A stretch of DNA of 64,000 nt. It comes from Fodinibius salsisoli. GTDB lineage: Bacteria; Bacteroidota; Rhodothermia; Balneolales; Balneolaceae. The DNA lies in the NCBI RefSeq assembly GCF_026229185.1, contig NZ_JAGGJA010000013.1:1-64000 (forward strand), written 5' to 3'. This document shows positions 1 through 64,000 of the stretch, piece by piece. Position numbers and translations under genes: made by a program. How positions within the stretch are numbered: the first letter of the stretch is position 1; every line of letters begins with the position of its first letter. A model generated the notes under the pieces. That model searched no databases. It was not told where the DNA came from and saw only the letters and a program-made list of their open reading frames with translations.

Positions 1-54
1 TTGTTGGATCACGTCCAATTTAAATTCTTTGCTGTAGGTTCGTCTTTTACTCAT
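1..54 (-). CDS. IS3-type transposase OrfA, N-terminal fragment
   Basis: The first 18 codons read MSKRRTYSKEFKLDVIQQ, the classic start of the helix-turn-helix OrfA protein of IS3/IS911-type elements, which binds the terminal repeats and is completed by programmed frameshifting into OrfB. The gene continues beyond the left edge. There is no strong Shine-Dalgarno sequence. It is too short to say which IS3 subgroup it belongs to or whether the element is intact. Confidence 0.7.
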   Translation of the reverse strand, partial: MSKRRTYSKEFKLDVIQQ

Positions 55-121
55 AATAGGTATTGGTCATAAATTGCGGCGACAATCTATGGCTTAACTG
101 GGTGTCCACCAAAATGTAGCA
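1..121 (-). mobile_element. Edge of an IS3-family insertion sequence (cut by window start)
   Basis: Reading the minus strand, a terminal sequence beginning TGCTACATTTTGGTGGACAC lies at about 121 and is followed about 65 bp later by the start of an IS3-type OrfA. A 5'-TG end with a ggacac core is typical of IS3-family inverted repeats. Only one end is in the window, so the outer boundary, the second repeat and any target duplication cannot be seen. The boundary at 121 is an inference from the repeat-like sequence alone. Confidence 0.6.
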
Positions 122-410
122 AGTTCATATAAACTTTTATTGTCTAATACTGATAGCTTCACTCAAATAGTATAAGACTCCGCCATTACTTTGAGGAGGA
201 TAAGCATTATGCTTAAAAATAAAAGGATCGTTAGCCAGTAGACAAACCTATCATTAAATATGAAATAGGCCAAGCTATCAACCTGGCCTTATTCCATAAT
301 CATTCTTATCTGGTGTGTCTTCTATATTTGGCTATATAAGCCTTGGCTCTAGGTTCTCGGTTCTATAAATCCATAGCTTGTAAGGCAAAAAGAGAATTCC
401 TTACCAATAA
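122..410. other. Gene-free spacer between IS edge and ompA terminator
   Basis: No credible gene is present. A strong GGAGG site at about 193-199 precedes a 10-codon open frame (209-241) that I regard as a relic or chance. A short inverted repeat (aggcca at 267-272, tggcct at 284-289) could be a weak terminator of something interrupted by the insertion sequence. Confidence 0.4.
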
Positions 411-445
411 AAAAAGGCCCCGCTGTTGAAAGCGGGGCCTTTTCA
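411..445. terminator. Bidirectional Rho-independent terminator of ompA
   Basis: A perfect 9-bp GC-rich stem (ggccccgct at 416-424, agcggggcc at 431-439) has a 6-base loop, with an A-run on one side and a T-run on the other. It lies just past the stop codon of the minus-strand OmpA gene and can act in both directions. Confidence 0.9.
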
Positions 446-465
446 GTTCTTGAGCTTTTCGCACG

Positions 466-1926
466 TTACATGCGCGAAACTTCAATTACAACTCGACGGT
501 TCTGTCGTCGTTCTTGCGTATCCGCATCTTGAATCAATGGTTCGGTTTCACCGACACCTTTTGTAAAGATACGGTCAGCGCTTACACCTTGTCCGACTAA
601 GTAGTTCTTGACAGACTCAGCACGACGCTGCGACAGACGCAGGTTATACTGCTCAGTACCGATACGGTCAGCATGACCCGTTAAGGTTACCTGCAAGTTA
701 GTATCGTCCATCAGTTCTTCAGCCAATCGATCGAGATCTGCCTTGAACTCATCTTCAACAATGGACTGATCAAAACCAAAGTTAACATCAGCAAAGTCGA
801 AGTCTACCTGAGGACAACCGTTATTTGCTTCGGTTCCGGCAACTTCTGGACATTCATCTTCGCTGTCAACAATGCCGTCTCCGTCAGTATCCGGGCAGCC
901 GTCAAATTCAGCTTCGCCAGCAACTTCTGGACATGCATCTTCGCTGTCAACAATGCCGTCTCCATCACTATCTGGGCAGCCGTCAAATTCAGCTTCGCCA
1001 GCAACTTCTGGACATGCATCTTCACTATCGATAATGCCGTCTCCATCAGAATCTGGGCAGCCATTAAATTCAGCTTCGCCAGCAACTTCTGGACAATCGT
1101 CTTCCTTATCGATAATACCATCACGGTCTGTATCAGGACAACCGTTATTTGCTTCGGTGCCTACTTCTTCAGGACATGCATCTTCGCTATCTATAATGCC
1201 ATCACCATCAGTATCTTTAGCACCACCTACGTTGAATTTAAACCCAACAGATGTAACTAAGAAATCATCATGGTCTTTGTTATCGATGTTGCTATCGATA
1301 CCACCACTTGATCTTCCAAGACCCTCAGCTTGCCCATCAAAGCCGTCAACAAATGTACGGTTGTAGGTAGCCTTTAAAATAATTTTGGTCTTTTTTGATA
1401 GAGGGATATCGAATCCAGCCGCAAGAGGAACTCCAAATCCTACTCGGCTTTCAATATCATTACCTGATTCTCCAAAATAGATATTATCGCTACCTCCAAA
1501 GTAGGGAGTAACGCCAACACCAGCTGCCAGAAATGGCTGCAATGCAGCATTCTGACCAAAGATATATCCATTGGCCAGCTTATAACGTAGCATTAAATTG
1601 GCATTCAGATACTTTGTTCCAAAGCTGTTATTTGCTTTAACAGGGTTTGGATCAACAGTTCCATCTTCTCCATTTTTATAATCCAGGTATCCATAGGTCA
1701 GTACAGCATCAAAATCAAAAGATGGACTTAAATACTGGTGAAACCCAATACCTCCAGCCCAGTCTGATTTGAGCTCATACTCCAGCATCTCGTTGCCGAG
1801 ATCACCATCGTATTCGTTATGCCCAACATGGATGCTTAACCACGTCCGGTTGAGATCCGTTTGGGCTTGCATCGCAGGCACAAACAGGCACAACATAGTT
1901 GCGGCTAAAAGTAGCTTCTTTAACAT
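466..1926 (-). CDS. OmpA-family outer membrane protein with thrombospondin type 3 repeats
   Basis: Likely outer-membrane protein anchoring the envelope to peptidoglycan. It has a signal peptide (residues 1-21, cleaved after AQA), an N-terminal eight-strand-type beta barrel (about 22-235), then exactly five 27-residue calcium-binding TSP3 repeats (238-372, pattern DxDGDGIxDxEDxCP) and a C-terminal OmpA peptidoglycan-binding domain (about 373-486) with the GHADRIG and LSQRRAESV motifs. The start is fixed by a strong AAGGAGG six bases upstream. The repeats are near-identical at DNA level (81-bp period, 811-1215), so repeat number may vary. It is followed by a strong terminator and is monocistronic. 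Confidence 0.93.
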   Translation of the reverse strand: MLKKLLLAATMLCLFVPAMQAQTDLNRTWLSIHVGHNEYDGDLGNEMLEYELKSDWAGGIGFHQYLSPSFDFDAVLTYGYLDYKNGEDGTVDPNPVKANNSFGTKYLNANLMLRYKLANGYIFGQNAALQPFLAAGVGVTPYFGGSDNIYFGESGNDIESRVGFGVPLAAGFDIPLSKKTKIILKATYNRTFVDGFDGQAEGLGRSSGGIDSNIDNKDHDDFLVTSVGFKFNVGGAKDTDGDGIIDSEDACPEEVGTEANNGCPDTDRDGIIDKEDDCPEVAGEAEFNGCPDSDGDGIIDSEDACPEVAGEAEFDGCPDSDGDGIVDSEDACPEVAGEAEFDGCPDTDGDGIVDSEDECPEVAGTEANNGCPQVDFDFADVNFGFDQSIVEDEFKADLDRLAEELMDDTNLQVTLTGHADRIGTEQYNLRLSQRRAESVKNYLVGQGVSADRIFTKGVGETEPLIQDADTQERRQNRRVVIEVSRM

Positions 1927-2430
1927 AAAACCTCCTTAATATTGATTTATGATTCAGGCCAACGCCTGATTTTATTTATGTAATTTTAACGTTGTAACGT
2001 TTATTAAAAGCTCAATACGGTGCTTAAGTTCCCTATTTTTTCTAAATATTAACAACATTTTTTTAAAAAACCTTCAACCTCCCCAGTACAAACATCTAAA
2101 TGACTAATTTTTATGAACTTAGAGCTATTTTATACCGACGGAAAGAGGGTGAATTTATTCTAAATAATAATTTATTTTCCATTTTTAAATTTTTCTAATG
2201 AGCGAACTTTGATAGAATAACCCTTCTTCTGGGTGCATTTGTGCCTCTATAAGCCCCTATCATTCAACATTATAGATTAATTTCATTGATCATTTATAAC
2301 AAAACACGCTAATTTGCACACTTTAAATAGTGGCCTGTCTCTTTTTTAATTCAAGAATTGAAAAAGGGCAGGGAAGAGCTATTCTCAACCTGTATGAAAT
2401 AATGTAAAGAGCGGCGTTTGCTAAGTCTTT
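1927..2430. other. AT-rich spacer: ompA leader and downstream end of the deiodinase-like gene
   Basis: No gene seen. Near ompA it holds the Shine-Dalgarno site and a leader stem-loop (listed separately). Near 2334-2373 is an imperfect inverted repeat (cctgtc...gggcagg, with runs of T and A in the arms) that may terminate transcription from the minus-strand gene ending at 2431. The rest is AT-rich and probably carries the ompA promoter, which I could not place with confidence. Confidence 0.5.
1954..1969 (-). promoter_or_regulatory. Stem-loop in the ompA mRNA leader
   Basis: A perfect 6-bp stem with a 4-base loop (tcaggc/gcctga) lies about 15 bases upstream of the ompA Shine-Dalgarno sequence, inside the presumed 5' leader. 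Stable 5' stem-loops are known to protect some ompA messages from decay. A role here is inference. Confidence 0.35.
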
Positions 2431-3099
2431 CTATACAAAAGTTGCTATTTCACTGAGTGTTTTTTTCGTAATATCTGGCACCTGTACATCTTCTGCAGGA
2501 TAACCTACCACCAGCAACAAAAAGGGCCGTTCGTTATTGGGGCGGCCTAAGATATCATTTAAAAAGCCCATGGGGCTTGGCGTATGGGTAAGCGAAGCCA
2601 ATCCTGCATGATGTATAGCTGTAATAAGCATTCCAGTGGCAATTCCGACAGACTCTTTGACGTAGTAATGCTTTTCCTTTTTTCCATTTTCATCGATCGC
2701 ATAACTTTGAGAAAAAATGGCAATCAGATATGGAGCTTGTTCAAGGAATGGCTTTTCAGCATCTGTTCCAAGCGGAGCAAGGGCCTCCAGCCATTCTTCG
2801 GTAGCACGTTCTTCATAAAATTTTTGCTCCTCTTCTTCAGCAGCCTCCCGAATTTGTTTTTTTACTTCAGAATCGCTTATAACTACAAAATGCCAGGGCT
2901 GCTTGTTGGCGCCATTGGGTGCTGTTCCTGCAGCAAGCAAACAGTCTTCAATAATTTCACGCGGTACCGGTTTGTCAGAAAATTCGCGGACTGTACGCCG
3001 CTTTCTGATATTTTTATAAAAAGAACGCGCCCGCTGACGCATTTCATCCACGGGATACCTTTCGTAACCAGAATACGGAACAAACTCTTTGTGGCTCAT
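2431..3099 (-). CDS. Iodotyrosine-deiodinase-like flavin reductase (nitroreductase fold)
   Basis: FMN-dependent nitroreductase-fold protein, 222 aa, closest in motifs to the iodotyrosine deiodinase branch. It has an FMN phosphate-binding RKRRTVREF (32-40), an [13 protein letters not shown] block (57-69) and a C-terminal signature [12 protein letters not shown] followed by THTPSPM (171-177). The halotyrosine-binding lid triad of animal enzymes (Glu, Tyr, Lys, spaced 4 and 21) is matched by E91, Y95 and K116. There is no signal or membrane anchor, unlike the mammalian protein, so it is probably cytosolic. Reductive dehalogenation of halotyrosines is the best inference; a broader nitroreductase role remains possible. 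A secreted YCII gene lies 21 bp upstream on the same strand. Confidence 0.85.
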
Positions 3100-3120
3100 A
3101 CTAACTTTACTAAAAGGAAA

Positions 3121-3549
3121 TCATCTTAAGGTTGAGCCTTTAGCAGACCAAAACGGATGGATCTCCACTTCAAGACGGCCCGCTTGCACCGCCGGATCCT
3201 GTTTGGCCAGCTTCAAGGCTTCTTCTTTTGTGGCCGTATTATAGATAACTATTCCACGAATTTCACCATCATCACCAAAAGGACCTGTGATACTTGTTTT
3301 TCCCATTTCATACATTTTATTCAAATAAGCCAGGTGCTTTTTTTGGATTGTTGCAGCCTCCTGCTCATCCTGACTCCGCTCTGGCCCGCGTTTTAGGAAA
3401 ACCATAAAATACTTCTGCATCACGTAGGTCGTATCTCCCGACTCCATCTCAAAGGTCTCAGGGACCGTGGCCTTACTGCTATCAACCTCCTGGGCCCAGG
3501 CGGACACTGAAATCAACAGCCCAACACTGCACATCATTATTTTTTTCAT
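3121..3549 (-). CDS. Secreted YCII-domain protein
   Basis: A 142-aa protein with a clear signal peptide (MKKIMMCSVGLLISVSAWAQ) followed by a YCII/dimeric alpha-beta-barrel domain: a YFMVFLKRGPER first strand, a central helix QKKHLAYLNKM, then GPFGDDGEIRGIVIY and a DPAVQAG block, typical of YCII. The family includes small hydrolase/isomerase-like enzymes related to muconolactone isomerase; substrate unknown. Export is unusual for YCII, which is mostly cytosolic, but occurs in Bacteroidota. It probably shares an operon with the deiodinase-like gene 21 bp downstream. Confidence 0.8.
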   Translation of the reverse strand: MKKIMMCSVGLLISVSAWAQEVDSSKATVPETFEMESGDTTYVMQKYFMVFLKRGPERSQDEQEAATIQKKHLAYLNKMYEMGKTSITGPFGDDGEIRGIVIYNTATKEEALKLAKQDPAVQAGRLEVEIHPFWSAKGSTLR

Positions 3550-3607
3550 AATCTTCTGTTAATTTAATTTTTCGTAACAATCTATTGGAATCTAACTTAA
3601 CAATTTT

Positions 3608-5800
3608 TCAATTCTTTCCAGTTGACTCCAAGAAATTCAGCCATTTTCTTTCTTGCTGTAGTCTCTGTTGGTATCGATCGCGCAAAGATAACCTGCTTAG
3701 CTTGTTTATCCATTGCTCGGCCAGCTCATACTTTTCCCGAAATCCAAGATACTGTACCAGCTGTAAAAGCTCATCAAAATAGGTTACCTGTATGGGTTCT
3801 TCCAAAAGCTGTCTTCCATATCGTATTACGGTTTGCCACTCTTCTTCGTCAATAGCTTTCTTAATACTACGGATTTTCGTGCGATACATGGCTTTTTCAA
3901 ATGTCGCTGAGTCAGGTAACTGCTGTTGATAGGTCAATTGACGATAAATCTGCCATTGCTCAGAGTCCAACCGGGTATCCAGGGCCGGCTTTATGAGCAA
4001 ATCCGGATGCTCATTAAAAAGAACCTGTGCCCTTTCCATGTGGTTCTCGGCCTGTAACGCTTGTCCATTCTCTTTGAATGCATCGGCATACAATAGTTGC
4101 AGATCAACAGTGGTGTCTGCCAGAGAGGCTCTTGCACGGACCTTTGACCCATGACCAGCCACTAAGTGACGGTAGCTCCATTCGGCCTTTATAGGCGGCA
4201 GGCTATCGGATACCATTAATACCTTATCCAATGCCTGTAAGGCTTTCGCTGTGTCATCCGTAGCTTGGTAATACTGGTAGCTGTCCCATGCGGCTGCAAA
4301 ATCGGAAACTACATGGGGACATGGCTGCTCAAAGAGCGAGGGAATAGCAAATATACGACGGGCAATACGTTGATCCACCGAATCTACAGATATGGAATCC
4401 AGGTGCCGGTGCCAACCCTGGACTAACTGTGGCCATTCCTGCGGGTAGGCTTGCCCAATACGGCCTGTACGATAGGCTTCTTTCAAATATTCAACTGGAT
4501 AATTATTTATCAGATACTGTACAAAGGAGCCGCCGGTGGTATAATTGACTCCCGAGCGCCCACCATAAAACCCCAAGGGAGAAAAAGAAGAGCGTAACTC
4601 ACGAGCATTAGGATACGGCCTTTCGGAGGCAACAATTTGATCGATGGTTGTTGTAGACGAAGATCCTCCTGCTACCGCCACAGCTACCCCCTCGATCAGG
4701 CCAATACTCCAGCTGGCATTCAAAAGTCTGTTACCAAACTGTTTACTTAGAACATGTACCAGTTCGTGTTTAAGACTACTTCCAATTTGCTGCTTAGCAA
4801 TATGCAGCTGATCCTGCCCCAGCCAAACGGGCACATAACTGGTAAACTTGGCCCCCACCAGCTTTTTCTTTTGCCAGGGATTTGCATACAAGTAACTTTT
4901 AATCTTTTGATCCGCTTTCGGCAGAGATAGTTCGAGCTTATTACTGATCTGCCGAAAGTAGAATTCATGTTCTTGTGCTAACAGCTGGATCTCTGCCTCG
5001 CTGTAATACTGATGGTCATAATAAATATTGAAATGAGCCGTCTCTTTATGCCCCCCAAGCACAGACTGCAGGTATGACGGCGGGGATACAACTCCCATCT
5101 CAGCCAGCTGCGTGTAACTGATCCCAAGGGCGATCGATGAAAAAGCAACTAACCATACAGCAAATCGCTGCTTATTGATAGCAGGTATATGCCATAGCAA
5201 TAAAATCCAGAATAAAGTAATAGAACGGAAAAAGACGGTCCCTATATTAACGGTAATGGTTTCATCATAGATCGGTCCCGGCCAACCTCCCCATACATGA
5301 TTGAAAAAATAGACCTGTGGATAAGCGAACAGCTCGAATAGTAATATCCCAATGGCGATAGTCAGCAAAAATCCCACTGTTAAAGTTTTGGTATACGGGA
5401 TATTCCATTTTCGAATAAGACGGCCAAGAGCATATCCAAAATAGACACTGCCTGAGGGGAACAGTATCCAAAATGCCAACCCATGGATAGACAAGCATCC
5501 GCTCAACAGGGCATAAACCAAAAGAGGAACGGCTGCTACATACAGATAACCCAATATAGTTAAGGCTTCGAAAAAATCATGCCGAGATTGATCACCATTA
5601 CATGCTTTGAGTCCCGCCCAGAAACAGCCTATCAGTGAAGCCAGCATCGCTGATTCAATATGAAAATTTCCCAATAACGGGATAAAGAGCATCCCTGTGC
5701 CTACCAGCAAGGCTAAAAGTGGAATTTGATACGTATGGAAAGATGCATTTTGCAACATGATCCGAAAAGTAACAGCTGACGGGGAAAAGGCAAATAGCAA
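3608..5800 (-). CDS. Polytopic membrane protein with a gluzincin-type HExxH peptidase-like domain
   Basis: A 730-aa protein of no named family. About seven hydrophobic segments fill residues 15-235. A large extracytoplasmic region follows, with HELVH at 345-349 and a glutamate in LIEGVAVA at about 370. That HExxH...E spacing fits the MA-clan peptidase family often annotated as membrane peptidase_MA-like. The C-terminal third (about 480-730) is helical, with TPR-like character (TAKALQALDKVL, ENHMERAQVLF). The start may instead be the Met 14 codons downstream (5758). The DoxX gene ends 24 bp upstream on the same strand, suggesting co-transcription. Peptidase activity is inferred from the motif only. 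Confidence 0.7.
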   Translation of the reverse strand: MLFAFSPSAVTFRIMLQNASFHTYQIPLLALLVGTGMLFIPLLGNFHIESAMLASLIGCFWAGLKACNGDQSRHDFFEALTILGYLYVAAVPLLVYALLSGCLSIHGLAFWILFPSGSVYFGYALGRLIRKWNIPYTKTLTVGFLLTIAIGILLFELFAYPQVYFFNHVWGGWPGPIYDETITVNIGTVFFRSITLFWILLLWHIPAINKQRFAVWLVAFSSIALGISYTQLAEMGVVSPPSYLQSVLGGHKETAHFNIYYDHQYYSEAEIQLLAQEHEFYFRQISNKLELSLPKADQKIKSYLYANPWQKKKLVGAKFTSYVPVWLGQDQLHIAKQQIGSSLKHELVHVLSKQFGNRLLNASWSIGLIEGVAVAVAGGSSSTTTIDQIVASERPYPNARELRSSFSPLGFYGGRSGVNYTTGGSFVQYLINNYPVEYLKEAYRTGRIGQAYPQEWPQLVQGWHRHLDSISVDSVDQRIARRIFAIPSLFEQPCPHVVSDFAAAWDSYQYYQATDDTAKALQALDKVLMVSDSLPPIKAEWSYRHLVAGHGSKVRARASLADTTVDLQLLYADAFKENGQALQAENHMERAQVLFNEHPDLLIKPALDTRLDSEQWQIYRQLTYQQQLPDSATFEKAMYRTKIRSIKKAIDEEEWQTVIRYGRQLLEEPIQVTYFDELLQLVQYLGFREKYELAEQWINKLSRLSLRDRYQQRLQQERKWLNFLESTGKN

Positions 5801-5824
5801 ATTTAGCAGCGGCCAAATGCGTTC

Positions 5825-6235
5825 TTAAGTTTGTAGTAAACACGCCCAGTAAACCCAATACATCAATACAAACTGTAACGGAAGCCGAAGAATTGTAAGA
5901 GCAGCATACCAAGAAAGAAGTCCTGTTTTTTGAATTGCCTGAACTGCCATATTGATATTCGCCGGGAAAACTGCTAGCAATAATAACAGGAGTCCCCATG
6001 CTGCCATCGCCCTATAAGGAGGTAGCAAGACGCCGAGCCCTCCGGCAATCTCTGCCACTCCGCTGATGTAAACCATCGCTTTGTGCCATGGGATAAAATC
6101 TGGAATTATGGCTGCAAATACGCCCGGTTTTAAAAAATGCAGAATTCCCATCATCATAAAGATAATGCCAACCAGGTATTGGCTTGTAGAAGGGGAGGTC
6201 AGGAATTGTATCATGGAGTATGTTTCAAGGATCAA
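5825..6235 (-). CDS. DoxX-like small integral membrane protein
   Basis: A 136-aa protein with four hydrophobic segments. The first carries LVGIIFMMMGILHFLKPG, and the second contains KAMVYISGVAEIAGGLGVLLP, the usual DoxX/MauE-like core (helix, Pro-Gly, then a GxxEIxGGxxLL helix). DoxX proteins are linked to quinone-associated redox and membrane stress functions, but this subgroup (DoxX family, often 125-140 aa) has no assigned substrate. It sits first in a probable two-gene unit with the membrane HExxH protein. Confidence 0.8.
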   Translation of the reverse strand: MILETYSMIQFLTSPSTSQYLVGIIFMMMGILHFLKPGVFAAIIPDFIPWHKAMVYISGVAEIAGGLGVLLPPYRAMAAWGLLLLLLAVFPANINMAVQAIQKTGLLSWYAALTILRLPLQFVLMYWVYWACLLQT

Positions 6236-6522
6236 GATTGCATTTACCGATACTGTAGTATGGCAAACAAGCTTATCAACTCAAACCTACAAGATTGAGT
6301 ATTACTAGTTTCCCTGAATGTCTCTTTTCTACGTAGAAGAGAAAATATAATTCTGGAACTTATAATTTTGAAAATAACATAAAAATATAGATCAACACTA
6401 TATATAATAAAATACTTTTATTTACCATGTAATATTCATAAAATTAAATTGCATTGCAATATATGCTCATAAAGTAAATACCATCTTAATAGTCGGGTAC
6501 AAATCTTAAAATCCCTATTCCA

Positions 6523-7995
6523 ATGAGAAAATACATTTCTAATTTACCAGTACTATTACTGTTCTTTGCACTTATTGCTTGTAGTTCAGGCAATGAGGAA
6601 CCTTTGGGGGATAAGCCCACTTCTTCCGAGCTGACTTTTGAATATGATAAGGTTACACCGGTAGATTTTCCCAGCTTGAATATTCCAGGATTTGAATTTC
6701 CTATGGATTCTACCCTCCTCAATCAATGGATCGCTGAGGATGATTCCATAAATATATACAAACACGGCTGGGGTATCTGGGCGGGACTCACAGCTCCTAC
6801 GAACCAAAAGGTTGGGGAAAAAACGCTATTGGTATATGAAACATGGCTTACTCCTGAGGAAATGATTGACTCCCTGAAAAACCAACCCATAAAACGATCA
6901 AACAGGGCAAACCTTAACAAGCCTAACCAGTTCACCCACTTCGTTTCTACTGTTAATGACAGCATCCATGAATCCGTTGCATATAGTCCTGCAGCCTCCA
7001 ATTATGCTATTGAGGAAAAGATTTTTTTAGCCACTACCTTGTTGGGTTATGCTGAGGAAGGCCGAAACAGTATTCCAGATTTCCCCAATGATGCTATTAC
7101 CATAAAACCCGTATTTAAGGTGTTGCCAGTATCCTCTTCCGGCGATCAGACTAAATTTGCTATCTCTGTCTGGCCAGGACCTATTGACTCACTCGCGGGA
7201 TTCCCAGAAAAAGACTGGCATTCGTCTGTATACATTGACATTACAAACCAAAGTAACGGGAATGGCAGTCGGGCCATCTATCCGGATAGTAATACCCCTC
7301 CTGCACCAACAGACTCGACCACCTATAATTTGAATGACTTTATTCATTACAAAATGAATAAAGAGGATGCTCATTATTTTAATAAAGAGTTTAGCGAAAA
7401 TGCCTCCAACCGTATGACGGCAAAGCCCGGAGATGTAGTCATATTGGTAGGAATGCATGTGACGACCAAAGAAAATAAACGATGGACCTGGCAGACATTC
7501 TGGTGGGCTCCGGATGCCAACAAACCATTAGCACCCAGTTCAAAAACCATTGCAGACCAAAGGCCTATGGACGCTTTAAGCCGTGCTGCATCTCACTACG
7601 CTATGTCAACCGCTTACTATATGGTCAATCCACAGGAGCCTTACAGTGGAGAAAACGTTACCGGCACTCCAAATTATGCCTTCAATCCTTATCTAGAGTC
7701 CGGGTTTGGCCCCAATGTTTTTAATGACAAGATAAGTGTTATCAATACTTCTGCCGGGAACTCGATATCCACTTCTGCCGGGGTACGAACCAACTGTATG
7801 AGTTGTCATGCTATGGCAACAATCAATCCCGATAGCCTTGGATCCGGTTCAAATTCAGGAACCCCTTATGTAGGGGATTCATATGTAAGTCTCAGCGACA
7901 CCATTTTTGAGGGACAGCTGAAATTAGATTTTGCCTGGTCCATTCAGGGTAATATAGATACGACCGGCTTGAAAGCTTACCTGGAAGAAAATTAG
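6523..7995 (+). CDS. Lipoprotein with a single c-type heme motif
   Basis: A 490-aa exported lipoprotein: the signal peptide ends in a lipobox LIAC (Cys20), then an acidic Ser-rich linker. The body has no domain I can name. Near the C-terminus a single CMSCH (C425-xx-C428-H429) gives one covalent heme c site, with a nearby downstream Met candidate ligand (CHAMA). Placing the heme motif 60 residues from the end of a long, mostly non-cytochrome protein is typical of large Bacteroidota/Planctomycetes-like surface proteins. The likely location is the outer membrane or periplasm and a redox role is inference. It is monocistronic, with a hairpin terminator following. Confidence 0.75.
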   Translation: MRKYISNLPVLLLFFALIACSSGNEEPLGDKPTSSELTFEYDKVTPVDFPSLNIPGFEFPMDSTLLNQWIAEDDSINIYKHGWGIWAGLTAPTNQKVGEKTLLVYETWLTPEEMIDSLKNQPIKRSNRANLNKPNQFTHFVSTVNDSIHESVAYSPAASNYAIEEKIFLATTLLGYAEEGRNSIPDFPNDAITIKPVFKVLPVSSSGDQTKFAISVWPGPIDSLAGFPEKDWHSSVYIDITNQSNGNGSRAIYPDSNTPPAPTDSTTYNLNDFIHYKMNKEDAHYFNKEFSENASNRMTAKPGDVVILVGMHVTTKENKRWTWQTFWWAPDANKPLAPSSKTIADQRPMDALSRAASHYAMSTAYYMVNPQEPYSGENVTGTPNYAFNPYLESGFGPNVFNDKISVINTSAGNSISTSAGVRTNCMSCHAMATINPDSLGSGSNSGTPYVGDSYVSLSDTIFEGQLKLDFAWSIQGNIDTTGLKAYLEEN

Positions 7996-8006
7996 CAAAA
8001 ACGATT

Positions 8007-8040
8007 ATACCCGCCGGTGTTTAGGCATCTGCGGGTATTC
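8007..8040 (+). terminator. Hairpin downstream of heme lipoprotein gene
   Basis: An 8-bp perfect stem (atacccgc at 8007-8014, gcgggtat at 8031-8038) lies 12 bp after the stop codon. The loop is long and there is only a short T stretch, so it is a weak or protein-assisted terminator. It also separates the convergent proline dehydrogenase gene. Confidence 0.5.
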
Positions 8041-8083
8041 TAAAATCAATTAGCTATTGCTTTCCACACTAATCTTTTGGACG

Positions 8084-8935
8084 CTATTTTTTAAACAGGG
8101 TAGAAAGCACAAACCAAATATTTTCTTTACGCTCCATTAACCTACGCTTAAAGTAAGGAAACCACATGGTTCCGAAGGGTACATAAATACGGGTATTATA
8201 CCCCTGGTCGGCCAGCTCTTCCATGGTATTTTGCCGCAGACCATACAGCATTTGAAACTCAAAACGCGACTGGTCAACCTGATGCTCGGAGGCATACTTT
8301 TTTACCCAGTCAACCAGCTCATCATCGTGAGTGGCTATGCGGGGATAGGATGTTTTTTCAAGCAGTACTTTCGCATATTCTTTAAATGCTTGTCGTATTG
8401 CAGCCATATTCTGCAAAGCAATATGTTCAGGCTCATTATAGGCCCCTTTGCACAGTCTCACGTCTGCTCCCAGATCAGCTAATTCGGCAATATCGTCTTT
8501 GGTTCTGTGCAGATAAGCTTGAATTACAATTCCCACATGCTTCCCATACTCCCTGAAGGCTTCTTTGAAAAGGTCGATCGTTTGCTGGGTATAGTCCGAG
8601 CCTTCCATATCAATACGGACAAACTGGTTGTGTTCTCGAGCCACATCCAGCAGCTTAAACAAGTTATCGCGGCAGTAACTTTCATCAATATCCAAGCCCA
8701 GCATCGTAAGCTTAATGGAAATTGTGCTATCGAGGCCAGCAGAACTGATATTTTTCAACAATTTGATATAGCTTGCAACCGTATCATCGGCCATCTCCCG
8801 ATCGTCCACATTTTCGCCGAGGAGGTCGAGCGTAATGTGAATATCTTTTTGATTGAGCTGTTCTACTTTTGGGATGGTTTCCTGAAACGATTCGCCAGCA
8901 ACGAACCGCTTTGCTAAAATAAAGGGTAACTTCAT
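8084..8935 (-). CDS. putA: Proline dehydrogenase (monofunctional, FAD-dependent)
   Basis: A 283-aa TIM-barrel enzyme that oxidises proline to delta-1-pyrroline-5-carboxylate and passes electrons to the quinone pool. It has the family landmarks RFVAGES near the N-terminus, ITLDLLGENV (strand 1), IRLDMEGS-like IRIDMEGSDYT, RLCKGAYNEP and the C-terminal YVPFGTMWFPYFKRRL, whose arginines bind substrate. It is short and lacks the DNA-binding and P5C dehydrogenase parts of the large PutA, so a separate P5C dehydrogenase must be encoded elsewhere. It is a stand-alone gene, divergent from the DUF4097 gene. Confidence 0.92.
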   Translation of the reverse strand: MKLPFILAKRFVAGESFQETIPKVEQLNQKDIHITLDLLGENVDDREMADDTVASYIKLLKNISSAGLDSTISIKLTMLGLDIDESYCRDNLFKLLDVAREHNQFVRIDMEGSDYTQQTIDLFKEAFREYGKHVGIVIQAYLHRTKDDIAELADLGADVRLCKGAYNEPEHIALQNMAAIRQAFKEYAKVLLEKTSYPRIATHDDELVDWVKKYASEHQVDQSRFEFQMLYGLRQNTMEELADQGYNTRIYVPFGTMWFPYFKRRLMERKENIWFVLSTLFKK

Positions 8936-9096
8936 GAATACTTGTTATTCTCTTATTTCTGAGGTGCCCAAAAATAAGAAATTGAAAGCATCTCTCCTAC
9001 TCAGACTCTACGTTTAGTTTTCACCCATATGTAACCTTTAACAAAAATAGTCGTACTAAAAAAACATCAACCAAATAATTTAACCTGGGTTCTGTT

Positions 9097-10071
9097 ATGT
9101 ATACACGAACAAATTATCTATTTAGAGTTGCCTTGGCCTTTTTTCTTTCACTTGTTATTACTGCTATCCTTATTGTACCAAGTAAAGCCACGGCAAACGG
9201 ACATGAACGCACGATACAAGATTCCCCTTATCGGGTTGAATCCTTTACTTTGTCAGGAAAAGGAACACTGGATGTCCAGACTTCCGGAGGGCATATAACG
9301 GTCACCGGCTCTTCTTCCAATACGGTGGAGGTAGAGATGTATGTGCGCAAAAATGGTAAAGTTTTAACACCAGCTGATACCGACCTTAGCGATTGGCATA
9401 TTGATATCTCCCAGTCAGGGCAATCGATTCGAGCTATTGCCAAACGGGAAGGCAACGGCTGGAACTGGTTTGGAAGCAAAGACAAACCTTCCATTTCATT
9501 TGTTATCTATACCCCCAAAAGTATCGATACGGATTTAAATACCAGTGGTGGACATATTGAGGTTCGGGGCCTCTCCGGTAACCAACTAATTAAAACCAGC
9601 GGCGGACACCTGGAGTTAGGCACACTCACCGGCACCGTTAATGCACGTACTTCCGGTGGACATATTACAGTCTCAGATGTTCAAGCTAACCTCAATGCCC
9701 GCACAAGTGGTGGACATATTGACGCAGAAAATTCTGAAGGTAATCTTACATTCAAAACCAGTGGCGGGCATATAAGCCTCGAAAATGTAGCCGGCACTGT
9801 TGAAGCCAAGACCAGCGGTGGTAGTATTGAGGCCGACCTCATTACGATTGGGGAGTTTGTAGACCTGAAGACAAGTGGTGGTAATATTAATATTACCGTT
9901 CCTACGAATATAGGATTGAACCTCGACCTTAAAGGAAGCTTCGTGAGCTCAAACCTGCAAAATTTCTCCGGAAAGGCTGAACGTAACGAAATTGAAGGGC
10001 AAATAAATGGCGGAGGCCCCTCTGTTTCTGCTCGAACATCAGGCGGTACGGTATCGCTGGCTTTCAAATAA
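9097..10071 (+). CDS. Exported DUF4097 beta-helix repeat protein
   Basis: A 324-aa protein with an N-terminal signal or membrane segment (about 8-30), then a DUF4097-type right-handed beta-helix built on nine TSGG turns (TSGGHI, TSGGHL, TSGGSI, TSGGNI, TSGGTV), spaced about 19-20 residues in the middle. DUF4097 proteins are usually annotated as putative adhesins and often accompany envelope-stress regulators; no such regulator is adjacent here. The location is probably cell surface or periplasm. The upstream 160 bp is shared with the divergent proline dehydrogenase gene. Confidence 0.82.
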   Translation: MYTRTNYLFRVALAFFLSLVITAILIVPSKATANGHERTIQDSPYRVESFTLSGKGTLDVQTSGGHITVTGSSSNTVEVEMYVRKNGKVLTPADTDLSDWHIDISQSGQSIRAIAKREGNGWNWFGSKDKPSISFVIYTPKSIDTDLNTSGGHIEVRGLSGNQLIKTSGGHLELGTLTGTVNARTSGGHITVSDVQANLNARTSGGHIDAENSEGNLTFKTSGGHISLENVAGTVEAKTSGGSIEADLITIGEFVDLKTSGGNINITVPTNIGLNLDLKGSFVSSNLQNFSGKAERNEIEGQINGGGPSVSARTSGGTVSLAFK

Positions 10072-10284
10072 CCGTAGCAAAGTCAGGACAGCAGATAAAA
10101 CCGAGTTTATTATATAAAATAAAGTCATTTTCATAATGCTAATTTCTGGTTAATAACTCTTATATTTAAGCTTCTTAAAGTTATTGAGCTATTTGATCCC
10201 TTATATTAAAAATCAATATCAGGTATTAAATAGCCTTATTAATCTATTAACTTATTAACCTCTAAATAAAATATTCCCTTTATT
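10072..10284. other. AT-rich spacer, likely promoter of the azurin-like gene
   Basis: About 210 bases, very AT-rich, with no open frame of interest and no clear terminator after the DUF4097 gene. It presumably carries the promoter of the downstream cupredoxin gene. Confidence 0.35.
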
Positions 10285-10845
10285 ATGAAAATGTTAAACA
10301 TTTTGGCCGCCCTTTCCCTGATTTTATTTATCGGCTGTGGTGGCGGTGGCTCCGAAAGCAATGAACAAGCTGGTTCTACTGATCAAACACGTAGCGAGCC
10401 AAGAACCATTGAGGTTGTAGGGCTCGACCAGATGAAATTTGCTGTAACAGCAAACAGCGACGGCATTACGGTTGGCGATAAAATAGGTCAGGATGGACTC
10501 TTGCAGCTTGAGACTATTACAGCAAAGCCTGGAGAAGAAATTCATATTAAGTTGACGACCCAAAGTAAGCTGCCAGCCACAGCGATGTCGCACAACTGGC
10601 TGCTCCTTACCTTAAATGCAGACACTAAAGCATTTGCTACGGCTGCTATGAAAGCAAAAGACAATGATTATGTTCCATCAGATATGCAAGACCAAATCGT
10701 TGCCCAGACAGGCTTAGCTGGTGGTGGAGAAACTACTGAAGTAACCTTTACGGTTCCTGAAGAAGCAGGTGAGTACGATTACCTCTGCACCTTTCCGGGA
10801 CACTTCGTAGGTGGCATGAAAGGAATCCTTAAAGTAGAAGGATAA
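10285..10845 (+). CDS. Azurin/plastocyanin-like blue-copper lipoprotein
   Basis: A 186-aa type 1 copper protein. The lipobox FIGC (Cys18) follows a short signal, so it is a lipid-anchored electron carrier on the periplasmic side or outer membrane. The copper ligands of azurin are all present: H103 in MSHNW, C168 in YDYLCTF, H173 in PGH and M178 in GGMKG. The family role is small-scale electron shuttling to cytochrome oxidase or peroxidase. It stands alone and ends in a strong hairpin terminator. Confidence 0.92.
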   Translation: MKMLNILAALSLILFIGCGGGGSESNEQAGSTDQTRSEPRTIEVVGLDQMKFAVTANSDGITVGDKIGQDGLLQLETITAKPGEEIHIKLTTQSKLPATAMSHNWLLLTLNADTKAFATAAMKAKDNDYVPSDMQDQIVAQTGLAGGGETTEVTFTVPEEAGEYDYLCTFPGHFVGGMKGILKVEG

Positions 10846-10869
10846 CAACTTCCGTTTTATTATATCCGA

Positions 10870-10899
10870 AAGGCGACTGAGCAATCAGTCGCCTTTTGT
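10870..10899. terminator. Bidirectional terminator between azurin-like gene and DUF gene
   Basis: A perfect 11-bp stem (aaggcgactga at 10870-10880, tcagtcgcctt at 10885-10895) has a 4-base loop and is followed by TTGT. It lies between convergent genes and can serve both. Confidence 0.88.
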
Positions 10900-10901
10900 A
10901 T

Positions 10902-11534
10902 TTACTGTTCTATTTCTCGGCCCGTCAGTACCATGATGTGGGCCCAGGGCGTGCCCGGCTCCATAATCCATGGCGCCCCCTCACTGGCGGGACTTTTGGA
11001 TAAGCCGGAGGTAGCCTCCGTAGCGTAGGGGATGTAAATGACATATCGTGGAGACGCTTCATTGACTTCCTTCTTTTCATAGTCGAAGGCCTCTTCATTT
11101 CCGGATAAGGAATAAAGGGCCATTGGCTTTTCCGGCATCGGCAGTTCACCAGACTTAATTTCCGAGCGACGGATCAGGTCGACCTCTTTTCGCGACATAC
11201 CTTTAGCCTTCAGTTCACGCCCTCTTTTCATAAAAGGCTCTAAGTCTTTATGATAGCAGGCTACATGAAAATCAGGACTACGGGGATCATCAGCCAAACA
11301 GACCAACGTACTTGTTCCTTCACGTAAGGTGGTCAGGACTGTGTCTGCCTTATATCCCAATACGGTTGCCTCGGCACGGAACGCTTCCGGTGCGGCCCGG
11401 ACAGCGGCTATGATCTGTTCTTCCGGCGTACGTATTTGCTGTTCCTGGGCCATTACTTTACAATTCAAAGAATTTAGTGTAGCTATTACAAAAATGGTTA
11501 TCCCTAAAAAAGTTTGCTGTCGCATTGATCTCAT
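10902..11534 (-). CDS. Exported protein of unknown function
   Basis: 210 aa, not assigned to a named family. Residues 1-29 form a signal peptide ending in VMAQE. The mature part has an early helical stretch (TPEEQIIAAVRAAPEAFR), two cysteines in a TLVCLADD...FHVACYH block that could pair, a SGNEEAFDYE segment and a C-terminal PGTPWAHIMV. The composition and the APWIM/PGTPWAH ending are seen in exported hypothetical proteins of environmental bacteria. It is convergent with the azurin-like gene and shares its terminator; no operon partner. Confidence 0.7.
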   Translation of the reverse strand: MRSMRQQTFLGITIFVIATLNSLNCKVMAQEQQIRTPEEQIIAAVRAAPEAFRAEATVLGYKADTVLTTLREGTSTLVCLADDPRSPDFHVACYHKDLEPFMKRGRELKAKGMSRKEVDLIRRSEIKSGELPMPEKPMALYSLSGNEEAFDYEKKEVNEASPRYVIYIPYATEATSGLSKSPASEGAPWIMEPGTPWAHIMVLTGREIEQ

Positions 11535-11615
11535 TTTAAGCTAAAATTCGACTTCAACATACAAATTTCGACTATCTTTTCCATTCTCAGCCATTATAAT
11601 TTACAATTACAAAAC

Positions 11616-13646
11616 CTAATGGTTATCAAACCAAGCTAAAATATGCGCTACCTTACTCATCAGGTTGCTGGGGCGGCTGGTAATACCGTGTCCGGAGCCT
11701 GGGATACGAACCATCACCGACTCTACTTTCTGTAGCTGTAAAGCAGTATAATATTGCTCGGTCTCCGACATAGGCGTTCGATAGTCTTCTTCACCGGTGA
11801 GTAACATCGTTGGAGTGGTCACATTACCAACCAACGATATAGGAGATCGATCCATATAATGATCACGGTTGTTCCATGGCAGGCCCGGGAACCAGTATTT
11901 ATAAAAGAAAGGGGCCCCGTCAGAGGTGAGTACAAAACTATACCAGTTGATCACCGGCTTTGCTACAACGGCAGCATTAAATCGATCCGTTTTACCAATA
12001 CTCCATGCGGTCAACACTCCACCTCCACTTCCTCCGGTAATATAAAGGCTGTCGGCATCGATATAGCCACGATCAATAACCGCATCCACACCAGACATCA
12101 GGTCGTCATAATCCTCGCTGGGGTAATTATGGTGGATATAGTTGCCAAAGGCCTTGCCATAACTGGTACTGCCCCGGGGATTGGTATAGAGCACCACATA
12201 GCCGGCAGCAGCCATAAGCTGAAGTTCGGCTGTAAATCGATCCCCATAATTGGCAAATGGTCCCCCGTGAATCTCTAAAATTAAGGGGTACTTTTTCTGA
12301 GGATCAAAATTGGGTGGTTTGATGATCCAGCCCTGAACTTTCTGGCCGTCAAAGGAGGATTCATACCAAATTTCTTCTACCTCGCCAAGGGTCTTATGCC
12401 CTAATAAATCCTCATTTACATTTGTCAACCGTTGCATAGGCTCTCCATCTTCTATGAGAGCTACATCCGCCGGATGTTTAGGGGTGGCGTAGGTGTAGGT
12501 AACCAACCCATCGGATGAGGCGCTGAACGCCCCTCCTCCGTACGGTCGTCCCAATGAAGTTCCCCCAAGATTATCTGCTATTTTTTGTAGATTGCCATCC
12601 AGCGATACATATCCTACTTTTCCATTTCCCTCATCGTCATATTGAAGATAGAGCCCTTCTCCACCTTGTCCCCATTGAATGTTGCCAACACTTCGATCAA
12701 AACCGGCTGTTAATACGCTCTTGCCTGTGCCATCTACATTTATTACATACGCATTGGTAATTTGGTAGCCATCCAGGTTATCGTCATAGCCAAGGTACGC
12801 AACCTGATCGCCACCAGGCGAAACCACCGGGCTGGAATCGGGGCCCCTTCGATCGGTTATTTTTGTCAGATCTCCATCTTCGAGCGACACTTTGTACAGC
12901 TCGGTATCGCTGGCCTTATATTCCCAATCTTCCTTGCGGTTGGATGTCAAAACCAAGTGCTCGTTGTCTCTCATCCAGGCGGGATCACTGTGGTTAAAAT
13001 CTCCCGATGTTATTTGGCGCGGCGTTCCCCCTTCCGCCGGGATGGTAAAAACATGACGATAGCCTTCTTTTACAAACCCCGAGGCTCCATCGCGCCGATA
13101 CTGAAGATCATCAATCACGTTGGCAGGCTCGGCCCACTCGGCGCCTTCCGGCCGACCGGGAAGGGATACCATTGGAGCTTCTTCTTGCGGGACAAACATG
13201 GTGAAGGCTATCTTTTTGCCATCGGGAGACCACGACAGATTACCCGGCGATCCCGTCAAATTGGTTATCTTAGCACTTTCCCCGGTATCCATCCAGCGGA
13301 TGTACAACTCGCTGGAGCCACTTTCTGTGGATACATAAAGCAACCGATCTCCACTGGGCGACCACCGCGGCGAATACACATTATTATTCATGGATGTAAG
13401 CGGCCGGTGACGACTTCCATCTGTGTCAATCAGCCAAAGGTTAGAGTGCTCACGATCTTCCATGATGTCCATCGAATTACGCTGATATACAACCCATTGT
13501 CCCCCGGGCGATATTTGCGGATCAGAGACATATTCCAAATCGAATACATTTTCCAATTTAAACTGAGTATCCGGCTGGGCGTGGGCCTTTTGAATAACTA
13601 AGCTCCCAATAACAAAAAGAAGGAAAAATGACAGTTGTTTATACAT
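11616..13646 (-). CDS. Secreted S9-family prolyl oligopeptidase-type peptidase
   Basis: A 676-aa two-domain serine peptidase. It has a signal peptide (MYKQLSFFLLFVIGSLVIQKAHA), an N-terminal WD40/TolB-like beta-propeller (about 30-400) with repeats of the SPDGKKIAF type, then an alpha/beta-hydrolase domain. The nucleophile is S540 in TGGSGGG, the acid lies in GEEDYRTP and the histidine in GSGHGI. It probably acts on dipeptidyl or acylaminoacyl ends of periplasmic peptides, feeding amino-acid catabolism. Its promoter region holds the 221-bp palindromic element. Confidence 0.92.
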   Translation of the reverse strand: MYKQLSFFLLFVIGSLVIQKAHAQPDTQFKLENVFDLEYVSDPQISPGGQWVVYQRNSMDIMEDREHSNLWLIDTDGSRHRPLTSMNNNVYSPRWSPSGDRLLYVSTESGSSELYIRWMDTGESAKITNLTGSPGNLSWSPDGKKIAFTMFVPQEEAPMVSLPGRPEGAEWAEPANVIDDLQYRRDGASGFVKEGYRHVFTIPAEGGTPRQITSGDFNHSDPAWMRDNEHLVLTSNRKEDWEYKASDTELYKVSLEDGDLTKITDRRGPDSSPVVSPGGDQVAYLGYDDNLDGYQITNAYVINVDGTGKSVLTAGFDRSVGNIQWGQGGEGLYLQYDDEGNGKVGYVSLDGNLQKIADNLGGTSLGRPYGGGAFSASSDGLVTYTYATPKHPADVALIEDGEPMQRLTNVNEDLLGHKTLGEVEEIWYESSFDGQKVQGWIIKPPNFDPQKKYPLILEIHGGPFANYGDRFTAELQLMAAAGYVVLYTNPRGSTSYGKAFGNYIHHNYPSEDYDDLMSGVDAVIDRGYIDADSLYITGGSGGGVLTAWSIGKTDRFNAAVVAKPVINWYSFVLTSDGAPFFYKYWFPGLPWNNRDHYMDRSPISLVGNVTTPTMLLTGEEDYRTPMSETEQYYTALQLQKVESVMVRIPGSGHGITSRPSNLMSKVAHILAWFDNH

Positions 13647-13682
13647 AGCATTATTATTTTGATCCCGATCATTGATTAAATG

Positions 13683-13903
13683 TAACGCGTTTAGCGGCTG
13701 GAAAAACAGAGAGAAGCTCGATTCTACAGATTTAGGCTGTATTTAGGAAGGGCTCATCCCCGGTCTATACACCCCTTCGAAGGGGGAAATTCACGGTATT
13801 TTTCCGTGAATAGGGGGATGACAGCACTACCTTTAGCCTGAAATCATACGTAGAACCGAACCACTACTTGGTTGAAACATAATTTTAACCGCTAAACGCG
13901 TTA
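13683..13903. repeat. 221-bp nested palindromic (MITE-like) element
   Basis: Bounded by a perfect 15-bp inverted repeat (taacgcgtttagcgg at 13683-13697 and its complement at 13889-13903). Inside is a second imperfect pair (ttctacagatttaggct against agcctg...gtagaa), then tcatcccc/ggggatga, and a central pair attcacgg/ccgtgaat. A further short palindrome, ccccttcgaagggg, lies between. There is no coding potential and no clear target duplication. It lies between the divergent S9 peptidase and fatty-acid-hydroxylase-type genes. The structure is directly visible; mobility is inference. Confidence 0.7.
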
Positions 13904-14111
13904 AAAGTAATGTAAAATAATCAGATGCCTGAAATACGCGAATCTATTTACGTCTTTTAAATATTCTAATTGTTTACGGATGAACGGTTGCCTTACGAGC
14001 TTTTTTTGATATCAACTTATTTGTCAAAAAAACGAAGAGTGAGTTTTTTTCGTTACTTTGTTGTGTGATATGGCATGAATAGAGATTAGTTATTTTTTAA
14101 TATCAAAGTGA

Positions 14112-14963
14112 ATGCAGGCATTAATCAACGTAATGGAACAGACGCAGGTAGCTGCAGCAGCCATCGGCCTTATTCTCTTAATGCTGCTTGAGCAGGCCCA
14201 TCCTTTTTTTGATTTTTTTAAGGGGTCAATACGAAAAAAGGGAAAACATTTGGCGGCCAATATGGCGCTGGGCCTCACCAATGCCTTACTTATTTCTGTT
14301 TTCTTTGTAGGCACCTGGCTATGGGCTTCTAACTGGGCCTACCAAAACCAATTTGGCCTTCTTAACTGGTTAGCGATAGCCGGATTGCCGGCATGGGGGC
14401 ACACAGTGGGTGCCGTCCTGCTCATGGATCTCTGGATGTACCTCTGGCATCTTATCAATCATAAAATTCCTTTTCTCTGGCGTTTTCACCGCGTACACCA
14501 TGCCGACCCCAATATGGATGTTACCACCGCAAGCCGCTTCCATACCGGGGAAATCGTCTTCTCTTCTCTACTACGTATCGGCGTGCTGCTACTTACCGGC
14601 ATTTACCTTTGGGAACTTTTGCTATACGAAACGCTGATGTTTGCCGTCGTTCAACTACATCATGCAAATATCGCACTGCCGCCCAACGTGGATAAAGTGC
14701 TGCGGACAATCATCGTAACCCCGGCCATGCACAAAGTGCACCACTCTCGCTGGCAACCTGAAACAGACTCTAACTACAGTTCTCTTTTTTCTTTCTGGGA
14801 TCGACTGTGCCAAACATTCCGGCTACATGATCCCCTTTCTAGCTTACGCATTGGACTTGATGAATTTGATACGCCCGAAGACCACAAAGTGCAGGGATTA
14901 TTTACGATGCCCTTTAGAAAAGGTACTCGCCGACCTCCAGAAGAGTCGAATCAAGAATTGTAG
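14112..14963 (+). CDS. Sterol desaturase / fatty acid hydroxylase superfamily membrane protein
   Basis: A 283-aa integral membrane di-iron enzyme. About four hydrophobic segments are visible. The histidine clusters of the superfamily are present: HLINHK (about 115-120), RFHRVHHAD (about 128-136) and AMHKVHHSRW near residue 210, with HH in VQLHHANI between them. These proteins hydroxylate or desaturate lipids using O2. Substrate unknown; carotenoid, sterol-like or sphingo/sulfonolipid chains are options. The start at 14112 has no strong Shine-Dalgarno; an HMA-AraC regulator follows 66 bp downstream. Confidence 0.87.
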   Translation: MQALINVMEQTQVAAAAIGLILLMLLEQAHPFFDFFKGSIRKKGKHLAANMALGLTNALLISVFFVGTWLWASNWAYQNQFGLLNWLAIAGLPAWGHTVGAVLLMDLWMYLWHLINHKIPFLWRFHRVHHADPNMDVTTASRFHTGEIVFSSLLRIGVLLLTGIYLWELLLYETLMFAVVQLHHANIALPPNVDKVLRTIIVTPAMHKVHHSRWQPETDSNYSSLFSFWDRLCQTFRLHDPLSSLRIGLDEFDTPEDHKVQGLFTMPFRKGTRRPPEESNQEL

Positions 14964-15029
14964 CTACTGGCCAATATAATTTTTTCAAAGCTACCACACT
15001 TCTCTGCTAAAACCCCTATATTTTAATTT

Positions 15030-15596
15030 ATGGACCAACAACATTTTCACATAAAAAATATGGTTTGCAGCCATTGTGCCGAAGTGCTGGAAGAAAAGCT
15101 TAGAGAAGCAAATTTCGAAGTACAGCACATTGAGCTTGGTGAACTGACCCTTTCACACCCTCTGGACACCGAAGAATACGAACGATTGCTTAACGTAATT
15201 CGAAGCAATGGGTTTGATTTAATAAACGATCAGGGCGGCCGCATCGTAGAGCAGATCAAGCAACTTATTATCCGCCAAGTGCGGGGGGATAAAGATTTGG
15301 AAGGCAACCTTTCCGACTACCTCTCCGAGCATGTCCACAAAGACTACCAGCAACTTAGTCGACTGTTCTCAAGCGTGGAGGGCAAATCGATTGAACGGTA
15401 TTACATCCTGCAAAAGATTGAACGCGCTAAAGAATTGATTGTCTATGGCGAACAGAACCTGACTGAAATTGCCTACCTGTTGGGCTATAGCAGTCAGCAG
15501 CATTTTTCGCGCCAGTTTAAAAAAGAGACCGGCCTTGCCCCCTCCCACTTCAAAGAAATCAAGGAAAATAAACGGATCTCCATAGACCAGCTTTGA
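15030..15596 (+). CDS. Transcriptional regulator: HMA-like domain fused to AraC helix-turn-helix
   Basis: 188 aa. Residues 1-72 look like a heavy-metal-associated ferredoxin-like fold with a CxxC pair (C13, C16 in MVCSHCAEV). The C-terminal half (about 85-182) is an AraC-type double helix-turn-helix with the signature LTEIAYLLGYSSQQHFSRQFKKETG. The layout suggests a metal-responsive regulator. In Bacteroidota, similar short HMA-AraC proteins often sit by copper or zinc transport genes; the nearest here is the P-type ATPase 5.6 kb away. Metal sensing is inferred from the CxxC and has not been shown. Confidence 0.85.
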   Translation: MDQQHFHIKNMVCSHCAEVLEEKLREANFEVQHIELGELTLSHPLDTEEYERLLNVIRSNGFDLINDQGGRIVEQIKQLIIRQVRGDKDLEGNLSDYLSEHVHKDYQQLSRLFSSVEGKSIERYYILQKIERAKELIVYGEQNLTEIAYLLGYSSQQHFSRQFKKETGLAPSHFKEIKENKRISIDQL

Positions 15597-15677
15597 CTTA
15601 TAGGAGCCTTTGCCAAACCACACCGTCCCCGAAAATGTGATAAGCCCAGTTTTACAAAGGCCCTAAACAATGCTATG

Positions 15678-18335
15678 CTATTTTTGCCGAACATTGTCTT
15701 GCGATTGCAGCCGGGCCTGGGCGGCCGCCAGTCGCGCCACCGGTACTCGATAAGGTGAGCATGACACATAGTTGAGTCCCAGTTGATAACAAAACCGAAC
15801 ACTGGCAGGATCTCCCCCGTGCTCGCCACAGATCCCTATTTTTAGATCTTTTTTAACAGTGCGCCCTTTTTCAGTAGCCATTTTCACCAGCGCACCAACT
15901 CCTTCTTCATCCAGAATCTGGAAAGGGTCTGCTTTTAATATTCCTTTTTCCTGATAACTTTCTAAGAATTTACCAGCATCATCCCGGCTATACCCAAAGG
16001 TCATCTGCGTGAGGTCATTGGTTCCAAAGGAGAAAAAATCAGCCTCTGCTGCAATTTTATCAGCTACAATGGCCGCCCGTGGAATCTCAATCATCGTGCC
16101 CACTTTATATGCTATCGCTTCCCCTTCGTTATTAAACACCTTGGCAGCCACTCGGTCTATTACCTCATGTTGATGCATAAACTCTTCGGAGGTTCCCACC
16201 AGTGGAACCATAATTTCAGGCTTCACCTCCCGCCCATCTTTTTTGAGGTGAACCGCAGCTGACAGTACAGCATGCGTCTGCATTTCGGTTATCTCAGGAT
16301 GGGTGATTCCCAGTCGACATCCCCGGTGCCCCAACATGGGATTAAATTCCTTTAGTACTCGTATCTTCTGTTTCAGGTTTTGAAAAGATATACCCAATTC
16401 CCCGGCCAGAGCTCTTACCCCTTCTTCCTCATCAGGCAAAAACTCATGCAACGGTGGATCAAGCAGCCGAATAGTCACCGGGCGCCCCTCCATGGCTTCA
16501 AAAATGTCCATAAAGTCCTGCTTTTGATACGGCAGCAGTTCTTCAAGGGCTTTTGCTCTTTCATCTTTATTTTCGGATAGAATCATTCGGCGCATAGCTG
16601 TAACTCGCTCCTCTCCGAAGAACATATGTTCGGTTCGAGCGAGCCCGATACCCTGGGCCCCGAATTCCAGGGCCCGGACCGCATCATCCGGAGTATCGGC
16701 ATTCGTCCGTACCTCCATATCCCGGAGCTCATCCACCCAGCCCATAAACGTATAATAGCTGCTGCCAAAGGAAGGCTCTTCCACCTCCTTTTTGCCTTTA
16801 ATAACAATGCCCTTAGCCCCATCAATGGAAATCCAGTCTCCCTCTTTAATAGTATTACCGTCACTGGTAAACAACAGGGCTTCATAATCAATGGCAATAT
16901 CCGTACAGCCGGCAACACAAGGCTTTCCCCATCCACGGGCCACCACTGCAGCATGGCTGGTCATACCGCCTCGGGAGGTTAATATGCCTTCGGCTGCCGA
17001 CATACCGCCTACATCTTCGGGACTGGTTTCTACACGGACTAAAATTACGGGCTCTCCCTTTTTGTGCTCCTCCTCAGCTTTTTCGGAACTGAAAACGACT
17101 TTACCCACTGCTGCTCCAGGCGAGGCCGGTAGCCCTTCACCAAGAATTTCACCGTCGCTGTACTCCGATTGATTTAGCTGCGGATGCAGGAGCTGATCCA
17201 AATGCGTTGGTTCAACCAGGTTCAAGACTGCCTTTTCCTTGGCGATAAGCTGCTCTTCCACCATATCTACGGCAATCTTAACGGCAGCCGCCCCGGTCCG
17301 CTTGCCATTGCGGGTTTGCAGAATATATAGTTTACCCTCCTGGATGGTAAATTCAATATCCTGCATATCGTGGTAATGTTCCTCCAGTTGACGGGTAACA
17401 TTAAGCAGCTCTTGGTAGCTTTTGGGCATATCGTCTTTGAGCTCGCTGATATTCCGGGGCGTTCGTATTCCGGCTACCACGTCTTCTCCCTGGGCATTTA
17501 CCAAAAATTCTCCGTACAGTTCATTGGTTCCATCCGCAGGATTACGTGTAAAACAGACCCCTGTAGCAGACTCTGCCCCCATATTACCAAAGACCATCAC
17601 CTGCACATTTGCGGCCGTCCCCAGCAGACCCGTTATCCGGTTAATTTTCCGATATGTCTGGGCTCGCTGTGTATTCCAGGAACCCAGCACCGCGTTGATA
17701 GCATGACGAAGCTGATCTTTGGGCTCTTGGGGAAACTCATGGCCCGTATGATTCCTGTACACAGTTTTGTAGCGGGCCACCAGCTCTTTGAGCTCTGGAA
17801 CTTCAAGCTCCGTATCCAACTTAACGTTTTGTTCATCTTTAAGCTCCTGCAAAACTTCTTCGAACAGTTCATGGCCTATACTCATAACTACATTACCAAA
17901 CATATCAATAAACCGGCGATAACAGTCGTAAGCAAAACGCTCATTACCAGTCTTTTGAGCAAGGCCTTGCACCGAGCGATCATTGAGCCCCAGATTCAGA
18001 ACGGTATCCATCATTCCCGGCATTGATACCGCTGCCCCAGAGCGAACGGAAACGAGCAGGGGATCATCCGTATCACCAAATTTGAGTCCCATGAGCTCTT
18101 CCAGTTGCGCAATATTTTGTTCAACCTGTTCCTTAACCCCGTCAGGCCACTCCTTCTCATGTTGGTTATAGTACTGGCAAACTTCTGCCGAAATCGTAAA
18201 TCCGGGAGGGATGGGCAGTCCTATAGCACTCATCTCCGCAAGGTTGGCTCCCTTGCCACCCAACAAATCTTTCATCGTTTTATTGCCTTCTGCAGCTCCT
18301 GCGCCGAATGAATAAACATATTTATCAGCTTCCAT
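15678..18335 (-). CDS. ppdK: Pyruvate, phosphate dikinase
   Basis: 885 aa, full length. Interconverts pyruvate, ATP and Pi with PEP, AMP and PPi. An N-terminal ATP-grasp domain (GGKGANLAEM at about 27-36) is followed by the phosphohistidine swivelling domain with catalytic H461 in GGMTSHAAVVARG and the C-terminal PEP/pyruvate barrel ending in GICGEHGGDPASVRF. It is cytosolic. The start is supported by a purine-rich GGGGGAG nine bases upstream. Alone on its strand, it would allow gluconeogenesis from pyruvate or a PPi-based glycolysis. Confidence 0.96.
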   Translation of the reverse strand: MEADKYVYSFGAGAAEGNKTMKDLLGGKGANLAEMSAIGLPIPPGFTISAEVCQYYNQHEKEWPDGVKEQVEQNIAQLEELMGLKFGDTDDPLLVSVRSGAAVSMPGMMDTVLNLGLNDRSVQGLAQKTGNERFAYDCYRRFIDMFGNVVMSIGHELFEEVLQELKDEQNVKLDTELEVPELKELVARYKTVYRNHTGHEFPQEPKDQLRHAINAVLGSWNTQRAQTYRKINRITGLLGTAANVQVMVFGNMGAESATGVCFTRNPADGTNELYGEFLVNAQGEDVVAGIRTPRNISELKDDMPKSYQELLNVTRQLEEHYHDMQDIEFTIQEGKLYILQTRNGKRTGAAAVKIAVDMVEEQLIAKEKAVLNLVEPTHLDQLLHPQLNQSEYSDGEILGEGLPASPGAAVGKVVFSSEKAEEEHKKGEPVILVRVETSPEDVGGMSAAEGILTSRGGMTSHAAVVARGWGKPCVAGCTDIAIDYEALLFTSDGNTIKEGDWISIDGAKGIVIKGKKEVEEPSFGSSYYTFMGWVDELRDMEVRTNADTPDDAVRALEFGAQGIGLARTEHMFFGEERVTAMRRMILSENKDERAKALEELLPYQKQDFMDIFEAMEGRPVTIRLLDPPLHEFLPDEEEGVRALAGELGISFQNLKQKIRVLKEFNPMLGHRGCRLGITHPEITEMQTHAVLSAAVHLKKDGREVKPEIMVPLVGTSEEFMHQHEVIDRVAAKVFNNEGEAIAYKVGTMIEIPRAAIVADKIAAEADFFSFGTNDLTQMTFGYSRDDAGKFLESYQEKGILKADPFQILDEEGVGALVKMATEKGRTVKKDLKIGICGEHGGDPASVRFCYQLGLNYVSCSPYRVPVARLAAAQARLQSQDNVRQK

Positions 18336-18476
18336 AAACTCCCCCTCGCACCGGATTTTAAATCACTGATTACGGTTAGTATGATAACAGCAAAGGACCT
18401 AACTTTGTTCACCTCTGTGATAAATTACATCGCAGCATTGCTAAGCAGGCTAAAGTACTTATCGAACCTTCATCTC

Positions 18477-19565
18477 TTATTTACGCTGTAGCACGATGTG
18501 CCACTGATGGTTTTTGCCGGCCCTAAAACTCCCGGCACTGCACATCAGGTAATAGGTCCACATCCTGTAAAAGCGATTAGAATATCGTTGCTTTAACTCA
18601 GCCCAATGCTGCTGAAAGTTGTCATGCCAAGCCATAAGTGTCCGGTCATAATGATCTCCAAAGTTTTGCCACTCTTGCAATACAAATAACTCTCCTATGG
18701 CCCGTCCTATTTGATGAACCGAAGGAATCATAGAGTTTGGGAAGATATATTTTTCAATCCACGGATCTGTATTTCTAACGGACCTGTTGCCGCCAATGGT
18801 ATGCAATACAAATGTACCACCGCGCGACAGGCATCGGGCCACGGTTTGCATATAGGTTCGGTAGTTTTTTACCCCTACATGCTCAAACATCCCTAAGGAT
18901 ACCACGTGGTCAAAAGGCTCGTCGATACTCCGGTAATCCTGAAGACGAATTTCGACCGGAAGTCCCTCGCAGCGCTGCTTAGCCCATTCCATCTGTTCTT
19001 TGGATATGGTAATGCCAACAACTTCGGCTTCATATTCCTGGGCCGCATACTGTGCGAAGCTTCCCCACCCACAACCGATATCAAGAACGCGGTCCCCCGG
19101 TTCCAATTCCAGGCGTCGGCAGACCATATCCAGTTTTTTCTCTTGAGCTTCTTCCAGCGTCTGGGCACCCTCCAACCAATAGCCACAGGTATAAACCATT
19201 CGCTTATCGAGCATAGCTTTAAAAAGGTCGTTACCGGTATCATAATGATGACGTCCCACCTGGCAAGCCCTCTTTTTTGACTGGCGGTTCTGGAGCGTTG
19301 AGGCAATCAGCAACCAAATACGCTGCCATAACCGAGATGTACGCTGATCCAACCTGGCTTTCAGAATGTGACAGAAAAAGGTATCAAGAGCTTCGGCATT
19401 CCACCAACGATCCATATATGCTTCTCCCAGCCCGATGGATCCTTCTCTTAGGATGCGATCATACAGATGGTCGTTATAGACTTGCATATCCCAAGGCCGA
19501 TCTCCATCAATCTGGATGTCGGCTATTGCCAAATAATCCTGCACTTTTTGTTTCAGCTTCTTCAT
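18477..19565 (-). CDS. cfa: Cyclopropane-fatty-acyl-phospholipid synthase
   Basis: 362 aa from the start at 19565, which has a GAGGGAAGG site just upstream; an in-frame ATG 12 codons earlier is less likely. It transfers a methylene group from S-adenosylmethionine to double bonds in membrane phospholipids. The N-terminal part (SIGLGEAYMDRWW) and the SAM site VLDIGCGWGSFA, then SLGMFEHVGVKNY and HTIGG, match Cfa. It is peripheral to the membrane and usually linked to acid, salt or stationary-phase stress. Slightly shorter than the E. coli enzyme (382 aa). Confidence 0.93.
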   Translation of the reverse strand: MKKLKQKVQDYLAIADIQIDGDRPWDMQVYNDHLYDRILREGSIGLGEAYMDRWWNAEALDTFFCHILKARLDQRTSRLWQRIWLLIASTLQNRQSKKRACQVGRHHYDTGNDLFKAMLDKRMVYTCGYWLEGAQTLEEAQEKKLDMVCRRLELEPGDRVLDIGCGWGSFAQYAAQEYEAEVVGITISKEQMEWAKQRCEGLPVEIRLQDYRSIDEPFDHVVSLGMFEHVGVKNYRTYMQTVARCLSRGGTFVLHTIGGNRSVRNTDPWIEKYIFPNSMIPSVHQIGRAIGELFVLQEWQNFGDHYDRTLMAWHDNFQQHWAELKQRYSNRFYRMWTYYLMCSAGSFRAGKNHQWHIVLQRK

Positions 19566-19793
19566 ATGACCTTCCCTCTCAAAACAATTTTTCTTGACCA
19601 TTGGATGTCCCCTTCCCTCTTTCTAAGATTAACGAATACCGGTAGTGGAATCAACCACTGGCAACAAAAGAATCACCTTTTTATGGTCCTACATGCTTAT
19701 GGATATTTCCGCTATTGGACAAATAAAGATATGCACTGCATTTTTCCCAAGCTCGGCTTATCTTGGAAAAAATTTAATTTAGCCCAAAATAAA

Positions 19794-20276
19794 ATGGCCC
19801 ATTATAATTCTACCATACGCTGGCAAAGAAATGGTGCAACCTTTACCGACAATCGTTACAAGCGTTCGCATGAGTGGCACTTTGATGGCGGCGAGATCGT
19901 GAAAGCCTCTTCCTCACCCGAAGTGGTTCCGGTTCCGCTATCGGATCCCGCTGCCGTTGACCCGGAAGAGGCATTTATTGCCTCATTATCCAGCTGTCAT
20001 ATGCTGTGGTTTCTATCCATAGCGGCGAAGCATGGTTTTATCATTGACCGCTACCAGGATAAGGCCGAAGGATTAATGGCAAAAAATGACTCCGATCGGT
20101 TGGCGATCACACAGGTAACCTTACATCCAGAAGTTACCTACCTTAAGGATTCAGCTCCCGGCATTAAAGAGAATATGGACATGCATCATGAAGCTCATGA
20201 ACAGTGCTTCATCGCCAATTCCGTACATACCGAAATCCAAATCAAGCCAACAATGGAGACCATTTCGGCTGGATAA
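19794..20276 (+). CDS. OsmC/Ohr-family peroxiredoxin-like protein
   Basis: 160 aa from the ATG at 19794; the open frame extends further upstream but that part has no family similarity. It opens with MAHYNSTIRWQRNG and has the OsmC core DPEEAFIASLSSCHMLWFLSIA with a first cysteine, and a second conserved cysteine in HEQCFIANSV. OsmC proteins use this pair to reduce organic hydroperoxides. Cytosolic. It is convergent with the exported protein that follows and divergent from cfa; both fit stress protection. Confidence 0.9.
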   Translation: MAHYNSTIRWQRNGATFTDNRYKRSHEWHFDGGEIVKASSSPEVVPVPLSDPAAVDPEEAFIASLSSCHMLWFLSIAAKHGFIIDRYQDKAEGLMAKNDSDRLAITQVTLHPEVTYLKDSAPGIKENMDMHHEAHEQCFIANSVHTEIQIKPTMETISAG

Positions 20277-20296
20277 AAACCCGTTTACCCGCCCCT

Positions 20297-21085
20297 TTAT
20301 TCAGTATGGGCAACTAACCTCCAGAGTTCCGATTTAACATGATCTCGCGTAGAATAGATCGTATTGAACAGCTCCGGTATGTTAACATTCGTACCCATGG
20401 ATTGGTTGATAATCGCGTCATTAAACCCATACTCCAGGTGTTCAAGCTTCTCGTAGTAATTGCCGGTAGCAAAGTTATATCCATATTCGGTACCCCCGGG
20501 TGTGAGTAGCGAATATACTTGCCAGCTGTTCATCTTCTCTTTATCAATTCTCCCTTCATGGATCGGCTTGGCCACTTCTTCTTCCAACATCAGGTAATCA
20601 GGGTTTTTACCCGGTGTTACCTTCATATAATCCATAATCATATACTTGCTGGGCGTGTCACCCGTAGAATCCATGATGGCATTCTCTAACTTCCACAATT
20701 CCGTTTTGACAACCGAGTTTTCAACCGTAGGCATATTCTCTGACTGCGCTTCCGGAGGGAAGTAATCAATGGATGTCACAGATGAAAAGATATTTTCGAA
20801 GGATGCAAGGTCAGAAGCGGTGACAATACTGACAAAATTATAATGATTCTCTTCTCCACCCGGATATTCAGCATGGTAAAGTGTCCAATCTTTAATCTCT
20901 CCGTTATCAGCCAACTTCTGGTAGGCAGAAGCCAGGTTTTCTTTCACAAGGTTCATAAATGTTGAAAGCTGCTCCTTATCAACACGGATATAATCGAATT
21001 TTTTATAGGTATCCTGACCGTTTTGAGAAAAGGCTGCAGTCGTAGTTATGGTGAGCAGGACGAGCAAAAGAGTAAACGTCTTCAT
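20297..21085 (-). CDS. Exported protein of unknown function
   Basis: 262 aa starting at 21085. GGAGG lies exactly six bases before this ATG, whereas the ATG at 21091 overlaps it, so the shorter start is right. The signal peptide ends in AAFSQ. The mature protein seems to hold two related halves (YIRVDKEQLSTFMNLVKENL and YMKVTPGKNPDYLMLEEEV; YNFVSIVTASDLASFENIF and YNFATGNYYEKLEHLEY), like a duplicated dimeric alpha-beta-barrel (NIPSNAP/antibiotic-monooxygenase type). The fold is an inference from this internal repeat; function unknown. Confidence 0.75.
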   Translation of the reverse strand: MKTFTLLLVLLTITTTAAFSQNGQDTYKKFDYIRVDKEQLSTFMNLVKENLASAYQKLADNGEIKDWTLYHAEYPGGEENHYNFVSIVTASDLASFENIFSSVTSIDYFPPEAQSENMPTVENSVVKTELWKLENAIMDSTGDTPSKYMIMDYMKVTPGKNPDYLMLEEEVAKPIHEGRIDKEKMNSWQVYSLLTPGGTEYGYNFATGNYYEKLEHLEYGFNDAIINQSMGTNVNIPELFNTIYSTRDHVKSELWRLVAHTE

Positions 21086-21227
21086 AGGCATCCTCCGGTG
21101 ACTTTATGAGTATGTGTAAGCAATTAACACAAAATTTTAGAAAAAAACACTCTAAATAGAAATTAATTGCATTATTTAGCTAAAGGACTTGGACTTCAGT
21201 AACGCCACGCTTTAGATTCAGGACTGC

Positions 21228-23219
21228 TCACACACTGCACGAATCGCAGCAAGGTTGTGCTTCCTGGTCATCAGTGCTCGATTCAATCTCCGTGGAGGTC
21301 ATCATTTCTGAAAACGTAGAGTCTGAAAACCTGTGCTGTACGCGCACGGCATTACCAATGGCAATGAGGGCCACTCCCACATCCGCAAAAATAGCCGCCC
21401 ACATCGAAGCATAGCCCATCACAGCCAATGCCATAATGCCTACCTTAATGCCCAGCGCTATCACAATATTCTGCCATACAATACGATGCGTAAAATGTGC
21501 AATATCAACGGCTAGTGGTATTTTGGAGGGTTGGTCGGTCTGAATGACCACATCTGCGGTTTCAATGGTAGCATCCGAACCAATGCCGCCCATGGCAAGT
21601 CCTACATCTGCCAAAGTGATGACCGGTGCATCATTGATACCATCACCCACAAAGCCGACCGTTCCGGAGCTGGCCAGCGCTCGTTCTACCCTTCGGTATT
21701 TTTCATCCGGCAATAGGTCGCCATACGCTTCATCGAGCCCCAGTTCACTGGCTATATAATCCACTACTCTCTGGTTATCGCCCGACAGCATGGCAATCTG
21801 ACCAATACCCTGCTCCTTAAGCTTTGCCACGGCTTGCTTGCTATCCGGTTTAATTTGGTCTGCAATACTGATGGTTCCGGCATGCGTTCGGTCTACTGCC
21901 ACATGGATAAAGGTATGAGGCTCAGCAAAAGAATTTTCATCAAGCTGGATACCATGCTGTAGTAAAAAGCCCCGGTTGCCCACCACTATTTCTTGCTGAT
22001 CAACAATGCCTTTTACCCCCTTGCCGGATACCTCTTGCTGATCATGAACCGTCTTTAATATTTGGCCGTTGGTAGCACTTAGGATGGCCTTTGCCACCGG
22101 ATGGGTGGACTGCTGTTCCAGCGAAGCAGCCAACGTCAGTAATTCATCCTTACTGAAACCATTCAAAGAGTTAATATCCTGCACCTCAAAATTTCCTTTT
22201 GTAAGCGTACCGGTCTTATCAACAAAAAGAGTGTCCATTTTCCGCAGTTGATCCAAAAAGTCAGATCCTTTAAGCAGGATACCGTTTTGTGAGGCGGCAC
22301 CAATACCCCCAAAGTATCCGAGCGGAATAGAAATTACCAAGCCACAGGGACATGATACTACAAGAAAAATAAGTGCCCGGTAAAACCAATCCTGAAAAAT
22401 ATAGTTCTCAACGAGCAGGTACGGCATAAAGGTCAGGGCCACGGCCAGCCAAACAACAATCGGGGTGTAAACCGCAGCGAAGCGGGCTATAAAACGCTGG
22501 GTTGGTGCCTTGCGTTGCGAGGCCTCTTGTACCATCTCCAGGATGGAGGAGAGTTTTGTATCCTGGAAGTCACTCGTCACTCTAATACGCACAGGGGTAT
22601 CCTGGTTGATAGATCCTGCCCATACTTCTTCCCCAGACTCCCGACTCATGGGCTTAGACTCACCGGTCAGGGCAGCCGTATTGAACGAAGCCTTATCGGT
22701 AAGCAAGAGACCGTCCAGTGGTACTTTTTCACCCGGCTTCACTTGAATTATCTCTTTCATTGCTACCTCAGAAGGATGCACCTCTTCGGTAGACCCCGAC
22801 CGCTCAACAGTTGCTATATCAGGCTGCTGGTTAATCAACTCCCGAATGGAATGTTTGGCGCGATGCACCGCCCCGTGCTGCACATGTTCCCCAATCATAT
22901 AGAAGAGCATAACAGCTACCCCTTCAGCATATTCCCCAATGGCAAAGGCCCCGACCGTGGCAATACCCATTAGCAGAAATTCACTGAAAATAGTGCCCTT
23001 AGCTATGGATTTGAAAGCCTTAACCCATACAGGTCCACCAACTACTAAGTAAGAAAGTATGTATAGCGGCAAATAAATATAACCGGAAAGGGCCAATACA
23101 AATTCAGCAATTAGACCTACCGCAAGTAATACACTACTGCTAATAACTTCTTTATATTTTTTAAAAAACAGGGTCATACGTTTTTTACTGGTACTAAGTT
23201 TTTCTTTTATGTCCAACAT
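21228..23219 (-). CDS. Heavy-metal P1B-type ATPase, probable Zn/Cd/Pb exporter
   Basis: 663 aa. Has the P1B layout: six or more membrane helices, actuator TGESKP, metal site C290-P-C292 in VVSCPCGLVIS, phosphorylated D334 in VDKTGTLTKG, and hinge GDGINDAPVITLADVG. CPC with these flanks points to Zn/Cd/Pb or Cu; the last helices (GIKVGIMALAVMG...WAAIFADVGVALIAIGNA) match the ZntA/CadA branch. There is no N-terminal HMA domain, but the tail ends in a Cys-rich QPCCDSCSV that could bind metal. No adjacent metal regulator; the HMA-AraC protein at 15.0 kb is a candidate. Confidence 0.9.
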   Translation of the reverse strand: MLDIKEKLSTSKKRMTLFFKKYKEVISSSVLLAVGLIAEFVLALSGYIYLPLYILSYLVVGGPVWVKAFKSIAKGTIFSEFLLMGIATVGAFAIGEYAEGVAVMLFYMIGEHVQHGAVHRAKHSIRELINQQPDIATVERSGSTEEVHPSEVAMKEIIQVKPGEKVPLDGLLLTDKASFNTAALTGESKPMSRESGEEVWAGSINQDTPVRIRVTSDFQDTKLSSILEMVQEASQRKAPTQRFIARFAAVYTPIVVWLAVALTFMPYLLVENYIFQDWFYRALIFLVVSCPCGLVISIPLGYFGGIGAASQNGILLKGSDFLDQLRKMDTLFVDKTGTLTKGNFEVQDINSLNGFSKDELLTLAASLEQQSTHPVAKAILSATNGQILKTVHDQQEVSGKGVKGIVDQQEIVVGNRGFLLQHGIQLDENSFAEPHTFIHVAVDRTHAGTISIADQIKPDSKQAVAKLKEQGIGQIAMLSGDNQRVVDYIASELGLDEAYGDLLPDEKYRRVERALASSGTVGFVGDGINDAPVITLADVGLAMGGIGSDATIETADVVIQTDQPSKIPLAVDIAHFTHRIVWQNIVIALGIKVGIMALAVMGYASMWAAIFADVGVALIAIGNAVRVQHRFSDSTFSEMMTSTEIESSTDDQEAQPCCDSCSV

Positions 23220-23522
23220 TCTATTCGTTGAATCACAATTTCTGATACATAAGATAAACAGGCGGCAACAGACAGACTTACAGATTTATGTAATTCTTGT
23301 GCAGAATTGTGTTGGCCTACTGCCTGGAGGAAGTAAAGAAGCGTAGAGGTATCACTTATTTTGTACCTTATATCAAAATAACGGACGTCAACCCAGAGGC
23401 TCTGGAATACCGCTATAAATTGCCTGACATTTCTTTGCAACTGTTAAATAAAAATTTTAGCATAAATCAGAGTCATCGGTAAAGTATGGGTATTATGTTA
23501 ATTTCTTTAATCAACTATTATT
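23220..23522. other. Divergent spacer between P-type ATPase and oxidoreductase genes
   Basis: 303 bases. Open frames on both strands here show no family resemblance and none covers the usual ArsR or MerR regulator of such ATPases. It should carry the two divergent promoters, which I cannot place. Confidence 0.4.
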
Positions 23523-24689
23523 ATGGGCTATACACGACGCGATTTTCTTGCTCACCTTTCATTAGGATTTGGATCTATTGCCGCTACCCCCGGTCTTCAT
23601 ATGTTAACCAAAGTCAATAACTTCTTATCTCGCGCCGGTTTATCGGAGCTTCCCGATGATGAAAAGCTGGGTATCGCCCTGGTTGGCCTGGGAGGCTATG
23701 CTTCCGGACAATTGGCTCCCGCCTTACAAGAAACGAAGCTTTGCAAACTATCAGGTATTGTTACCGGCACCCCTGAGAAAGAAAAAATTTGGGCCGATAA
23801 ATATGACATCCCCGAAGAAAATATTTACAACTACGAGACCTATGACCAGATAGCTGATAATGACGATATCGACATTATCTACGTAGTGCTGCCCAACAGT
23901 ATGCATGCCGAGTACACCATTAGAGCCGCAGAAGCCGACAAACATGTGATATGTGAAAAACCCATGGCAACTTCCGTCGAGGACAGCCAGCGGATGCTTG
24001 AGGCCTGCAGGCAAGCAAAACGCAAACTCTCTATTGGTTACCGCCTGCATTTTGAGCCCTACAACCAGCATATGATGCACGCTGGACAGAATGAAGTATT
24101 TGGCCCGGTGCAACAAATGAGTGGTGAACACAGCTTTCCTCTTAATGACCCTACGGCATGGCGGCGCGATCAAGAGCTGGCCGGCGGTGGCCCATTGATG
24201 GATGTAGGCATTTATGTAATTCAAGCCGGTATCTATACTTATGGGCATCTTCCCACTTCGGTCATGGCCTGGGATAAAACCCAAGACACAGAGAGTTTTA
24301 CGGATGTGGAAGGGACTATCGAGTGGGATCTCAACTTCCCGGATGATGTAACACTGCACGGACGATCAAGCTATGAGGAAGGCGGCAATAATTTTCGCGT
24401 AGAAGCAAGCGAGGGTTGGGCCGAACTGAGTCCGGCATACAGCTATGGAGGCATTCAGGGTGAAACCAGCAAAGGCCCAATGGATTTTCCGCAAGTTAAC
24501 CAACAGGCGCTGCAGATGGATGACTTTGCCCGCTGTATTTTGGAGGATGAACCCAGCATCGTGCCCGGAGAGATGGGCAAGCGCGATATGATTACCATGG
24601 AGGCTATTTATAAATCGGCCGAAACGGGCAACGAAATCATGCTCAACTTTGACAAAGACAGCAACTTTCTTGATCCTGTAACAGATTAA
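23523..24689 (+). CDS. Tat-exported Gfo/Idh/MocA-family oxidoreductase
   Basis: 388 aa. A twin-arginine signal (YTRRDFLAHLSLGFGSIAATPG) precedes a Rossmann NAD(P) domain (IALVGLGGYASGQLAPAL, about 49-66) and the dinucleotide/catalytic block HVICEKPMATS (about 140-150). The C-terminal beta-sheet domain closes the sugar site. It is similar to glucose-fructose oxidoreductase, which is exported with bound cofactor. The substrate is probably a sugar or inositol. A transcription hairpin lies between it and the convergent unknown gene. Confidence 0.9.
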   Translation: MGYTRRDFLAHLSLGFGSIAATPGLHMLTKVNNFLSRAGLSELPDDEKLGIALVGLGGYASGQLAPALQETKLCKLSGIVTGTPEKEKIWADKYDIPEENIYNYETYDQIADNDDIDIIYVVLPNSMHAEYTIRAAEADKHVICEKPMATSVEDSQRMLEACRQAKRKLSIGYRLHFEPYNQHMMHAGQNEVFGPVQQMSGEHSFPLNDPTAWRRDQELAGGGPLMDVGIYVIQAGIYTYGHLPTSVMAWDKTQDTESFTDVEGTIEWDLNFPDDVTLHGRSSYEEGGNNFRVEASEGWAELSPAYSYGGIQGETSKGPMDFPQVNQQALQMDDFARCILEDEPSIVPGEMGKRDMITMEAIYKSAETGNEIMLNFDKDSNFLDPVTD

Positions 24690-24768
24690 TTTATCTTTTT
24701 AGCCTCGGCTTAGATGGTATAGGCTGAATTGTTCAAAACTCTTTGTGGTAGGCCTGTCATATAGGAAA

Positions 24769-24801
24769 CCCCTCAACCAATAAACGACTGGAAGAGGGGC
24801 T
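24769..24801. terminator. Possible hairpin terminator between convergent genes
   Basis: cccctc and gagggg arms with an 18-20-base loop lie between two convergent genes. The loop is long and flanking T-runs are weak, so confidence is low. Confidence 0.4.
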
Positions 24802-24824
24802 ACATCCGTGAAAACTAATTTAGC

Positions 24825-25835
24825 CTACAGACATTTCAAATAATTACTTAAATCTCCAAAATGCTTTTCGAGATATGAAATAATGTCTGCTATAGCTTCG
24901 TCTAAAGCATGTTGCTTGGCATTAAAAGGAGTTCCATCGAAGTATTTTGCCTTTGTTCCCGGTCCATCCGGATACCCATGGTGGGCATCAATGGATTTTC
25001 GCCATCGCTCGGCATGTGTCCTCCATTCCTCTCTGTTAACCAGTTGAGGCTCTGCAAACCAAACATTCCAAGACAATATATTGCCATACTGTAACATATT
25101 ACCAGAGGCCAGGTTGAATCCTGTCATAATGATTTTGTTAAACTCATCAACAACAGGATCATAGGTTTTTTTGACTTCTCCAATCTCGACTTCCACATTG
25201 CCCACCGTGTAAGCTTCATCCTCATGGCGGGCGAATTCTGGGCTCTCGAACCTCGAAGTCTCACCATCCCGGACAGGAAAAATAGGTCGATCAGGGTCTC
25301 CCAAATGATGGGTCTTAACCTTAATCGCATGTGCTTTATCCAAGGGAAAATCATGATAACTTTTTTCAAGAAGGGGCCAAATTAGCTGGCCTACCGTTCC
25401 CTGTTTGGGACTAAACCAGATTTTTCCTTCAACGGTCATGTCTGCTGCAAGCTTTCCTTTGGGCTCCTTAACCCATCCTCGTTGGCCCGTAACGGTAATT
25501 TCTGCATTAAGACAGACTTTGTCATCAATCCATACCCCCTGCTGTGGACATATGATTGAATATACTCGTCCGCGATTGTTATAACCAATCCTGGAAATAT
25601 TCGGAGCAAACATTTGGAAACATCTCCCGGGATCAGCATGCCCCTTATTCGTTAGCCAACTGAACTCGGGCCACTTTACTGCCTGCTGGCGTTGTAGTAG
25701 ATTAATATTAGCCATGTTACATAACATAGGCAATGAACTTAGATCGGGATTTGGATAAGCAAAATCGGAGTTTGATTCAGCAAATCCGCCTTCCCACCCT
25801 GGTGGTACTACACTTAAATTGTTTTTAGATGACAT
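24825..25835 (-). CDS. Protein of unknown function (336 aa)
   Basis: Not recognised. There is no signal peptide and no membrane segment, so it is probably cytosolic unless exported by another route. It is rich in aromatic residues, with many Trp/Tyr/Pro (PPGWEGGF, AYPNPDLSSLP, WPEFSWLTN), mixed alpha/beta in character, and ends in a predicted helix (DEAIADIISYLEKHF). The middle part (KVKTHHLGDPDRPIF, FESPEFARHEDEA) has charged turns. A second unrecognised gene lies 157 bp upstream on the same strand. Base composition is more AT-rich than the neighbours and the downstream region is hairpin-rich, so acquisition is possible. Confidence 0.65.
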   Translation of the reverse strand: MSSKNNLSVVPPGWEGGFAESNSDFAYPNPDLSSLPMLCNMANINLLQRQQAVKWPEFSWLTNKGHADPGRCFQMFAPNISRIGYNNRGRVYSIICPQQGVWIDDKVCLNAEITVTGQRGWVKEPKGKLAADMTVEGKIWFSPKQGTVGQLIWPLLEKSYHDFPLDKAHAIKVKTHHLGDPDRPIFPVRDGETSRFESPEFARHEDEAYTVGNVEVEIGEVKKTYDPVVDEFNKIIMTGFNLASGNMLQYGNILSWNVWFAEPQLVNREEWRTHAERWRKSIDAHHGYPDGPGTKAKYFDGTPFNAKQHALDEAIADIISYLEKHFGDLSNYLKCL

Positions 25836-25992
25836 ACTTTTCTATTTACTTTGTTAACGAATTAAAATTTTCCCAACACTCAGAAACCCCAAAAAGTCAA
25901 ACCTCGAGCTTTGCACCTCTTTGATGTATCTGCTTACCAATTGAGCGTGGTATATGGTTCTGCAACTGTTCAAATCGATTGGCAATAGTTTC

Positions 25993-26415
25993 TCAGAAGC
26001 AAAGGAGGGTTTTGTTCCATTTATTATCTCCGATTCCCCATCCGTCAAGCTCGCCTCGTGTGTGAAGACAACCACCCTTCAGGGAAAAGCAATATTTCAA
26101 ACTGACAATACTACCTACACTTGGATTTTGACAAAATTCACCTTTCGAAAGGTCTACTTTGGTATCACCGAATTGCACACCAAAGACCGATCCCTTAACC
26201 TCCAGCATTCCGCTCTTACAAATGGTACCACTAATTTTAAGTACTTTAATGTCAAAGCCAAATTGTTGGCAATCCTTTGTATTTGCTAAAGGTGCAATAT
26301 TGTGATCTTCATGGGGTTGCCCCACTACTAAACTATCTTCAAGCAACGATTCAATAGGCTCATCGATTTGTGTGTTAGACTTGAACTTTTTGATCTGTTC
26401 TTCAGAAATATTCAT
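25993..26415 (-). CDS. Small Cys-rich protein of unknown function (140 aa)
   Basis: Not recognised. The acidic N-terminus (about 1-50) has no signal peptide. The rest looks like a small beta-barrel or sandwich (alternating FDIKVLKISGTI, MLEVKGSVFGVQF, SIVSLKYCFSLKGG) with cysteines at about 49, 65, 94, 109, 116 and 139. It is followed on the same strand, after 157 bp, by the 336-aa unknown gene; the two may be co-transcribed. A GGAGC site upstream of the ATG supports the start. Confidence 0.6.
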   Translation of the reverse strand: MNISEEQIKKFKSNTQIDEPIESLLEDSLVVGQPHEDHNIAPLANTKDCQQFGFDIKVLKISGTICKSGMLEVKGSVFGVQFGDTKVDLSKGEFCQNPSVGSIVSLKYCFSLKGGCLHTRGELDGWGIGDNKWNKTLLCF

Positions 26416-26867
26416 AGCTCCTCTAATTTTGAATGATTTATTTAAGGTTTAATTAATATAATACACCTTAAAGTGTACCTGCCTGCCATTTAGTTTGATG
26501 GCATGACGTATCCAAAATAAATACCTCAATCTTATATATTGATTCATAAATCTTTAAAATTCCATCATAGACAATGATATATTCTATAATAGACTGTCCA
26601 ATGGTTTTTCAACCTCCATTTTTCGTATCAAAACCTTAGCTTTATCATGAAGAAGAAATCATGTGGAATAAATTCTGATTAGTCAATAGACTCCACTTAA
26701 TAGAGAACACCAACTCCTGGCATTTTCCTTCAACACTTAAGGTGGGTTCTTTTCAGTTTTTAGGCTGAGATAAAAAACAATTGATCAGATTTAAAAAAAG
26801 ATAGGGTAAAAAACGCTATAACCAGAAGAGGCGACTTCTCTTAATCCAATGAAAAGCTCATAAAAAT

Positions 26868-26898
26868 ACCACCGGCCTGCTATCAACAGACCGGTGGT
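26868..26898 (-). terminator. Strong hairpin, probable terminator on the minus strand
   Basis: accaccggcctg (26868-26879) pairs with cagaccggtggt (26887-26898) with one mismatch and a 7-base loop. On the minus strand it is followed by TATTTTTATG. It could end transcription coming from the phytase gene about 200 bp away. Confidence 0.65.
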
Positions 26899-26949
26899 CT
26901 AGGGAAAACAAATTCTAAGACATAGCTCTTAACTATTCAATCCTCCTGA

Positions 26950-27038
26950 CCTCCTTCTCCAAGGAGGAACCCGTTACTGAAGATAGGAACTGTACATTTC
27001 TTGAGGAGCTGTCATCAAAAGTCCCTCTTGGAGAAGAG
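26950..27038. repeat. Pair of similar hairpins in opposite orientation
   Basis: cctccttctccaaggagg (26950-26967) and ccctcttggagaagaggg (27021-27038) are each palindromic. The reverse complement of the second closely matches the first, so about 70 bp of DNA is bracketed by inverted copies of the same hairpin. Such TCTCCAAGA-type palindromes are scattered in many Bacteroidota genomes. Confidence 0.6.
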
Positions 27039-27095
27039 GGATTTAGGGAGATTGACTGCCTCCAATAATCCTCCAACCGGTAAACGTGCTTTTTA

Positions 27096-28202
27096 TTACT
27101 TCTCCGTAGTACACCTCAAAGACAAATCCAGTGCATCTGCTATCTTTGACCATCCAATGGCGGTAACACTTCCATCGTCATGGACGGGATAAAAAGCGCC
27201 TTCCTCAAAGGGACCCAAAGACTGCTGAGTGAGCCAGATACCATCAGTATTTCGGGTGATAGCTCCTTTAAAGGTTCCAATATGCTGCAGGGTCTCGCGA
27301 TTAAATACTTGGAATTTATTTGCTTCACTTTCGTGCTGATCGGTGATAATCCAGTAACCGGATCCATCGTTGCAGCTGTATAGAGCGATACCTTCCGGTT
27401 CGCTTTCGAAATATATTTTAGGTATCGTTTGACCCGTGAAGTTTCCCTTGAGATCATAAATTTTTATCGATCGTTCGGAGTAGGCTTCGTCGGCTATCAT
27501 CAATCGATTATGAGTACGGTCTGACCATATAGATTCTACTTTTCGCAGAACCCCTTCTCCGGAAATATCTCCAAACAGGTTGAGATGCTCACTCTGAAGT
27601 GTATCCGCGGTTAACGAAAATCGAAAATGATGGATACGCTCGTCCAGTTCGTCTTCGGGTGGATATCCTTCCAGCGCAGGGTTATAGTTGTCAGTCACAA
27701 ATAGCTCATAGGTTTCCTCCCCGGTTCGATCCACCGTCAATCCATATGGTAGGCGGAGGTCTTCGTGCGTTAAAAATCCCACCGCTTGAAATTGAGGCAA
27801 CTTCAGCACCTGGATGCGCTGGTTATCACGCTCAACGACCAATAGCAAGTCATCGACGACTGCAATTCCATTCGGTCGTTCAAACTCACCGGCATCGCTT
27901 CCACTGCCTCCAAACTGTTTAATAAGCGAGCCGTCGGTAGCATCAAAAGCGATGATGGTATCGCCTTCCTTCGCCGTTGCCAGCAGCCAGTGCTGGCCAT
28001 CCGGTCCATGCCATACTGCAGGACTATCTACATTCTGGCCCTCATCCCTTTCGGTATGAAAGGCTTCTTCCAGCACAGCCGGTTCCTGGGCTTTTAAAAT
28101 TTTTCCAGATCCTATTAATAAGATAGCTACAATTACTGCTAAAAAGGGTTTTTGTAAAATTATAGTCATTTTATTGAGACTTTTGAAAAATCGATGATTC
28201 AC
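27096..28202 (-). CDS. Beta-propeller phytase (3-phytase)
   Basis: 368 aa. The N-terminal hydrophobic segment (about 12-37, ending LKAQEP) is a signal peptide; the Met at codon 12 (28169) is an alternative start. The mature protein is a six-blade beta-propeller phytase with the family opening DEGQNVDSPAVWHGPDG and acidic calcium-binding turns (VVDDLLLVVERDNQR, LFVTDNYNP). It removes phosphates from phytate outside the cytoplasm and needs calcium. It lies 211 bp downstream of a TonB-dependent receptor on the same strand, a partnership known in other bacteria. Confidence 0.88.
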   Translation of the reverse strand: MNHRFFKSLNKMTIILQKPFLAVIVAILLIGSGKILKAQEPAVLEEAFHTERDEGQNVDSPAVWHGPDGQHWLLATAKEGDTIIAFDATDGSLIKQFGGSGSDAGEFERPNGIAVVDDLLLVVERDNQRIQVLKLPQFQAVGFLTHEDLRLPYGLTVDRTGEETYELFVTDNYNPALEGYPPEDELDERIHHFRFSLTADTLQSEHLNLFGDISGEGVLRKVESIWSDRTHNRLMIADEAYSERSIKIYDLKGNFTGQTIPKIYFESEPEGIALYSCNDGSGYWIITDQHESEANKFQVFNRETLQHIGTFKGAITRNTDGIWLTQQSLGPFEEGAFYPVHDDGSVTAIGWSKIADALDLSLRCTTEK

Positions 28203-28203
28203 T

Positions 28204-28300
28204 CTTCGACTACATTCACCCCGAATACTCGGGGACTCATTGCGCTCAGACTGACGTCAGATTGAGCGCAACGAAACGTAGTGGAGTGAAGTCGAAGTCA
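28204..28300. repeat. Palindromic intergenic repeat between TonB receptor and phytase genes
   Basis: A nearly perfect central palindrome (28240-28271: ttgcgctca ... tgagcgcaa around ctgacgtcag) is flanked by imperfect arms cttcgactacattcacc and gtggagtgaagtcgaag. Repeats with TTCGACT...TTGCGCTCA arms are common between genes in Bacteroidota-like genomes. It may form a large cruciform or an mRNA hairpin that separates expression of the two genes. Confidence 0.65.
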
Positions 28301-28413
28301 TGTTTTATTATAAATGAATTCCGCCATAGCGCCAGTGACCGCTCGTACTTGTTGCCATAAACAAGACTCCTGTCTGAGACAGAATTTGAACACTCATTAA
28401 TAAAATTACGCTT

Positions 28414-31170
28414 CTACAAGCTGAGCTTTACGCCTCCCTTAACCTGGAAGGAATAGAACTCTTGCTGTTCTGGACGAGTAGGAGTGCCATTGTAGTAACG
28501 GAGAGGCTCGTTGGTCAGGTTTACCATATCAGCAAAAATCCTGATACCCGGGGTTACCTGCTGACTGAGTGAAATGTCGATCTGGGTATGCTTGTCGTAG
28601 TAACGATCATCAGCGCTGTTCTCCCGGATTTCTTCCACAAATTCACCACTGTAGTTCAGCGATATGCGACCGCTAAAGCCATACTTCTGATAGGACAAGG
28701 CAACATTTGCTACATCAGCGGCTTGTCCGGGCAGTGATACCGATCGGGCGGTCTCTCCTTCGGTGGTCAACTGAGCATCCGACCAGGTGTAGGTGTAGTT
28801 GGCGTAAATGCCGAATCCACTGGCAAAGCCGGGCAGAAAAGTCAGTTGCCGCTGCAGTGCCACCTCAAAACCAGCCAAGTCTGCTTCATCACCATTGATA
28901 GGCTGCGTAGCTTCATAACCTGAATACGGTGCATCATCATATTCAAAGTTAGCTGTGTAAATAAAGTCCTGGATGTTCTTGTAGAAAACACCTGCAGAGA
29001 TCACCCCGATGCTACTAAAGTAATATTCTGCCATTAAATCCAGGTTCATCGATCGGGCGGGCTCCAGACCGGGATTACCCAGCTCGATCTCTTCATCCGG
29101 ACGTGAGATGATACTATACGGAACCAAGTCAAAATAATTGGGTTTGGCATATGTATTGGTCCAGGCTAACCGCAGATTAGCATTATCACGGACGTTATAC
29201 TTCAAGTGCACCATCGGAAGAATAAAATCGAAGGTATTTATATCGGAGACTGTAGGGATGGGCTGCACCAGCTCTTCGTTCTGATCATACTCTACGGTAT
29301 TGCCTTCATATTCCGTTCGTAAATGCTCATAGCGGACGCCCAGAATGGTTCCCAAATTTCCCCATTGCAGGTCCGTCATCACATAGCCGGCATAGGTATC
29401 TTCGGTTGCATCATAGTCCTCTGCATTGGATGCCTCTGTGGATTCCTGCTCATCTCTTTCAAAATCAGCGGAATTATTCTCAAAAAGATCCCGCATGCTA
29501 TCGGTTCCCGGGAAAAGCCCCACACCATTGGCATAATGGCCGGATAGATAGTCATCATCCCGAAAGTCACTAATTAACCCTTCATAAGTGGTATCTCCAT
29601 TGTATCCATACACATCTTCGGTCAGCGCCCGGTCTTTACTTTTAAAACGACCAAGTCCACCCACTTTGAAGATCCCCGAAAAGTTATCCGACCAAGCAAT
29701 TTCTTTACTGAGGTTCAGCCGTGCTGTAACATGGCGATCTTTGGTGAGTTCTGCCCCGTCGACAAATTCATCAAATTCATAAGTACCGTAGTTGTAGATT
29801 CCGGCCCCAGAAGGCGCATCGGGTGTTAAAGAAAACTGCGGATAATCTACGTTACTGCGATCAAAACCAACGAATTCGAGGTCTTCTCCCGCTGCATCTT
29901 CATAGGCTTGGGCATAAATAATTTCGCGATCCTCCGGTGTGTGTTGATCAGAGTAGGAGTAAGAAGCGCTGTAGTCGACCCTAAACCCATTGGAAAGTCC
30001 ATGTTCGCCTCCCAAAGAAGTACTAAATATTTTCTGTTTCTCCAGTCGATCCTTGAATTCCCGTACGGCCTCATCCGTTGCGAGGCCCAACAGCCGGCGG
30101 TATTCCTGATCAGCAAAATAGTTGAAACTGGTATTCAGATAGAGTTGCGACTTTCGGTTAAACTGGTAATCAAAATTGGCAGTAGTCCCAAACCGCTCGC
30201 GCGTCAGCTCATAGTCGCGCAACTCCATCTCTTCGAGGGTACCTTCATCGTAGGCCATCTCGTTATTGTCGGAACCAAGCGAAAACTTGTTGTAATTAGC
30301 TCCGATCATATACCCGAATTTCCCTTCTTCGCCCAGGCGCTGGCCGTAGTTCAATGAAGCACGTCCGCCCACGGGCGAGAGGTCACTCACGTTATTGTGA
30401 TAACCTCCGTTGAGCGTAAGGTTCAACACCCGGTCTTTGGTGACCGCTGACTTTGTTTCCAGGTTGACGGTACCGCCAATGGCATCGCCATCCATATCCG
30501 GAGTAATAGCTTTGGACACCTCGATACTGGCGAGCACGTCGGAGGGAATCATATCCAGTGCGATGGATCGCCCGTCGCCTTCCGGGGCCGCTATCTTTTC
30601 GCCGTTGATACTGATATTGCTAAGATTCGGACTGGTCCCCCTAATCTGGATGTACCGGGCCTCTCCCTGGTCGCTCTGGATGTTGATGCCCGGAATCCGT
30701 TTAAGCGATTCGCCTACATTCGGATCAGGGAAGGTCGAGATAAGCTCAGCGTCAATCACATTTTTAATGTTGAGGGCTTCCCTCTGCTCATTAAGCGCCC
30801 GGGCCTGTCCCTGCCGAACGCCCTGAACCATAATTCCTTCCATTTCCAGGAAGTTATCTTCCAGCTCAACTTCAACTTCCTCGGTGCCGTCATCGGCTAT
30901 CTCAACTTCTACTTCTTGGGTCTCAAAGCCTAAATAACTAACGACAAGTACATAATCTCCTTCAGATAAGTTGTCGAAGAAGAATGCACCGCTGTTGTCC
31001 GTAACCGTGCCCAGCGATGTGCCTTTTATTTTTATGTTTGCGCCCGGCAATTTTTCGCCCGTGCGTTCACTTTCAACCTCACCCATCAGAGAGTGTCCCT
31101 GGCCAAAAGCAATGGTTGTAATTCCCATGAATATACATACAAGTCCCAGTAGTCGTATCCTTTTTACCAT
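28414..31170 (-). CDS. TonB-dependent outer membrane receptor
   Basis: 918 aa. It has a signal peptide (ends FGQGH), an N-terminal carboxypeptidase-regulatory-like domain (about 25-105, GEKLPGANIKIKGTSLG), a plug (about 120-235; NVGESLKRIPGI, IQIRGTSPNLSNISINGE, MDGDAIGGTVNLETK) and a 22-strand barrel ending in an aromatic residue motif (FYSFQVKGGVKLSL). This plug type is the class common in Caulobacter-like oligotrophs, often for sugars or phospho-esters. With the phytase 211 bp downstream, and tonB-exbD-exbB just upstream, uptake of inositol phosphates is a reasonable inference. Confidence 0.92.
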   Translation of the reverse strand: MVKRIRLLGLVCIFMGITTIAFGQGHSLMGEVESERTGEKLPGANIKIKGTSLGTVTDNSGAFFFDNLSEGDYVLVVSYLGFETQEVEVEIADDGTEEVEVELEDNFLEMEGIMVQGVRQGQARALNEQREALNIKNVIDAELISTFPDPNVGESLKRIPGINIQSDQGEARYIQIRGTSPNLSNISINGEKIAAPEGDGRSIALDMIPSDVLASIEVSKAITPDMDGDAIGGTVNLETKSAVTKDRVLNLTLNGGYHNNVSDLSPVGGRASLNYGQRLGEEGKFGYMIGANYNKFSLGSDNNEMAYDEGTLEEMELRDYELTRERFGTTANFDYQFNRKSQLYLNTSFNYFADQEYRRLLGLATDEAVREFKDRLEKQKIFSTSLGGEHGLSNGFRVDYSASYSYSDQHTPEDREIIYAQAYEDAAGEDLEFVGFDRSNVDYPQFSLTPDAPSGAGIYNYGTYEFDEFVDGAELTKDRHVTARLNLSKEIAWSDNFSGIFKVGGLGRFKSKDRALTEDVYGYNGDTTYEGLISDFRDDDYLSGHYANGVGLFPGTDSMRDLFENNSADFERDEQESTEASNAEDYDATEDTYAGYVMTDLQWGNLGTILGVRYEHLRTEYEGNTVEYDQNEELVQPIPTVSDINTFDFILPMVHLKYNVRDNANLRLAWTNTYAKPNYFDLVPYSIISRPDEEIELGNPGLEPARSMNLDLMAEYYFSSIGVISAGVFYKNIQDFIYTANFEYDDAPYSGYEATQPINGDEADLAGFEVALQRQLTFLPGFASGFGIYANYTYTWSDAQLTTEGETARSVSLPGQAADVANVALSYQKYGFSGRISLNYSGEFVEEIRENSADDRYYDKHTQIDISLSQQVTPGIRIFADMVNLTNEPLRYYNGTPTRPEQQEFYSFQVKGGVKLSL

Positions 31171-31300
31171 CTAATTATATCCAGTTTTACTTATTGTTTA
31201 ACTGGCGGATATTACATGATGGACTTGTCCTAAATATTGGGAAAAGGTTATGCTTCTATCACTACTATGTAAGGAAATTGTTAAGAAAGGGTTTTCTGCA

Positions 31301-32122
31301 CTATTCCAGTACGAATCGAAAGGTGATGGTCCCCCACTGAGACTCTTGGGGCACACCAGAGGGTAATCGGGAAAAGCGCCAGCTGCGTAGGGTTTGCATC
31401 ACTTCGCGCTCTAATTCCGGATTCATTTTCTTGAGCGGGATAACGCGCCCAAGAGTGCCATTGGGCTTCACTTCAAACCGAATAGTAATGGTCGCCTCAG
31501 AATCAGTGGTATTATCGGGAAGAGGTTGAACCATAGGAGATCGCTCAATGTCGCCCTCCCACTGCAGTTCATAGGGCGCTGACTTCTCCTGCTCATTGCC
31601 CGTACCCTGGTCGGCTTCCAGCGAGCCCGTATTTCCTTGCACGTCTCCGCTGGTTTCGGCGCCTTCCTGCTGTACTTCATCCTGCTCGGTCTTAGGCGGA
31701 ACAGTCACTTCTGTTTGTTCTTCAGCCGCTTCTTTTTTCTCCGGATCTACTTTGTCCGTCTCGGGGGTTTTGACTGCCTCTTCCTTAACCTGCTCTTTCT
31801 GGTCCGCCAAATCTACCTGTTTGGCTACCTCATCGGTTGTCTCCTGCTGCTCTTCCACCGGCTCGGGTTGTTCGGGATCCGGATTCTCAGGCTCCACGTC
31901 TGAAGGATCAGGCTGTGTGGCTACTTCTTCATTTTTTTGCTCGGCAAACTCGGCGGGACTCCCCGACTGGAGCTCTCCAAACTGGACATTAATGAAAGAA
32001 GGCCGCGCTTTGGTTTGAATGGTAAAAGTATATAAAAGGAAAACAATCACCAGCACTACATGCACCCCTCCCGTAACTATCAGGGCGAAGCGATCTTCTT
32101 CATGTAATTTTGGTAATTCCAT
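31301..32122 (-). CDS. tonB: TonB-family energy transducer
   Basis: 273 aa from the ATG at 32122, which lies 7 bp after the exbD stop codon; an ATG 13 codons earlier would overlap exbD and is less likely. A single N-terminal membrane helix (FALIVTGGVHVVLVIVFLLY) is followed by a long acidic Pro/Glu/Gln-rich periplasmic spacer (about 50-175) and a C-terminal TonB domain (ITIRFEVKPNGTLGRVIPLKKMNPELEREVMQTLRSWRFSR). It transmits proton-motive energy from ExbB-ExbD to outer membrane receptors. It is the last gene of a tight unit and lies 130 bp ahead of the receptor. Confidence 0.9.
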   Translation of the reverse strand: MELPKLHEEDRFALIVTGGVHVVLVIVFLLYTFTIQTKARPSFINVQFGELQSGSPAEFAEQKNEEVATQPDPSDVEPENPDPEQPEPVEEQQETTDEVAKQVDLADQKEQVKEEAVKTPETDKVDPEKKEAAEEQTEVTVPPKTEQDEVQQEGAETSGDVQGNTGSLEADQGTGNEQEKSAPYELQWEGDIERSPMVQPLPDNTTDSEATITIRFEVKPNGTLGRVIPLKKMNPELEREVMQTLRSWRFSRLPSGVPQESQWGTITFRFVLE

Positions 32123-32129
32123 GGGTAAC

Positions 32130-32540
32130 TTATTGTGAGTTTTGTTCGGTGGCCATGACAATATTTAGCTCCAGGGCTTTGGCCACATTCATGACCCGTA
32201 CAGCATTATCTACAATAGCATCTTTATCGGCTCGTAATACCAGGGTGCCATCAGGGTTTTCAGTTTTTGCATCCCGTAAAGCGGTGGTCAATTGCCCCAT
32301 CTGTGTCATTTCGCCATTCACGTAGAACTCACCTTCTTTAGTAACTGCTACATTGATAAATTGAGAGTCCGTCTGAGCTCCTGTTTCTGCATTCGGAATA
32401 TTCACTTTAATTCCGAAGTTAGTGACGAAAGAAGACGTCAGAAGAAAGAAAATTAACAGCAGTAGTACAATATCCGTCAATGACGACTGTGAAAACAGCG
32501 TCAACGGCTCCATTTTATCTTCATCTTTTCTAAAATTCAT
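32130..32540 (-). CDS. exbD: Biopolymer transport protein ExbD
   Basis: 136 aa. One membrane helix (about 18-39) contains the essential proton-linked Asp in LTDIVLLLLIFFLLTSSF; a periplasmic domain follows (VNIPNAETG, VLRADKDAIVDNAVRVMNVAKAL). It forms the stator complex with ExbB. It starts 2 bp after the exbB stop codon and is followed after 7 bp by tonB, so the three are surely co-transcribed. TolR is an alternative name, but the TonB neighbour supports ExbD. Confidence 0.92.
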   Translation of the reverse strand: MNFRKDEDKMEPLTLFSQSSLTDIVLLLLIFFLLTSSFVTNFGIKVNIPNAETGAQTDSQFINVAVTKEGEFYVNGEMTQMGQLTTALRDAKTENPDGTLVLRADKDAIVDNAVRVMNVAKALELNIVMATEQNSQ

Positions 32541-32542
32541 GC

Positions 32543-33292
32543 TTACACCTTCTGTGCTTCTTTTTCCTTTTTACGGGATGGCGACTGCAACAGGTCGATA
32601 AAATCGGCCGAAGCATTTTCTAACTCATGAACCGTTCGATTTATTTTACCCAACAGGAAGTTATAAAACCCATAGGCAATAATACCTACAATCAGGCCGG
32701 TAGCCGTAGTAATCAATGCTTCCCAAATACCGCCGGCCAATACACTTGGATTTACATTACCCTGCAGCGACTGAATATCCATAAAGGCTTCAATCATACC
32801 CGTAACCGTACCGGTAAAACCGATCAGCGGGGCCACACCGGCGATGGTAGCCAGCCAATTCATTCGCTTTTCAAGGTGATAAATTTCTTTCTTACCGGCG
32901 TTGCTGATGGCATCTTCAATATCACGGATCGACCGTCCAAGTCTACGAATACCCGCCTTAAGAATGCGCGCCAATGGCTTGTCGATTCCGTCGCAGTAAG
33001 TTAAGGCCCGTTGGCGGTCTCCATCCTTAAGCATGCCTTCTACCGTGCGCAAAAAGCCATCAACTTCGATGCGCGAGTTATTCAGAGAGCGCCAGCGTTC
33101 GGCGATCACAAAGATGGCCACGATAGACAGGATAAACAGGGGAATCATCAATACTCCACCTTCAGCCAAGAGCTCAAACATTGACATATTCTCTTGCTGT
33201 GCCGCCAAGCTCAGGCTATCAGCTACGGCAGACGTATCCATTCCCGTAGTATCGGGTTGCATCTGTATCCAAAATAAAAGTAAAGCTTGCAT
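32543..33292 (-). CDS. exbB: MotA/TolQ/ExbB proton channel protein
   Basis: 249 aa. An N-terminal periplasmic peptide is followed by a first helix (GGVLMIPLFILSIVAIFVIAE, about 45-65), a cytosolic loop, then two helices, with the ExbB/TolQ signature GVAPLIGFTGTVTGMIEAF and ALITTATGLIVGIIAYGFYNF. It forms the proton channel with ExbD. Start ATG at 33292, 30 bp after the HU/SPOR gene. Context (ExbD and TonB follow) favours ExbB over TolQ. Confidence 0.92.
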   Translation of the reverse strand: MQALLLFWIQMQPDTTGMDTSAVADSLSLAAQQENMSMFELLAEGGVLMIPLFILSIVAIFVIAERWRSLNNSRIEVDGFLRTVEGMLKDGDRQRALTYCDGIDKPLARILKAGIRRLGRSIRDIEDAISNAGKKEIYHLEKRMNWLATIAGVAPLIGFTGTVTGMIEAFMDIQSLQGNVNPSVLAGGIWEALITTATGLIVGIIAYGFYNFLLGKINRTVHELENASADFIDLLQSPSRKKEKEAQKV

Positions 33293-33322
33293 AAAATTGA
33301 TTATCTATGTTGGTGTATATTG

Positions 33323-34447
33323 TTAAAAGCGGTTGATAAAGTTATTGCTTTTATACGGTTCGGGTAATTCTTGTACGGCCTCTGCGGCATCCTGAACCCG
33401 GAGAAACTGTCCAATCCCCACCCTAAAATAGGTTTGGCCATCCACCGATGCTTCATTGATTTTTGTTCTAAAGCCTTCACTTGCCAATCCTTGTTTTTTC
33501 TCTTCAGCCAGATCCATAGTCTGCAACGAATGAACCACAATAGTAAAATAACCCGTGTTTATATTCTGATTGAACTCGCCGTATAAGCCATAAGGCGTAT
33601 CTTCAACGGTGGACGGTGGGGATTCATTGTTTACTGCTCCGGAAGTAGTCGGATTTGCTGAGGCGTCCAGGGCACTTCCCTGACCTTGCTCCTGCTCCGC
33701 TTCCGGGTTATCAGCAGGGGATTGATCTTGTTCGGTGGATTGGGGCGGCGCCGACGGATCCAGTGCTTCCGTTTGTTCCTCCACTGGCTCCTGGGGCGTA
33801 TCATTTTCAGTACTACTTCCAAAAAGTCCCAGATCATAGGCCATCCACCCGGCTACTGCTAAAGCGACGATAACCGCTAATATTAAAATTGCTTTACCTA
33901 ATGGATCTTTTTGCAGCGACTCATCCGTTTCATCTGCGTCTGTGGATGCTTCGCCTGCTAAAGCCGGCGCCTGTTGCTCCTGCTCTGCATGGCCTTCTTT
34001 CGATTGTTCTGCTTCCGGAACGCTGGCCTCTGTTTGAACCTCTGCCGTTACCTCCGGCTGTTTTTCCTCTTCAACCTCCGGTTCTGTTTTTTCTATCTGC
34101 TGTTCTTCGGGCAGATCTTTATAATCCAGCACTTCTTCCTCATTCCGGAAATCAGCAATTGGAACATCTCCGCCACCGGGCTCTTTGAAGGCACCGATCA
34201 ACTCAATAGGCTTCATGCCGGTATATTTATTATTAACCTCAACCTGCAGAACATCAGCAGGCTTAAACTCTAACCGGTCATTGATAAATTCGAACGTCCC
34301 GAAACCCTTAAGGTGCAGTGAGTCCTCTTCCGTTTCGGCCTGCTGGATTCGATCGATCAGTTCTGCAAACTGTTCATCGATACGCCCCTGATCGAAACCG
34401 GTACGCTCAGCGAGCAAAGAGATTAATTGTTCGTTGTCGATGGTCAT
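33323..34447 (-). CDS. Membrane-spanning protein with HU-like N-terminus and SPOR C-terminus
   Basis: 374 aa. Residues 1-90 resemble the HU-like domain of CCDC81-type bacterial proteins (LKGFGTFEFINDRLEFKPADV). An acidic linker (about 100-180) leads to one membrane helix (LGKAILILAVIVALAVAGW, 183-201), then a disordered Pro/Gln-rich periplasmic linker (210-290) and a C-terminal SPOR domain (about 298-374; YFTIVVHSLQT, YFRVGIGQF). SPOR domains bind denuded septal peptidoglycan. The topology would place the HU-like domain in the cytosol. Six bp after it on the operon's upstream side is a 63-aa HU-like gene; ExbB follows after 30 bp. Confidence 0.85.
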   Translation of the reverse strand: MTIDNEQLISLLAERTGFDQGRIDEQFAELIDRIQQAETEEDSLHLKGFGTFEFINDRLEFKPADVLQVEVNNKYTGMKPIELIGAFKEPGGGDVPIADFRNEEEVLDYKDLPEEQQIEKTEPEVEEEKQPEVTAEVQTEASVPEAEQSKEGHAEQEQQAPALAGEASTDADETDESLQKDPLGKAILILAVIVALAVAGWMAYDLGLFGSSTENDTPQEPVEEQTEALDPSAPPQSTEQDQSPADNPEAEQEQGQGSALDASANPTTSGAVNNESPPSTVEDTPYGLYGEFNQNINTGYFTIVVHSLQTMDLAEEKKQGLASEGFRTKINEASVDGQTYFRVGIGQFLRVQDAAEAVQELPEPYKSNNFINRF

Positions 34448-34453
34448 GTTTGT

Positions 34454-34645
34454 TTATTCTTCAGGGATAAACCGAATTTCATCTTTGGGGGGCATCATTA
34501 CAACCCGCCCGTTATCATATTGTTTCTGGAACTGCTTTTGATGCTCCACATAGAATGATCCTATTCCATCAATCTCTATTTTATTTTTACACACTACCTG
34601 TTCTCGCACAACTTCTGCAAAGGCTTTCAGAAACTCCTCGTCCAT
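34454..34645 (-). CDS. Small HU-like protein (63 aa)
   Basis: 63 aa. The pattern FLKAFAEVVREQVVCKNKIEIDGIGSFYVEHQKQF then a terminal PPKDEIRFIPEE matches the HU/IHF core helix-strand-hairpin (the IDGIGSF turn equals the GFGTF turn of HU). Shorter than HU (about 90 aa) and lacking most of the DNA-clasping arm, so it may pair with the N-terminal domain of the next protein. It sits between the barrel gene (12 bp) and the HU/SPOR gene (6 bp) and is certainly part of that operon. Confidence 0.75.
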   Translation of the reverse strand: MDEEFLKAFAEVVREQVVCKNKIEIDGIGSFYVEHQKQFQKQYDNGRVVMMPPKDEIRFIPEE

Positions 34646-34657
34646 CGTCCCAATGTA

Positions 34658-36361
34658 TTATAATTTAAGAGTTATTCCACCGAAGATTTGGAGAGGCCGC
34701 TCCGTGTACCCCTCCCAGTCCTGGTACTCTTGATCCAGCAAGTTTACCACTTTTCCATATACGCCGATGTTATCCGTTATGGAAACATCCAACTTTCCCC
34801 CTACGAGCAAATAATCTTCCATATTCTGTCCCTGGTCATTTTTTCTGTTGCCCGTATAGTCTGCCCAACCTTCAACGGTTGCATGACTGAACAAACGCAG
34901 ACCAAAACCAGATTTCAACCCATATTGCTCAGTAAAAGGAATCCGATCTCCATCTTTATCTTCCACCGATTGGGCATAAATCTTGCCGTTCAACCAAAAT
35001 CTTTCAGGAACAATCTGATGAGAGGCCCCTGCGTATATCTCCGCCTTGGTGATATCTGCATAGCGTACCGAATAGTACAGACGATCATCGGATCCCGGAG
35101 ATAGCTCTCGGCGTTCAAAAATCGGATGATTAGAAATGTCTTCATAACGGATTCCCCCGTTTAAAGATCCTACATCCGTTATCTTAATTTCTACATCTGC
35201 TGCCCCATACATCTGGTAGGTATGCCGGGAGGCATTCATAAACGTGGTTAAAAATCGGTTAGCTGTATGCAGCTCTTCTTCCGTTTTTACATAGGGCTTA
35301 GCGCCGGCCCGGGCCGTTAAAATGAAGGCTTCAGCCAACGGTTGCTTTATTCGCACTTTGGGGGCAAAGTAAACCTTATCCTCGAATGCATCGGAGCCGT
35401 AGTAGACGCTGGCATCCACCAGCAGGTCTGTTTCATATCCAATTAAACGATCATAAACGACCCCCGCATGGCCTGTCATCCACTGATCAGCGACAAGGCT
35501 GGTGCTGTAATCTCCAAACGTTCCCCCTAACTTGGCGCTAAAGGTCTCCTGAGGATTAGAACCGGCCCACTGTTTTACCAACAAACCACTGTACACTGCT
35601 TCTTCGGTTTTACCTGAAAGTTCTCCCCCCATCAGCTCAGCCTGATAATAACGAGCACTGGCCTGTACCTTCCAGCCTTCAACGCCGTTTTTAAGCCTTT
35701 CTACTTCTACTCCCAAATTAAATCCACCGTACTCTTTGCGAGGATTATCGGGAACATCCAACGAACTATTTAGGCCATACATACTGTTAAAGCTATTCTG
35801 CAGGCCCAGGTTAAAGCCAAGACGTGTCTGATCATCTACTTTGGCTGCGAATTCTCCGTTGGCCGTTAAAAAACGAAAACTGCTGGCTTGGTTTTCCAGA
35901 TGTCCATCTGATGAGGAGAAATCGAGATCACCCCCGATATAGCTTTTATCGCTGGGCCTTGTCACACCCCAAAATTGGACCTCCGGACTTATAAAACTTC
36001 CGACTCCCGCACGAGCAAAGGCATTAATCTCTTCCGAATAATATAATGGGTTGTATTGTGGCGGGTTGGGCCGCGAGAGTTCACTAACCGATAAATTGGC
36101 TACGGCCTCTTCCTGACTCTCAATATAAGGTTTACGATCGGGATCAACTTTATAGATACGAGAAGCCGGTTCAAACCCTAAAATGGGCTGACGGCGCAAC
36201 CCCGGAAACCGAGCCTTAAACTGGCTGCGTATTTCAATATCCTGTGGATCTATTTCCGGCAGCATAGAATCATCATCTCCTTGCTGATTTTGCGCAGCCA
36301 ATGGAGATGCAACCAATGCTGTTATTACCGACAAAAAAACAATAGTTAAAATACGTTTCAT
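34658..36361 (-). CDS. Outer membrane beta-barrel protein, TonB-receptor-like without plug
   Basis: 567 aa. Signal peptide 1-23 (ends PLAAQ), then an acidic N-terminal stretch (about 25-95) without plug motifs, and about 18-20 amphipathic strands. The C-terminus (NLLDQEYQDWEGYTERPLQIFGGITLKL-like ending with aromatic-x-leucine) is that of TonB-dependent receptors. No recognisable TonB box. The tight linkage to the HU-like, HU/SPOR and ExbBD-TonB genes suggests it works with that envelope-spanning set, perhaps as a structural anchor. Function is inferred from context only. Confidence 0.8.
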   Translation of the reverse strand: MKRILTIVFLSVITALVASPLAAQNQQGDDDSMLPEIDPQDIEIRSQFKARFPGLRRQPILGFEPASRIYKVDPDRKPYIESQEEAVANLSVSELSRPNPPQYNPLYYSEEINAFARAGVGSFISPEVQFWGVTRPSDKSYIGGDLDFSSSDGHLENQASSFRFLTANGEFAAKVDDQTRLGFNLGLQNSFNSMYGLNSSLDVPDNPRKEYGGFNLGVEVERLKNGVEGWKVQASARYYQAELMGGELSGKTEEAVYSGLLVKQWAGSNPQETFSAKLGGTFGDYSTSLVADQWMTGHAGVVYDRLIGYETDLLVDASVYYGSDAFEDKVYFAPKVRIKQPLAEAFILTARAGAKPYVKTEEELHTANRFLTTFMNASRHTYQMYGAADVEIKITDVGSLNGGIRYEDISNHPIFERRELSPGSDDRLYYSVRYADITKAEIYAGASHQIVPERFWLNGKIYAQSVEDKDGDRIPFTEQYGLKSGFGLRLFSHATVEGWADYTGNRKNDQGQNMEDYLLVGGKLDVSITDNIGVYGKVVNLLDQEYQDWEGYTERPLQIFGGITLKL

Positions 36362-36509
36362 GGATCGTTTGGTAAAGACTATGTGCCAGTGAAAATCATT
36401 TTAATGTAATAATTTTTTAGCAACGATTAATGCTTAATTGCCCTTTTCTTATACCTGCTTTAGGGAGTTCTGTTTCGAGAAATACACATTTATCTGATTT
36501 CTGATTGTA

Positions 36510-37541
36510 TCACACAACGGGCTTGCCTGCTTTAGTTGAACGCATTTTATCAATAAATAGTACAAAAGGAGTAATACTTGCTACGAATATAACCATACTG
36601 GCATGGGTAACGGTAGCATAAGCAATACCGGTAACACCCGGTACAGCATATAATACCAGAAGCGATTGCTTTACAAAATAGTGATAGGTACCCAGTCCGC
36701 CCGGTGAAGGAATGGCAATTCCAATAGCTGAAATTACAGTAATGACCAGCGCATCCAGCATATCCAGGTCATAGGTTGCCTGCATGTCAAACATCCAGAA
36801 CGGAATATAGGTCATAAGCGTGTAGCAGAACCATATCATGAGAGTGTAAAAGAGGAACAACCACCAGCGCTCTACCTTCCGCGCCGATAAAACACCGTCT
36901 TTAAACATCACCAAGGCTCCTTTTGCCCGATCTATCCAGCCTTGCAGTACCTCGAACTTTGTGCCCAGGTACAGAACAAAACGAAATAACAGGTAACCTA
37001 TAGCTACGATCAACAATAAAAATAAAAGCGCCCAACCGTAGGTTAGGAGGCTGGATTCATTGGTCAAGAAGGCAATGGTCTCATCCCCAAATATTTGCTT
37101 TAACAAGCTTAAATCCGAAATCAGGTAGACGGATACCACACCCATCAGAAAAACCATAACCAGGATATCGAATATACGTTCCAGCACAATGGTCCCCATC
37201 AGCTTAGAGGTACTTAAGTCTTCCTTTTTGGCTACATACATCGGTCTGGAAACCTCGCCCAAACGCGGCCCTACGAGATTCATCAAATACCCCACCAATA
37301 CTCCTGAAAAAAGGGTAACCCTGTCGAGATTCTTCTTGTCATGTTCAATGAGTAAACGCCAGCGTAAAGCTCTAAAAATATGGCTGCAAAATGCGGATAT
37401 AGCAAAGGGAAGGATCCACCCAAACTGAATATCCTGAGCATATTCCCACACTTCTTGCAGGCGCACATTGCGAAAGGCCAACCAGAGAAACACCCCTCCC
37501 AATAATAAGGCAAGACTAATTTTCAAAAACCGTTTAAACAT
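36510..37541 (-). CDS. Flippase-like / LPG-synthase-type polytopic membrane protein
   Basis: 343 aa with about eight membrane helices. It matches the lysylphosphatidylglycerol synthase transmembrane family (formerly UPF0104): LRWRLLIEHDKK, GYLMNLVGPRLGEVSRPMYVAKKE and ATVTHASMVIFV blocks. The family includes the flipping half of MprF and dolichol-phosphate-like glycosyl carriers; there is no synthase domain here. It lies 55 bp downstream of lolA on the same strand, which fits a role in moving lipid intermediates, but the substrate is unknown. Confidence 0.86.
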   Translation of the reverse strand: MFKRFLKISLALLLGGVFLWLAFRNVRLQEVWEYAQDIQFGWILPFAISAFCSHIFRALRWRLLIEHDKKNLDRVTLFSGVLVGYLMNLVGPRLGEVSRPMYVAKKEDLSTSKLMGTIVLERIFDILVMVFLMGVVSVYLISDLSLLKQIFGDETIAFLTNESSLLTYGWALLFLLLIVAIGYLLFRFVLYLGTKFEVLQGWIDRAKGALVMFKDGVLSARKVERWWLFLFYTLMIWFCYTLMTYIPFWMFDMQATYDLDMLDALVITVISAIGIAIPSPGGLGTYHYFVKQSLLVLYAVPGVTGIAYATVTHASMVIFVASITPFVLFIDKMRSTKAGKPVV

Positions 37542-37596
37542 AACAGAGGGTTAGCCAATCTGTTCCTACTTTCAAATTTTTCATACCATCAGGCTT

Positions 37597-38232
37597 TTAA
37601 TTCCGCATATCAACGACTTTGGCACCATCGGGGTAATCCAATAGAAAGGTTTTAGCTTCGGTGGCCATAAATTCTCCGTCGGAAAACCGGGTCGTAATTA
37701 CATTATCCACGGGATCTACGGCCCTTATTTTCTGAGGTGTTAACTGCTTCGAAAGATAGATTTCTACTTCTTTATAAATGGCAAAAGGGTCTTCTGAGGC
37801 CAATCGAATATAATATTGATCATCGCGCCACTCTTCGGTAGTCACCGTATAGGTTGAATCGATGCCATTCAAGATCCTGGAAGGTGCAAAATCGTCTTCC
37901 GAAGGCTCATACTTGCTGATAATCACTCGATTGCGATTATTATCATATACCATGGAAGTTTTGCCATTGACCACCACGGATTGCTGATCGGTTCGAACCT
38001 TATATTGTGTCTCCCCGACCCAAATCCAGCCGTTGCTGGCCACTGTATCCCGGGTATAGGAATCTATGGATTGATGACGAAAATCGGCCGAAAAAACCTC
38101 TCCGGATTCAAATCGCTCTTTTAGTTCTTCAAATGGATTCTCCTGTGCATAAAGGGGGGTTGAAAGTCCCACAAAAAGCACTCCTCCTATAAAAATTTGT
38201 GCGACCTTAGCGACTAAATTCGTCCAATTCAT
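37597..38232 (-). CDS. lolA: Outer-membrane lipoprotein carrier protein LolA
   Basis: 211 aa. Signal peptide 1-29 (ends PLYAQ). The body has the LolA half-barrel pattern: FSADFRHQSIDSYTRDTVASNGWIWVG-like strands, then MVYDNNRNRVIISKYEP and FAIYKEVEIYLSKQLTPQKIR. It carries lipoproteins across the periplasm. Its start overlaps the 3' end of ftsK by 26 bp, and this ftsK-lolA order is common in the phylum, supporting both calls. Confidence 0.9.
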   Translation of the reverse strand: MNWTNLVAKVAQIFIGGVLFVGLSTPLYAQENPFEELKERFESGEVFSADFRHQSIDSYTRDTVASNGWIWVGETQYKVRTDQQSVVVNGKTSMVYDNNRNRVIISKYEPSEDDFAPSRILNGIDSTYTVTTEEWRDDQYYIRLASEDPFAIYKEVEIYLSKQLTPQKIRAVDPVDNVITTRFSDGEFMATEAKTFLLDYPDGAKVVDMRN

Positions 38233-40756
38233 CTAATAGTTGCTCTAATTCTTCTTCATCATCTACCAGCACATCACGCGCCGTGCTGCCCTGATAAGGC
38301 CCAACAACCCCGGCATTAAATAGTTGGTCAATAATACGACCGGCCCGGTTATAGCCTATTTTCAGCTTACGCTGAAGCAGAGACACCGACCCTTGCTGGT
38401 GCAGTACAATTACTTTGGCTGCAGCTTCAAAAAGCTCGTCAATATCATCCAGTGGATCGGGAATGCCGCTACTTGCGGATTCATCTTCATTAACTGGTAA
38501 CTCGTACTTTTTATTATATCCGCGCTGATGACCAATAAATTCTGTAATCTCTTCGACCTCTTTGGTCGAGACGAAGGCGTTTTGGATACGTGTCATACCC
38601 CCGCCGTTGGTAAACAGCATGTCACCACGACCAATAAGCTGGTCGGCTCCACCGGTATCCAGGATGGTTCGCGAGTCCACTTTTGATGCCACCTGATACG
38701 CAATTCTTCCGGGAAAGTTAGCCTTAATAGTACCGGTAATAACGTTTACAGAGGGGCGCTGCGTAGCTACTACCAAGTGGATCCCAACGGCCCGTGCCAA
38801 CTGCGCCAGCCGGGCGATAGGCTCTTCAATCTGCTTCCCGGCCGTCATCATCAGGTCAGCCAGCTCATCAATAAGCACCACGATATAGGGCAAATGTCTA
38901 TGCCCCTCTTCTTCATCCAGCTCTCCATTGTCAAATTTTTCGTTATAAGCTCGTATATCGCGGACCATGCCGTCTTTAAGGAGATCGTACCGTTCGTCCA
39001 TCTCCATCGTCAGGCTTTCCAGTGTTTCTTGCGCCTCGGTGGTATCCGTTATGATCGGCTCTTCCGCATTGGGAAGGGTGGCCAAAAAGTGCTCTTCAAT
39101 TTTTTGATACAACGAGAGCTCAATTTTCTTGGGATCAATCATCACAAACTTAAGATCATCCGGATGACATTTATACAGCAGACAGGTAATGATGGTATTC
39201 ATACCTACCGTTTTACCGGATCCCGTTGCCCCAGCGATCAGCAAGTGCGGCATCTTGGTGAGGTCGACCATGAAGACTTCATTCTCAATGGTTTTTCCAA
39301 AGGCCAGCGGCAGCTCGAAGTCGCTTTCTACAAATTTCTTGGTATTGAGCACCGACTTGATAAACACGGTTTCGCGAGCCCCGTTAGGCACTTCAATACC
39401 TACCGCTGAACGGCCGGGGATGGGAGCCATAATACGCAATCCTTTTGCAGCTGTTGCCATCTTTAAGTCATTGGCATAGCTCTCAATCTTACTAATCTTG
39501 ACGTCAGGAGCAGGATCCAATTCATAAAGTGTTACCGTAGGCCCCACAATGGCATTAATGCTTCGAATCTCAATCTTGTGCCGCTTAAGCTTATCGAGAA
39601 TAATGCGCTTATTCTCCTTAATTTCTTCAAGGTCAACCTCATTACCCTCATTGGGTGGAGAGTCGAGCAGATCTATCGTAGGGAACTTATATTTTACTTT
39701 GGGAACCTCTTTCGCTTTGTCCTTATTTTGCCGGTCAAGCTCTTTGGCGTCGGCCTCTTCATCGCCTTCTCCCACATAAACAGAAATGTCGACATCGTCT
39801 TCCTCTTCGGCAATCTTTTTCTTTTCAACATCCGCACGTGGACGCTGGTCCAGCGACTGTACTTCCTCTTTTTGTTTACGCAATCGCTCACGATCCTGCT
39901 CCTGCGACTGTTCTACAATTTCATCTATGGTTCGTTCTTTAGGTTCAGGCTCCTGTGGCTGATTATTCTGAGTGCGGGGCTTCTTCTTTTCCACTGAGGA
40001 TTGGCTGCGCATCTGTTGCTCGGCCTTCTGTCGCTGCGCTACTTTTTTCTGTTGGGCTTCGGCTTCTTTCTGTTCAGCTTCAGCCTCTCTCTGCTGCTGG
40101 CGGGCCGCTTTCTTATCGCGCCGCTCTTCCTGCCATTCAGCAAATGACGTTTTGATATCGGCCATCCAACCCTTAATGGTATCCACCGTTGTTTGCAGAT
40201 CTCGATCCAGCAGGGCCAGGACCGTAGTAACCAACAGCACACCCAAAATAATAATGGATCCGATACCCGTAATATTTTGAAGCACACGCGCCGTGGCAAT
40301 ACCTGCTGAACCACTCCATACGGATGAATACCAATCATATTCATTATTAAACCACCCCAGGATAGAAGAAATCAAGACCATGCTCCAGATGGCATAAGCA
40401 GTAGGCCAAAGCAGCTGCCCTGTTTCTCTATTGCGAAAAATAAACCATCCGTAAAATAGTATAACTATCGGAATGAGGAGACTTATATATCCGAATAACC
40501 TGTAAACGAAAAAATGTGACAGGTACGCACCTACAACGCCCAGCCCATTCTGGATGCGCAAGGCGGGGCCTCTGTCAATGCTAAGCAAACTTTCAGCAGA
40601 AAGGGATTGAATAAGGTTATAATCGGAAGCGTGGTAACTCAGTATACTTAGCCCAATCAGACCACCAACGGCCATAATTAAAATACCGATTATTTCCATT
40701 TTTCGGGATTCCGTGAGACCTCCCAAAAAATTTCCCGAGCTATTCTTTTTCGCCAT
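38207..40756 (-). CDS. ftsK: DNA translocase FtsK
   Basis: 849 aa. Four membrane helices fill about residues 20-190, a charged Gln/Glu-rich linker follows (about 210-330), then the RecA-like motor with Walker A AGATGSGKTVGMN (about 517) and Walker B VVLIDELADLMM, and the C-terminal gamma winged helix (LLQRKLKIGYNRAGRIIDQL) that reads chromosome-orienting sequences. It pumps DNA at the division septum so XerCD can resolve dimers. It overlaps comB by 17 bp and lolA by 26 bp, so the three are translated from one message. Confidence 0.96.
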   Translation of the reverse strand: MAKKNSSGNFLGGLTESRKMEIIGILIMAVGGLIGLSILSYHASDYNLIQSLSAESLLSIDRGPALRIQNGLGVVGAYLSHFFVYRLFGYISLLIPIVILFYGWFIFRNRETGQLLWPTAYAIWSMVLISSILGWFNNEYDWYSSVWSGSAGIATARVLQNITGIGSIIILGVLLVTTVLALLDRDLQTTVDTIKGWMADIKTSFAEWQEERRDKKAARQQQREAEAEQKEAEAQQKKVAQRQKAEQQMRSQSSVEKKKPRTQNNQPQEPEPKERTIDEIVEQSQEQDRERLRKQKEEVQSLDQRPRADVEKKKIAEEEDDVDISVYVGEGDEEADAKELDRQNKDKAKEVPKVKYKFPTIDLLDSPPNEGNEVDLEEIKENKRIILDKLKRHKIEIRSINAIVGPTVTLYELDPAPDVKISKIESYANDLKMATAAKGLRIMAPIPGRSAVGIEVPNGARETVFIKSVLNTKKFVESDFELPLAFGKTIENEVFMVDLTKMPHLLIAGATGSGKTVGMNTIITCLLYKCHPDDLKFVMIDPKKIELSLYQKIEEHFLATLPNAEEPIITDTTEAQETLESLTMEMDERYDLLKDGMVRDIRAYNEKFDNGELDEEEGHRHLPYIVVLIDELADLMMTAGKQIEEPIARLAQLARAVGIHLVVATQRPSVNVITGTIKANFPGRIAYQVASKVDSRTILDTGGADQLIGRGDMLFTNGGGMTRIQNAFVSTKEVEEITEFIGHQRGYNKKYELPVNEDESASSGIPDPLDDIDELFEAAAKVIVLHQQGSVSLLQRKLKIGYNRAGRIIDQLFNAGVVGPYQGSTARDVLVDDEEELEQLLDELDEFSR

Positions 40757-41483
40757 GGAAATCTGAAATAATTCCTTCTTTCATTACAGGAAGAACTTTT
40801 AGCTCATTACGCTTACAACAATACCTCAAATCATCTTCACTCACAATATCCTTTAAACGGATAGCATAATTTGAGTTTCTTATTGCATCTTCTATATCAT
40901 CACCAATTTTTTCATAAAGACCAAAAGCTACTTTGGCTCCATCTTGCACATATTCCGGCAATGTACCATTTACAAGCTCAGCAATAATATTGCCAGCACA
41001 AAGTAGATCCTCAAGGGCCAGCCTGCCTCTCCAGCCGGCGCACACCAGAGTAATATCATTTTCGATAGACTGCAGGTACTCTACAATGGTGTTTAAATTC
41101 AGAAAAGAACCAATAACCACTTCGGTCGCTAACCCCGATCGTTTGATAGCTTTGGTACCGTTGGTGGTATTAAAAATGATGGTCTTGCTTTCAACCTTTT
41201 CAGTGGTATAGTCAAGTGGAGAATTACCAAGGTCGTAGCCTTCAATCTTAACTCCATCCTTTTCACCGCTTAACAGGTAGTGAGGGGAGTCGAGATTCTG
41301 TGATATCTTGCTGGCATCGCCCATATCTCCTACCGGGATCACTCCTTTGGCCCCATTATGCAATGCCGTAACTATGGTCGAGCTGGCGCGCAGTACATCA
41401 AGCACCACTACGGTCCTATCTCTAAGATCTTCCTCTTGAAAGGATTGCGAGGAAATAAATACGTCTAACTTGTTATTCATCAA
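40740..41483 (-). CDS. comB: 2-phosphosulfolactate phosphatase
   Basis: 247 aa. It matches ComB: VVVLDVLRASSTIVTAL near the N-terminus, LLSGEKDGVKIEGYDLGNSP, IFNTTNGTKAI and VCAGWRGRLALEDLLCAG. ComB hydrolyses 2-phosphosulfolactate to sulfolactate; it is known from coenzyme M synthesis, and in bacteria is linked to sulfolactate/cysteate-type sulfonates. The 17-bp overlap with ftsK and 42 bp from gcvT suggest coupled expression, but no other step of a sulfonate pathway is in the window. Confidence 0.88.
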   Translation of the reverse strand: MMNNKLDVFISSQSFQEEDLRDRTVVVLDVLRASSTIVTALHNGAKGVIPVGDMGDASKISQNLDSPHYLLSGEKDGVKIEGYDLGNSPLDYTTEKVESKTIIFNTTNGTKAIKRSGLATEVVIGSFLNLNTIVEYLQSIENDITLVCAGWRGRLALEDLLCAGNIIAELVNGTLPEYVQDGAKVAFGLYEKIGDDIEDAIRNSNYAIRLKDIVSEDDLRYCCKRNELKVLPVMKEGIISDFHGEKE

Positions 41484-41525
41484 TCGTCTTCAGTTAAAAA
41501 ATTTATCTGCTTTTGGGCGATTTAT

Positions 41526-42626
41526 CTACTTTTTTTCTACAAATGGAGGTTTGTGAACAGTGGCTTCAGCCTTTTTGTTTCGGATTTCCACGAAAATTTT
41601 GCTGCCATCTTTGGTAAACTCTTTGCTCACATATCCCATCCCAATGTTGTCACCCAATGTAATAGAACGAGATCCACTGGTTACAAAACCAATTTCATTA
41701 TCTTCACTATCAAAAATAGTGTATCCGGAGCGAGGAATCGAACGTTTTTCTTCAATAGTAAATCCAACCAACTGTCGACTTATGCCCTCGTCTTTGGCTT
41801 CCATGAGCGCATCGCGTCCAATAAAGGCTCCTTTATCCAGCTTGGTGAGCCAGCCCATACGTGCTTCCAGTGGATGGGTTTCTTTTGTAATATCGTTGCC
41901 ATACAAGGCAAAGCCCATTTCCAGGCGCAGCGTATCACGGGCACCCAGTCCACAGGGTTCAATACCAAATTCCGCACCTGCTTCCATGATGGCCTTCCAA
42001 ATTGCTTCCGGGTCTACATGATCTTTATTGAAATAGAGCTCAAATCCTTTTTCTCCGGTATAGCCGGTAGCTGAAATCGTAATATCGTCAAAGCCGGCCA
42101 GTGATCCCAGTTCAAAAGTATAGAATTTAATGGTGGATAAATCCGTATCCGTCAATTTTTGAAGGGTTTCTACCGCCTTAGGTCCCTGCACGGCAAGCAG
42201 ACAAGTATCGCCAGAAAGGTCCGTAAGCTCCGCATCAAACGAATTGTTTTGATCAATCCATTCAAAATCTTTACCAATATTGGAAGCATTTACGACCAGG
42301 ATATATTCGTTTTCATCCAGCATGTACACCAGCAGATCGTCAACGATACCACCGTCTTCATAACACATAGCCGAATACTGAGCCTTGCCTGGCTTCAGTT
42401 TCGATGCATCATTGATCGTCACATGTTGAACCAAGTCCAGTGCCTCATCTCCCGTCACATAAAATTCGCCCATATGGGAAACATCAAACATGCCCACTCC
42501 ATTGCGCACAGCTTTATGCTCTTTACGAATACTATCGTACTGTACGGGCATTTCAAAGCCCCCGAAATCAATCAGTTTTGCTCCGGCCTGTTCGTGGAGA
42601 TTATAAAAAGGGGTTCGCTTCAACAT
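41526..42626 (-). CDS. gcvT: Glycine cleavage system T protein (aminomethyltransferase)
   Basis: 366 aa, full length. It transfers the aminomethyl carbon of glycine from the H protein to tetrahydrofolate. GFEMPVQYDSIRKEH, NGVGMFDVSHMGE (Asp of the folate site), QYSAMCYEDGGIVDDLLVY and ATGYTGEKGFELYF identify it; the C-terminal barrel domain (PRSGYTIFDSEDNEIGFVTSG) is present. gcvH and gcvP are not in the window. It is the first gene of the minus-strand run into comB and ftsK. Confidence 0.95.
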   Translation of the reverse strand: MLKRTPFYNLHEQAGAKLIDFGGFEMPVQYDSIRKEHKAVRNGVGMFDVSHMGEFYVTGDEALDLVQHVTINDASKLKPGKAQYSAMCYEDGGIVDDLLVYMLDENEYILVVNASNIGKDFEWIDQNNSFDAELTDLSGDTCLLAVQGPKAVETLQKLTDTDLSTIKFYTFELGSLAGFDDITISATGYTGEKGFELYFNKDHVDPEAIWKAIMEAGAEFGIEPCGLGARDTLRLEMGFALYGNDITKETHPLEARMGWLTKLDKGAFIGRDALMEAKDEGISRQLVGFTIEEKRSIPRSGYTIFDSEDNEIGFVTSGSRSITLGDNIGMGYVSKEFTKDGSKIFVEIRNKKAEATVHKPPFVEKK

Positions 42627-42899
42627 TCGTTACTTTTTGTTTAATCGATGATTATTTGAGATTTGATCTTCTGATGATACTGCTTCTGCGCCATCTCAAT
42701 GCGGGATACAGGAAATAAGAACCTCTACAAAGCTGTTTAAAGATCTGAACCCTGTATCTTTGAATCAAGTTGCCAAAATACGTATTTCTGAATAGAATGA
42801 AGAATGATTTCTTTAACTAATAGACGTTTAGCATCTGGAATTAAATCCTTATCTTCCCAGACTAAATGTTTTTAGCATTAACTGAAGATTTATTTTCCA
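42627..42899. promoter_or_regulatory. Divergent promoter region of gcvT and mrp
   Basis: 273 bases between divergent genes. A TATCTTTG at 42756-42763 resembles the -7 element of Bacteroidota promoters and would read towards mrp, but a matching -33 element is not clear. Otherwise nothing seen. Confidence 0.3.
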
Positions 42900-44063
42900 A
42901 TGCCGATTAACAAGCAGCAAGTCCGTACGGCCCTGACCCACGTAATGCACCCCGAGATGGGCAAAGATCTCGTTACGCTGGATATGATTGAAGACCTGAT
43001 TGTACAGGATTCGTTCATTACATTCACCATTGATTTACCTGAAAAAAATGTGTCGCTGGAAACCGCCCTCAAAGAAAAGTGCGAAGAAGCGATACGTAAT
43101 TTTGTGGATAAAGATGCGATACTCGATATCAATACTGCGGTAAACATATCCAAATTCCGAAATAAGGAAGATAAAGGGGAGTTTCCCGGACAAGGTCATC
43201 GCAACAAGAAGGAACAGGAGCGTGATAAAGAGGAGGATGGCGAACTGCTTTCCGGCGTTAAAAACATTATTGCCGTCGCTTCTGGAAAAGGCGGCGTGGG
43301 AAAATCTACGGTAGCAGTCAACCTGGCCTGTGGATTGGCCCGCAGTGGTGCCAAAGTAGGCCTGCTGGATACGGATATTTACGGGCCAAGCATTCCTACC
43401 ATGATGGATGCTCACGAGCGGCCTAATATTACGACCCAAAAGCAACTCGTACCTCTAAAGAAACACGGTATCCGCTTCCTCTCCATGGGCCTGCTCGTTG
43501 ATCCCGACCAAGCGATGATCTGGCGTGGACCGATGGTCACCAGTGCCGTTAAGCAATTTATGGAAGAAGTGGAATGGGGCGAGCTGGATTACTTGGTGCT
43601 CGATCTTCCTCCCGGGACCGGCGATATACAGCTGACGCTGGTACAAACCGTACCTCTTACCGGGGCCGTCATTGTCTCTACGCCTCAAACCGTGGCTCTC
43701 GATGACGCCCGAAAAGGCGTTGCCATGTTTAAGAAGGTAAATGTGCCGGTGCTGGGTATGATTGAAAATATGGCCTATTTTGTGCCGGAAGATATGCCGG
43801 ATAAAAAGTACCATATTTTTGGCAAGCATGGGGTTCGCAAGCTTGCTGAACGGATGGGTACCAACTTCCTTGGAGAAGTTCCCCTGGAACAGGCCGTCCG
43901 TGAAAGTGGTGATGAAGGCAAGCCCATCGTATTGCAAGAAGGACTGGAATCAAAATCGGCCCAGGCCTTTGTTGAGATATCCAATAATGTGATGCAGCAG
44001 ATGGCTATCAGAAATCAACAACAGGATCCTACGGAAAAAATTGACATTAAGATTAAGCCATGA
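42900..44063 (+). CDS. mrp: Mrp/NBP35-type iron-sulfur carrier ATPase
   Basis: 387 aa. The N-terminal MIP18/DUF59 domain (about 1-90) is followed by a charged linker and a deviant-Walker P-loop ATPase: VASGKGGVGKSTVAVNLA (about 122-139), LLDTDIYGPSIPTMM, DLPPGTGDIQLT. Such proteins assemble and deliver Fe-S clusters. The CxxC pair that bridges the cluster between subunits in ApbC-type proteins is absent; the position is occupied by FVPEDMPDKKYHIFG. This is also the case in many Bacteroidota Mrp proteins, so it may be a lineage trait. Monocistronic, divergent from gcvT. Confidence 0.93.
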   Translation: MPINKQQVRTALTHVMHPEMGKDLVTLDMIEDLIVQDSFITFTIDLPEKNVSLETALKEKCEEAIRNFVDKDAILDINTAVNISKFRNKEDKGEFPGQGHRNKKEQERDKEEDGELLSGVKNIIAVASGKGGVGKSTVAVNLACGLARSGAKVGLLDTDIYGPSIPTMMDAHERPNITTQKQLVPLKKHGIRFLSMGLLVDPDQAMIWRGPMVTSAVKQFMEEVEWGELDYLVLDLPPGTGDIQLTLVQTVPLTGAVIVSTPQTVALDDARKGVAMFKKVNVPVLGMIENMAYFVPEDMPDKKYHIFGKHGVRKLAERMGTNFLGEVPLEQAVRESGDEGKPIVLQEGLESKSAQAFVEISNNVMQQMAIRNQQQDPTEKIDIKIKP

Positions 44064-44148
44064 TACAACACGGATGAAGCAGGTCGAGCAGATATTCACC
44101 GATATTATATCTGCAAAAACCCGCTAAAACAGTGTAATCTGCATTCTA

Positions 44149-45069
44149 TTATCTTTGGCTTAGCCCAAGTAAAAAGTGCCATATGGTGAGTGCAGCCAGC
44201 TTAGCGGTCTGGCCATCGCGATCGTATTTGGGATTAAACTCTGAGAGGTCAAAAGAGGTGACCTGCTCATTTCTCCCCGCCAGGTAGGCGGCTGTAAGCC
44301 AAAGGTCGACGGGCAACCCATTGGTACAGGGCGCACTTACTCCGGGTGCCTGTGACTGATCAACCACATCCATATCAAAGGTGACCATTAGCCGATCGCT
44401 ACTGTGCTGGTGAAAGAAACCCGAAATTGAGGTGATATTGGTTTCATCCCGAAACAAGACACTCCCTCCCTCTTTCTGAATAAACTCGACATGGGCCTTG
44501 GCCACGACATGCGGTTGCAAGCCGGCCACCAGGTAGCTCTCCGCCCAGCCATCCGGATACTTCAACGCCTGGCGGAAAGGAGAGCCAGAGTGAGGTTTGC
44601 CATCCTTCAGTGGACGCACATCGGTGTGGGCATCCAGGTTAAAAATTGCGGTTTCTAATTCTGCTTTGGCATACCCAAGGAAATGTCCGTAGGCTGTTTC
44701 GTGTCCACCACCCAGTATAATCGGTATCGTTCCCTGTTCCACGTAAGAAGCTGTAATATCTGCCAAAGCCTCTTGATCGTCAGCGAGTTCACCCTTCACC
44801 TGCACATTACCAATATCCATTGCATGCTCAAGTAACTGGGTAAAAAGCTTCGTCTCTTCGGCATCAGGCGTCATGTGGTAAAGTGCTTTACGGATTTCAT
44901 CCGGAGCCTGGGCTGCTCCCACTCTACCGCCATTACGCCTAACCCCTTCATCAGAAGGAAACCCAATGATTACGACTTTGGGATTTTCAACCTCCGAACG
45001 CAACCACCCTCCAAGCCTTGGATCGTCTTTATCGGTTTTTGGGGCAGCAATAGTCGGCGGATTCAACAT
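44149..45069 (-). CDS. hutG: Formimidoylglutamase (arginase family)
   Basis: 306 aa. Last step of histidine breakdown: formimidoylglutamate to glutamate plus formamide. Ureohydrolase manganese motifs are present: GGGHETAYG, FNLDAHTDVRP, FDMDVVDQSQAPG, and SFDLSEFNPKYD near the end. The arginase family also includes agmatinase, but its place in the Hut region fixes the substrate. It lies at the distal end of a minus-strand set with hutI and hutH. Confidence 0.9.
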   Translation of the reverse strand: MLNPPTIAAPKTDKDDPRLGGWLRSEVENPKVVIIGFPSDEGVRRNGGRVGAAQAPDEIRKALYHMTPDAEETKLFTQLLEHAMDIGNVQVKGELADDQEALADITASYVEQGTIPIILGGGHETAYGHFLGYAKAELETAIFNLDAHTDVRPLKDGKPHSGSPFRQALKYPDGWAESYLVAGLQPHVVAKAHVEFIQKEGGSVLFRDETNITSISGFFHQHSSDRLMVTFDMDVVDQSQAPGVSAPCTNGLPVDLWLTAAYLAGRNEQVTSFDLSEFNPKYDRDGQTAKLAALTIWHFLLGLSQR

Positions 45070-45172
45070 AAAACAGGTAGTTAATTATCATTAAACCGCT
45101 TAAAAAAATGGAAAAAGGATTGATTTCTCAACCCTTTCTCCCCTCATGACATCTTTAAGACTTCATTAATTC

Positions 45173-45568
45173 TTAGTGTTCCGAATGCAATGCTACACGA
45201 TTTCCTTCCGTATCCTCAATGATGGCCATAAAGCCGTATTCATCGGTAATTTTGGTTTTAGGCTGAAATATCTCTCCGCCAGCATCCTTTACTTCATCTA
45301 AGGCCGACTGGAGATCCGGGTTTGCATTCAAATAAATAAGCGCACCTTTTTTGCTCGGCTTGTAGAACTCTTTATGTTCACAGAGTGCACCACTGACGCC
45401 CATCTCAGCGGTAGGAAACATGCTCATTTTCAGTTCATCACCCATATCCATATCAGCCATTTCGATATCTAATATGCGCTGATAAAATTTCTTGGCCCTC
45501 TTTAACTTTTTAACAGGAATTTCAAACCAAGCTACTGCATTTTTTCTTTCTTTTACGGTTGTTTCCAT
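45173..45568 (-). CDS. VOC-superfamily (glyoxalase/bleomycin-resistance) protein
   Basis: 131 aa, a single pair of beta-alpha-beta-beta-beta motifs: AWFEIPVKKLKRAKKFYQRIL, and C-terminal FMAIIEDTEGNRVALHS. The SALDEVKDAGGEIFQPKT stretch is typical of small VOC proteins. The metal ligands are only partly visible (first His replaced by Phe/Glu-like positions), so it may not be a metal enzyme. GGGAGGG upstream marks the start. It sits between hutG and hutI; a link to histidine use is not shown. Confidence 0.82.
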   Translation of the reverse strand: METTVKERKNAVAWFEIPVKKLKRAKKFYQRILDIEMADMDMGDELKMSMFPTAEMGVSGALCEHKEFYKPSKKGALIYLNANPDLQSALDEVKDAGGEIFQPKTKITDEYGFMAIIEDTEGNRVALHSEH

Positions 45569-45632
45569 AACGAACCCTCCCTTTTATTTGTTAAGGTTGA
45601 ATAAGAATAGTACGGTAAAAAGTAATAAGCTG

Positions 45633-46847
45633 CTATTTTCTTTTTTCTCCCTTAATAAAAATATCAGTACAGGCATTCCCCTTGTAGTGATACATCCAGA
45701 AGTCCGGGTCTGGCGCATCAATCACGGCAAAATCAGCTGACTTACCCTCTTCGATGGAACCCACTGCGCGATGTCGGTGGATGGCTTTAGCGGCAATCAG
45801 CGTAGCCCCTTTTAGCACCTGCGCCGGCGTCATCCGTCCCTGGTTACAGCTTAACATCATGGCCAGTGGCAAACTATAGCTTGGGGCCGAACCAGGGTTG
45901 AAATCAGTCGCTACTGCTACTTCTACCCCTCCTCCAATTAAACGCCGGCAGTCCAGCGGCTGCTCTTGCGTATATAGCGAAGCTAATGGCAATGTAACGC
46001 CAACCACACCCGCTGCTGCCATAGCTTCAATTCCTGCATCCGAAATTTTTTCTAAATGATCGGCACTGGCGGCTTCCAGTTCAGCAGCAAGTTCAGCTCC
46101 TCCGCAAGAAGTCAACTGATCGGCATGCAGCTTTGAATGAAGCCCATAAGTCTGGGCTGCTACCAGGATGCGGCGCGACTCCTCAATTGAAAAGGCTGAT
46201 TCTTCGGTAAATACATCACAAAAATTGGCAAGCTTTTCTTCGGCAACAGCGGGAATCATCTCTTCAATCACCAGATCAATATATCCCTTCCGGTCGTCCT
46301 TAAATTCCGGTGGAATGGTATGGGCGCCTAAAAAAGTCGGGATAACATTGACCGTATAGTGTTGATCCAGCCGCTTATATACACGCAGTAGCTTCAACTC
46401 CTCTTGGAGCGACAGTCCGTAGCCGCTTTTACATTCAACGGTTGTAACTCCCAGCCGAATCATTTCTTCTAAAAAGCCTGATGCTCTCTCATAAAGCGCA
46501 TCTTCGGAAGCTTCTCTGGTGGCCTTGACGGTTGAAAGAATTCCACCCCCGGCTTTTGCAATTTCCAGGTAGCTCTTACCACTAACCCGCATTGCAAACT
46601 CATCGGAGCGCCCCCCCCCAAACGCCAGGTGGGTGTGGCAATCTACCAGTCCCGGGATGACCATCTTACCACCAGCATCATGGGCGGACTCATTATTATA
46701 TTTTTCTGGCAAATCGATTTCTTGGCCGACCCATTCGATCGTACCATCCTTCCAGGCTATGGCTGCATCTGTTATGGGATAGATATCTTCCTGCCTCCCT
46801 TCATCTTTGCACGTTGCCAAATATCCAATGTTTTTTAGAACAGGCAT
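45633..46847 (-). CDS. hutI: Imidazolonepropionase
   Basis: 404 aa amidohydrolase. Third step of histidine breakdown: 4-imidazolone-5-propanoate to formimidoylglutamate. Zinc ligands VDCHTHLAFGGGRSDEF, then CKSGYGLSLQEELK, TFLGAHTIPPE, KLHADQLTSCGG and ATDFNPGSAP match the family. The last residues end in FIKGEKRK. An 24-bp palindrome and a DUF559 gene have been inserted just upstream of the start, between it and the neighbour VOC gene. Confidence 0.95.
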   Translation of the reverse strand: MPVLKNIGYLATCKDEGRQEDIYPITDAAIAWKDGTIEWVGQEIDLPEKYNNESAHDAGGKMVIPGLVDCHTHLAFGGGRSDEFAMRVSGKSYLEIAKAGGGILSTVKATREASEDALYERASGFLEEMIRLGVTTVECKSGYGLSLQEELKLLRVYKRLDQHYTVNVIPTFLGAHTIPPEFKDDRKGYIDLVIEEMIPAVAEEKLANFCDVFTEESAFSIEESRRILVAAQTYGLHSKLHADQLTSCGGAELAAELEAASADHLEKISDAGIEAMAAAGVVGVTLPLASLYTQEQPLDCRRLIGGGVEVAVATDFNPGSAPSYSLPLAMMLSCNQGRMTPAQVLKGATLIAAKAIHRHRAVGSIEEGKSADFAVIDAPDPDFWMYHYKGNACTDIFIKGEKRK

Positions 46848-46863
46848 ATTTACCCTCCCTGTT

Positions 46864-46887
46864 TCCCTCCCTATGCATAGGGAGGGA
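46864..46887. repeat. 24-bp perfect palindrome next to DUF559 gene (left)
   Basis: tccctccctatg followed by its exact complement, lying 4 bp after the stop codon of the DUF559 gene and 17 bp before the hutI start codon. The ccctccct/agggaggg arms are shared with the palindrome at the gene's other end. Confidence 0.75.
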
Positions 46888-46891
46888 TCTC

Positions 46892-47257
46892 TTATTTTAA
46901 ACTATTTAAAATTTTCTGCTTTACATCATCCATATTCTGCAGCTCTTCATTGCGTAATCGCAAAACTTCTAATCCTAATTCCTGTAAAACAAGATCCCGA
47001 TTATAATCATACTCCTTTTGGTAATCATGAATTTGCCCGTCCAATTCAATAACCAATTCCGCTTCTGCACAATAAAAATCAGCGATAAAGAAAAATCGTT
47101 GCCCCTTCTTTTTATTGTATACTATTGGATGTTGTCTTAAAAATTTATATCCATATAGTTGCTTCCTCCGAAGTTGTTGCCATAGCTTCTTCTCAGCATC
47201 AGTCTGATGTTTTCTCAGCCGACGTGCGAGATCTCGAATTTTGCTCCACTTTGTCAT
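46892..47257 (-). CDS. DUF559 endonuclease-like protein
   Basis: 121 aa, full length for the DUF559 family, a PD-(D/E)XK-type fold related to Vsr repair nucleases. The N-terminal RRLRKHQTDAEKKLWQQLR, then GYKFLRQHPI, the catalytic-type D60 in ADFYC, E71-x-D73 in VIELDGQIH (H77), and the final LRLRNEEL are all present, so it is probably active. DUF559 proteins are frequent in this phylum with unknown roles. It splits the hut genes and is flanked 4 and 17 bp away by related palindromes, which suggests a recent insertion. Expression by read-through from the VOC gene upstream is possible. Confidence 0.9.
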   Translation of the reverse strand: MTKWSKIRDLARRLRKHQTDAEKKLWQQLRRKQLYGYKFLRQHPIVYNKKKGQRFFFIADFYCAEAELVIELDGQIHDYQKEYDYNRDLVLQELGLEVLRLRNEELQNMDDVKQKILNSLK

Positions 47258-47274
47258 AACAGACTCTTAATTAG

Positions 47275-47298
47275 CCCCTCCCTGTTTATAGGGAGGGG
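47275..47298. repeat. Palindromic repeat next to DUF559 gene (right)
   Basis: cccctccct (47275-47283) pairs perfectly with agggagggg (47290-47298), loop 6. Lies 17 bp upstream of the DUF559 start and 16 bp past the VOC stop codon. The arms match the palindrome at 46864-46887. Confidence 0.75.
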
Positions 47299-47314
47299 AT
47301 GGGGTGGGTATAAT

Positions 47315-47746
47315 TTACCCTATCACATTTCCCTTCTCATCATACTCCATATAAGGATTGTAGGCAATTTCCCACAGATTCTCTTCCGGGTCCGCAATAT
47401 AGCCGCTATACCCGCCCCACGGCGTTTTTTCAGGTTTTTTGGCAACAGACGCCCCCTTTTGTACCAGGTTTTCAAAAAGAGTATCCACCTCCTCTTCGGA
47501 TTGCAGGTTATGAGCCAGGGTGAAAGGCTTAAAGACCGTACCATCTGCCCTTACCTGTGCATCTTCAGCAAGGTCTTCTTTTCCAAATAATGCCAACTGG
47601 ATGCCATTAAGCTGGAAGAAGGTAATGTTATCATTGCTGTTTTCAGTAGCTTGCCAGCCAAAAACATTCTCGTAAAACTGTCGCATCTTTTTAATATTAC
47701 TTACTCCTATTGTTATCAGTGTCAGTCGCTGTTCCATTCTCTTCAT
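47315..47746 (-). CDS. VOC-superfamily glyoxalase-like protein
   Basis: 143 aa. VOC pattern: LTLITIGVSNIKKMRQFYENVFGW, then ITFFQLNGIQLALF, a helix SEEEVDTLFENLVQKGASV and GGYSGYIADPEENLWEIAYNP with the final Glu metal ligand. Probably a lactoylglutathione-lyase-like enzyme; substrate unknown. The start could be three codons later (47737). It lies between hutH and the DUF559 insertion on the same strand, so it is likely in the hut transcript. Confidence 0.85.
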   Translation of the reverse strand: MKRMEQRLTLITIGVSNIKKMRQFYENVFGWQATENSNDNITFFQLNGIQLALFGKEDLAEDAQVRADGTVFKPFTLAHNLQSEEEVDTLFENLVQKGASVAKKPEKTPWGGYSGYIADPEENLWEIAYNPYMEYDEKGNVIG

Positions 47747-47787
47747 CCTTATGCTAGTTATAAATTAAATATCGGCATTCACCCAAA

Positions 47788-47810
47788 AGGGACGCATGCG
47801 ATGCGTCTCT
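47788..47810. repeat. Short palindrome between hutH and VOC gene
   Basis: gacgcat (47791-47797) and atgcgtc (47801-47807) with a 3-base loop; outer bases also pair. Palindromes of the AGAGACGCAT-GCGATGCGTCTCT type recur in many bacterial genomes as intergenic repeats. It lies in the 81-bp gap upstream of the VOC gene. Confidence 0.55.
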
Positions 47811-47827
47811 ACATATATTTTGATAGC

Positions 47828-49324
47828 CTACACCATCTCAACCAGCTTATTTTCTACTGCGGCCACCATACTTCGATCCTGTAATAACTCCACTGCTTTA
47901 TTGATCTCATCCTTAAAATAATGATCGGTCGTGGCATGTGGAATGGCATCCCGTACAAAATTGTGAGCTACATCCACACCTTTGCCCGGCTTTAGCGGCT
48001 TACGGAAGTCCAGTGCCTGGGCCGCCGAAAATAATTCAATGGCCAGCACCTGCTCCACGTTCTGATAGACCTCCAGTAACTTCAAGGCGCTGATGCTTCC
48101 CATACTCACATGATCTTCTTGCCCCAGGCTGGTTGGAATGGAATCAACGGAAGAAGGATGACACAGCACTTTGTTTTCGGAAACCAGTGAGGCCGAGGTG
48201 TATTGCGGGATCATAAAACCTGAATTGATACCCGTCTCTTCCATCAACAGTTCGGGCAGTCCATCGTGCCCTTCCAGTAACAGGTAGGTGCGTCGTTCGG
48301 AGATACTGGCAAATTCGGCCAGGGCAATTTTGGCGTGATCCAAGGCCAGGGCCAACGGCTGACCATGAAAATTACCTCCGCTTATAATATCCCCATTTTC
48401 AAAAACTAATGGATTATCCGTGACGGAATTCAGCTCGGTTTCTATAACTTGTCGGCTGTAGCGCAGGCCATCGCGACTGGCTCCATGCACTTGCGGCACG
48501 CATCGCAGGCAGTAGGGGTCTTGCACCTTCCCGCAGTGGCGATGAGACTCTAAAATTTCGCTCTCCACCAGTAATTCACGTACATTTCTTGCCACTTCCT
48601 GCTGGCCCATGTGGGGACGTATTTCATGAATCCGCCGATCAAATGGTTTGATACTGCCCTGCAGTGCTTCCAGGCTCATGGCTGCAATCAGATCCGCTGC
48701 TTTCATCAGGCTCAGTGCTTTCTCCAGCACATATGCTCCGTAGGCGCTCATCAGCTGCGTACCATTAATGAGAGACAATCCATCCTTTGCCTGCAGGTCA
48801 ATAGGATCCAAATCATGCTGATCCAACACTTTTTGAGCAGGAATGGTATCCGTACCCTCGTTATTCCAGAACAAACCGTAACCCAACAGCGGCAGAGCCA
48901 TGTGCGCCAGTGGAGCCAGGTCTCCGGATGCACCCACACTTCCCTTTTCCGGCATCGCGGGGATAAGATCGTGATCAGAGAAGTAGATCAGCCGGTCAAA
49001 GGTTTCCTCGGAAATTCCTGAATTTCCCAATCCCAGGGAGTGAATTTTGAGCTGCAACATAAGCCGAGAAATATCTTTGGGGATCAGCTCGCCTACGCCT
49101 ACGGAATGCGAAAGAATCAGGTTTCGCTGGAGCTGCTTAAGCTGCTCTCCCTTCACCCGCTTATTGGCCAACGCGCCAAAACCCGTATTGATGCCGTACA
49201 TGGGCTCATCGCTACCAAGAGCCTCCTCAACGATTGCCCGGGCTTTTTTAATCGGAGATTTATCCTCTTTCAATGAGGCAATACTCTGTTTAAGATCAGG
49301 ATACAGACTGGAAAGATGAATCAT
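47828..49324 (-). CDS. hutH: Histidine ammonia-lyase
   Basis: 498 aa. First step of histidine breakdown: non-oxidative release of ammonia to give urocanate. The MIO cofactor forms from A132-S133-G134 in GSVGASGDLAPLAH. YGINTGFGALANKRV, GTQLMSAYG and the QDHVSMG-like EDHVSMGSISALK are all present. Full length. The first gene of the hutH-VOC-DUF559-hutI-VOC-hutG minus-strand run; divergent from the quinone-reductase-like gene. Confidence 0.96.
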   Translation of the reverse strand: MIHLSSLYPDLKQSIASLKEDKSPIKKARAIVEEALGSDEPMYGINTGFGALANKRVKGEQLKQLQRNLILSHSVGVGELIPKDISRLMLQLKIHSLGLGNSGISEETFDRLIYFSDHDLIPAMPEKGSVGASGDLAPLAHMALPLLGYGLFWNNEGTDTIPAQKVLDQHDLDPIDLQAKDGLSLINGTQLMSAYGAYVLEKALSLMKAADLIAAMSLEALQGSIKPFDRRIHEIRPHMGQQEVARNVRELLVESEILESHRHCGKVQDPYCLRCVPQVHGASRDGLRYSRQVIETELNSVTDNPLVFENGDIISGGNFHGQPLALALDHAKIALAEFASISERRTYLLLEGHDGLPELLMEETGINSGFMIPQYTSASLVSENKVLCHPSSVDSIPTSLGQEDHVSMGSISALKLLEVYQNVEQVLAIELFSAAQALDFRKPLKPGKGVDVAHNFVRDAIPHATTDHYFKDEINKAVELLQDRSMVAAVENKLVEMV

Positions 49325-49464
49325 GGAATCGGTCTTTTCTTTTTAAGAAAGATAGGGGAATAGATCCAGTTGCCCAACCTCACGCTTTCTGTTACCCAAA
49401 GGCGGAACGCAATCTTTCGCTCCACCGTTAAACAATCTACTCTAAAAATAAATCGATTCTTATT

Positions 49465-50403
49465 ATGAAAGCAGCATTGTACGATAGTTTTGGAGATCCC
49501 GAGCAAGTCAAAGTGGGCGATATAGATCCGCCTGAAGTCGGAGAGGGTGAAGTCTTGGTACGCATAGAAGCAGCCGGGGTGAATCCCGTGGATGCAGCCG
49601 TGCAACGCGGACACCTGCAGGGCAGACTTCCACATACATTCCCCATCATTCCGGGCTGGGATATGGCCGGTGTCATTGAAGAACGTGGTTTTTCAGCCCG
49701 CCGGTTCGAGGTCGGAGACGCCGTTTTTGGATATGCCCGCCGGCCGGTCGTGCAGTGGGGCACCTTTGCGGAATATGTGGTTATCCCCGAAAGCTATCTG
49801 GCCAAACAACCACAATCTATACCCGCAACCGAAGCCGGGGCTATCCCCTTAACCGGACTTACAGCCTACCAGTCTATCTTCGATGCCGGGCGCCTTGAAG
49901 CTGAAGAAACTATTCTCATTTTGGGTGCATCGGGAGGGGTCGGCAGCTTTGCCATCCAGCTGGCCAAAACAGAGGGTGCTGAAGTTATTGGAGTTGCCAG
50001 CCAATCCAACCATGACTACATGAAACAGCTGGGAGCCGATGCCACCATTGATTATCATAGCGAACATATCGGAGAAGCCACTCTGGATATAGCTCCTGAA
50101 GGTGTGGACCTCATTTTCGACTGCAGCAGTGGCGAATCGATGCAGCAAAGCCTCTCAGCCCTGAAAAACGATGGTAAATTGGTTTCCATCCTCAATACCG
50201 GCGAAAACCTCGATCCGGATATCGACTTTGAATATGTGTTTGTAGAGCCTAACAGCTCCCAACTGGATACGTTGGCCGACCTGGTCGATGCCGATAAGCT
50301 GGATATTCATATCAGCAAGACCTATTCGCTGGATGAAACGCCCCAGGCGCTTCAAAATATCGAGCAACGACATACTAAAGGAAAAACAATCATCATCCCA
50401 TAG
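49465..50403 (+). CDS. Medium-chain (MDR) NADP-dependent quinone-reductase-like oxidoreductase
   Basis: 312 aa. Zinc-free MDR enzyme: MKAALYDSFGDPEQVKVGD, PVDAAVQRG and WDMAGVIEERG in the GroES-like domain, then the Rossmann site ILGASGGVGSFAIQLAKTEGAEV (about 152-174). Related to quinone oxidoreductase / zeta-crystallin, which reduce quinones or enals with NADPH. Cytosolic. It lies divergently from hutH and ahead of serB with a 112-bp gap, so it is probably its own unit. Confidence 0.9.
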   Translation: MKAALYDSFGDPEQVKVGDIDPPEVGEGEVLVRIEAAGVNPVDAAVQRGHLQGRLPHTFPIIPGWDMAGVIEERGFSARRFEVGDAVFGYARRPVVQWGTFAEYVVIPESYLAKQPQSIPATEAGAIPLTGLTAYQSIFDAGRLEAEETILILGASGGVGSFAIQLAKTEGAEVIGVASQSNHDYMKQLGADATIDYHSEHIGEATLDIAPEGVDLIFDCSSGESMQQSLSALKNDGKLVSILNTGENLDPDIDFEYVFVEPNSSQLDTLADLVDADKLDIHISKTYSLDETPQALQNIEQRHTKGKTIIIP

Positions 50404-50515
50404 CCCCCAAATGGGTTTTGCAAATACCTGAAATAAACCTTTACTTCTCCATTCTTAATTACAATCCCGACCCTCGGAGCAGTATCATCGAAGCATCGTT
50501 GCTCTAACACACAGT

Positions 50516-51184
50516 TTGATGAATAATCAAAAATTTATAATCGACTTTGACAGTACCTTTGTAAGTGTTGAATCATTAGATTTATTGGCAACCCTATCCT
50601 TAGATGGCCGAGCTGATAAAGAAGAGAAAGTACAACAAATAGCTGATATCACGGATTTGGGTATGAATGGAGATATTTCATTCACCGATTCTCTCAAGAG
50701 AAGATTAGCGGTATTAGAAGCAAATAGATCGCATCTGCAAGCACTTATCCCTCTTCTAAAATCCAACATTTCACCTTCCTTTGAACGGAATCGAGACTTT
50801 ATTCAAGAGCATTCCGACTCCATTTATATCATTTCAAGTGGATTTAAAGAATTCATCGTGCCGGTTGTCGCTGATTTTGGTATTGCTGAAGATCATGTCT
50901 TGGCCAACACCTTTGAATTTGATGGGGATGGAAACATTACCGGTGCGGACCAACAAAATCCTCTCGCAGGTGATGGAGGGAAAATAAAAGTCGTTGAAGA
51001 GCTGGGCCTTACCGGAGATATTCTTGTCATTGGCGACGGTTATACCGACTTCGAAATAAAGCAAGCCGGTCTTGCTGAAAAGTTTTTTGCTTTTACCGAA
51101 AATGTAAGCCGCGACAACGTTGTGGAAGAAGCAACATTTGTTGTTCCTTCTTTAGATGAAGTGCTGTTTGCTAAACAGACATAA
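50516..51184 (+). CDS. serB: HAD-IB phosphoserine phosphatase
   Basis: 222 aa. HAD motif 1 DFDSTF (nucleophile D10, second D12), motif 2 ISSGFKEFI, motif 3 with Lys in GDGGKIKVVEEL, motif 4 GDGYTDFEIKQAG. The small cap domain between motifs 1 and 2 (LATLSLDGRADKEEKVQQITD-like) fits SerB, the last step of serine synthesis. There is no N-terminal ACT domain. Slightly unusual is the F after the motif-1 threonine. Other HAD-IB substrates are possible. Confidence 0.85.
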   Translation: MMNNQKFIIDFDSTFVSVESLDLLATLSLDGRADKEEKVQQIADITDLGMNGDISFTDSLKRRLAVLEANRSHLQALIPLLKSNISPSFERNRDFIQEHSDSIYIISSGFKEFIVPVVADFGIAEDHVLANTFEFDGDGNITGADQQNPLAGDGGKIKVVEELGLTGDILVIGDGYTDFEIKQAGLAEKFFAFTENVSRDNVVEEATFVVPSLDEVLFAKQT

Positions 51185-51283
51185 AAAACCTTTTCGGTGG
51201 ATGAAATAGCTGATTCAAAAATATTACAACACTACACCTACGGAGGAAACGGTTATTATATCTATACCTTAAACCGTAATTTG

Positions 51284-51291
51284 TATCTTTG
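51284..51291 (+). promoter_or_regulatory. Possible promoter -7 element (TATCTTTG) before methyltransferase gene
   Basis: TATCTTTG fits the TAnnTTTG -7 consensus of Bacteroidota and would place a start of transcription some 28 bases before the ATG. The -33 TTTG is not obvious, so this is tentative. Confidence 0.3.
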
Positions 51292-51325
51292 ATATAACGT
51301 AACCGGAATATTCGTTTCAATAGGC

Positions 51326-51991
51326 ATGTCCATATCATCCTGCATTTTATGTAACTATCCCAACGTTCAACTCTTTTACGAAGATACTTCTGAACATTAT
51401 GCCAGCAAATACTTTCAGTGCCGGCGATGTCGATTAATCTTCGTTCTCCCCAAAGACCGACCCAGCCCCAAGGAAGAATTTGAGCGCTACGAAACGCACG
51501 AAAATGATCCGAAAGATGAAGGCTATCGAAACTTTTTGAGCCAGTTGAGCAATCCTCTTTCTGAGCTTCTGGAACCCCAAAGCAAAGGGCTCGATTTCGG
51601 ATCGGGTCCTGGCCCAACTCTCAATATTATGTTTGAAGAACAGGGCCACCAGATGAATATTTATGATCCCTTTTATGCGGATCATCCCGAAGTTTTTGAA
51701 GAAACCTATGATTTTATCACCGCTACGGAAGTAGTTGAACATTTGCATGAGCCGGGCAAAGAGTTCCAACAGCTATGGTCTTGCCTGCGTCCGGGGGGCT
51801 ATTTGGGCATTATGACTAAACGAGCAAAGGATGATGAAGCTTTCTTTGCTGATTGGCATTACCGCCTGGATGAAACACACGTTACGTTCTATACTCAACA
51901 GACCTTCCGTTGGATTGCCAATCATTGGGAGGCCTCGATCATCTATACCGCTGACCGGGTGGTCATTTTCCAAAAAGAAGACACTCAGTAG
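51326..51991 (+). CDS. Class I SAM-dependent methyltransferase with zinc-binding N-terminus
   Basis: 221 aa. Starts with a four-cysteine zinc knuckle (CILC at about 5-8 and CRRC at about 32-35). The Rossmann part has the SAM motif LDFGSGPGPTL (about 84-94) and TATEVVEHLHEPG; this resembles UbiE/methyltransferase-11 enzymes that act on small molecules or sugars. The target is unknown. Cytosolic. Convergent with the VOC gene downstream; only 21 bp separates them. Confidence 0.88.
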   Translation: MSISSCILCNYPNVQLFYEDTSEHYASKYFQCRRCRLIFVLPKDRPSPKEEFERYETHENDPKDEGYRNFLSQLSNPLSELLEPQSKGLDFGSGPGPTLNIMFEEQGHQMNIYDPFYADHPEVFEETYDFITATEVVEHLHEPGKEFQQLWSCLRPGGYLGIMTKRAKDDEAFFADWHYRLDETHVTFYTQQTFRWIANHWEASIIYTADRVVIFQKEDTQ

Positions 51992-52012
51992 TCTTTAACC
52001 AAGTTCGCGGTT

Positions 52013-52504
52013 TTACTTCAGCTCACTCAGTAAATCCTGAAGATCCAGCGGCTGCGTCACCATCTTAATGGATCCATCTTCACTATAATCCCACTCCTCC
52101 CTGGGACGGTCGCGATAAAGCTCTACCCCGTTGCCATCGGGGTCATCCAGGTAAATAGCTTCGGATACCCCGTGATCGCTGGCTCCTGTTATTGGATAAT
52201 TTTCATCCTTCAGCCGCTGCAGTATCTTAGCCAAATCTTTTCGTGTGGGATACAAAATGGCTGTATGGTATAATCCTGTGCTGTTGTGAGGCGGAGGCGT
52301 CCCGCCTTTACTGTGCCAGGTATTTAGCCCAATATGATGATGGTAACCGCCCGCCGAGATAAAGGCCGCATTTTCACCGTAAGTGGTGGTCAGCTCAAAA
52401 CCCAACAAATCACAATAAAAAGCCAGTGCCCGATCCAAATCAGCTACCTTCAAGTGGACATGCCCTATACGCGTTTCTGCGGGAGTGGTATAATTACTAT
52501 TCAT
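52013..52504 (-). CDS. VOC-superfamily extradiol-dioxygenase-like protein
   Basis: 163 aa. A VOC metalloprotein with the ligand set of catechol 2,3-dioxygenase type proteins: His in GHVHLKVADLDRALAFYCDLLGF, His in GLYHTAILYP, and Glu in NGVELYRDRPREEW. Length is about half a full extradiol dioxygenase, typical of the stand-alone domain. Substrate unknown. It starts a minus-strand group with DUF456 and the SnoaL-like gene. Confidence 0.88.
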   Translation of the reverse strand: MNSNYTTPAETRIGHVHLKVADLDRALAFYCDLLGFELTTTYGENAAFISAGGYHHHIGLNTWHSKGGTPPPHNSTGLYHTAILYPTRKDLAKILQRLKDENYPITGASDHGVSEAIYLDDPDGNGVELYRDRPREEWDYSEDGSIKMVTQPLDLQDLLSELK

Positions 52505-52529
52505 AGATATCCCTACTAAATCTGTTTGT

Positions 52530-53000
52530 TTACAAACTTATTATAAAGTAATAGGCCATAATACCACTGGCAATGACTTTGATTACGGTATTTGTCAACA
52601 GCCCGGCAAAGGAACCCAAAGCTGATTTAAAGGCCCGGTCTGATGATTGTCCGCCAATAAGTTCGCCTACAAAAGCACCAACCAGTGGACCGACAATCAT
52701 CCCGAAAGGCGGGAAAAAGAAGATACCGATAATCATTCCGATGATACTTCCCCAAACACCATAAGCCGAGCCCCCTAGCTTTTTGGTTCCATAAGCGGGG
52801 ATTATATTGTCCAGCACCATGATTGCAGCGACTATCAGTGCCCAAACGACAAGAAAGGTGGTCGTAAAAGGCTGAGAAGCCAACTGAAGTACCAACAGTC
52901 CACAGTAAGTAATGGGCGTACCCGGCAGTATGGGGATAAAGGAGCCCAAAAAACCGGCAACAATACATAAACCACTTATAATAATGAGCAGTGTTTCCAT
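52530..53000 (-). CDS. DUF456 membrane protein
   Basis: 156 aa with four hydrophobic segments. It shows the DUF456 pattern: GSFIPILPGTPITYCGLLVLQL near the N-terminus, then LDNIIPAYGTKKLGGSAYGVWGSIIGMIIGIFFFPPFG and GAFVGELIGG. DUF456 proteins look like small glycine-rich transporters or transport helpers, with no known substrate. It lies 8 bp downstream of the SnoaL-like gene and 25 bp upstream of the VOC gene. Confidence 0.9.
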   Translation of the reverse strand: METLLIIISGLCIVAGFLGSFIPILPGTPITYCGLLVLQLASQPFTTTFLVVWALIVAAIMVLDNIIPAYGTKKLGGSAYGVWGSIIGMIIGIFFFPPFGMIVGPLVGAFVGELIGGQSSDRAFKSALGSFAGLLTNTVIKVIASGIMAYYFIISL

Positions 53001-53008
53001 AACAGGTT

Positions 53009-53500
53009 CTATTGATTATCGGTTAACGGGCCGAGCGGACTTTCCTCGCACTCTTCTCGCTTTACATTATAGGTAATATCTGAAATTTTCCACCCTTCCG
53101 CGGTTTTGATAAGCGAAACGAGGTTCGTTCCGCAGTGAGAGAATTTTCCATTGGCGTGTAGATCGTAAGACATCCAGGCCATGGCAATATTTTGGTCTAC
53201 CAAAACCTCTGTATCCCACATGCGCTCCACTACTTCTTGCTTAAAATTACCGATGGCCTGCACAAAAGCCTCATTGTCGCTTAGCGAAATATCTCCACTC
53301 TCACTCACGCGGAACGTATGACCTCCATGGGCAAAAACTGAGGCTGCTTTCGCCGAATCGGCCCCGTCCATCGCATCAAAGAGGGTCTGGACCACATTTA
53401 GAACGGCCTCTTCCGGATTGGTTTCTTGTCCATGTACAGGGATTGCTACTGCAGTAAGCAACAGAATAATAAATGCTGTTGGGTAAAATTTTGCTGTCAT
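53009..53500 (-). CDS. Exported SnoaL/NTF2-like protein
   Basis: 163 aa. Signal peptide 1-24 (ends PVHGQ). The rest has the NTF2/DUF4440 cone fold: EEAVLNVVQTLFDAMDGADSAKAASVFA, then strands FRVSESGDISL, IAMAWMSYDLH and WKISDITYNV. Such exported domains are usually ligand-binding or ketosteroid-isomerase-like of unknown substrate. Operon with DUF456. The upstream DNA is rich in REP-type repeats and a RAYT remnant. Confidence 0.85.
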   Translation of the reverse strand: MTAKFYPTAFIILLLTAVAIPVHGQETNPEEAVLNVVQTLFDAMDGADSAKAASVFAHGGHTFRVSESGDISLSDNEAFVQAIGNFKQEVVERMWDTEVLVDQNIAMAWMSYDLHANGKFSHCGTNLVSLIKTAEGWKISDITYNVKREECEESPLGPLTDNQ

Positions 53501-53543
53501 ATTTTTGATAAATTTTTAGTTTCATAGGGCTTCATGAAACCCC

Positions 53544-53612
53544 TCAGACGGCTGGTTTTGCCGTCCGATGGGTATCTTAATCCGTCTGACCACAAAATCA
53601 GCGGTCGGACGG
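53544..53612. repeat. Two adjacent REP-like hairpins, AAAAYCA-loop family
   Basis: Hairpin 1 (about 53546-53570) in reverse reads GACGGC-AAAACCA-GCCGTC. Hairpin 2 (53582-53612) reads CCGTCTGACC, then acAAAATCAgc, then GGTCGGACGG, a 10-bp stem with one wobble. A third copy is at 57327-57352. The stems differ but the AAAAYCA loop is kept. Confidence 0.7.
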
Positions 53613-53666
53613 ATGAGCATTACAAATTATCCTTTCGGTGGACGAGCAAGCTGCCCTTTTACGTAG

Positions 53667-53750
53667 TTACAAATTTTTCAGGAATTCAGTCTTGCATTAA
53701 CTATACGACCAACCTTCCCATTTAGATACAAAGCCTGCTTTCACAGGATT
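53667..53750 (-). pseudogene. RAYT transposase, 3'-end remnant
   Basis: The minus strand reads NPVKAGFVSKWEGWSYS, stop, CKTEFLKNL, which aligns residue for residue with the C-terminus of the intact RAYT (NPVKAGLVQKWERWPHNYCKSEF). The tyrosine before Cys is replaced by a stop codon. The rest of the gene is missing. It lies beside the AAAAYCA hairpins. Confidence 0.75.
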
Positions 53751-53783
53751 TTCCCTCCTTAAACTTGCCTTCAGCTATGCCTC

Positions 53784-54167
53784 TCAGCCAAATTCATCAA
53801 ACCATTTTTGAGCCGTAAGTTGACTCACTTCTTCAAAATAATCATTGGTGAAATCTCCAGCATCGTTCGTTTCAGATCCCACTTCCCAAAGGTATTTTAT
53901 CAATATGCTGCCTATAGCATGTATTGCCTCATGCCGATCTAATCCTTCTTGCATTAGCCGTTCCAGCGTTTCTTTAACGGGATACTTTTCTCCCTCGGCT
54001 ATCTGATATTCGACCACTGCATGTATGGTAGAGTGGAGGTAAACGTTGGGTATATCGCTTTCGGACTGGGTATGATACGCCAGCACCAGCTCAATTCGTT
54101 CGGACTCATCAAGAGCGATCCATTCCTCAGGATCAGGAGGTTGAAGGGGATTATAGGAGGTAATCAT
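53784..54167 (-). CDS. DUF1841-like protein
   Basis: 127 aa from the ATG at 54167 (an ATG at 54197 extends it by 10 residues; the family typically starts with a YNP stretch, present here as ITSYNPLQPP). It has the DUF1841 core VYLHSTIHAVVEYQIA and LDRHEAIHAIGSILIKYLWEV, with paired histidines. No signal peptide. Function is unknown for the family. It lies between RAYT remnants and is probably an ordinary resident gene of the hut region. Confidence 0.8.
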   Translation of the reverse strand: MITSYNPLQPPDPEEWIALDESERIELVLAYHTQSESDIPNVYLHSTIHAVVEYQIAEGEKYPVKETLERLMQEGLDRHEAIHAIGSILIKYLWEVGSETNDAGDFTNDYFEEVSQLTAQKWFDEFG

Positions 54168-54313
54168 GATGGCTATATTAGGATTAACGTTGCTCACATT
54201 TTTTACAGGACGAATCCCGCCATATCAAACTTCACAATATTCCAGTATCCGAGATCGCCTTTGGTCATCGTTGCTGTTATTTGAATTACTCATTAGCACC
54301 CTCCTTAAAGTAA

Positions 54314-54332
54314 GACAGGCATCCTGCCCGTC
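54314..54332 (+). repeat. REP element, family A
   Basis: gacaggc-ATCCT-gcccgtc. Same loop as other family A copies in the + orientation, but the upstream tetranucleotide is not GTAG. Confidence 0.6.
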
Positions 54333-54342
54333 TGTTGGAACT

Positions 54343-54368
54343 GTGGTCGGACAAGATGTCTAACCTAC
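54343..54368 (-). repeat. REP element, family A, containing the stop codon of a RAYT pseudogene
   Basis: In the minus orientation: GTAG, gttagac, ATCTT, gtccgac. The TAG stop codon of the RAYT pseudogene (54365-54367) is supplied by this element. Confidence 0.75.
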
Positions 54369-54785
54369 ATTAGGCTTTCTCTAAATTCTGATCTACAGTA
54401 AGTATATAACCATTCCTCCCAATAATCTACTAATTTAGCTTTCACCGGATTACTCAGCGTATAGCGAATAGTATTCCCCAGCTCATCCGAATCTTGGATG
54501 ATATGACCATAACTTTCCGACTGCCAGAAAGCCCCTGACCGACCCAAGAGTTTATTGCATTTGCGAGCCGTATATCGTTTAAGTTACGCATGACATCCGT
54601 AATAGGCTTTTCCTTTTTTCATCATTTATTAGATGCTTAAAAATTAAATGCACATGATTAGGCATTATGCAATTCGCATATAAATCATACTCTTTCTTAT
54701 CACTACTGCATGATGAAGGGCTTCTTGAACTATATCATCGGCTTTAAACCATGTTAAACCTATTTTAGCGCTATCGAAAAGGTCT
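54365..54785 (-). pseudogene. RAYT (REP-associated tyrosine transposase), frameshifted and 5'-truncated
   Basis: The upstream part reads YEDLFDSAKIGLTWFKADD, then IVQEALHHA, matching the intact copy (KYEEFLDEGVTGPTWLRRKN). After a frameshift it continues as YDLYANCIMPNHVHLIFKHL (HUH motif kept), then a second shift leads to RSGAFWQSESYGHIIQDSDEL and NTIRYTLSNPVKAKLV to the stop at 54365. The N-terminal third is absent; upstream DNA instead is a family A REP. At least two frameshifts, so non-functional. Confidence 0.85.
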
Positions 54786-54811
54786 TCATACCAACCCCCT
54801 CCGTCGTTTTT

Positions 54812-54838
54812 GTAGGTCGGACAGGATGTCCGGCCTAC
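54812..54838. repeat. REP element, family A, containing the stop codon of the intact RAYT
   Basis: GTAG-gtcggac-AGGAT-gtccggc-CTAC: GTAG at both ends, loop AGGAT (reverse ATCCT). The intact RAYT stop codon (54835-54837) is within the right arm. Confidence 0.85.
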
Positions 54839-55482
54839 GTCGTTTTAAACATTTTTATGAATTCAGATTTACAATAGTTATGTGGCCACCGTTCCCATTT
54901 TTGTACTAAACCTGCTTTAACGGGATTATTCAAAATATAACGAATGGTATTTTCAAGCTCTTCATAATCTCTGATTACCCGGTCGTAGCTTTCCGGCTGC
55001 CAGAAGGTTCCCTTCCTGTTTAAAATTTTATTGCACTTTAACGCCGAATATGACTTTATACTCTGCATTATTTTTGTGATGGGGTAATCATTTCTTGATT
55101 CATCCGGTTCTTTCTGTATATCAAGATGTTTAAATGCAACGTGGACATGATTCGGCATAAGACAATATGCATAAAGATCATACGCTTGACTATCATAAAA
55201 ATGCAGGCTGTCTCGAACAATAGCAGCTATATTTTTTCTCCTAAGCCAAGTTGGTCCTGTTACCCCCTCATCTAAAAACTCTTCGTACTTTTTAAATATC
55301 TTTCGCTGGATAAGAACTTCTAATCCTTCATTAATTTCATCATCAGCATTATTTAATTGTCTTCGGAGGTTTTTCAATCTATTGATAGCACTCCCTGGCA
55401 ATGATCCTTTTAATCTAATAGTTATAAAATGCTCTCCTCCTTCTGGCTGCCAGTGCGGTAGTTTTCGTTTATAAAAAGACAT
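54835..55482 (-). CDS. REP-associated tyrosine transposase (RAYT, TnpA_REP)
   Basis: 215 aa from the ATG at 55482 (the open frame extends 29 codons further into repeat DNA, which is not conserved). A Y1 HUH single-strand nuclease: GEHFITIRLKGSLPG near the start, HUH motif in MPNHVHVAF (HVH at 112-114), and a candidate nucleophile Tyr at about 144 in QSIKSYSALKC. The C-terminus FWQPESYDRVIRDYEELENTIRYILNNPVKAGLV is typical of RAYTs. Known RAYTs cut and join REP hairpins next to a GTAG. REP family A lies both upstream (55491-55559) and across its stop codon. It looks intact and is probably domesticated or recently active. Confidence 0.92.
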   Translation of the reverse strand: MSFYKRKLPHWQPEGGEHFITIRLKGSLPGSAINRLKNLRRQLNNADDEINEGLEVLIQRKIFKKYEEFLDEGVTGPTWLRRKNIAAIVRDSLHFYDSQAYDLYAYCLMPNHVHVAFKHLDIQKEPDESRNDYPITKIMQSIKSYSALKCNKILNRKGTFWQPESYDRVIRDYEELENTIRYILNNPVKAGLVQKWERWPHNYCKSEFIKMFKTT

Positions 55483-55490
55483 AAATGCAG

Positions 55491-55509
55491 GACGGACATC
55501 TTGCCCGTC
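55491..55509 (+). repeat. REP element, family A, upstream of RAYT
   Basis: gacggac-ATCTT-gcccgtc, preceded by gcag rather than GTAG. Lies 8 bp upstream of the RAYT start codon, in the opposite orientation to the downstream copy. Confidence 0.65.
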
Positions 55510-55534
55510 GTTTTCTTTATTAAACTTAAGCTCA

Positions 55535-55559
55535 GTGCCGGGCAGGATGCCCGGCTTAC
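55535..55559 (-). repeat. REP element, family A
   Basis: In the minus orientation: GTAA, gccgggc, ATCCT, gcccggc. Perfect 7-bp stem. It lies between the hutU stop codon (55579) and the RAYT gene. Confidence 0.7.
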
Positions 55560-55578
55560 ACGACACCATTTAACTCCA

Positions 55579-57249
55579 TTATTCTACCATTGGCAGATCT
55601 ACACCGCGCTCTTGGGCTGTTTTGATCGCTTCGTCATAGCCAGCATCCGCGTGACGCATTACACCGCTGCCGGGATCATTCGTCAATACGCGCTCCAGTC
55701 GCTCATCGGCCATCTCCGTGCCATCCGCTACACAGACCATACCTGCATGAATGGAATAGCCGATCCCGACCCCTCCGCCGTGATGCAGGGAAACCCAGCT
55801 GGCCCCACTGGCCGTATTCAACATCGCGTTAAGCAATGGCCAGTCGGCAATGGCATCGGAGCCGTCTTTCATGCCTTCCGTCTCCCGGTTGGGCGAAGCC
55901 ACCGAGCCCGTATCCATGTGATCGCGACCGATAACCAGCGGAGCATCTACTTTTCCCTCTTTGACCAGCCAGTTGAATTTAGCACCCATCTCGGCGCGCT
56001 CCCCGTACTCCAGCCAGCAGATACGCGACGGCAGACCCTGGAACTGCACTTGTTCTTGCGCTTTGTGGATCCACCGGTGCAGCGATTCTTTCTCGGGAAA
56101 GGCCTCCAGTACAGCCTGGTCGGTGGTATAGATGTCCTCTGGATTGCCGGAGAGGGCGGCCCATCGAAACGGACCCGATCCGCGGCAAAAGAGTGGACGA
56201 ATAAAGGCGGGCACAAATCCGGGAAAATTAAACGCCTCTTCCATCCCCCGATGATCGGCTACTTGTCCCCGCAGGTTATTGCCATAATCGAAGGTGACAG
56301 CGCCTTCCTCCTGCATCTTCAGCATAGTTTCTACGTGGATGACCATTGAATCGAGCACATCAGACTGATATCCTTCAGGTTCCGATTCTCTTTTCTGCTT
56401 AGCTTCATCCAGCGTGTAACCCGCCGGAATATATCCCAACTGCAGATCGTGGGCAGAGGTCTGATCCGTCAACACATCCGGGATCACGCCCCTGTCGAGC
56501 ATCTTTGGCAGCAGCTCAGCTACATTCCCCAGCAAGCCAATCGATAACGGCTTACCTTTCTCTTTAGCATCCAGTGCTTTGTCGAGGGCTTCATCCAGGT
56601 TCGTACATTTAATATCACAATAGCCCGTTTCCACGCGCCGGTCGATGCGGCTTTCGTCCACTTCGATGCCGATAAACGCCGCCCCGTTCATAGTGGCAGC
56701 CAACGGTTGCGCCCCCCCCATCCCTCCAAGTCCGGCCGTTACGACCAGCTGACCTTTCAGCGTGCCCTCAAATTTCTGCCGGGCACATTCGGCAAAAGTC
56801 TCATAGGTGCCCTGCAGAATGCCCTGCGTGCCGATGTAGATCCACGAACCAGCGGTCATCTGTCCGTACATGGTGAGCCCCATTTTATCGAGGCGACGAA
56901 ATTCTTCCCAATTGGCCCACTTCGGCACCAGGTGCGCATTGGCAATAAGTACACGCGGGGCTTCTTCATGGGTCCGAAATACCCCTACCGGCTTACCGCT
57001 CTGCACCAGCAGGGTTTCGTCATTTTCCAGGCGTTGCAGCGTCTCCACAATTTTGTGATAGCTCTCCCAATTGCGCGCAGCCTTACCTCCACCGCCATAC
57101 ACAATGAGCTCGTCGGGCTTTTCAGCCACATCGGGATCGAGGTTATTCATCAGCATGCGCAGGGCGGCCTCCTGATGCCAGCCCCTGCAGCTTATTTGCG
57201 TTCCGGTTGGTGCCTTAATGTTCTTAACGACGCCCTTTGCTGTACTCAT
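55579..57249 (-). CDS. hutU: Urocanate hydratase
   Basis: 556 aa, full length. Second step of histidine breakdown, urocanate to imidazolone-propanoate, using a tightly bound NAD+. The family blocks [67 protein letters not shown] and [24 protein letters not shown] are all present. It is 6.3 kb from hutH and separated from it by unrelated plus-strand genes and a REP/RAYT region, so it must have its own promoter. Confidence 0.96.
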
Positions 57250-57320
57250 AATCCATAGCCTTTATTTCTGGTTCTTAAATAAGGTAAAAAATTAAATCTT
57301 TATTGCGTATTAACTTTGTC

Positions 57321-57353
57321 AAGCCATCTGACCGCAAAATCAGCGGTTGAACA
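57321..57353 (+). repeat. REP-like hairpin, AAAAYCA-loop family
   Basis: ctgaccgc-AAAATCA-gcggt followed by tgaac: the third copy of the family at 53544-53612. The block tgaccNcaaaatcagcggt is shared almost exactly with 53586-53606. It lies in the hutU / peptide-transporter divergent spacer. Confidence 0.6.
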
Positions 57354-57474
57354 GGTACCCCATACGCTCTACACAGTACGGAAAGTTGCTTCCCTACAGG
57401 CGTTTCATTATCATAGACAGGCATAATTAGCTATATTTTGCCGAATCACACCTCTAACTAATCGAAGAATATAT

Positions 57475-59169
57475 ATGGCAAAGGGACAGTCTGGTGTAAT
57501 GGATGATTCTCAAAAACGCGACTTTTTTGGACATCCCCGGGGATTATCTACCTTATTTTTTACGGAATTCTGGGAACGTTTCAGCTATTACGGCATGCGT
57601 GCCTTGCTGGTGCTTTTTATGACAGCTGAAGCCACTGGAGGTAACCCAGGCTTAGGTCTCGATGTGGGTAAAGCCACCGCCATCTATGGACTTTATACCT
57701 TTTTCGTTTATGTACTCTCCCTCCCGGGTGGTTGGGTTGCCGATAATCTTTGGGGACAGCGAAAGGCTGTTTTTGTCGGGGGATGCATTATTGCCGCCGG
57801 TCACTTTAGCATGGCCATTCCCACTACGCCTTTCTTCTTTTTAGGCTTGGTTTTGATCGTCATCGGTACCGGTCTGCTGAAACCCAACGTAAGTTCTATG
57901 GTTGGTGATTTATACCCTGAAGGGGGTGCCAGTCGTGACGCGGGCTTCTCAATTTTCTACATGGGTATTAATTTTGGTGCTATCCTTGGCCCCTTGCTTT
58001 GTGGCCTGCTGGGCGAAGGGTATAACTGGCACTGGGGATTCTCGCTGGCCGGTATTGGAATGGTTGCCGGACTCTTTACTTATAAAGCCGGAGGAAGGTT
58101 TTTAGGATCAGCAGGACAACTGACGACAGGCGAGAGCGACGAGGTCATTAATAAGCGAAGCAGACGGTTTTACGGCATTACCTCCGTTATTGTTGCTGTC
58201 ATCGTACTCTTTGGTTTCCTGATGAGCTCGGGAGCTATTGAAATCGGCCTGGAGACCCTCGCCACCTATCTGGGATACGCAACGGTCATTATTACCGTAG
58301 TTTTCTTTGGTTATATCATCTTCTTTGGAGGACATACGACAGACGAAAAGAAAAAACTGGGCGTTATTTTCTGGCTGTTTATTTTGGCCGCGCTCTTCTG
58401 GAGTGGGTTCGAGCAGGCGGGCTCATCACTCAACATATTTACCAAAGAGCTTATCGACCGCTCCTTTGGTCCCAGCGGATGGCTTGCTAATTGGGGAGCA
58501 TACGGTATTACTTTTTTAGTGGCCCTCCCTGTCTTCTATGTAATCAACCGTGTATTTAAACGCAAAGAATTATGGAATATGGCCAAGTGGATTGTTGGGC
58601 TGGCTGCCGTGGGGGTACTGGTCCTTATCTATTGGATTCTCCAAAATGTTGGCATTGGATGGCAAACGCCAGCGAGTACACTTCAGCTCATCAATCCAAC
58701 CTTTATTGTGATATTAGCTCCTGTTTTCGGCTGGATGTGGACCTGGCTGGCCTCAAAGAATGCCAATCCTTCCATCCCGGTTAAATTCGGATTGGGTCTG
58801 CTGGGACTGGCTGCCGGCTTCTTTGTCCTTTCCTGGGGAGCGGCCAATGCATCGGCCAGCAATCCTGTTTCAGTCTCCTGGCTTATTGTTACCTACTTTC
58901 TACATACCTGTGGTGAGCTGGCACTGTCTCCGGTGGGACTTTCATCCATGACCAAGCTGGCGCCCGAAAACAGAGTAAGCCAGATGATGGGAATCTGGTT
59001 TGTGGCTGCAGCACTGGGCAACCTCTTTGCCGGATTGGTGGCCGGACAGCTGGAAACCCTGGCCCCCAGCAGCCTTTTCTGGAGTGTAGCCATGATGGTA
59101 GGTGCCGCGGGTATTGTAGGCCTGCTTGCCAGTCCGTTCGTCCGCCGACTCATGGGCGATATAGAGTAA
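57475..59169 (+). CDS. POT/PTR-family proton-coupled peptide transporter
   Basis: 564 aa, about 14 membrane helices. The N-terminal signature FFTEFWERFSYYGMRALLVLFM holds the ExxERFxYY proton-binding motif of the family. Others: GIYxL-like AIYGLYTFFVYVLSLPGGWVADNLWGQRKAV, FSIFYMGINFGAILGPLL (PTR2 signature), and the late ELALSPVGLSSMTKLAPE. It imports di- and tripeptides with protons across the inner membrane. Monocistronic, ended by a hairpin terminator. Confidence 0.95.
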   Translation: MAKGQSGVMDDSQKRDFFGHPRGLSTLFFTEFWERFSYYGMRALLVLFMTAEATGGNPGLGLDVGKATAIYGLYTFFVYVLSLPGGWVADNLWGQRKAVFVGGCIIAAGHFSMAIPTTPFFFLGLVLIVIGTGLLKPNVSSMVGDLYPEGGASRDAGFSIFYMGINFGAILGPLLCGLLGEGYNWHWGFSLAGIGMVAGLFTYKAGGRFLGSAGQLTTGESDEVINKRSRRFYGITSVIVAVIVLFGFLMSSGAIEIGLETLATYLGYATVIITVVFFGYIIFFGGHTTDEKKKLGVIFWLFILAALFWSGFEQAGSSLNIFTKELIDRSFGPSGWLANWGAYGITFLVALPVFYVINRVFKRKELWNMAKWIVGLAAVGVLVLIYWILQNVGIGWQTPASTLQLINPTFIVILAPVFGWMWTWLASKNANPSIPVKFGLGLLGLAAGFFVLSWGAANASASNPVSVSWLIVTYFLHTCGELALSPVGLSSMTKLAPENRVSQMMGIWFVAAALGNLFAGLVAGQLETLAPSSLFWSVAMMVGAAGIVGLLASPFVRRLMGDIE

Positions 59170-59204
59170 AGTTTAGTTTTGAGCTATATGTAAATGGTTA
59201 TTGC

Positions 59205-59258
59205 GGTGTGTTGCCTTTCCCCACAGGGGCAGAGGTAGCACACCTTTTATTCTTTTTG
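59205..59258 (+). terminator. Hairpin terminator after peptide transporter
   Basis: ggtgtg (59205-59210) pairs with cacacc (59239-59244), with inner pairs gcc/ggc and cccc/gggg, followed by tttt and a second T-run. 35 bp past the stop codon. Confidence 0.7.
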
Positions 59259-59453
59259 CCTCCCTCCACCATGCCTCAAGGTGTTATCCCCACCTCAGTG
59301 ATCTTTATTAATCAAAATAGTTATGCTAAGTTGTGTTTTGGCATGGGTGTTCCTGTATTTATCCATTTCAATAATAATGGACACTATTAATCACGGGATT
59401 ATAGCAACGGGAACCCTTTACATTTACTTTATAATAATTCAACAGAGAGCATC

Positions 59454-60755
59454 ATGAATACTCTACATTACGCTTTTTTCTTTGTATTAGCGCTTATTAT
59501 AGTTTCTTGCAGCGATAATGGAACAAGTCCTGACCCCGGCAATGGTAACGGTATATTTCATCTCCATGAAAATGAGGTTACCATCCTGTGTCCTGATGCC
59601 GAACCCGGCCAGAAAGGAACAGTTAATGGAACTGAATATGAAGCGGTTGACAGCACCCTTCTGGAGCAAAAAATAGAAAATGGAGAGGATCTGTCTACCG
59701 TATGCACTTCACTCGTAACGAATATGCCAAGCTTAAGTACAGTAAATGGATCTTATAATCCAGATATAGAATCTTTTAACCAAGATATAAGCAGTTGGGA
59801 TGTGAGCAAAATGACTGATATGAACAGCATGTTTAATGGGGCAAAAAAATTTAACGCTGATATCAGCAGCTGGGATGTAAGTAATGTAACTAATATGAGT
59901 GGTATGTTTGCTGGGGCCTTAAGTTTTAATCAGGATATTAGTGGTTGGGATGTAAGCAACGTAACGGATATGAGTAGCATGTTTGATGTGGCCTCAAGTT
60001 TTAATCAAGATATTAGCGGCTGGAATGTAAACAATGTAACAAATATGAGCTCAATGTTTGCTTACACAGACCATTTTAACGCGGACCTAAGTAACTGGGA
60101 CGTAAGTAACGTAACGAATATGGGCAGTATGTTTTCTGCGGCTACAAGCTTTAATGCTGATATAGGTAGTTGGGACGTAAGCAAAGTAACAAATATGAGC
60201 TATATGTTTTCTGCGGCTACAAACTTTAATAGCGATTTAAGCAGTTGGGACGTAAGCAAGGTCACGCATATGGGTTGGATGTTTGAGGGAGCCTCAAGTT
60301 TTAACCAGGATCTTAGCGACTGGGATGTCAGCAAGGTCACCGCAATGCTCCATATGTTTAGGGGGGCTTCAAGCTTTAATGGCGATATCAACAGCTGGGA
60401 CGTAAGCAATGTTACGGATATGAGCAGCATGTTTGCTGGGGCCTCAAGCTTTAACCAGGATATTAGTGGCTGGGATGTAAGCAAGGTTACTGGCAGCTAT
60501 GATCATACTGCTGAGATCTATGGGTCTGGTATGAGCGGTATGTTTAGGGGAGCCTCAAGCTTTAATCAAGATATTAGTGGCTGGAATGTCAGTAATGTAA
60601 TTGATATGAGATGGATGTTTAAGGGGGCCACAAGCTTTGACCAGGATCTAAGCGGCTGGTGCGTCAGTAATATCAGTGAAGAACCAGAGGATTTTTCAAA
60701 CGAAAGTGCTCTTTCTGATGAGTACCACCCGGTTTGGGGCAGCTGCCCCGAATAG
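59454..60755 (+). CDS. Lipoprotein with twelve DUF285 (BspA-type) repeats
   Basis: 433 aa. Lipobox IVSCS (Cys19) after a short signal; an N-terminal leader (20-100) with TILCPDAEPGQ; then from about residue 108 twelve 25-residue units of the form FNQDISGWDVSNVTNMSSMF, the DUF285/BspA-like leucine-rich-type repeat. Unit 10 has a 12-residue insertion (GSYDHTAEIYGS). A final CVSN/GSCPE pair of cysteines may form a disulfide cap. Such proteins are surface-exposed and mediate adhesion or recognition. The 75-bp DNA repeats are close to each other, so unit number may vary. Repeats at the DNA level have not been homogenised at the ends. Confidence 0.9.
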   Translation: MNTLHYAFFFVLALIIVSCSDNGTSPDPGNGNGIFHLHENEVTILCPDAEPGQKGTVNGTEYEAVDSTLLEQKIENGEDLSTVCTSLVTNMPSLSTVNGSYNPDIESFNQDISSWDVSKMTDMNSMFNGAKKFNADISSWDVSNVTNMSGMFAGALSFNQDISGWDVSNVTDMSSMFDVASSFNQDISGWNVNNVTNMSSMFAYTDHFNADLSNWDVSNVTNMGSMFSAATSFNADIGSWDVSKVTNMSYMFSAATNFNSDLSSWDVSKVTHMGWMFEGASSFNQDLSDWDVSKVTAMLHMFRGASSFNGDINSWDVSNVTDMSSMFAGASSFNQDISGWDVSKVTGSYDHTAEIYGSGMSGMFRGASSFNQDISGWNVSNVIDMRWMFKGATSFDQDLSGWCVSNISEEPEDFSNESALSDEYHPVWGSCPE

Positions 60756-60879
60756 CCTGCGGGGTGACCTTCTCCACTCTTTCACAAGCTGGAACCAAAA
60801 AAGCTCACTGGCTGAGAATCATGAACCCGCTCCGGTCTCGGATGGTATCATCCTTCCACCTACGCCCATGATTCGTTAG

Positions 60880-61170
60880 GCCGGAGGATAACATTTCTTT
60901 CAGTATCCAAGAGACGTAACCGCCGGCATAACGAAAATTTCGCTGGAACAAAGGAGTGGAGGGCAGGCGTATAAAAACTATTGCTGTTTGGATCCACCCC
61001 AAGTGGATGAGTTCAATGGTTTTAGCCGTATCGGAACGACACATCCCACAGAAGCGATATTCAGACAACCTTTCTGATCCTCGTTGCTCCCTGCCCCCCC
61101 CAACACCTTCACAATCCTGACGCCGGAGGCGAACATTCCTTTCGACATTCAAGAGACTTACCTGCCTGCA
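60880..61170. repeat. Pair of 49-bp imperfect direct repeats
   Basis: Both copies run gccggaggNNaacatt...ttc...attcaagagac-type sequence (60880-60928 and 61122-61170; about 80 percent identical by eye), separated by about 190 bp. Function unknown. Confidence 0.5.
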
Positions 61171-61219
61171 CTACCCCAAGTCAGGGCCATGTATAGACCA
61201 AGTCGGCTTCGCGACGGGA

Positions 61220-61283
61220 CCCTGTCGTAGGCTACGACAGGGATATGTCGGGGTCGCGACATGATTACGTCGTAATCTACGAC
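61220..61283. repeat. Cluster of three hairpins with GTCG/CGAC arms
   Basis: ccctgtcgtag / ctacgacaggg (61220-61242, 1-base centre), atgtcg / cgacat (61245-61262), and gtcgta / tacgac (61269-61283). The first and third share GTCGTA...TACGAC arms. Lies between the DUF285 lipoprotein and DUF4469 genes. Confidence 0.6.
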
Positions 61284-61359
61284 AGGATATTGCCCTACCC
61301 TACGACGGCATACGGTCGTGGTTTTAACAGGGCCTATACCAGCCCCTGGCCTTATGAAC

Positions 61360-62061
61360 CTACTGTACCGTCAACAGGGGCGTAAACATACTCGATCGCA
61401 GTTGATTGCCGTTCCGGGGTGTATTCCGGACTTCCAGCCGATAGCTGCCGGGCGCCAGCTCTTCGGGGAGGCGCAGCGTCAGCGTCTTGGGCTCGTTGGT
61501 GTGGATTTGGGCAACCTCCATCTCATCATCGCCGGACTCATGGACAAAGAACACCCCTTCGTCTTCGATATTATTATAGATCTTCAGGTTATTGCCGGTA
61601 ACCTCCAGCACATCGCCGGGGGTCAGGGGGTCGTCGCTGGTGTCGCTGGCCCAGTCGTTGACCTCATCAATTTCCGGCCCCACCCCTCCCGCGGCCTGCT
61701 TCAGCAGGGAAATATCCACAGCAACTTCGGTGACGGTGCCTTTAGGTACCACGCTGATCAGCACCTCGTGGCGGTCCGGATCAAACTGGTCATCATCGCC
61801 CCGGAACCGCCCGCTGATACCGAAACGCGTGCGGATGTACTCATCGGCATATGCTTCGCCTTCCCGCAGGTAGTGAATAATACGCTGCCAGTAATTGTCG
61901 ATAACGGCGTTGGTTTCGGTGGGTTTCAGGATGGAGCCCGGAGCGGTGATATCCTCAATCAGGTCCTCGCGGGTATTCATGGTCACATCCAGCGGGCGGG
62001 CCAGCCGGCTGTCTGGGTCGTCGGGGGTAAAAGGGTTCTCATATAGACAATAGTGTAGCAT
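61360..62061 (-). CDS. HU-like DNA-binding / DUF4469 protein
   Basis: 233 aa from the ATG at 62061 (an upstream in-frame ATG at 62148 adds a non-conserved stretch). The N-terminal domain (HYCLYENPF, LIEDITAPGSILKPTETNAVIDNYW, GEAYADEYIRTRFGISGRFRG) is the IHF/HU-like fold of Bacteroidota DNA-binding proteins, and the C-terminal half (about 150-233; DVLEVTGNNLKIYN, EVAQIHTNEPKTLTLRLPEELAPGSYRLEV) is the Ig-like DUF4469 domain. The family is usually annotated as HU-like DNA-binding; actual DNA-binding is not shown. Solitary gene. Confidence 0.88.
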   Translation of the reverse strand: MLHYCLYENPFTPDDPDSRLARPLDVTMNTREDLIEDITAPGSILKPTETNAVIDNYWQRIIHYLREGEAYADEYIRTRFGISGRFRGDDDQFDPDRHEVLISVVPKGTVTEVAVDISLLKQAAGGVGPEIDEVNDWASDTSDDPLTPGDVLEVTGNNLKIYNNIEDEGVFFVHESGDDEMEVAQIHTNEPKTLTLRLPEELAPGSYRLEVRNTPRNGNQLRSSMFTPLLTVQ

Positions 62062-62239
62062 AATCGGTAATATTAACTTAAGGTTCTTGCTCTTTTGATG
62101 GTACTGATCCCTCAGGCCGGCAAGGCGTATCGCTCTTGATGCGTTCAACCCGAGTTCAGCATACCGATAATTAAACCAACGTCAGCTTGATTGAAAATAT
62201 AGGAACATTTAGCCAATTAACGTGAGTTCGATATAACAT

Positions 62240-62263
62240 GTAGCCCGGACATCTTGTCCGGGT
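62240..62263 (+). repeat. REP element, family A
   Basis: GTAG-cccggac-ATCTT-gtccggg. GTAG is intact, stem 7 bp perfect. Confidence 0.75.
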
Positions 62264-62290
62264 AGTACCGCCATAATTTCCGTGGATCGT

Positions 62291-62313
62291 ATCGGCCAAG
62301 ATGGCCGATCTAC
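62291..62313 (-). repeat. REP element, family A
   Basis: In the minus orientation: GTAG-atcggcc-ATCTT-ggccgat. Perfect stem; opposite orientation to the copy 30 bp away. Confidence 0.75.
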
Positions 62314-62383
62314 ATATTGTTTCCAGCAAAACCACCTTATTTTGACTTATAAGAAGATTTCATATCTCGTCTCGAACGCACGT

Positions 62384-62413
62384 TAGGTCGGGCAAGATGC
62401 TCGTCGTCCTACA
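62384..62413 (-). repeat. REP element, family A
   Basis: In the minus orientation: GTAG-gacgacgagc-ATCTT-gcccgac plus cta. The stem is imperfect. It abuts the purU stop codon (62418). Confidence 0.6.
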
Positions 62414-62417
62414 TGTT

Positions 62418-63254
62418 TCATTCAAACACAATCGTCCGGTTGTCATGGATAAAAATGCGCTCTTCGAGCACCAGTTTAACCGCCTTCGCCAAGATCGTTT
62501 TCTCCACATCGCGGCCGGCATTTGCCATCTCTTCGGCCGTGTAGGAATGATTGACGGGCAACACATCCTGTGCTATAATAGGTCCTTCATCTAAGTCATC
62601 GGTGACAAAATGAGCCGTGGCACCAATAATTTTCACCCCGCGTTCAAAGGCTTGCTTATAGGGATTGGCGCCCACAAAAGCGGGCAGGAATGAATGGTGA
62701 ATATTAATGATACGATCCTGGTAACGGGTCACGAACTCAGGCGTAAAGATCCGCATATACTTGGCCAGCACAATATAATCCGACTGGTACTGATCAATAA
62801 CCTTTTGGATCTGCTCTTCGTGCTCTCTCCTTTCCAGGCCTTCATGATCCACATAGTGGAACGGAATATCAAAGGCCTCCGTCAACGACCGCAGTTCCTC
62901 ATGATTACTGATGACGGCGTCAATATCTGCGGGAATTTCGCCATAGTTGTATCGCAGCAGCAGGTCGCCCAGGCAATGGGCCTCTTTGGTTGCCATAATA
63001 ATCATCGACCGATCACCAATTTTAGCACGCCGGATATTCGCTTTCGCGGGCAAGGCCTGCTCCAGATCTTCCAGCATGCCATTAGGCGTTTCGGCCCCCT
63101 CAAAAGCCGTTCGCATTACGAAATGCTCTGTGGTGGCATCCACAAACTCTTGGTTACTCACAATATTTAAGCCGTGTTTATACAGCACTTCTGTAATTCT
63201 GTATACCAGTCCCTTTTCATCGGGACAATCGATATGTAAAACCTGCCTCACCAT
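62418..63254 (-). CDS. purU: Formyltetrahydrofolate deformylase
   Basis: 278 aa. N-terminal ACT domain (HIDCPDEKGLVYRITEVLYKHGLNI) and a C-terminal formyltransferase-like domain with HHSFLPAFVGANPYKQAFERGVKIIGATAHFV, catalytic Asn/His/Asp set including the final DLDEGPIIAQDV. Hydrolyses 10-formyl-THF to formate and THF, balancing one-carbon supply; fits with gcvT. Cytosolic. Divergent from mnmE. Confidence 0.95.
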   Translation of the reverse strand: MVRQVLHIDCPDEKGLVYRITEVLYKHGLNIVSNQEFVDATTEHFVMRTAFEGAETPNGMLEDLEQALPAKANIRRAKIGDRSMIIMATKEAHCLGDLLLRYNYGEIPADIDAVISNHEELRSLTEAFDIPFHYVDHEGLERREHEEQIQKVIDQYQSDYIVLAKYMRIFTPEFVTRYQDRIINIHHSFLPAFVGANPYKQAFERGVKIIGATAHFVTDDLDEGPIIAQDVLPVNHSYTAEEMANAGRDVEKTILAKAVKLVLEERIFIHDNRTIVFE

Positions 63255-63391
63255 ATTCCCTGTATTTATATCTACTTTTTATAAAATTCATTGATATCAG
63301 CAACAACACTAAACATAAAAAGGAAAGCAGTCAACTCTTGATTACCATTTGCATGCTGATTAAGGATATCAGACTCCTTATATTGAATGCT

Positions 63392-64000
63392 ATGGAAAAC
63401 ACTACAGCGCCCACTGATTCCAAACAAGAAAACTCAATTACCGAACGTGAACCCATTGCAGCCATTGCCACCCCTGTTGGCGAAGGCGGTATTGCCGTCA
63501 TCCGTGTATCCGGCCAAGAGGCCATTGCCAAAGTAAATAGCGCTTTCCAGGGCACTGACCTCGCCACCAAAGAGAGCCATACCGTACATTTCGGCAATAT
63601 TGTAGATGCGGAAGGAGCCGTGGTGGATGAAGTGCTGGTCACCCTGTTCCAGTCGCCCAAGTCGTATACCGGGGAAGAAACCGTCGAGATATCTTGCCAT
63701 GGCGGCGTGCTGGTCACCCAGGCCGTACTGGAGACCATCCTGGCCCTGGGCGTCCGCTCGGCCGAAGCCGGTGAGTTTACCCAGCGCGCCTTCCTAAATG
63801 GTAAGATGGAACTAAGCCAGGCCGAGGCCGTGGCCGACCTGATCCACGCCAAAAGTGCCAAGGCACTGGATGCCGCCCACCAGCAGCTGGAAGGGAAGCT
63901 GGGCAAACATATCAAAGAATTTCGCCAACAGATTATCGACGCCACGGCCATGGTGGAGCTCGAACTCGATTTCGTGGAAGAAGATGTGGAGTTTGCCAAC
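63392..64000 (+). CDS. mnmE: tRNA modification GTPase MnmE (partial)
   Basis: The first 203 codons of mnmE; runs off the right edge. N-terminal folate-binding domain: IAAIATPVGEGGIAVIRVSGQ, FGNIVDAEGAVVDEVLV, YTGEETVEISCHGG and RSAEAGEFTQRAFLNGKMELSQAEAVADLI, followed by the helical region AKSAKALDAAHQQLEG. The G domain lies outside the window. MnmE with MnmG installs cmnm5 groups on wobble uridines. An in-frame ATG at 63353 is a possible alternative start. The long minus-strand open frame across this region is a shadow. Confidence 0.95.
   Translation, partial: MENTTAPTDSKQENSITEREPIAAIATPVGEGGIAVIRVSGQEAIAKVNSAFQGTDLATKESHTVHFGNIVDAEGAVVDEVLVTLFQSPKSYTGEETVEISCHGGVLVTQAVLETILALGVRSAEAGEFTQRAFLNGKMELSQAEAVADLIHAKSAKALDAAHQQLEGKLGKHIKEFRQQIIDATAMVELELDFVEEDVEFAN

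Follow-up and report, generated by a model that had tools for sequence, protein, structure and literature searches.

We found that a DUF559 gene of Fodinibius salsisoli and the two C-rich palindromes beside it are best explained as one REP-type mobile unit that has a Vsr-like nuclease where REP systems have a RAYT transposase; we put the probability of this reading at roughly 0.7. It draws on what we observed at many loci, namely the association of DUF559 genes with hairpins, its subtype specificity, the mostly inverted orientation of the repeats, their joint arrival with the gene, empty sites and dispersed solo repeats, together with the conservation of the nuclease site and in-frame insertion into coding genes. 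The recognition of the repeats, the cutting of DNA, the repair step and mobilisation in trans are inferred.

A DUF559 gene between two tailed palindromes

The window is the whole stretch of DNA analysed, 64,000 bp long (G000:C4:1-64000), in a genome of 4.85 Mb (G000). The unit within it, comprising the outer tails, the two palindromes and the DUF559 gene, was delimited from the sequence and a triplex scan at 46853..47309 (no strand assigned). The gene itself (46892..47257, minus strand) is complete and encodes 121 aa. Downstream of it lies a perfect palindrome, TCCCTCCCTATG/CATAGGGAGGGA (46864..46887, no strand), and upstream a second one with a 6-nt loop, CCCCTCCCT/AGGGAGGGG (47275..47298, no strand), the gaps to the gene being 4 bp on the left and 17 bp on the right and the arms CCCTCCCT/AGGGAGGG being common to both. 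A strict pattern of these palindromes has two matches in the window and none in 100 shuffles. Across the 4.85-Mb genome it occurs at four distinct places, the two window copies, C7:68029 and C12:21045, with a second DUF559 gene about 400 bp from the palindrome at C7:68029. Additionally, we observe a G-rich tail outward of each window palindrome, absent from the first-pass annotation, that mirrors the purine arm. On the right side the order is AGGGAGGGG-AT-GGGGTGGGT, the tail GGGGTGGGT (47301..47309, plus strand) being the mirror of the purine arm AGGGAGGGG, and the left side follows the same plan, with a tail at 46853..46860 (minus strand) that could supply the third strand if an intrastrand triplex forms. 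Only 5 nt separate this left tail from the start codon of hutI, and its sequence resembles a ribosome-binding site.

The left neighbour of the unit is hutI (imidazolonepropionase; 45633..46847, minus strand) and the right neighbour a VOC-family gene (47315..47746, minus strand), beyond which lies hutH (47828-49324); these names were assigned from the translations, without a family search, and are provisional. The unit had been described as interrupting the histidine-utilisation genes, and this stands as far as the region is concerned; since it sits between hutI and a VOC-family gene, it is inside that region without having a canonical hut gene on each side. VOC-family genes flank hutI on either side in the window (45173-45568 and 47315-47746). 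Elsewhere in the window, at 26940..27051 (no strand), two triplex-type hairpins stand as a solo pair lacking a DUF559 gene, and their arms match another DUF559 subtype (L038, L042, L043) that occurs in congeners and was not found in the window's genome.

The window protein matches the Pfam family DUF559 (PF04480) over nearly the whole model, with 107.9 bits against a cut-off of 20.6 (E 3e-31), and this match, the coordinates above and the empty shuffles confirm the earlier claim of a complete DUF559 gene with palindromes at 4 and 17 bp. Its AlphaFold2 model (pLDDT 89.5) resembles N. gonorrhoeae NGO0050 (3hrl; Z 13.6), the catalytic domain of I-Bth0305I (3r3p; Z 10.8) and Vsr (1vsr; Z 8.2), a comparison supported by Foldseek and sequence search. 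We predict from this model a Vsr/I-Bth0305I-type PD-(D/E)XK nuclease that keeps the catalytic residues E22, D60, E71, D73 and H77; nuclease activity is inferred. Upon examining the corresponding columns in other DUF559 copies, D60 and E71 were found in 139/139, D73 and H77 in 138/139 and E22 in 136/139, a pattern suggesting that selection maintains the nuclease site, fused copies included. A stop codon interrupts the matched part in nine of the 139, a sign that some copies are decaying.

Hairpins accompany DUF559 genes across taxa

The window's genome has six DUF559 genes, and C-rich palindromes were found near all six, both by eye and by script. We extended the survey to 54 DUF559 places from 38 related genomes, 19 of which were positive, to the best 80 of 330 confirmed relatives, kept as named loci from a scan of genome contigs with one DUF559 subtype, and to 10 of 43 plasmid records, hand-picked across taxa. 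The best 80 of 330 come from Bacteroidota, Balneolota, Acinetobacter, cyanobacteria, Elusimicrobia, Neomarinimicrobia, a Methanophagales archaeon and others. A few of the 80 may coincide with places from the related genomes, as L012/L158, L015/L161 and L030/L169 look alike; such pairs were left unmerged in the counts.

A pyrimidine/purine hairpin within 350 bp was present on at least one side at 118/144 DUF559 places and on both sides at 74/144, a set that includes the best 80 of 330. Without five matches that are weak or unrelated, the proportion becomes 118/139. Among control genes, hairpins were found beside 0/67 others in the same loci and 5/285 in 400 kb of the window's genome. A stricter earlier count gave 62/80 named loci (the best 80 of 330) against 4/324 pseudo-positions, and in the plasmid set hairpins were detected at 10/10 places by a looser scan and at 9/10 by script. 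At 26/144 places the script found no hairpin; these comprise the five weak or unrelated matches, and the others are degraded or are cases such as Pedobacter L193, L215 and L224. A hairpin beside a DUF559 gene is the rule, not a coincidence. The flanking palindromes that the first-pass annotation proposed to look for across DUF559 genes are therefore present at 118/144 on at least one side, and the outcome it had named as refuting, equal frequency beside random genes, is ruled out by the controls.

Architecture of the hairpins

Triplex-forming BoxC/PIT repeats have been known in E. coli since the 1990s; thousands of genomes are reported to contain them, and no enzyme has been assigned to them. 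By their architecture, the hairpins beside DUF559 genes are BoxC/PIT "intrastrand triplex" repeats, as the tail mirrors the purine arm in the plan of these motifs; that a triplex forms is inferred. Both window copies meet the definition, with a pyrimidine arm, a purine arm and a third strand mirroring the purine arm. Across 160 tailed hairpins the tail-arm mirror score has a mean of 0.952 and is at least 0.85 in 145/160, whereas tails swapped between loci give a mean of 0.809 and a maximum of 0.827 in 200 shuffles. Both tails are readable at 55 places, and at 49 of these they are inverted relative to the gene. Furthermore, ycjD, the DUF559 gene of E. coli K-12, has a repeat of BoxC/PIT form just downstream, which we take to be a listed BoxC copy.

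In a 2015 paper, BoxC/PIT motifs are described as abundant and widespread and as orphans, genetic mobility activities never having been seen around the E. coli sites, and the words DUF559 and endonuclease do not occur in it (PMC4666352). The CGTC repeats (Di Nocera 2013) were considered as another possible identity and rejected, both window copies lacking the CGTC end motif; that link was dropped because the repeats beside DUF559 are of the C-rich triplex type. Some Rickettsia palindromic elements (RPEs) are reported to be CGTC repeats (PMC3733652).

Occupied and empty sites

We found hutI at high identity in 11/12 genomes of the genus, and at the hut site a DUF559 gene or hairpin occurs in the window's genome only (0/10 other congeners). 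The empty sites that the first-pass annotation had suggested seeking in relatives thus exist in all ten congeners, and its other refuting outcome, a hut locus that carries the gene in every relative, did not arise. In three congeners hutH directly abuts hutI. A second case is provided by genome G030, where the unit is in frame within a loop of the editing domain of leucyl-tRNA synthetase (LeuRS); it is absent in 20/20 relatives searched, and 11 of these, read as sequence, have a short variable loop without the palindrome. On the sequences compared, LeuRS is a clean case of repeats arriving with the gene. One criterion for a mobile element, presence and absence at orthologous sites, is met at both loci (hut 10/10 empty, LeuRS 20/20 empty).

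Variable occupancy was also observed elsewhere. A fabI-ycjD-sapF query was covered over at least 80% of its length in 3363/5426 E. coli genomes, and in two of the remaining genomes, which were fetched, TetR/RND genes follow fabI. At this site (L238, L239), ycjD with its repeat alternates with an RND efflux operon, the similarity breaking about 40 bp past the repeat. According to a 2026 paper, phylogroups A, B1 and C, as well as ST69 and ST182, have ycjD where the eefRABCD operon would otherwise stand (PMC12817139). Units also interrupt operons, as in sufB-DUF559-sufC of Sphingomonas and paaD-DUF559-paaZ of Deinococcus (L150 and L157). For the S. meliloti (L155) and Synechocystis (L153) plasmids, no second full or uninterrupted copy at high identity was found. 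Carriage as phage cargo was considered and rejected, the window protein matching only 2/50,697 phage records, which suggests that the unit, if mobile, moves mainly within chromosomes.

These sites also bear on the alternative that survives best, although we consider it unlikely: that solo BoxC/PIT pairs were there beforehand as the target and that the DUF559 gene is a parasite homing into them via double-strand break repair. The closest solved folds do include a homing endonuclease, the two-hairpin unit is directly repeated on both sides at several loci (L026, L044, L151), and flanking direct repeats of at least 50 bp were found at 24/141 places versus 4/137 controls. The clean empty sites, however, lack the repeats as well (0/10 at hut, and only the short variable loop in the LeuRS relatives), and most two-sided loci are inverted, not direct (49/55). 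Flanking inverted repeats of at least 40 bp were found at 17/141 places versus 1/137 controls.

Arms follow the DUF559 subtype

We compared arms and proteins between genomes. Arm similarity tracks protein similarity with r 0.354 across 824 pairs from 43 loci of related genomes, after removal of same-site pairs that share a neighbour (an earlier version of the test gave r 0.42). When arms were permuted within genomes, a design that controls for base composition and genome identity, 0/5000 permutations reached this value (mean 0.118, maximum 0.305). Arms of the CCCTCTCC type were observed at 59/65 RRQHP-type loci having arms, against 2/41 other loci.

The same motifs were found as solo copies. 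Genome G020, a carrier of an RRQHP-type gene, holds 33 solo CCCTCTCC hairpins, three others hold 3-4 and 34 hold none, while CCCTCCCT hairpins number 12 in G004, 4 in the window's genome and 1-2 in four genomes, with none in 32; reversed control patterns of both hairpins gave 0 matches. A third pattern (CCCCCTT with a tail) occurs at 1-3 places each in five genomes. Motif presence goes with the cognate DUF559 subtype (Fisher p 0.005 and 0.009, with subtypes called manually from the protein sequences), the exceptions being G028, where the CCCTCTCC motif occurs but DUF559 has no match, and G003, G009 and G020, where the CCCTCCCT motif occurs but the window subtype does not. Judged from sequence alone, the arms follow the DUF559 subtype and also occur genome-wide as solo copies.

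This matching weighs on a further and quite improbable alternative, in which the repeats are moved by another enzyme, the DUF559 gene is a captured passenger and the nuclease acts elsewhere, in very short patch repair or similar. The Caulobacter protein VsrA, of the same domain family, has been studied as a mismatch-repair enzyme: it is a proposed mismatch-repair endonuclease, and cells deprived of a cytosine methyltransferase need it in vivo for a DNA-damage response; the string "palindrom" is absent from that paper (PMC12907096). Solo repeats without any DUF559 gene also exist, as in G028. A captured gene would not show subtype-following arms, however, and we observe arms that match the subtype from genome to genome and vary among the copies within a single genome; moreover, no other enzyme gene is present in the unit at the window locus. 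That this small gene, widespread in bacteria, is nearly always accompanied by hairpins matching its own protein subtype instead suggests that gene and repeats form one tiny mobile unit. The earlier inference that palindromes and gene move or persist together gains support from the subtype match, the LeuRS case and the solo copies, with movement itself remaining an inference.

Units in frame within host genes

In 42/148 places the reading frame of DUF559 is joined without a break to that of a host protein, a count that takes in four further plasmid records used nowhere else and leaves out L058, an unrelated weak match. In 23 of these the frame is open on both sides, in one it is cut by a contig end, and in 18 it is continuous on the C-terminal side only. 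Pfam named the hosts for 38 in-frame ORFs, among them the restriction-modification proteins HsdR, HsdM, type ISP and Eco57I-type, as well as DUF1156, LeuRS (in two phyla), MnmE, urocanase, cobalamin-dependent methionine synthase and a radical SAM protein. N-terminal fusions of DUF559 to HemF, HemD, TrpA, HisF and RimM were also found. At the in-frame loci L228, L193, L224, L226 and L033, the script found no recognisable hairpin.

The several fusions to HemD in Flavobacteriia and to HemF in Balneolaceae were probably each inherited from one event, and the HemD and HemF fusions, together with the HsdR and HsdM insertions at recurrent sites, may stem from few inherited events. In four genomes DUF559 reads through the palindrome into HemF, a coproporphyrinogen oxidase (L004, at G000:C39:257534-257863, L024, L035 and L040), possibly an exapted fusion. 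The HsdR units L022, L184, L188, L192, L198, L209 and L231 apparently occupy one and the same position in organisms of several phyla, an archaeon among them, and the HsdM units L165, L178, L180 and L222 seemingly share one site; these recurrent sites could reflect homing, the spread of restriction-modification genes or a tolerant loop. The same leucyl-tRNA synthetase loop is invaded in L033 and L226, from different phyla.

That the hairpins merely terminate transcription or stabilise the mRNA of a repair gene that stays in place, with nothing moving, is scarcely credible: strong hairpins near gene ends are common signals in general, but here they lie on both sides, the two window copies lack a T-run, in-frame units have their hairpins translated as part of the protein, and relatives lack the gene at the corresponding site.

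Proposed mechanism and implications

If gene and palindromes form a REP-type mobile unit, the DUF559 nuclease would recognise the repeats of its own subtype and would cut or nick DNA at the repeat or at the target, and host repair would copy the unit, with its gene and flanking repeats, to a new place. The repeat pair alone might likewise be copied in trans, which would give rise to solo repeats. Such a spread would resemble that of RAYT transposases, which are thought to move REPs. No insertion event was seen, and no target-site duplication was found with the relatives at hand, which are too distant for base-exact junctions. A 98-bp direct repeat at L041, considered as a target-site duplication, was rejected as a tandem duplication, since the 3' end of another copy of DUF559 lies within it.

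We see an even chance for a broader hypothesis, in which DUF559 proteins are the long-missing BoxC/PIT enzymes and, with their repeats, make up a third prokaryote-wide REP-type class, a Vsr/homing-type nuclease reads an intrastrand triplex, and ends open in frame let the unit invade and persist in essential genes, occasionally as a fused domain (HemD, HemF, TrpA, HisF). The link joins two unsolved families, the widespread DUF559 genes, mostly without a role, and the BoxC/PIT repeats, without an enzyme. If true, an orphan class of bacterial repeats would gain its missing enzyme, a nuclease type would join the few enzymes known to disperse REP-like DNA, a natural system for DNA triplex recognition would be at hand, and many database entries taken for "fusion proteins" might be mobile units that have inserted. 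The question would be directly testable in E. coli K-12, with ycjD and its neighbouring repeat.

Comparison with known systems

No earlier report of a link between DUF559 and palindromes was found among open-licence PMC papers, those on DUF559 with palindromes or transposition having been judged off-subject by title, and the RepRanger paper does not mention RAYT, DUF559 or endonuclease. In Legionella evolution experiments, mutation and recombination are reported to have been concentrated in segments that carry a transposase together with DUF559 (PMC12308824).

The published BoxC/PIT repeats have the same pyrimidine arm, purine arm and mirror purine tail as the repeats described here, which differ in adjoining a DUF559 gene, whereas the class as published is an orphan without an enzyme. 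Among enzymes, the nearest characterised folds to our model are the EDxHD/Vsr-like homing endonucleases (I-Bth0305I) and Vsr; in contrast to these, the DUF559 gene has triplex repeats around it, no intron or intein was noticed, and no mismatch-repair partner gene is present at the window locus. RPEs are likewise palindromic units in frame inside protein genes, but they are not known to carry a gene, whereas DUF559 units carry a nuclease gene and C-rich arms.

The closest likeness is to the REP/REPIN-RAYT system, in which short dispersed palindromes often form inverted pairs, a low-copy gene is flanked by them and solo copies occur (PMC3733652). The first-pass annotation had likened the layout to a RAYT with its REPs but with a PD-(D/E)XK-type protein, and a REP-like unit with a Vsr-like nuclease has indeed become the best reading. 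The criteria for a REP-RAYT element (REPtron) are not met, as DUF559 is the sole protein of the unit and GTAG is absent from both copies. The REP-RAYT enzyme is an HUH tyrosine transposase of the IS200/IS605 family and its palindromes are GTAG-tagged, whereas the enzyme of the DUF559 unit is predicted to be a Vsr-like PD-(D/E)XK protein and its repeats carry a mirror-image purine tail. Overall, the unit would work like REP-RAYT but is not one, because it has neither an HUH transposase nor a GTAG tag.
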